A DNA stretch of 22,847 bases from an uncultured bacterium. GTDB taxonomy: Bacteria > Cyanobacteriota > Vampirovibrionia > Gastranaerophilales > Gastranaerophilaceae. Position numbers and translations under genes: made by a program. Positions within the stretch are counted from its first letter, which is position 1, and each line of letters opens with the position of its first letter. Below, in pieces: positions 1 through 22,847 of this stretch. Under the pieces are notes generated by a model. The model ran no database searches. It was not told where the DNA came from and saw only the letters and a list, made by a program, of their open reading frames with translations. The stretch lies in contig CANAXK010000005.1 of assembly GCA_947365485.1 (NCBI GenBank), positions 1 through 22,847 on the forward strand. The letters run 5' to 3'.

Positions 1-2
1 AA

Positions 3-296
3 TTAGAATCAGAAAAAAACACTATTCAAGAAAAAATAAATAATCAGACCCTAGATGAAGCTGATGGAAATTGGTTTCATAGACAAAGCAATGGTTCCAA
101 ACGACAACTTAGAATCTCCATTAATTCATTTAGAAAATTAAAAGAAGAGTATGAAAATTTTCCTAATGAATCAACTAAACAAAAATTAATTGCAACAGCT
201 CATATTATAAAATTACAATATCAGAATGTCGATAATAACAACAAATTTACTCCTGCGTTGAATATTATAAACAGCTGGCTTGAAAAAAATGCCTGA
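3..296 (+). CDS. 3' end of an unrecognised protein (truncated by window start)
   Basis: The frame is open from the first complete codon at 3 to a TGA at 294-296, giving the last 97 residues of a + strand gene whose start lies outside the window. The fragment is hydrophilic and rich in Asn, Lys and Glu, with helix-like stretches (residues about 42-70 of the fragment) and no membrane segment or motif I recognise. It ends in NIINSWLEKNA. A strong hairpin terminator begins 4 bp after the stop, which supports this being a real gene end rather than a chance frame. It converges on ppiC. Function unknown. Confidence 0.65.
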   Translation, partial: LESEKNTIQEKINNQTLDEADGNWFHRQSNGSKRQLRISINSFRKLKEEYENFPNESTKQKLIATAHIIKLQYQNVDNNNKFTPALNIINSWLEKNA

Positions 297-300
297 ATAA

Positions 301-333
301 AAAAATTCCTCTCATTCTTTGAGAGGAATTTTT
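301..333. terminator. Bidirectional intrinsic terminator
   Basis: A perfect 14-bp inverted repeat pairs 301-314 with 320-333 around a 5-nt loop. The core CCTCTCA/TGAGAGG is flanked by A-tracts on the left and T-tracts on the right, so it can form a GC-containing stem followed by a U-run on either strand. It sits between the convergent partial gene (ending 296) and ppiC (stop at 334-336), and should end both transcripts, including the long minus-strand operon. Confidence 0.85.
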
Positions 334-612
334 TTATTCGTCGATTCCTGTAAGCTTAATCAGGTGCCAGCCAAACTGTGTTTCAACCGGTTCGGAAATC
401 TCACCTTCTTTAAGCGCGAATGCTGCATCTTCAAAAGGCTTAACCATCATGCCTTTGCCAAACCATCTCAAGTCTCCGCCGTCGCGTCCTGACGGGCATT
501 TTGAGAACTGTTTTGCCAAATCTTCAAAAGCAACCCCGTTTTTAATATCCAACAAAAGGTTTTCTGCTTCTTCTTTTGTACCGACCAGAATATGGCTCGC
601 TCTGATTTTCAT
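334..612 (-). CDS. ppiC: Parvulin-type peptidyl-prolyl cis-trans isomerase
   Basis: A 92-residue single-domain parvulin (rotamase family), close to the length of E. coli PpiC. It begins with the family's KIRASHILV strand, followed by the helix containing AFEDLAKQFSKCPS, the GGDLRWFGKGMMVKPFEDAAF segment and the C-terminal FGWHLIKL strand. It lacks a signal peptide or membrane anchor, so it is probably cytoplasmic and catalyses Xaa-Pro isomerisation during folding. The ATG at 610-612 has an AAGGAGAA ribosome binding site a few bases upstream. It is the last gene of the minus-strand operon, 10 bp after the small membrane protein gene, with the terminator directly after its stop. Confidence 0.93.
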   Translation of the reverse strand: MKIRASHILVGTKEEAENLLLDIKNGVAFEDLAKQFSKCPSGRDGGDLRWFGKGMMVKPFEDAAFALKEGEISEPVETQFGWHLIKLTGIDE

Positions 613-622
613 AAATTTCTCC

Positions 623-1036
623 TTATAATTTTGTGTTTGTCTCTTCTGATTCTTTGTTGTCTTTCAGCTTCAATTCTGTTTCACGAGCTTTGAGCATTGA
701 CTGTATGATTTTGTCCTTATCAGCCTGCTTTTTAACATCTGCAAACACAGCCTTGAGCTCCTCTTCGTTCAAACCTTCCGGAGTGCGCATGCAGACAACA
801 AACTTGTCTTTTCTGAACGTAAAATACGAAGCAACAAGTATCCCCCACAGCAGAATCCCCTGAAAGACTCCGATTGAAGGCACTTGCAAGGAATAAGAAG
901 CCGCATAATTCCAGATGTGCATCGCAGTCCAGCCAGGGAATGCAATGAATCCGGCTGCAAGACAGCAGACAATAAATATTGCCATTATTATTCCTCTAAA
1001 CCCCTTGATTTGTATTACGTTAATATTTCTTTTCAT
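623..1036 (-). CDS. Small two-helix membrane protein, unrecognised
   Basis: A 137-residue protein with two hydrophobic segments (about residues 14-34 and 54-75) separated by a short loop, then a charged Lys/Glu-rich tail of about 60 residues (NEEELKAVFADVKKQADKDK...) likely to be helical and cytoplasmic. I do not recognise a family. The ATG at 1034-1036 directly abuts the ligA stop codon at 1037-1039, so the two are almost certainly co-transcribed and probably translationally coupled; the next gene, ppiC, begins 10 bp after its stop. Nothing in the sequence shows a role in DNA ligation or protein folding, so the neighbours do not define its job. Confidence 0.75.
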   Translation of the reverse strand: MKRNINVIQIKGFRGIIMAIFIVCCLAAGFIAFPGWTAMHIWNYAASYSLQVPSIGVFQGILLWGILVASYFTFRKDKFVVCMRTPEGLNEEELKAVFADVKKQADKDKIIQSMLKARETELKLKDNKESEETNTKL

Positions 1037-4332
<3,296 letters not shown>

Positions 4333-4340
4333 AACCCCTC

Positions 4341-5594
4341 CTATTTTACCAACACTCTTATAATTCCTGCCATTGTCCAGAAAACAAACTGGATTTGCGG
4401 TCTGAAAAACACAGTATCAACAATTCCGTGGAGCAGAATCCCGATAATCGAAATTAATGCTGCCAAAACGTACAGATTTGAAGCGTTTTGAATAGCTTTT
4501 CTTAAAATCAACCCGACAAACCCGACAAACGCAATCAGAGCAAAAATCCCGCTCTCAACCGCGATTTCAAGATAAATATTATACGCGCTCAGGGCGTCAA
4601 ATCCTGTTTTCATATACAGGCCGTAGATTTCCCTGAAATTCTGGTTTCCGACTCCGATACCGAGCAGCCAGTTGTCTTTAAACATATCAACGCATGAGTT
4701 GTAAACATTGAATCTGAAAGAGTTTGAGCTGTCGCTTCTCATCGCAAAAATAGAAAATATCCTTGCTCTAAGTGCTGACACAGAGAGAATCACAAACCCG
4801 ACAAGCGCAGCTCCAGCTGCCACAACCATTGAAAAAATCTTTTTATAAGCCGGTTTCAAAAATCTGTATGTTATAAGAACAAGTGCGAGAAGTTCGAAGA
4901 AATATCCGATATAAGCACCTCTGCACCCTGTAAACACCAACGCGCAGGATGCCAGAAGTCCAATCGGAATCGCCCATTTTTTAGGCAGAGTAACAACCGC
5001 AGGAATACACGCAAGCATATATCCGCCGAAGAGATTCGGGTTATACGGTTTCAATGTTCCGTAAACGCGTGTCATGACTTCTTCCGGATTCAGTCTGGAG
5101 GTATCCTGCCAGCCGGAAATCTCATCCACGCAGGCAAAGTTCTGCAAAAACGCTGCGATTGTCTCAATCGAGAGCGCTAGCGCGATTGTGTAGAAAACGT
5201 ATTTAACCATTTCTCTGTTGTTTTTAAGATAGTGCACCAGAGAGACATAGAATCCGAGGTAAGTAAGTGTTTTAAAGAATCCTTTTAGGCTCAAATAGAA
5301 CAGTGAAGAGCCCGCAACGCTCACAACCACGACGAGGAAGTACGCGAGCAGGAATTTGTCCGCAAGAGTGAGTTCAAATTGTTCGCCTGTTTTTGTGAGG
5401 AGTTTTACAGCAGTGAGCATTATTGCAAACAATGCAAAGTAGCCGATATAATCCGACGGTGCCGCGATTGAAGAAAACAGGACAAAAAATATATTCAGTC
5501 CGATAAGCCAGTCGATTTTCTGGAGAAAAAAGCTTCTCTGATAAACCGGATGGAATATTGTTTGGAAAAATGATAATAGTTTATTAAAAAACAT
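4341..5594 (-). CDS. IctB-like O-antigen ligase/polymerase family (Wzy/WaaL) membrane protein
   Basis: A 417-residue polytopic membrane protein with about ten to twelve hydrophobic helices and one larger extracytoplasmic loop (about residues 145-180). Three features fit the Wzy_C/WaaL family: RVYGTLKPYNPNLFGGYML, FTGCRGAYIGY, and the C-terminal LHGIVDTVFFRPQIQFVFW (His389, Asp393). The last is especially close to the IctB branch described in cyanobacteria, once proposed as a bicarbonate transporter but belonging to the O-antigen ligase superfamily. I infer glycan ligation or polymerisation in the envelope; the heptose-kinase-like gene in the same operon fits. Substrate not determinable. The DUF4330 gene lies 17 bp upstream and the SPFH-fusion gene 8 bp downstream. 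Confidence 0.85.
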   Translation of the reverse strand: MFFNKLLSFFQTIFHPVYQRSFFLQKIDWLIGLNIFFVLFSSIAAPSDYIGYFALFAIMLTAVKLLTKTGEQFELTLADKFLLAYFLVVVVSVAGSSLFYLSLKGFFKTLTYLGFYVSLVHYLKNNREMVKYVFYTIALALSIETIAAFLQNFACVDEISGWQDTSRLNPEEVMTRVYGTLKPYNPNLFGGYMLACIPAVVTLPKKWAIPIGLLASCALVFTGCRGAYIGYFFELLALVLITYRFLKPAYKKIFSMVVAAGAALVGFVILSVSALRARIFSIFAMRSDSSNSFRFNVYNSCVDMFKDNWLLGIGVGNQNFREIYGLYMKTGFDALSAYNIYLEIAVESGIFALIAFVGFVGLILRKAIQNASNLYVLAALISIIGILLHGIVDTVFFRPQIQFVFWTMAGIIRVLVK

Positions 5595-5611
5595 GGCTGC
5601 GAAATTTACCC

Positions 5612-6160
5612 CTAGCCGACCTGATTGTTAACACCGGCGTCGTCGACTTCAACCTCAGAAGTCACTCTCACATCAGAGATTGTGCCGTTGAACTTGTATT
5701 TTTCACCCTCAAGTGTCACAGGCAAGCCCATCTTAATCTTGTTTCCGCCAACAACAGCGCCGTCTTTTGTAATCTTTGCTGTGTCAGTGATTGTTACAAC
5801 CGCATCAAATATCGCAGGCTGCGCAGGGTCTTTAACCAAAACATACTGGTCTTTTACTCTTGAAGACGCCACTGCGGTCTTTCTTGATTCTGATTCAACA
5901 TTCAAAACGTCAAGCTCTGTATACGGCACATTTCTTATTGTGATAAAAGTCTTGTCCTCCGGCTTAATCGGAAACTCTTCGCCCGTCACTGTCACACCGC
6001 GCAAAAATACCTGAAAAGTAATAGCAGAGGTTGCTTCAATCTGCTTGTCAGCCGTCTGCCTAAAGTGTTTTGTGGTCAAAATTCCCACAAAAAGCGCGAT
6101 TATAACGCCCAGAACAATTATGATATCAACAATATTAAATTTACCTAACAAGTTTTTCAT
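5612..6160 (-). CDS. DUF4330 domain protein, single membrane anchor
   Basis: A 182-residue protein. The N-terminal GKFNIVDIIIVLGVIIALFVG (residues 6-26) is a membrane anchor with the conserved F-N-x-V-D lead of DUF4330. It is followed by a beta-rich extracytoplasmic domain ending in the family-like GNKIKMGLPVTLEGEKYKFNG segment. DUF4330 proteins are known mainly from Cyanobacteria and relatives and have no established function. The ATG is 2 bp after the rfaE1 stop, and its GGAGG ribosome binding site (6167-6171) lies within the last codons of rfaE1, so translation is coupled. IctB-like follows after 17 bp. An envelope-biogenesis role is suggested by the neighbours only. Confidence 0.8.
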   Translation of the reverse strand: MKNLLGKFNIVDIIIVLGVIIALFVGILTTKHFRQTADKQIEATSAITFQVFLRGVTVTGEEFPIKPEDKTFITIRNVPYTELDVLNVESESRKTAVASSRVKDQYVLVKDPAQPAIFDAVVTITDTAKITKDGAVVGGNKIKMGLPVTLEGEKYKFNGTISDVRVTSEVEVDDAGVNNQVG

Positions 6161-6162
6161 CT

Positions 6163-7185
6163 CTAACCTCCTATTAGCTCAATATTTTCCGGTATTGAAT
6201 CTAAAATTTCATCAATCGTGGTGGTTGCACATCCAAACTGCTTAACCACTATCCCTGCTGCAATGTTTCCGATAATCGCCGCGTAAACCGGCTCCGCACC
6301 CGCTGCAAGCGCAAGCGTGTAAGTCGCAGTTACAGTATCGCCAGCACCTGTCACATCAAAAACCTCTGCCTTGTTAAACACAGGAATGTGCGTGTACATT
6401 CCACCCTTTTCCACAACAACCATGCCGTCAGCCCCGCAGGTGATAAGCACTGCCTCTGCAAGAGACTCCTCAAGAAGCGTGGTTCCGGCTTTTATAAAGT
6501 CGTCTTTGCTTCTCAGATAATACCCGACATGCTTTTGTGTATCCGGCAAATTCGGTGTCATTGATGTGATACCCTTGTATCTGTCAAGCGCTTTCTGGGC
6601 GTCAACAACAACTTTTTTGTCGTGTTTTTTTGCAGACTCAACAACGGTTGAAATAATTCTCTCGCTTAATGTTCCGATATGGTAATCAGAAAGAATCACA
6701 GCGTCGTATTGAGGCACAAGTTTTTCGATTTCTTTTATGAGTTTTACTTCTGTCTCTTCTGAAACCGGCGCATTTGTCTGGCGGTCGATTCTTACAATCT
6801 GCTGAGTGATTGAATGAGAGCAGGAGCCGGAAATCCTTGTCTTTGTGATAGTCTTTCTGTTCTTGTCAACAACGAGCGAAGAGCAGTCAATACCCGCTTC
6901 ATCAAACGCTCTTTTCAAGTCTTCTGCCTGATAGTCTTCTCCGATAACCCCGATTACGCTGACTTTTCCGCCGTTGATTTCAGAAACATTGTGTGCAGCG
7001 TTAGATGCTCCGCCAAGAATGAATTTTGTATGTGTGTGCTGCAAGATGAGCACAGGAGCTTCTCTTGAGATTCTTTCGGTATCGCCGTAGACCATCTCAT
7101 CGAGCGCCAAATCACCGACCACGAGAATCTTTGCGTCTCCCAGGCGTTTAACCAAATCCTTTAACTTACTTCTGTCAATCCTCAT
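6163..7185 (-). CDS. rfaE1: PfkB-family kinase, D-glycero-beta-D-manno-heptose-7-phosphate kinase (RfaE1/HldA) type
   Basis: A 340-residue ribokinase/PfkB-fold kinase of the kind that phosphorylates heptose 7-phosphate at C1 in ADP-heptose synthesis for LPS inner core. The N-terminal KILVVGDLALDEMVYGDTERISREAP and GGASNAAHNV segments match RfaE1/HldE N-domains. The C-terminal DVTGAGD motif (277-283, catalytic Asp283) is the PfkB signature. The adenylyltransferase domain of bifunctional HldE is absent, so that activity would have to come from another gene. It is the first gene of a seven-gene operon, divergent from the gene at 7276 across 90 bp of very AT-rich DNA. Substrate assignment rests on family resemblance; another sugar kinase of the same subfamily is possible. 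Confidence 0.88.
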   Translation of the reverse strand: MRIDRSKLKDLVKRLGDAKILVVGDLALDEMVYGDTERISREAPVLILQHTHTKFILGGASNAAHNVSEINGGKVSVIGVIGEDYQAEDLKRAFDEAGIDCSSLVVDKNRKTITKTRISGSCSHSITQQIVRIDRQTNAPVSEETEVKLIKEIEKLVPQYDAVILSDYHIGTLSERIISTVVESAKKHDKKVVVDAQKALDRYKGITSMTPNLPDTQKHVGYYLRSKDDFIKAGTTLLEESLAEAVLITCGADGMVVVEKGGMYTHIPVFNKAEVFDVTGAGDTVTATYTLALAAGAEPVYAAIIGNIAAGIVVKQFGCATTTIDEILDSIPENIELIGG

Positions 7186-7201
7186 ACCAACTCTCTTATG
7201 A

Positions 7202-7230
7202 TTGCCTTATAGTGAATTATCATATATAAT
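7202..7230 (+). promoter_or_regulatory. Sigma-70-type promoter for the gene at 7276
   Basis: TTGCCT at 7202-7207 and a perfect TATAAT at 7225-7230 are separated by 17 bp on the + strand, 45 bp upstream of the start codon at 7276. The 90-bp divergent gap 7186-7275 is extremely AT-rich. I could not find an equally convincing promoter for the minus-strand operon starting at 7185, although TATAGT-like boxes occur on that strand around 7244-7249. Confidence 0.55.
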
Positions 7231-7275
7231 ATACTTATATCATACTATAAAAATGAAAAGAGAGTGACGTTTTAA

Positions 7276-8103
7276 ATGGCTGGAAATGTTTTTAATGAAA
7301 AAGATTCAATGGACATAAATGAATTAGCTTCATTAAACGACGATATCTCGCCCGAGTTAATTGAGCAGCTCCAGGCAAAGCTTACCCAGGATGCAAACAA
7401 CTTGAGTGGGAACGCTTCTTCACAGCCAGCATTCAACGCCAACGACGACACAACGCTTTTTGAAGAGCCGGCTTCTGCGGCTCCAGAAACGCCGATTACA
7501 GAAAAGCCTGCTGAAAAAAAAGAAATCCAGATTGACAAGACTTTTGATGACAACTTCATCAAAAAATACAAGGCAAAGCTTAACAAGCAAAAGCTTGAAA
7601 GCGAGCACGCAGAAGAGGCTAAGGACACAATCTCTGCAACCGTTTTTCCTGTTGAGAATGAAGTCAAAGAAGAACCCGCAAACAACATAAACGAGGTTTC
7701 TAACGGAAACATCACTGAAAAAGCTATTACAAAAGAGCAAAAAGAATACAACGACAGTCTTGATTTTCTTGACGGGAATGTAAAATACTCAAAATACGTT
7801 ATCTACATTGATCCGCAGAATATTGACTTCATTGAAAGTCTAACTGTAAAAGAAAGAAAGAATCTTATTAACAGAATCCTGAGACAGCAGGATGACATTG
7901 CGATAACTAAGCAGAGGTTCAACATCATTCAGACAGTAATCAAACACGCAATAATCGCAATACTCACTGTTTCAATCTCGATTCCTGTAATCTACTATAC
8001 AATCAACGCTTCTCTTGAAGCCTCTATCAATAATTACAGGCGCTCACAATCAATCTTCCAGACTCTTTACAAAGAAAAAGGGAAAATTTCAAGAACTAAC
8101 TAA
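7276..8103 (+). CDS. Unrecognised single-pass membrane protein with acidic N-terminal region
   Basis: A 275-residue protein. Residues 1 to about 185 are hydrophilic, acidic and low in predicted order, with several Pro/Glu/Lys-rich runs (for example EKPAEKKEIQ). A more structured segment follows (KYVIYIDPQNIDFIESLTVKERKNLINRILRQQ), then one strong membrane helix at about 221-243 and a 32-residue basic tail. No signal peptide, so the large N-terminal part is probably cytoplasmic. No family recognised. A sigma-70-like promoter lies 45 bp upstream. The ribosome binding site is weak (GAGAG about 10 bp upstream). Its TAA overlaps the stop of the opposing gene at 8100, with no terminator hairpin seen between them. 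Confidence 0.75.
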   Translation: MAGNVFNEKDSMDINELASLNDDISPELIEQLQAKLTQDANNLSGNASSQPAFNANDDTTLFEEPASAAPETPITEKPAEKKEIQIDKTFDDNFIKKYKAKLNKQKLESEHAEEAKDTISATVFPVENEVKEEPANNINEVSNGNITEKAITKEQKEYNDSLDFLDGNVKYSKYVIYIDPQNIDFIESLTVKERKNLINRILRQQDDIAITKQRFNIIQTVIKHAIIAILTVSISIPVIYYTINASLEASINNYRRSQSIFQTLYKEKGKISRTN

Positions 8104-8792
8104 GCTGATTTGCGCTCACCTAGCATCATATTGCCCACTTTGTCACCGAGCTTGTATCCGAATATTGAAGCAAAAGCAAATCCTAGGCCTTTTAAGCATC
8201 CCGGTGCAAATTTTATAGACTTGTTAAACACTTTTGTTGTTTCGCAGTAGTCTTTCAAAACTGTAGCCTGTTTTTCAAGGAACGGATTTTTCTTGTACAG
8301 CCCTTCTCTTTTGAATGCCACTTTCTTGCCGTTAACTTTTTCGGTATAAGGAAGCCCGATAACGCGTTTTGCAGCAGCTTCGCACCCGAACATTGTTGAA
8401 AGCGCAAGCCCCTGTCTTGCTGCCTCGTCCATCTTGTCATCAGCAACAAGAACATTCACACCGCCAGTAGCGCAAATAAGAGGGTTGATATTGTTTGCAG
8501 TAAATTTCAAAACCTTACCGCAGCCTCTAAGGATTTTGTCTCCTTTTGCGAGATTTCTAATAGATTGTTCAGCGCTTACAACCCCCTCTGCTAATGGGTT
8601 CTTGTATTCTTTTGCAATATTAGTAACCCCTTTTGCTGCATTGGTAATCTGACCTCCTGCAATATCAAGGTTCATTGCTGCAACAAACGGGTTTTCTGCA
8701 TTCAAGCCGTTATTTGCCCTTCTTGAAGAGAAGATTGTTCCTGATGTTATTGAAGGCATTGATAATGTAATTGCTGCTAAACCTGATGACAT
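8100..8792 (-). CDS. Unrecognised protein, Gly/Ala-rich
   Basis: A 230-residue protein without a recognised family. The N-terminus is Ser/Thr-rich (SGLAAITLSMPSITSGTIFSS). The middle contains moderately hydrophobic helices (NINPLICATGGVNVLVADDK; GLALSTMFGCEAAAKRVIG), and a C-terminal hydrophobic stretch (GCLKGLGFAFASIFGYKLG) precedes a short basic end. The pattern suggests a peripheral or re-entrant membrane association rather than a clear transmembrane protein. The ATG at 8790-8792 has AAGGA 6 bp upstream, which fixes the start. It converges with the gene at 7276-8103 and overlaps it by 4 bp at the stop codons. The gap upstream (8793-8916) separates it from the CNNM gene and holds two palindromes. 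Confidence 0.7.
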   Translation of the reverse strand: MSSGLAAITLSMPSITSGTIFSSRRANNGLNAENPFVAAMNLDIAGGQITNAAKGVTNIAKEYKNPLAEGVVSAEQSIRNLAKGDKILRGCGKVLKFTANNINPLICATGGVNVLVADDKMDEAARQGLALSTMFGCEAAAKRVIGLPYTEKVNGKKVAFKREGLYKKNPFLEKQATVLKDYCETTKVFNKSIKFAPGCLKGLGFAFASIFGYKLGDKVGNMMLGERKSA

Positions 8793-8840
8793 GTAAATTC
8801 CTTATCACACTAATTAACACACTTGTATTAATATAAAGTA

Positions 8841-8890
8841 TTTTTGTTACAAAAAATTGCGCGAAAAAAATCAAAATTTACATAATGTAA
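8841..8890. promoter_or_regulatory. Pair of AT-rich palindromes upstream of the gene at 8100-8792, possible operators
   Basis: Two odd-length perfect palindromes lie in the 124-bp gap: TTTTTGTTACAAAAA at 8841-8855 and TTACATAATGTAA at 8878-8890. Both contain a TGTTAC/TGTAAC half-site. They are upstream of the gene ending at 8792 and could bind a dimeric regulator. In AT-rich DNA such palindromes also arise by chance, and no confident -35/-10 pair is seen next to them. Confidence 0.25.
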
Positions 8891-8916
8891 CAAATTAAGA
8901 CTATGGTGGGGGCAGA

Positions 8917-10257
8917 TTAAGCTTCTTCGCTCTCTTCATCAGCAGGAGCCGGCTCTTTGTATATCTTAAGCTTGGTAATTCTTGCACCGTCAACTTCTGT
9001 TACGGTAAAAGTCAGACCGTTGAATGTTACAGAATCATCCACATTTGCAATACGCCCAAGAAGCTTAACAACAAGTCCTGCAATAGTTTCAACATCGTCT
9101 TCTTCAAACTCGGATTCCTGAAGGTCGAAAAACTCTACAAGCTCGTCAATTCTTATCATCGCGTTAGCAATATAAGTGTTCTCACCAATTTCCTTGATAT
9201 CAGCTTCCACTTCTTCGTCAAACTCGTCCTGAACATCGCCGATAATCTCTTCCAGTACGTCTTCAAGTGTAATAAGTCCTGATGTTCCGCCAAACTCGTC
9301 GATTACAACAGCCATCTGAATGTGAAGCCGCTTAAATTCGATAATCAGGTTATCAAGAGTCATTGTCTCCGGAACAAGCATAAGAGGCCTTATTAATTTT
9401 TCCATTGAATAAGTCTCTTTGTTCATTGCAAGAGAGTACAAATCCTTAACGTGGATAAATCCAAGAATCTTATCGATATTTTCTTCATACACAGGATAGC
9501 GTGTGTACTGGTTTTCGAGCGCTACTTTGTTCAAATCTTCGTAAGAAATGTCGTTTGGAATACAAATCATGTCGGTTCTTGGAATCATGACCTGCTTTGC
9601 CATCAAATCAGAGAACTTGAACATGTTATGAAGCATCTCTGCTTCTGTTTCATTCAAAACCCCCTCGTTGTAACTCGCGTCAACAAGCATGTCCAACTCT
9701 TCTGTTGAATGCACAAGCGAAGCGTCTTCTGAATTGGCATGGCAAGCGCAAAGAATTTTGTCTCCTGATATCTGCAAAAGCCAGACAAAAGGCTTCAAAA
9801 GGGTTATAAACATATCCATCGGAGTTGAGATTGCAAGCGCAATTGTCTCCGGATGTCTGAGTGCAATGCATTTTGGAAGCTGCTCGCCGAGAAGCACGTG
9901 GAAATAAGTCACGAGCACAAACGAAATCGGAACAGCAATTACGTGCGCTGTAACAACAGAGTTAAGCGGAAGCAGTTTTATGACAGGCTCAATCAGCTGA
10001 ACAATGGTTGATTCCGCAACCCAACCTAAGGCGATACTTGCGATTGTAACACCGAGCTGTGCAGCTGCAAGCATTCTGTTTGTGTCGTTAACAAGCTTGA
10101 GCGCTTTTTTTGCGTTGGAATTGCCTTCGTTACAAAGCTGCTCAAGTCTAGTTTTGCGAACTTTTACAAGCGCAAATTCTGCTGCCACAAAAAAACCGTT
10201 AACAAATAATAGAAATACAATTATAAAAATATTTATAAATATGTCCGTCAGGTTCAT
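8917..10257 (-). CDS. CNNM/CorC-type (hemolysin-family) transporter, DUF21-CBS-CorC_HlyC
   Basis: A 446-residue membrane protein with the standard three-part layout. The DUF21/CNNM membrane domain (about 1-190) starts with the characteristic NGFFVAAEFALVKVRKTRLEQL and contains GEQLPKCIAL. It is followed by a CBS-domain pair (about 205-330; VMIPRTDM, YTRYPVYEENIDKILGFIH, VVIDEFGGTSGLITLEDVLEEIIGD) and a CorC_HlyC transporter-associated domain (about 350-435), then a short acidic tail. These proteins are linked to Mg2+/Co2+ efflux or homeostasis; older 'hemolysin' names are historical. It is divergent from DUF3326, with a TTGCAA-17-TAAAAT promoter in the gap. No obvious terminator hairpin follows the stop at 8917. 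Confidence 0.92.
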   Translation of the reverse strand: MNLTDIFINIFIIVFLLFVNGFFVAAEFALVKVRKTRLEQLCNEGNSNAKKALKLVNDTNRMLAAAQLGVTIASIALGWVAESTIVQLIEPVIKLLPLNSVVTAHVIAVPISFVLVTYFHVLLGEQLPKCIALRHPETIALAISTPMDMFITLLKPFVWLLQISGDKILCACHANSEDASLVHSTEELDMLVDASYNEGVLNETEAEMLHNMFKFSDLMAKQVMIPRTDMICIPNDISYEDLNKVALENQYTRYPVYEENIDKILGFIHVKDLYSLAMNKETYSMEKLIRPLMLVPETMTLDNLIIEFKRLHIQMAVVIDEFGGTSGLITLEDVLEEIIGDVQDEFDEEVEADIKEIGENTYIANAMIRIDELVEFFDLQESEFEEDDVETIAGLVVKLLGRIANVDDSVTFNGLTFTVTEVDGARITKLKIYKEPAPADEESEEA

Positions 10258-10290
10258 TTACTCTCAAATACCTTTAAAGTTATAGTACAG

Positions 10291-10319
10291 ATTTTACTAT
10301 AGAAAGGAATATTTTGCAA
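10291..10319 (-). promoter_or_regulatory. Sigma-70-type promoter for the CNNM transporter gene
   Basis: On the minus strand TTGCAA (10319-10314) is followed after exactly 17 bp by TAAAAT (10296-10291), 33 bp before the ATG at 10257. Position, spacing and box quality are those expected of a housekeeping promoter. Confidence 0.5.
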
Positions 10320-10347
10320 CCGTAGCAACGCCAGAGCTGCTTCTTCA

Positions 10348-10356
10348 TGCTAAAAT
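10348..10356 (+). promoter_or_regulatory. Possible extended -10 promoter for the DUF3326 gene
   Basis: TGCTAAAAT (10348-10356) has the TGn-extended -10 form, 20 bp upstream of the GTG start at 10377. No good -35 box is seen at 17 bp. The distance to the start allows only a short leader containing the AAGGAG ribosome binding site (10366-10371). Confidence 0.35.
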
Positions 10357-10376
10357 AAATAAAAAAAGGAGACAGC

Positions 10377-11321
10377 GTGAAAACAGGAGCATTCATAGTT
10401 CCGACAGGAGTCGGCGCATCAGTAGGAGGTTTTGCAGGAGATGCAAGCGTCTGGGCAAGGAAATTTGCAAAAAAATGCAGACTTATTGTCAACCCGAACG
10501 TGGTTAACGCAGCATGTTTTTCAGGAATAACAGAAAATATGCTCTATGTCGAAGGCTACTCGCTCGATGAATTTTTCAAAGGCAACTTAGCTCTGACTCC
10601 AACACAAGAAAACAAAATTGGGATAATTTTTGACAAGTCAATTCCGCAGGATGTCCTGAATGTCCACTTTAACACAGTTAACGCTGTGCAGACGGTCTAC
10701 GGAATTGATATTTTAGGCTGTGAAATCACCGAAGAAGAAGTCGGGGTTGAGTTTTTTGTTGAAAGCTCCGGCGTCTCAACAGGAAATGTTAAAAACCTTG
10801 ACACCTTAAGGCGCGCAGCAGAAAAGCTTCTGCAAAGAGGCGCGGAAGCCATTGCAATAGTCTGCCATTTTCCTGACGAGCAGGGTGATGATTACGCAAA
10901 CGGCGTGGGAGTTGACCCTGTTGGCGGGGTTGAGGCAATAATTTCGCACTACATTTCCAGAGAGTTTTGTGTTCCGTGTGCTCATGCTCCGGCTTTCAGT
11001 GATATTTCAATTTCCACAGAGATTGTTGACAAAAGGTGTGCTGCTGAATACATTACGCCGACTTTTCTCCCTTGCATTTTAATCGGGCTATCACAGGCGC
11101 CGAAGCTTGAAAAGCAGGGTGAAATTAGCATAAACGACTTAGATTTTCTGATTTATCCGGCGGACTGTTTAGGCGGAATCCCTGTGATGGAGATGATTAA
11201 GCGCGATAAGCAGATTTATGCAGTAAAAGAAAATTCCACTATTCTAGATGTGACCCACTTCAATTTCGTAGGTCAATGTGATATAATTAATATGTACAAA
11301 GATTTATGGGAGCGATTATGA
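10377..11321 (+). CDS. DUF3326 family protein
   Basis: A 314-residue protein recognised as DUF3326 by its N-terminal GAFIVPTGVGASVGGFAGDA and the following NPNVVNAACFSG and GYSLDEFFKG segments. Further conserved-looking stretches are AIVCHFPDEQGDDYANGVGVDPVGGVEA and the Cys-containing DCLGGIPVMEM. The family is typical of Cyanobacteria and plants, has no established activity, and appears soluble. The start is a GTG at 10377 with AAGGAG 5 bp upstream; no in-frame ATG competes near it. Its TGA overlaps the ATG of the pseudopilin gene, and the last 45 bp contain what looks like that gene's own promoter. Presence of DUF3326 is one of the cyanobacterial-lineage hints in this window. Confidence 0.88.
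   Translation: MKTGAFIVPTGVGASVGGFAGDASVWARKFAKKCRLIVNPNVVNAACFSGITENMLYVEGYSLDEFFKGNLALTPTQENKIGIIFDKSIPQDVLNVHFNTVNAVQTVYGIDILGCEITEEEVGVEFFVESSGVSTGNVKNLDTLRRAAEKLLQRGAEAIAIVCHFPDEQGDDYANGVGVDPVGGVEAIISHYISREFCVPCAHAPAFSDISISTEIVDKRCAAEYITPTFLPCILIGLSQAPKLEKQGEISINDLDFLIYPADCLGGIPVMEMIKRDKQIYAVKENSTILDVTHFNFVGQCDIINMYKDLWERL
11279..11287 (+). promoter_or_regulatory. Extended -10 promoter for the pseudopilin gene, inside DUF3326
   Basis: TGATATAAT at 11279-11287 is a perfect TGn-TATAAT extended -10, 30 bp upstream of the likely ATG at 11318, so transcription would start near 11294 with a leader of about 24 nt. The 15-mer TGTGATATAATTAAT (11277-11291) also occurs exactly once more that I can find, on the minus strand in the putative invertible promoter segment at 20812-21021, which supports its being a functional promoter sequence. 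No strong -35 box is seen. Confidence 0.55.
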
Positions 11322-12307
11322 TGAAGAAGAATTTCAAATCAGGTTTTACGCTTGTAGAGTTATTGCTTTGTATTGCGATTATTGGCGTTGTCTCCGCGCT
11401 TGGTATGAATATAACCAAGCACTCAACAGCCAAAGCTTACAAATTATTCTACTACAGTGCATACACCAACCTTTATGATGCAATCTGTTATGCAGAAGAG
11501 AACAAAGCTGAAGACAATGAGGCTACCAAAGACAGTGTCATTGGTGACAGGGCAGAGTTTATAAAGCTTCTCAACGCTGCATTAGGTAAGACAGACAATC
11601 AGGGTAAAACAGAGGATCCTGAAAACGGAAACATTATCACAACTTCTAACGGTATCAAGTATACTATTGGTAATCCAGAGGGTGGTAAATGTCCTATTAC
11701 AATGCAGGTACCACAGGCTAAGACAAAGACTAACAACGGATTTGAGACTGTTAACCTTGTTTACATGCCGACTAACATTGTAGGTAAGAACAACCTTGGC
11801 AGCATGTTAATTCCTGTTGCAGGCGGTTCTGTTAACCTTCAAAACAGAAGGGATTTATTGCCGTTCTACATTGATGATGGTTTGAACAACAGCAAAGAAA
11901 TCGCTTACTTCCCGTTTGACGAGGCTTATTGCAGAATGTCAAATAACACAAGTTTAAGTGCAGCATTGCCGTTATCTTTTGTTGAGACAGCGCTTTTGCC
12001 GGAAGATGTTATGTTCAGGTTTATGACAATGAAGGCAAAAGTAGAGCAAAATCTAAATCATACCTTAGTAGATCACACTTGCGAATACCCTGGGCCTCAA
12101 ACACCAAACAAACCTGGTGTTACAGAGGACAGTACCAGTGATAAATTCCAGCCCTGTGATAAATTCCAGCCTGATGATATTACAGAAGAGCCTGCAACCA
12201 AGGTCCCTGGTATCACTGTTCCAAGCACGCTTGTTAACTGTGGTGGCAAGAATTTCTCTGCAATGAGAGGGGTTCTTAGGGTGGCTGACCCGAGAAAAGC
12301 TCACTAA
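11318..12307 (+). CDS. Type II secretion / type IV pilus-type pseudopilin with prepilin cleavage site
   Basis: A 329-residue protein with a class III prepilin signal: a short basic leader (MMKKNFKSG), cleavage expected between Gly9 and Phe10, then FTLVE with the conserved Glu5 of the mature protein (Glu14), and a hydrophobic helix to about residue 32. The rest is a large secreted domain of unknown ligand, unusually long for a major pilin. The C-terminal part is Pro/Thr-rich with paired cysteines and an in-frame 18-bp duplication (DKFQPC/DKFQPD). I place the start at 11318 because GGGAG (11308-11312) is correctly spaced for it, whereas the ATG at 11306 overlaps that site. Its ATG overlaps the DUF3326 TGA. 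A strong terminator follows. Confidence 0.85.
   Translation: MMKKNFKSGFTLVELLLCIAIIGVVSALGMNITKHSTAKAYKLFYYSAYTNLYDAICYAEENKAEDNEATKDSVIGDRAEFIKLLNAALGKTDNQGKTEDPENGNIITTSNGIKYTIGNPEGGKCPITMQVPQAKTKTNNGFETVNLVYMPTNIVGKNNLGSMLIPVAGGSVNLQNRRDLLPFYIDDGLNNSKEIAYFPFDEAYCRMSNNTSLSAALPLSFVETALLPEDVMFRFMTMKAKVEQNLNHTLVDHTCEYPGPQTPNKPGVTEDSTSDKFQPCDKFQPDDITEEPATKVPGITVPSTLVNCGGKNFSAMRGVLRVADPRKAH
12138..12173 (+). repeat. In-frame 18-bp tandem duplication in the pseudopilin gene
   Basis: The 16-mer GTGATAAATTCCAGCC occurs at 12138-12153 and again at 12156-12171, a period of 18 bp or exactly six codons (DKFQPC then DKFQPD). The near-identity of the copies suggests a recent slippage duplication in the Pro-rich C-terminal region of the secreted domain. 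Confidence 0.85.
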
Positions 12308-12322
12308 TTAGTTTTTCATAAC

Positions 12323-12359
12323 AAAAAAATCGGATGTTTCAAAAACATCCGATTTTTTT
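12323..12359. terminator. Bidirectional intrinsic terminator between pseudopilin and tig
   Basis: A 17-bp perfect stem pairs 12323-12339 with 12343-12359 around a 3-nt loop. The GC-rich core ATCGGATGTTT/AAACATCCGAT is flanked by A7 on the left and T8 on the right, so it works on both strands. It lies between the convergent stops of the pseudopilin gene (12307) and tig (12375). Confidence 0.92.
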
Positions 12360-12374
12360 TATTACTTAAATCAA

Positions 12375-13667
12375 CTAAACCAATTTAACTGTGTTATTAT
12401 CAGCAAGGAATTGGGTTACTTTTTCGTTCAGAGCCTGTTGTGACAACGCATTAAATACACCAGGTGTTTGAGAAAGCTGTTTCATCATTGTTGCAGGGTC
12501 TATCTGGTATGCTCTGCTTAGTTCTGAAAGTTTTGCGCCAAAGTCTGCCTGTGACACAGTGATATTTTCTTCTTTTGCAATCTTATCAATTACAAGTGAG
12601 TTTTTAACTCTTACAGCAGCGTCTTCTTTCAGGCTGTTCATAATATTATCGTAGCCTTGAGCTTCCACAGCCTGTTCCCAAGAGAATCCCTGCATAGCAA
12701 GTTTCTGTTTGTATTCTTCAACAAGCTGGTCAGCTTCTCTGTCAATCATTGACTGTTGGATATCAACCTTAGCTTCGCCTGTTACCTTATCGAAAATAGC
12801 TTTTTCAGAGTTTGTTCTGTCAATATCTTCCTTTTGTGTATCAAGATATTTCTGGATATCAGCTTTAAGTTCGTCAACAGTCTTGAATGGTCCAACCTTC
12901 TGAACAAATTCATCATTTAGTTCCGGAAGAACTTTTGTTTTGATTTCATTAATTTTGCATTTGAACGTTGCAGGTTGTCCGGCAAGTTTCTTTTCGTGGT
13001 ATTCTTCTGGGAAAGTTACATTGATTTCGAACTCTTCACCAAGAGGTCTGTCAACAAGCTGCTCTGCAAAGCCCGGGATGAAGCTTGAGTTAGCCAAATC
13101 AAGGGTGTAGTTTTTAGCGTCGCCGTGTTCAATCTTTTCGCCGTTTGAGTAGCCGTCAAAATCAAATACAACAATATCTGTTGCAAGAGTTTTTCTATCA
13201 GTTACAACAACTGTTGTTGCGTGTTGCTGAAGCAAGCCGTCCAAAGATTTTTGCATTGCATCTTCTGGAGTTTTGTAAGCTTCAACTTCGAGGCTCAAAC
13301 CTTTGTACTCGCCAAGAGTAACTTCCGGTCTGAGTTCAAGTTTAGCTTCAATCTTCAAGTCTTCGCCAATCTTGTATGAGTAAGATTCAACGTACGGTTG
13401 TGCAACAACATCGAAATCGTTTTCCTTAATAACTTCTGAGAAGATTCTAGGCAAAGCAGATTCCAAAGCTTCCTGTTTGATTCTTTCTTCGCCGATATGT
13501 TGTTCAACGATATTTCTCGGAGCCTTGCCTTTTCTAAAGCCCGGGATGTTTACGTATTGTGCAAGTCTTTTTGCAGCATTGTTGTAGTAGTTTACTGCTT
13601 CTTTTGCCTCAACATCGATATTAACTTTAACGATGTTATCAGCTTGTTTTTCAATAGTTGTGTTCAT
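12375..13667 (-). CDS. tig: Trigger factor (ribosome-associated chaperone and PPIase)
   Basis: A 430-residue trigger factor of normal length. The N-terminal ribosome-binding domain carries the signature GFRKGKAP (residues 43-50). A central FKBP-like peptidyl-prolyl isomerase domain (about 155-245; DFDGYSNGEKIE, FIPGFAEQLVDRPLGEEFEINVTFPEEYHEKKLAGQPATF) follows, then the helical C-terminal chaperone domain. It binds nascent chains at the ribosome exit. The ATG at 13665-13667 has GAGGA 7-8 bp upstream. In many bacteria tig precedes clpP-clpX; here the gene downstream is a convergent pseudopilin, so that linkage is absent. Upstream lies a short gap with an 8-bp tandem repeat, then the mlaD-like gene. 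Confidence 0.96.
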   Translation of the reverse strand: MNTTIEKQADNIVKVNIDVEAKEAVNYYNNAAKRLAQYVNIPGFRKGKAPRNIVEQHIGEERIKQEALESALPRIFSEVIKENDFDVVAQPYVESYSYKIGEDLKIEAKLELRPEVTLGEYKGLSLEVEAYKTPEDAMQKSLDGLLQQHATTVVVTDRKTLATDIVVFDFDGYSNGEKIEHGDAKNYTLDLANSSFIPGFAEQLVDRPLGEEFEINVTFPEEYHEKKLAGQPATFKCKINEIKTKVLPELNDEFVQKVGPFKTVDELKADIQKYLDTQKEDIDRTNSEKAIFDKVTGEAKVDIQQSMIDREADQLVEEYKQKLAMQGFSWEQAVEAQGYDNIMNSLKEDAAVRVKNSLVIDKIAKEENITVSQADFGAKLSELSRAYQIDPATMMKQLSQTPGVFNALSQQALNEKVTQFLADNNTVKLV

Positions 13668-13743
13668 TTATTAAATCCTCTTTCAACTGTAACATATCAC
13701 TTATTGTTTTAGGCTACTACAAACAGAGGAGTATTACAATAGG

Positions 13744-13783
13744 AGCTGAGAAGCTAAGCAGCTAGGCAGCTTGGCTTTCTGGC
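13744..13783. repeat. Degenerate 8-bp tandem repeat (consensus AGCTARGC)
   Basis: Five consecutive octamers can be read: AGCTGAGA, AGCTAAGC, AGCTAGGC, AGCTTGGC and TTTCTGGC, with decay toward both ends. The array begins 2 bp beyond the stop codon of the mlaD-like gene (minus strand), in the gap before tig. It has no clear terminator structure, though AAGCT at 13751-13755 can pair with AGCTT at 13768-13772. Function unknown; slipped-strand origin is likely. Confidence 0.7.
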
Positions 13784-13785
13784 TG

Positions 13786-14688
13786 CTATTCCAGAGTAAG
13801 CGGTTTTCCGAACGCAACCCGCATTGCACCGAACTTCTTGCTAAGTGTGGTCTTGAGTCCGTTGACAATATCGTTAACGTTCTTTACCACAACATTTACG
13901 TTGCACACAACAGTGCTCGCGTTCTGGAGCAGACAATTCATAAGTGTCACGGTTCTTGAGTCCGCAGTTCTTGTTATATTAGCAGTGTTCAAGCTTGCCT
14001 GTTCAAAGTTTCTGGTCGTACGTTCGAGGTTAATCATGGTAAGTTCGATATTATCAAAAGTATTATCGAGTTTTTGCGGTTTGGCAGACCGGTTGAGCTT
14101 ACTTGAAAATTCAGCAAAATTCTGGGTAGTAACTGCAAGATTGTTTCCGCTCTCTTTCAATGCTGGTCTTAAGTCTATCAATATATCGTTAGCAGTCTTA
14201 AACAAGTCTGTAAGTGCGTCCATTGTTTCGCCGGCTGATGCAACCGTATCACTCAGGTTGTCTTTAATATCGTCCAGTCCGCCGGAATCTGCCTGATCAG
14301 AGATATAAGACGAAATATCGAGCCCTTTTTTGCCCACGATTATTGAGTGGTTTTTCATATAGGTAATAGATGGTGCATCAGGATAAACGAGTTCGATATA
14401 GTCGCGTTTATTTTTTGTCCTGATTTTTGCGATTGTATTATCAGGCAGTTTCAGGTTTTTAGCGTTCAGAATCAGGTCTACATGAGTATTAGTAAAGTCT
14501 TTGGATGGATAAACTCTTACAGAGTGTCCGAGTTTAAAGCCTTTGTAATAGACATTAAGATTTTTTTTAAACGGTTCGAGTTCTTCGAAAACTGCTGTGA
14601 CATGGAGGTTATTAAAGCTATGGATAATAAAAACAAACCCGCCCAATCCGATTAGTATGCCCAATAACAAAATCAATAATCTGCTCAT
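13786..14688 (-). CDS. MlaD/MCE-domain lipid-transport-type protein
   Basis: About 300 residues from the ATG at 14686-14688. An N-terminal membrane anchor (about residues 3-22, LLILLLGILIGLGGFVFI) is followed by a single MCE/MlaD domain (about 28-105; VYYKGFKLGHSVRVYP, DNTIAKIRTKNKRDYIEL), then a long helical tail resembling the coiled regions of MCE proteins. MlaD-type proteins are the substrate-binding part of ABC systems moving lipids between Gram-negative membranes; the usual permease (MlaE) and ATPase (MlaF) genes are not adjacent here. A longer frame begins at a TTG (14728-14730). I prefer the ATG because it puts the anchor near the N-terminus, but neither start has a visible Shine-Dalgarno sequence. 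Confidence 0.8.
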   Translation of the reverse strand: MSRLLILLLGILIGLGGFVFIIHSFNNLHVTAVFEELEPFKKNLNVYYKGFKLGHSVRVYPSKDFTNTHVDLILNAKNLKLPDNTIAKIRTKNKRDYIELVYPDAPSITYMKNHSIIVGKKGLDISSYISDQADSGGLDDIKDNLSDTVASAGETMDALTDLFKTANDILIDLRPALKESGNNLAVTTQNFAEFSSKLNRSAKPQKLDNTFDNIELTMINLERTTRNFEQASLNTANITRTADSRTVTLMNCLLQNASTVVCNVNVVVKNVNDIVNGLKTTLSKKFGAMRVAFGKPLTLE

Positions 14689-14738
14689 AGTATAATTATT
14701 TTTTAAAGATTGATTTTTTGCATTAGACAATTAGTTAT

Positions 14739-14808
14739 AAAAAATGCGGATTGCCATTAGTCCTCCCTCGCCCTACGGGAGAGGGCTGGGGTGAGGGGGC
14801 AATCCGCA
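14739..14808 (-). terminator. Intrinsic terminator of pgi with a repeat element in its loop
   Basis: An 11-bp perfect stem pairs 14745-14755 (TGCGGATTGCC) with 14798-14808 (GGCAATCCGCA). On the minus strand it is followed by a U-run (A6 at 14739-14744), so it should end the pgi transcript, whose stop is at 14825. A T-run also follows on the + strand (14811-14817). The loop is unusually large (42 nt) because it contains a second hairpin, listed separately. Confidence 0.75.
14761..14797 (-). repeat. REP-like palindromic repeat of the CCCTCACCCC type
   Basis: On the minus strand the segment reads CCCTCACCCCAGCCCTCTCC and continues into a hairpin (14765-14773 with 14777-14785, 9 bp with one mismatch, 3-nt loop). 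It is strikingly G+C-rich in AT-rich surroundings. The wording matches a short palindromic intergenic repeat seen in many unrelated bacterial genomes. Only this copy is visible in the window, so repeat status here rests on recognition, not on copies counted. Confidence 0.6.
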
Positions 14809-14824
14809 CTCTTTTTTCAAATTT

Positions 14825-16123
14825 CTACGAAATACGTCCCGGAACAACAACTCCGCCCTTAAGGTTCTTTTTGTAGAACTCAACGTGCGGCTGGAGAACG
14901 CTGTCCAAAACTTCCGGAAGCTGTTTGTTCTGCATTACAGCTTCAACAATTTCCTGATAGCATGTAGCAAAAGCTCTAAGCTGTGTTACAGCGCCAGCTG
15001 CTTCTGCTGTCAAGCCGAGTTTTGATGTTTCAACGTATTCTTTGAAGAATGCGCCTGTTGATTCATAAGACTTAGTCAGAGCGCCGATATAAGCCTCTGC
15101 GTTTTCAGAGCAAACACCTCTGTCCACTGGAACAGTAAGCGCAAACACGAGTTTGTTAGCAGGGTTGAAGTGAGCTTCTGCAGAGTGGTGCATTGCATCA
15201 GGAACTTTTGCAACCTGTTTCAAAGTATCTTTTACAGACTCGTTTTGCATTTGAGCATGCCAGTAAACAGTGTTTTCGAACATAGAGCCCATATACTGGT
15301 GGACAGAAGCTTCAATTCCGTTCAATTTAGCGTTAGCCCAGAAGATGCCTTCTTTCAGCGCGTCGTTCAATTCCAAATCAGAAGAAAGTGAAAGCGAAGA
15401 GATTTCCTGTGCAGATTTAAGCATTGATGCCATGTCTTCTTTGCTCATGCCAGCAAAAGCAAGTGTAAACAGAGCGTGGTCATCGAAAGCAGAGAATCTT
15501 CCGCCCACATCATCGTGGATGAACAAATCGCCCAACCATCCGTTTTCATTAGAAGTTCTTCTTAGTTCGCTCTTTTCAGCGTTGCCGTCTGTTACAGCGA
15601 TAAAGTGTTTGCTTGCTGATTTTTTTGCTTCTTCAACAGTTTGACCTTTAGCAACATAAGCGTCTTCGAGCATTTTTTGGATTCTTAAGAATCCGTCTTT
15701 TGTTTCGAATGTTGAGCCTGATTTTGAAGCAATCATGTAGCTTGAAGACAGAACGTCGTTTCCTAACTTAGCAAGGAATCTTTCGAAACTGATTGAATCA
15801 ACATCAGAATAGAACTCAACTTTATCCCCGCAGATGTTCAAGCCGTTGATACCTAACATGTGTTCAACAGTGTGTTTAGAACCGCCGATACCCATAACGC
15901 TCAATTTTTCAGCGCCAGATTGAGACTTTAAGCTTGATGCCAAAGAATAAATATCATCAAGTCTTTTCAATTGTTCCTGAGGCAGATTTACCCAGTTTAA
16001 GAATTTTCCAGGCTGATTAGCTCTTGAAGAAAATTCGTTTACAAACTCAGACACTTTTGAAGAATACTTCGAAAAATCCACGCCTGAGAAAGTTGTTTTT
16101 AAAGATGAACTTTTTGTTAACAT
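14825..16123 (-). CDS. pgi: Glucose-6-phosphate isomerase
   Basis: A 432-residue cytoplasmic enzyme interconverting glucose 6-phosphate and fructose 6-phosphate (glycolysis, gluconeogenesis, sugar-nucleotide supply). Family features include the first sugar-phosphate-binding segment MGIGGSKHTVEHML (from residue 77), the ASKSGSTFET phosphate loop (132-141), the signature DDVGGRFSAFDDHALF (204-219), and the MHHSAEAHFNPANK region with candidate catalytic histidines. Length fits the shorter bacterial/archaeal-style GPI forms. The ATG at 16121-16123 has an AAGGAG site nearby. It looks monocistronic: a terminator follows at 14739-14808, and a possible extended -10 promoter lies 27 bp upstream. It sits next to the glycan operon and could feed it with fructose 6-phosphate, which is inference. 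Confidence 0.93.
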   Translation of the reverse strand: MLTKSSSLKTTFSGVDFSKYSSKVSEFVNEFSSRANQPGKFLNWVNLPQEQLKRLDDIYSLASSLKSQSGAEKLSVMGIGGSKHTVEHMLGINGLNICGDKVEFYSDVDSISFERFLAKLGNDVLSSSYMIASKSGSTFETKDGFLRIQKMLEDAYVAKGQTVEEAKKSASKHFIAVTDGNAEKSELRRTSNENGWLGDLFIHDDVGGRFSAFDDHALFTLAFAGMSKEDMASMLKSAQEISSLSLSSDLELNDALKEGIFWANAKLNGIEASVHQYMGSMFENTVYWHAQMQNESVKDTLKQVAKVPDAMHHSAEAHFNPANKLVFALTVPVDRGVCSENAEAYIGALTKSYESTGAFFKEYVETSKLGLTAEAAGAVTQLRAFATCYQEIVEAVMQNKQLPEVLDSVLQPHVEFYKKNLKGGVVVPGRIS

Positions 16124-16149
16124 ATTGACTCTCCTTTTTTCATACTTAA

Positions 16150-16158
16150 ATCATAGCA
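16150..16158 (-). promoter_or_regulatory. Possible extended -10 promoter for pgi
   Basis: On the minus strand TGCTATGAT (16158-16150) has the TGn-extended -10 form, 27 bp before the pgi ATG and just before the Shine-Dalgarno region. No good -35 is seen at 16-18 bp. The 44-bp gap to the upstream gene holds no terminator hairpin, so some read-through from the glycan operon into pgi is also possible. Confidence 0.4.
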
Positions 16159-16167
16159 TGAAAATTT

Positions 16168-17118
16168 CTACCAATAACATCCGTTCTCTACTTTTTCAAA
16201 CCCCTTAGGTCTTTCTTCTTCCAGAGGAGAAATCCAGTATTCGTTTATTATATCGTTATAAAGCTCTGCTTCTTCCCACCTTTTTCCTTTAACCCCGAAA
16301 AGAACCTGGGTTGAGCCGCCCATGTGAACAGCCTTCTTGCCGAGGCGTTTACAGTAATCCGCAAGAAAAATCCCGTATGCACCTGCACCAATTAATGCTA
16401 TATCAAAGTCTTGCTTAGAAATTTCTGATTTGGTATATTCAAGTGCTTCAAACCACGATTTAAACGGCAGGCCTTCAACGCAATCATCAATACTCTGAAC
16501 GGGTCTAAGAGTCTTTAATTCAAATTCCGGAAGTGTATCCGGATTTTTGAACAAGAGTTTGCGTTTCTGATACTGCGACTCTATCGATTTTGCAAACGGA
16601 TGGACTACTAGAACTTTTTCCCCTGCAAGTGCCTTACTCCAAGGATTAGTCCCCACGGTTGGATCAATATTGAGTAAGCCTACAAGTTTAGCAGCCGGAG
16701 CATACTTAGTAAGGACAGTTTCTTCACCCTCGTTAAACCAAACCCCGATGACATCAATATTTCTTGTAACCTCAATGAGTTCAGAAGAAAACCTTGAGAG
16801 CATATAATCAGTTGTTGGAAAAAATCCGGCATTACGACGCATATGGATTTTTATAAACTCCGGATATTTAATCATGTCCTCTTTGTTATACAGAAAATAA
16901 TTCAGTGCAGACAATTCTACGCTTCCGTATCTGCATATAAGAGAAGGCTTATCAGCTTTAAGTTCTTTATAAATTATATCGTTTCCGTCTTCGTTTAGAT
17001 AAATGTGTCTGTCGCCATAATTGGATTTTTCAATCCGCACATCCCAGTTCAATTTTTCTTCCCAGCTTTTCTTGCCGCGAATTTTGTCAATAAGTTTTTG
17101 GATGTAATTACATCTCAT
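16168..17118 (-). CDS. GT-D-fold-type (DUF1792-like) putative glycosyltransferase
   Basis: A 316-residue soluble protein. ICRYGSVELSAL (residues 61-72) gives the R-x-G-x-x-E pattern, and DIALIGAGAYGIFLADYCK followed by AVHMGGSTQVLFGVKGKRW is the typical C-terminal half of GT-D/DUF1792-like proteins found in polysaccharide clusters. Family members with known activity transfer sugars onto protein- or lipid-linked glycans. Donor and acceptor cannot be told from sequence. It is the last gene of the three-gene minus operon, 3 bp after the methyltransferase-DUF1796 gene, and ends in WISPLEEERPKGFEKVENGCYW. The ATG at 17116-17118 lies directly after the preceding stop. Confidence is moderate on the enzyme class and low on the reaction. 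Confidence 0.68.
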   Translation of the reverse strand: MRCNYIQKLIDKIRGKKSWEEKLNWDVRIEKSNYGDRHIYLNEDGNDIIYKELKADKPSLICRYGSVELSALNYFLYNKEDMIKYPEFIKIHMRRNAGFFPTTDYMLSRFSSELIEVTRNIDVIGVWFNEGEETVLTKYAPAAKLVGLLNIDPTVGTNPWSKALAGEKVLVVHPFAKSIESQYQKRKLLFKNPDTLPEFELKTLRPVQSIDDCVEGLPFKSWFEALEYTKSEISKQDFDIALIGAGAYGIFLADYCKRLGKKAVHMGGSTQVLFGVKGKRWEEAELYNDIINEYWISPLEEERPKGFEKVENGCYW

Positions 17119-17121
17119 AAA

Positions 17122-18543
17122 TTAATCCTTTTCAGTAATCCTCTTTATGCATTCAGCAATGGCTGATTCAAACAAAAGCCCTTCGTCTGAGGCAAAAAAT
17201 TCTTCTTTATACCAGTTTTTTGAATACTCACCAGCCGGTATAGGAACCTTAATAACTCTTATATTGGAGTCAAGAGGGATTTTAAGTGAATCAATGGAAT
17301 CTATAACCAAAAAATTCAATCTTTTGCACAACTTTTCTAAAACATTATTCAGATTTTCGAAGTTCTCTTTTGTATCTACAAAGTATTCAAAAGGAAGTGT
17401 TTCAACATAAGAAGAATTATTTTCCGGCCCGAGCGGATCTATGTGATAGATAAAAGTCAATTTTATGTTATTCTGATTTGCTTTTTTAACTGTACTTCTA
17501 AAATTCTCAATTCGCTTTTTATATCTTTTGATAAGCTCTTGCTTTTTCTTACAGTCTTCATCATGCATAAATAAAACGCCAAATTTAGTGTTGTACCAGC
17601 AATTTAACTCTTTGTGCCACTCTAGATTATCAAAAAAGCCTTTAAAATCATTGTTCAGAAAGTGTATGACCGATTTAAGCGGAGTCACGCACAAATCAAA
17701 AGGAAGCGAAAGATATCCGTCTATTTTTCTTGGTATAAGGCTGTATCTTGCAGCTATAGAACGAACAAAACAGTTTGTGCCCAGAGAAATTATTCTCTGA
17801 CAACATTTTTTATTATTTCTTTCATAATCATTATAAAAAACAGGATAATTCAAATTATACCGAAGCTGGTTTACGAACTTTTTATATGCAATGACAAACA
17901 TATTTGGGGTAAGGATAATATCCTTTAAGCCAAATTCAAGTTTGCAGAGTTCATACCAGGTTTGTTTGAGCTCTGTAATTTTCTCATTTTCCACATGAGA
18001 ACATCTAATCGATGGTTTCGGAAAATTTGCATTTACAAGCACATATTCTATCGATGTTTTTGTATATGCACATTTATGAGTAAAATCTGCATATCTAAAA
18101 TAAGAAGATATCGGAGTCAGTGCATTAGGTACTGAGAGCCCGATAAAACCTTCGTCAGTAAGATGATTGAAAACTTCGTTTAAAAACTCTATTTGCTTGT
18201 CCTTGTCAATATGTTCTAAAACATCAAAGAAATAAATAACATCATACTTTTCTTTAGAGGACTTTAATATCTCCAGCGCATCACCATTAATTACGTTTAG
18301 ATTTTTAGCCCTTGCTTCTTCTACCAAATCAGCATCGTATTCAATTCCGGTTAAATTATTGTACCCATTTTCTCTTAAAAACTCCATAAGAAACCCATTG
18401 GCACACCCCAACTCCAGTATACGTGCGTCTTTACTCTTAGGATACAGCCCGTGAATCTCGAAAAATGCCTGCCACTGTTTTTGTTTTTCGCACTTATCAA
18501 GCATTGCCTGCTGCTTGTCATAGAAATCTTTATACTTATTCAA
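17122..18543 (-). CDS. Methyltransferase fused to a DUF1796 (papain-like) domain
   Basis: A 473-residue two-domain protein. Residues about 1-215 form a class I SAM-dependent methyltransferase: motif I RILELGCANG (41-50), acidic motif GIEYD (66-70), GDALEIL (87-93) and YDVIYFFDVLEHID (100-113). Residues about 248-470 match DUF1796, listed as putative papain-like cysteine peptidases: ISLGTNCFVRSIAARYSLI with candidate nucleophile Cys258, then SLPFDLCVTP and a His-containing FGVLFMHDEDC. DUF1796 is common in glycan clusters, where protease activity has not been shown. The methyltransferase half could modify a sugar or cap a glycan chain. It starts 9 bp after the large glycosyltransferase gene and ends 3 bp before the GT-D gene. 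Confidence 0.8.
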   Translation of the reverse strand: MNKYKDFYDKQQAMLDKCEKQKQWQAFFEIHGLYPKSKDARILELGCANGFLMEFLRENGYNNLTGIEYDADLVEEARAKNLNVINGDALEILKSSKEKYDVIYFFDVLEHIDKDKQIEFLNEVFNHLTDEGFIGLSVPNALTPISSYFRYADFTHKCAYTKTSIEYVLVNANFPKPSIRCSHVENEKITELKQTWYELCKLEFGLKDIILTPNMFVIAYKKFVNQLRYNLNYPVFYNDYERNNKKCCQRIISLGTNCFVRSIAARYSLIPRKIDGYLSLPFDLCVTPLKSVIHFLNNDFKGFFDNLEWHKELNCWYNTKFGVLFMHDEDCKKKQELIKRYKKRIENFRSTVKKANQNNIKLTFIYHIDPLGPENNSSYVETLPFEYFVDTKENFENLNNVLEKLCKRLNFLVIDSIDSLKIPLDSNIRVIKVPIPAGEYSKNWYKEEFFASDEGLLFESAIAECIKRITEKD

Positions 18544-18552
18544 AATTTCCTC

Positions 18553-20811
18553 CTAACACCTTGTAACAAGATTGTATATTCCAGGCACAAAATTTTTGAA
18601 CGAAAACTCTGTTTCTACAGATTCTTGAGCAATCTTTCCAAGCAAGACACCCTTCTCTCTATAATCATACAATTCCCGTAAATACCCGGCAGCCATATCC
18701 AAATCCGGCTCTGCCCAGTATTCTACATCCTTATAAGTATCAAAGTCTGTATCAGGTTTAACCATTGCTGCATCAACAAGAAGCGAGTTTTCTTTGTTCA
18801 TAAATTCAAGATTCCCGCTGTAATTTGTTGCAATAACAGGCTTTTGCAGAGCCATTGCCTCTATACAGCCCATCCCGAGTCCTTCACCGCGGTGGAGTGA
18901 CATGTATGTGTCACAAGCATTCATCAGTGAAATAAACTCTTTTCGTGATAAGAACTTGTCTATTATTACAACGCGCTCTTGCATTCCAAGCTCGTTAACA
19001 AGATTCATAAATTGAAGCTTATTCTTGTTATGATTATCCGCATTTGTAGTTTTCAAAACCAAAACAGCGTCTTTGTTATCCTTGAAAGCTTTTTCAAATG
19101 CCCTTAACACAGCTTCGGGATTTTTTCTGTCATAGCTCGAGTTGTAATCAAAATTGAAAAACACCGCAAACGCATCTTTGTCGATTCCGTATTTTGTGCG
19201 CACAATTTCTCGTGATTCAAGCTCGTCCCAGTTTTTAGAAAACGCATAAGGTATTTTTGTAATCTTGAACCCTTCCGGCGCAGATTTTTCAAGCCCGCGT
19301 TCTATGTGTTCTGTGCTTACAATAACTTCGTCTAAATACTTGAACGCATCTGAATATCTATCAAACCCGCTTTCAAATTCCCAATACCAGTTTGCTGCAT
19401 TGTATTTGTTTTTAAACAAATTTTCATTATGTTTGTAAATCACAGGAATTTGGTCTGCGTTAACAAAAAATAGGTTTGTGTCGTAGATAGGCTCTTCAAC
19501 TATGTATTCTTGAAATTCTACCATTTCAGCGTCAGGAATCTTTTTTGCTCCGGATTCAATCTTATAAATTGAAAAAGGTATGCCGCATTGTTTCAGCTTC
19601 TTGACGGTCGCCCTTGCAACCTCACCGATTGAGTGCATTTCATTAATGTATCCAATAACGTTGATACCCAAATTCTGTTTTGGCTTTGGTATATAAAACT
19701 GGTTGATGAGCCACCAAAAAGCATGCCGGATTTTATGCTTTTTAAATAATAACTTTCCATTAAATATTGAAAGTTTTTTCTTAATCATTTTACCATCAGC
19801 ATTATATAGAGAAATCTTTTCTTTTTTTAGTTTGTTATAAAAAATTTCTCTGTAGCCATCTTTAATTTTTACATTTGTACCAGGAATGTAATTAAAATGG
19901 TACTCGCAAGCAGCAAGCACATCTGCATTTCGACTATTAACATCATCCAGGTATTCAGTGAAGAGCTGTTTCAAATCTTCTTTTCTGTCTGATAATTTAA
20001 ATCTTGATTGATACTTAGAAATCTTGTCCATATCCTTGCGATTCAGCCCGCTAAAGTGGTAGAACACAAGCTCGTCATCATTTGCATACCAGGCTCCGTC
20101 ACGGTTTGTGATAACCCTTTCATGCAGGTTCCAGTAAGCAGCGTTATATCCCCTGTTTTTAAAGATATACACCTTGTCAAACAGACACGGAAACCAGTCA
20201 GACCATCTCTGGTCGGTAAATAGCGCATCTTTTGGTTTTGCATAGCATTTGTCATAAAGCTGCTCCATCCAAAATTCAGCAAGTCTGTTTCCGTTTTCTG
20301 TATTTTTCACCGCAATGAACCCGCAGTTGCAAATTCCGGCATGCATAATTGTTTGTAATTTTTGTTCCTTACCGTCGTTAGGATATGGTTCAACCATGTG
20401 CGGAGTAAGAACCACATCCCAAGTATCAAGAAGGTTGTCAAGTTTTTCAATCGGACTGTAGAATTTGATATCAGGATCTATATAAATAACTTTGTTATAG
20501 CCTTTTTTGAACAGGTATTTCATACAGTAAGGTTTGATTGCTGTATTGTACTCAAGAATGTTGTATCTTGCGCACATATCATTCAAAGGCGCATTAGGGA
20601 GTTCGTTTTCGATTTCCTTAAAGAACCTGATATCAATGTCCTGACAAATCAGGTTTTCCAGGTATTTCATTATATCTTTATTTGAAATTTCATCTGCTAT
20701 AAAGATAATAAAATCATAATTATCGTTATGTTTGAGAAAGGAATCTCTAACTGTCAATGCGTAGTGCAAGTAGTTAAGTGATGATATGGTGTAAATCGCG
20801 TTCTGTCTCAT
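18553..20811 (-). CDS. Two-domain glycosyltransferase (GT8-like plus GT4)
   Basis: A 752-residue fusion. The N-terminal third (about 1-270) resembles GT-A/GT8-type nucleotide-sugar transferases: AIYTISSLNYLHYALTVRDS, a D-x-D motif in VIYIDPDIKF (Asp112, Asp114), and HAGICNCGFIAVKN. A linker with basic residues follows. The C-terminal half (from about 378, LGINVIGYINEMHSIGEVARA) is a GT-B/GT4 enzyme with the retaining E-x7-E motif in HRGEGLGMGCIEAM (Glu643, Glu651). It probably adds two sugars in sequence to a surface glycan; specificity unknown. It is the first gene of the operon. GGGAG precedes the ATG at 20809-20811. Upstream is the putative invertible promoter segment, whose clear promoter now faces this gene. 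Confidence 0.85.
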   Translation of the reverse strand: MRQNAIYTISSLNYLHYALTVRDSFLKHNDNYDFIIFIADEISNKDIMKYLENLICQDIDIRFFKEIENELPNAPLNDMCARYNILEYNTAIKPYCMKYLFKKGYNKVIYIDPDIKFYSPIEKLDNLLDTWDVVLTPHMVEPYPNDGKEQKLQTIMHAGICNCGFIAVKNTENGNRLAEFWMEQLYDKCYAKPKDALFTDQRWSDWFPCLFDKVYIFKNRGYNAAYWNLHERVITNRDGAWYANDDELVFYHFSGLNRKDMDKISKYQSRFKLSDRKEDLKQLFTEYLDDVNSRNADVLAACEYHFNYIPGTNVKIKDGYREIFYNKLKKEKISLYNADGKMIKKKLSIFNGKLLFKKHKIRHAFWWLINQFYIPKPKQNLGINVIGYINEMHSIGEVARATVKKLKQCGIPFSIYKIESGAKKIPDAEMVEFQEYIVEEPIYDTNLFFVNADQIPVIYKHNENLFKNKYNAANWYWEFESGFDRYSDAFKYLDEVIVSTEHIERGLEKSAPEGFKITKIPYAFSKNWDELESREIVRTKYGIDKDAFAVFFNFDYNSSYDRKNPEAVLRAFEKAFKDNKDAVLVLKTTNADNHNKNKLQFMNLVNELGMQERVVIIDKFLSRKEFISLMNACDTYMSLHRGEGLGMGCIEAMALQKPVIATNYSGNLEFMNKENSLLVDAAMVKPDTDFDTYKDVEYWAEPDLDMAAGYLRELYDYREKGVLLGKIAQESVETEFSFKNFVPGIYNLVTRC

Positions 20812-20832
20812 AAACTCCCTTTAAAGTTGTTA

Positions 20833-20856
20833 TCAACACAATACACATTGTGTTGA
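20833..20856. repeat. Left 24-bp inverted repeat (putative inversion site)
   Basis: Ten-bp arms TCAACACAAT and ATTGTGTTGA surround a 4-bp core ACAC. The whole 24 bp is the exact reverse complement of 20976-20999. It lies 21 bp upstream of the start codon of the 752-residue glycosyltransferase gene and within its likely 5' leader, where it would also form a 10-bp hairpin with a 4-nt loop. GTTA directly to its left (20829-20832) is repeated in the same orientation left of the right site. Confidence 0.85.
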
Positions 20857-20975
20857 ATAAATTGATAAATTAATTATATCACAAAGAAAGAGGCATAATA
20901 TATTTTGTTAAATATTCTTAATAATTAGCTTAGGTTTTGTCAGCGACTTACTAGGCGTAAGAGTTTTTAGCGTTA
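20857..20975. other. Putative invertible promoter segment between divergent glycan operons
   Basis: These 119 bp lie between two 24-bp sites that are exact reverse complements. The segment is AT-rich and non-coding, and contains one clear promoter that reads toward the minus-strand operon. If the segment flipped, the same promoter would face the + strand glycosyltransferase at an equivalent distance. This is the layout of phase-variable promoters flipped by site-specific recombinases. No recombinase gene is in the window and both orientations cannot be seen from one sequence, so inversion is inferred. A palindromic-operator explanation remains possible. Confidence 0.55.
20873..20881 (-). promoter_or_regulatory. 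Extended -10 promoter inside the putative invertible segment
   Basis: On the minus strand TGATATAAT (20881-20873) is a perfect TGn-TATAAT extended -10. Transcription would begin near 20866, about 10 bp before the left inverted repeat and about 55 bp before the ATG at 20811. The 15-mer TGTGATATAATTAAT here is identical to that upstream of the pseudopilin gene (11277-11291). No good -35 box is seen, as is common for extended -10 promoters. I found no promoter of comparable quality on the + strand before the right repeat. Confidence 0.6.
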
Positions 20976-20999
20976 TCAACACAATGTGTATTGTGTTGA
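20976..20999. repeat. Right 24-bp inverted repeat (putative inversion site)
   Basis: The arms TCAACACAAT and ATTGTGTTGA are the same as at the left site, but the core is GTGT instead of ACAC, which makes the site the exact reverse complement of 20833-20856. It ends 22 bp before the ATG at 21022, mirroring the 21 bp on the left side. An open frame starting at GTG 20986 runs through it into the glycosyltransferase, but the Shine-Dalgarno position favours the downstream ATG. Confidence 0.85.
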
Positions 21000-21021
21000 G
21001 CTAAAAGCGGAGAAGGATATT

Positions 21022-22302
21022 ATGAAAGAGTTTAATTTACTTTATGATGCTAGCGTAATTGCAAACGGGCTTAACAAAGATTCTAACAGAAGTGGTATTT
21101 ATTTTACAGCCTTAAATATCTTAAAAGAATTAGCTGAAAGAAATGACATTAAGCTATCTTTATACTCTTCTTCTCGTAACTACAATGATTTGTGCGAAGT
21201 CTTAAAATCAGAAATGCCCCAAAAAAGTTTTGATATAATAACAGACAAGAAAAATATAGCATATATAAAATTAAAAGAGAAAAGAAATGGTTTTAAAAAT
21301 CAGAATAAGCCGGTGCGCAAAATCATATTTCAAATTTTGTGCCTATTGTATTCACCATTGGCTCATGCTCATGAAAAATTTTTGGGGTATATGACCAAAT
21401 ACAAGCTAGCAAATGTTTCTTCTTTTTTATCTCCCTTATTCTTAATCCCTGATAAAATTCAAAAATATCCTAAAAAAAAATTTGTCATACTCTATGATAT
21501 GATTCCTTATCTGTTTCCAGATAAACACAAAGATTCAAATCCGGATTCTTTGTATTTCCAGCTGTTAGAATCATTGAACAGTAGCAATTACTATATTGCG
21601 ATATCTGAAAATACCCGACAAGACTTTTTAAAGCATTGTAACCAGATTGACCGTAATAAAATCATTACATCGCTACTTGCTTGCAGTGAAAGTTTTGCAC
21701 CCATCTCCAAGGGTGACATTTTACGAATAAAAGAAAAATATAGAGTACCACAGGAGCAGAAATATATCTTTAGTCTTTGTACATTAGAGCCGCGTAAAAA
21801 TCTTGTACGTGCAGTTAAAACATTTATAAAGTTCATCCAAGAAAATAAGATTGATGACTTAGTGTTTGTTCTTGGTGGCGGTCACTGGGATGAATTTATT
21901 TCATTAATTGAAAAAGAGATAGAAAATCTTGGAAACTATAAAAACAAAATAATTAGAGCTGGATATATTGAAGACGAAGATTTACCAGCACTATATAGTG
22001 GAGCAGAATGGTTTGTATACACTTCCATGTACGAAGGCTTCGGGCTTCCTCCACTTGAAGCGATGTCCTGCGGCTGCCCGGTTATTACATCAAATAACTC
22101 TTCGCTTCCCGAAGTAGTTGGCGATGCTGGAATTATGATTGACTGGGATAGCGATGAACAGCATATCAAGGCCTATGAAAAATATTACTATGACAAAGAC
22201 TTAAGGGAACAATTTGCTAAAAAAGGGCTTGAAAGAGCAAAGCTGTTTTCTTGGGATAAATGTGTAAATGCAATAATTACCGAAATGACAAGGGTTGGTT
22301 GA
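21022..22302 (+). CDS. GT4-family glycosyltransferase
   Basis: A 426-residue GT-B-fold glycosyltransferase of the mannosyltransferase/rhamnosyltransferase-like GT4 type. The N-terminal domain includes [18 protein letters not shown] and [16 protein letters not shown]. The C-terminal domain has [20 protein letters not shown], then the E-x7-E motif in [12 protein letters not shown] (Glu338, Glu346) and the [11 protein letters not shown] segment. It probably adds a sugar from a nucleotide donor to a growing surface glycan at the inner face of the membrane. I chose the ATG at 21022 over upstream in-frame codons because GGAGAAGGA lies just before it. The next gene starts 1 bp after its TGA. Promoter: none convincing in the present orientation of the upstream segment. 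Confidence 0.88.
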
Positions 22303-22303
22303 T

Positions 22304-22847
22304 ATGAATAAATTTAAACTTTTTCTTTTAAATCTTGTCCCATCCAAAAAATGGCGACAAATAATAAAAACACATTATCAAACCCTTCATACAAAAGATT
22401 TTATTTACAAATCAAAACCCTTGAAACTTTTTCAGTCAGACTACAATTGTGGTTATTATGAAAACCGAATGTCTGAGCGTGCTGTTGAAATGGCCATCAC
22501 GAAATTATGGCTAGACAAGATTGACGGCGAAATAACCGAATTAGGTGCCGTTAGCCCATATTATTTTCCGCGTGCTGTCACCCATGTATGCGATCCTTAC
22601 GACTCACATAAAAGTGTTGATCTAAAATGTTCGCTTTTTGATTTGGACTTATCTGGAAAAAACATTCTATGCATATCTACTATTGAACATATTGCAACCG
22701 GTGATTACGGCGTTGCAATAAATACAGCAGAATCACCTCTTTTGGCCTTAAAAAAGATTTTAAACGAAGCTTCTAACAGCCTTATAACATTTCCTGTTGG
22801 AGTAAATACAGAATTAGATAACTATTTTTCTAACCAAAAGTATCTTG
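22304..22847 (+). CDS. Methyltransferase-like protein, 3' end outside window
   Basis: The frame is open from the ATG at 22304-22306 to the window end (181 complete codons), 1 bp after the glycosyltransferase stop, so it is in the same operon. After a basic N-terminus, EITELGAVSPYYF (residues 76-88) resembles a motif I of class I methyltransferases. It is followed by CDPYD, and then by LSGKNILCISTIEHIATGDYG (117-136), which is like the 'STIEHIG' segment of glycan-cluster methyltransferase-type proteins. Motif I is diverged (the usual G-x-G is missing), so binding of SAM is not certain. There is no stop or frameshift in the visible part. Likely role: modification of the surface glycan; inferred from neighbours. 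Confidence 0.62.
   Translation, partial: MNKFKLFLLNLVPSKKWRQIIKTHYQTLHTKDFIYKSKPLKLFQSDYNCGYYENRMSERAVEMAITKLWLDKIDGEITELGAVSPYYFPRAVTHVCDPYDSHKSVDLKCSLFDLDLSGKNILCISTIEHIATGDYGVAINTAESPLLALKKILNEASNSLITFPVGVNTELDNYFSNQKYL

Follow-up and report, generated by a model that had tools for sequence, protein, structure and literature searches.

A pair of palindromes between two glycan operons

Could a short non-coding segment between two divergent glycosyltransferase operons be a promoter that is turned around by recombination, and which genes would it serve in either state? The question is raised by a window (the whole stretch of DNA analysed) of 22,847 nucleotides from an uncultured member of the Gastranaerophilales, which are gut relatives of cyanobacteria. 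NCBI taxonomy places this order within Candidatus Melainabacteria. The window's genome, designated G000, is an incomplete MAG (84% complete) whose 227 contigs add up to 1.63 Mb. Our reading, with a probability of roughly 0.88, is that positions 20833–20999 form an invertible promoter (inverton), one that probably chooses between two glycan operons.

The left site (20833–20856, plus strand), a member of a recurring family of paired sites, and the right site (20976–20999, minus strand) are perfect reverse complements of one another. Both consist of arms TCAACACAAT/ATTGTGTTGA around a 4-nt core, ACAC on the left and GTGT (ACAC on the minus strand) on the right, and they enclose 119 nt of non-coding DNA (20857–20975). 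The original prediction had described the 24-nt sites, their coordinates, arms, cores, and spacing in these terms, and every element stood when re-checked; the paired-site observation is correct and beyond chance. These inverted repeats around a short intergenic segment are the only inverted pair found in the whole window (scanned with a 14-nt exact seed for arms of 18 nt or longer, separated by no more than 900 nt), and the segment contains no open reading frame (ORF) of at least 80 aa.

Glycan genes had also been claimed on either side, which Pfam matches and the ORF list bear out. The minus-strand operon begins with a 752-aa glycosyltransferase (18553–20811) with a GT8-like N terminus and a GT4-like C terminus, followed by a 473-aa methyltransferase with a weak DUF1796 match (17122–18543) and a 316-aa GT-D-like protein (16168–17118). 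A further gene on the same strand, 44 nt beyond this operon (14825–16123), resembles that for glucose-6-phosphate isomerase, an identity read from its sequence. The plus-strand operon comprises a 426-aa Glycos_transf_1 glycosyltransferase (21022–22302) and a gene without a Pfam match (22295–22847), which is cut by the contig end. Start codons lie 21 nt (minus operon) and 22 nt (plus gene) from the respective sites, the plus gene being taken to start at the ATG at 21022 rather than at the GTG of the ORF list (20986), which is inside the right site. Ribosome-binding-like stretches are present outside the segment at AGGGAG (20815–20820, minus strand) and GGAG (21009–21012, plus strand).

Orientation of the segment in related genomes

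Two relatives allow the orientation of the segment to be compared: MGG12104 (G087 and G089, apparently one genome) and MGG12149 (G088). Two records also align closely: CATLDC010000022.1 with the window over 2.3 kb at 94%, and CATLEG010000046.1 with contig C83 of G000 over 3.2 kb at 96%. A flipped orientation in related genomes had been proposed as a check, and MGG12104 carries the segment reversed, whereas the window and MGG12149 share one orientation. Between MGG12104 and MGG12149, the glycosyltransferase-side flank is identical over 104 of 104 nt (all of the comparable flank), as is the site, and the segments agree at 104 of 104 nt with one reversed versus 40 of 104 nt unreversed. The MGG12104 contig stops 104 nt into the segment, leaving a single junction visible. 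Against the window itself, 1909 of 2000 nt are identical along the 2-kb glycosyltransferase-side flank of MGG12104, after which the segment aligns in reverse. By this comparison of relatives, with one junction in the reversed copy, inversion is established and well supported.

Opposite orientations next to an identical flank argue strongly against a reading in which nothing flips and the palindromes serve a dimeric regulator as operators, one on each side of a divergent promoter, even though each site—a palindrome with 10-bp arms near a start codon—has the form that such an operator would take.

Within a single assembly, that of G004, 77 nt comprising a segment end and its site, at another locus of the site family, continue into one flank on contig C133 and into another on C155. 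Such a fork is the expected assembler output if both orientations were present in the sample, and suggests as much; a duplicated segment could also explain it. Contig ends are also near sites unusually often: 16 of 59 sites are no more than 400 nt from one, where 3.6 would be expected, an excess to which repeated segment sequences may contribute. At the C83 switch, G000 and MGG12149 share one orientation. One further comparison, G025:C20 with G010:C61, has a 99.5% identical flank and a reversed segment; its junction is 5 nt off and the core itself is reversed, and it was not counted as a clean flip.

A family of paired sites

Other copies of the arms had been suggested as something to look for, and a search of G000 with up to three mismatches returned two further pairs, each at two mismatches and both beside glycosyltransferase genes. 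On contig C24, the sites are 174 nt apart, between a side with GT2 and LicD-like genes (LicD read from sequence) and a tetratricopeptide repeat (TPR) gene starting 474 nt off. On contig C83, they are 142 nt apart, with a Gly_transf_sug gene and then a GDP-mannose dehydratase-like gene (again read from sequence) on one side and a gene for a 376-aa protein without a Pfam match on the other. The matched centre of the C24 pair is 8 nt long (TTATTACT), and thus the crossover region may exceed the 4-nt core.

Across the genus, the arms occur with at most one mismatch in 9 of 65 genomes, at 57 sites in total; the same arms read backwards, as a control, gave none in all 65, and none of 23 genomes outside the genus contained the arms. 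An exact search of GTDB species genomes returned 89 stretches versus around 4 expected with uniform bases, and 41 of these (a hand count) carry titles naming Gastranaerophilales, Gastranaerophilus, or Melainabacteria. MAGs titled Fusobacterium, Roseburia, and Mediterraneibacter (L113, L115, L129, L145, L154, L166, and others) also contain sites with these arms, and several of those sites are paired; some of these titles may be wrong, or the arms may be common to several phyla.

In all, 63 sites were examined: the 57 genus sites, two of C24, and four of G088. They fall into 26 pairs, with 48 of the 63 counted as paired, and 15 singles, 11 of which lie less than 400 nt from a contig end. Two singles, G010:C48 and G010:C75, have matching cores (GTCT/AGAC) and lie on contigs with an identical overlap of 127 nt, and hence form one additional pair. 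Away from contig ends there are four singles, two partnerless (G004:C71 and G076:C30) and two with degenerate partners (G075:C3 and G010:C109). The original prediction had set its switch against the same palindromes standing singly, as operators, at other promoters; at other loci they are mostly paired. The four singles away from contig ends are nevertheless what the operator reading has in its favour here.

The cores bear on the matter more directly. Of the 26 pairs, 23 have 4-nt cores that are reverse complements of each other, none has identical cores, and three have unrelated ones (G025:C20, G025:C38, and G059:C174), compared with 23 matches among 650 when cores are paired across loci. Without the two G088 pairs, which are homologues of those in G000, the count is 21 of 24. 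That the cores are reverse-complementary within pairs implies site-specific recombination at these sites. Operators have no need for cores that differ between loci and are reverse-complementary within a pair, and similar sites lie directly behind recombinase genes; the operator reading is very improbable. Matched cores and a reversed segment are likewise left unexplained if the sites are hairpins in the 5′ leader of the mRNA, acting as an attenuator or stability element that both leaders need. Each site could fold into a 10-bp hairpin; however, folding is little better than in shuffled sequences (z of −1.27, with 21 of 200 shuffles equal or better) and no terminator-like site was found, which makes leader hairpins an extremely improbable account.

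The central 8 nt are also matched in 23 of the 26 pairs. Tyrosine recombinases exchange strands across 6–8 nt and serine recombinases across 2 nt, and a matched centre of 8 nt fits a tyrosine recombinase better. Selection within a genome for cores private to each locus was considered and found no support: two loci of the same genome have a core in common (3 of 73 locus pairs) as frequently as two from different genomes (20 of 423), on a hand-typed list that includes contig-end sites and the left cores of G025:C20 and C38 and omits G075, G087, G088, G059:C174, and G076:C30.

Partner genes with Pfam matches encode glycosyltransferases and YadA-head proteins, as well as a seryl-tRNA synthetase, a GGDEF protein, a short-chain dehydrogenase, and ketopantoate-reductase-like proteins (32 of the 37 outward ORFs were scanned: 30 together and the window's two separately). 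The site family is thus found as pairs at several other glycan and adhesin-like loci of the genome and genus, which it presumably controls. Three switch-side proteins (L035 2179–3810, L046 3637–5526, and L051 2459–4012) carry a Peptidase_S74 chaperone domain together with YadA head repeats and, at the N terminus, a pilin-type methylation motif, which we consider an unusual combination.

A candidate recombinase

The original prediction had left the enzyme as either a tyrosine or a serine recombinase, and only the first was found in the genome: G000 has six tyrosine recombinase matches and none to the resolvase domain PF00239. A serine recombinase of the Hin or Mpi type was accordingly set aside, on the evidence of an assembly that is 84% complete. 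Three of the six matches are enzymes of around 180 aa, on contigs C118, C42, and C182. The likeliest recombinase for these sites in G000 may be the 180-aa enzyme on C182, a sequence-based assignment that has about an even chance of being right.

The C182 enzyme is a short form without an N-terminal domain and has its catalytic residues present; R40, K67, H128, R131, H154, and Y163, which we take to be these residues, are invariant in an eight-row alignment. It falls below the NCBIfam cut-offs for DNA invertases (39.2 versus 222 bits for PRK09871 and 34.9 versus 221 bits for PRK09870), and the best of four proteins reached 53.8 bits against the 222-bit cut-off for tyrosine-type DNA invertases. 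In a tree of retrieved rows only, rather than of all paralogues found, it belongs to clade B with support of 95/93. Six of the nine members of this clade have CAACA-type sites starting 7–40 nt behind the gene, with 0–4 mismatches (L157, L200, L087, L083, L085, and L095); the three members without an arm-like site behind the gene are C182, its MGG12104 orthologue, and G015:C10, and the 500 nt around C182 and around that orthologue are free of sites. Behind the C118 gene, the arms are more diverged, with five mismatches.

Clade A comprises enzymes from G004, G010, G015, G025, and G076 that are 77%–100% identical to that of G004, the gene for which is followed after 10 nt by a switch with these arms. 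Sites occur in all five genomes with a clade-A enzyme versus 4 of 60 others, an association in which only G076 is independent, the other four genomes having been chosen as having sites. The G000 assembly contains no clade-A enzyme, the best match being 61%. The assignment to C182 is weakened because MGG12149 and G090 possess sites yet have no clade-A or clade-B enzyme among their matches, and because some enzymes that belong to neither clade (L054/L202, L073, L091, L098/L099, and L101) are likewise followed by arm-like sites, with 2–5 mismatches.

Around recombinase genes, inverted pairs lie within 500 nt downstream at 16 of 46 loci and upstream at 1 of 46; these counts include rows that repeat one gene or its orthologues (L087/L230, L054/L202, and L098/L099) and some stretches that are cut by contig ends. 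Further recombinase paralogues are followed immediately by inverted pairs whose arms differ (L074 1223–1441, L105 1259–1455, and L054 44–175), as though every paralogue used a site code of its own. At L073 (1362–2096, G025:C16), the inverted pair TAACACAATGTAAATTGTGTTA encloses the recombinase gene itself, which may therefore flip as well. The same layout is seen in a Eubacterium MAG (L196, 2228–3580), where arms of the CAACACAAT type enclose a recombinase with 36% identity.

Predicted promoter and output of the proposed switch

A promoter probably resides within the segment. The best candidate is a promoter-like extended −10 element, TGATATAAT (20873–20881, minus strand), a TG-extended TATAAT 17 nt inside the left site that would read towards the minus operon in the present orientation; its −35 is poor and matches at two of six positions. 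A weaker −10 candidate in the opposite direction lies 72 nt inside. A generic promoter scan gave no excess (three found versus 2.2 in shuffles) and did not list the element at 20873–20881. In 13 of 26 segments, a count made without a shuffled control, a TGTACA/TATACA box precedes a TG-extended −10 by 16–17 nt and lies 9–18 nt inside one site; none of the three G000 segments has such a box. The segment end with the predicted promoter is the same in the window and MGG12149, and the other end has diverged. Since the candidate −10 sits near the left end and reads left, the minus operon is probably on in this assembly.

The mechanism that we propose is as follows. A trans-acting tyrosine recombinase would bring the two palindromic sites together in inverted alignment, and strand exchange in the asymmetric centre would reverse the 119-nt segment. 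A single promoter in the segment, at present near its left end and reading left, would drive the minus operon (GT8/GT4 fusion, methyltransferase, and GT-D-like protein) in the present orientation and the plus operon (GT4-type) in the flipped one. The layout suggests that probably only one of the two operons is expressed in either orientation, because the ribosome-binding-like sites stay outside the segment and almost no other DNA could hold a promoter.

A true inversion could instead turn only the minus operon on and off, with the plus operon served by read-through or internal promoters. This would suit the 15 of 26 pairs that have an outward ORF of at least 80 aa within 700 nt on one side only (in 4 of these, the contig stops no more than 235 nt away on the opposite side), and also the DNA immediately past the right site, which is unmatched between the window and MGG12149. 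Here, however, both genes start 21–22 nt from a site and each has its own ribosome-binding-like stretch; five of the 26 pairs have outward ORFs less than 60 nt away on both sides (G000:C5, G000:C83, G010:C79, G076:C23 at 18345, and G088:C46 at 11721); and the gene beyond the right site in MGG12149 again encodes a Glycos_transf_1 protein. On/off control alone is unlikely on these grounds. The either/or layout that we favour would make the switch a selector of two coats rather than an on/off control.

Relation to known inversion systems

In Escherichia coli, the fimS element acted on by FimB and FimE is a short non-coding promoter segment between inverted repeats. The present segment has the same form, with a predicted promoter, and candidate C182 resembles FimB and FimE as a short tyrosine recombinase without an N-terminal domain. 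It differs from fimS in lying between two glycan operons and in having arms that recur at several loci, and the candidates from FimB and FimE in scoring far below the NCBIfam tyrosine-type invertase cut-offs. The multi-locus capsule invertons of Bacteroides fragilis are flipped by the serine recombinase Mpi. There, as here, several surface-polysaccharide loci share one arm family, which implies a trans-acting enzyme; in G000, however, a serine recombinase domain was not detected. Inversion of the B. fragilis capsule is mentioned in PMC11868660. The switches of Clostridioides difficile (RecV and others) are intergenic and number several per genome, with a tyrosine recombinase and two switches with common repeats, according to PMC5903667. 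The likeness extends to several intergenic switches per genome and a candidate tyrosine recombinase, whereas phylum and targets are different, more loci share arms here, and cores differ between loci. PMC5903667 also lists phyla with inversion signatures; the word Cyanobacteria is absent from its main text.

The kind of switch is already known; the lineage and the two-operon layout are new. In the open-access literature searched, no report was found of phase variation or recombinase-mediated inversion in Gastranaerophilales, and for Melainabacteria with phase variation only a flagellin survey was found there. If the switch works as proposed, these bacteria would, like Bacteroides and Clostridia, use programmed inversion to vary their surface glycans, and both the enzyme family and the site family are directly testable here.

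A broader picture, which could as easily hold as fail, is of a previously undescribed genus-wide phase-variation system in the Gastranaerophilales, in which short tyrosine recombinase paralogues have multiplied, many with their own switch behind the gene and with differing arms. The CAACACAAT arms would then mark one regulon that flips glycosyltransferase and adhesin-like promoters, including true either/or glycan selectors. In MGG12149 (L233 11721–16358), a C83-type and a window-type switch lie on one contig, 4.5 kb apart from start to start; two selectors so placed would, if this picture is true, give four glycan states.
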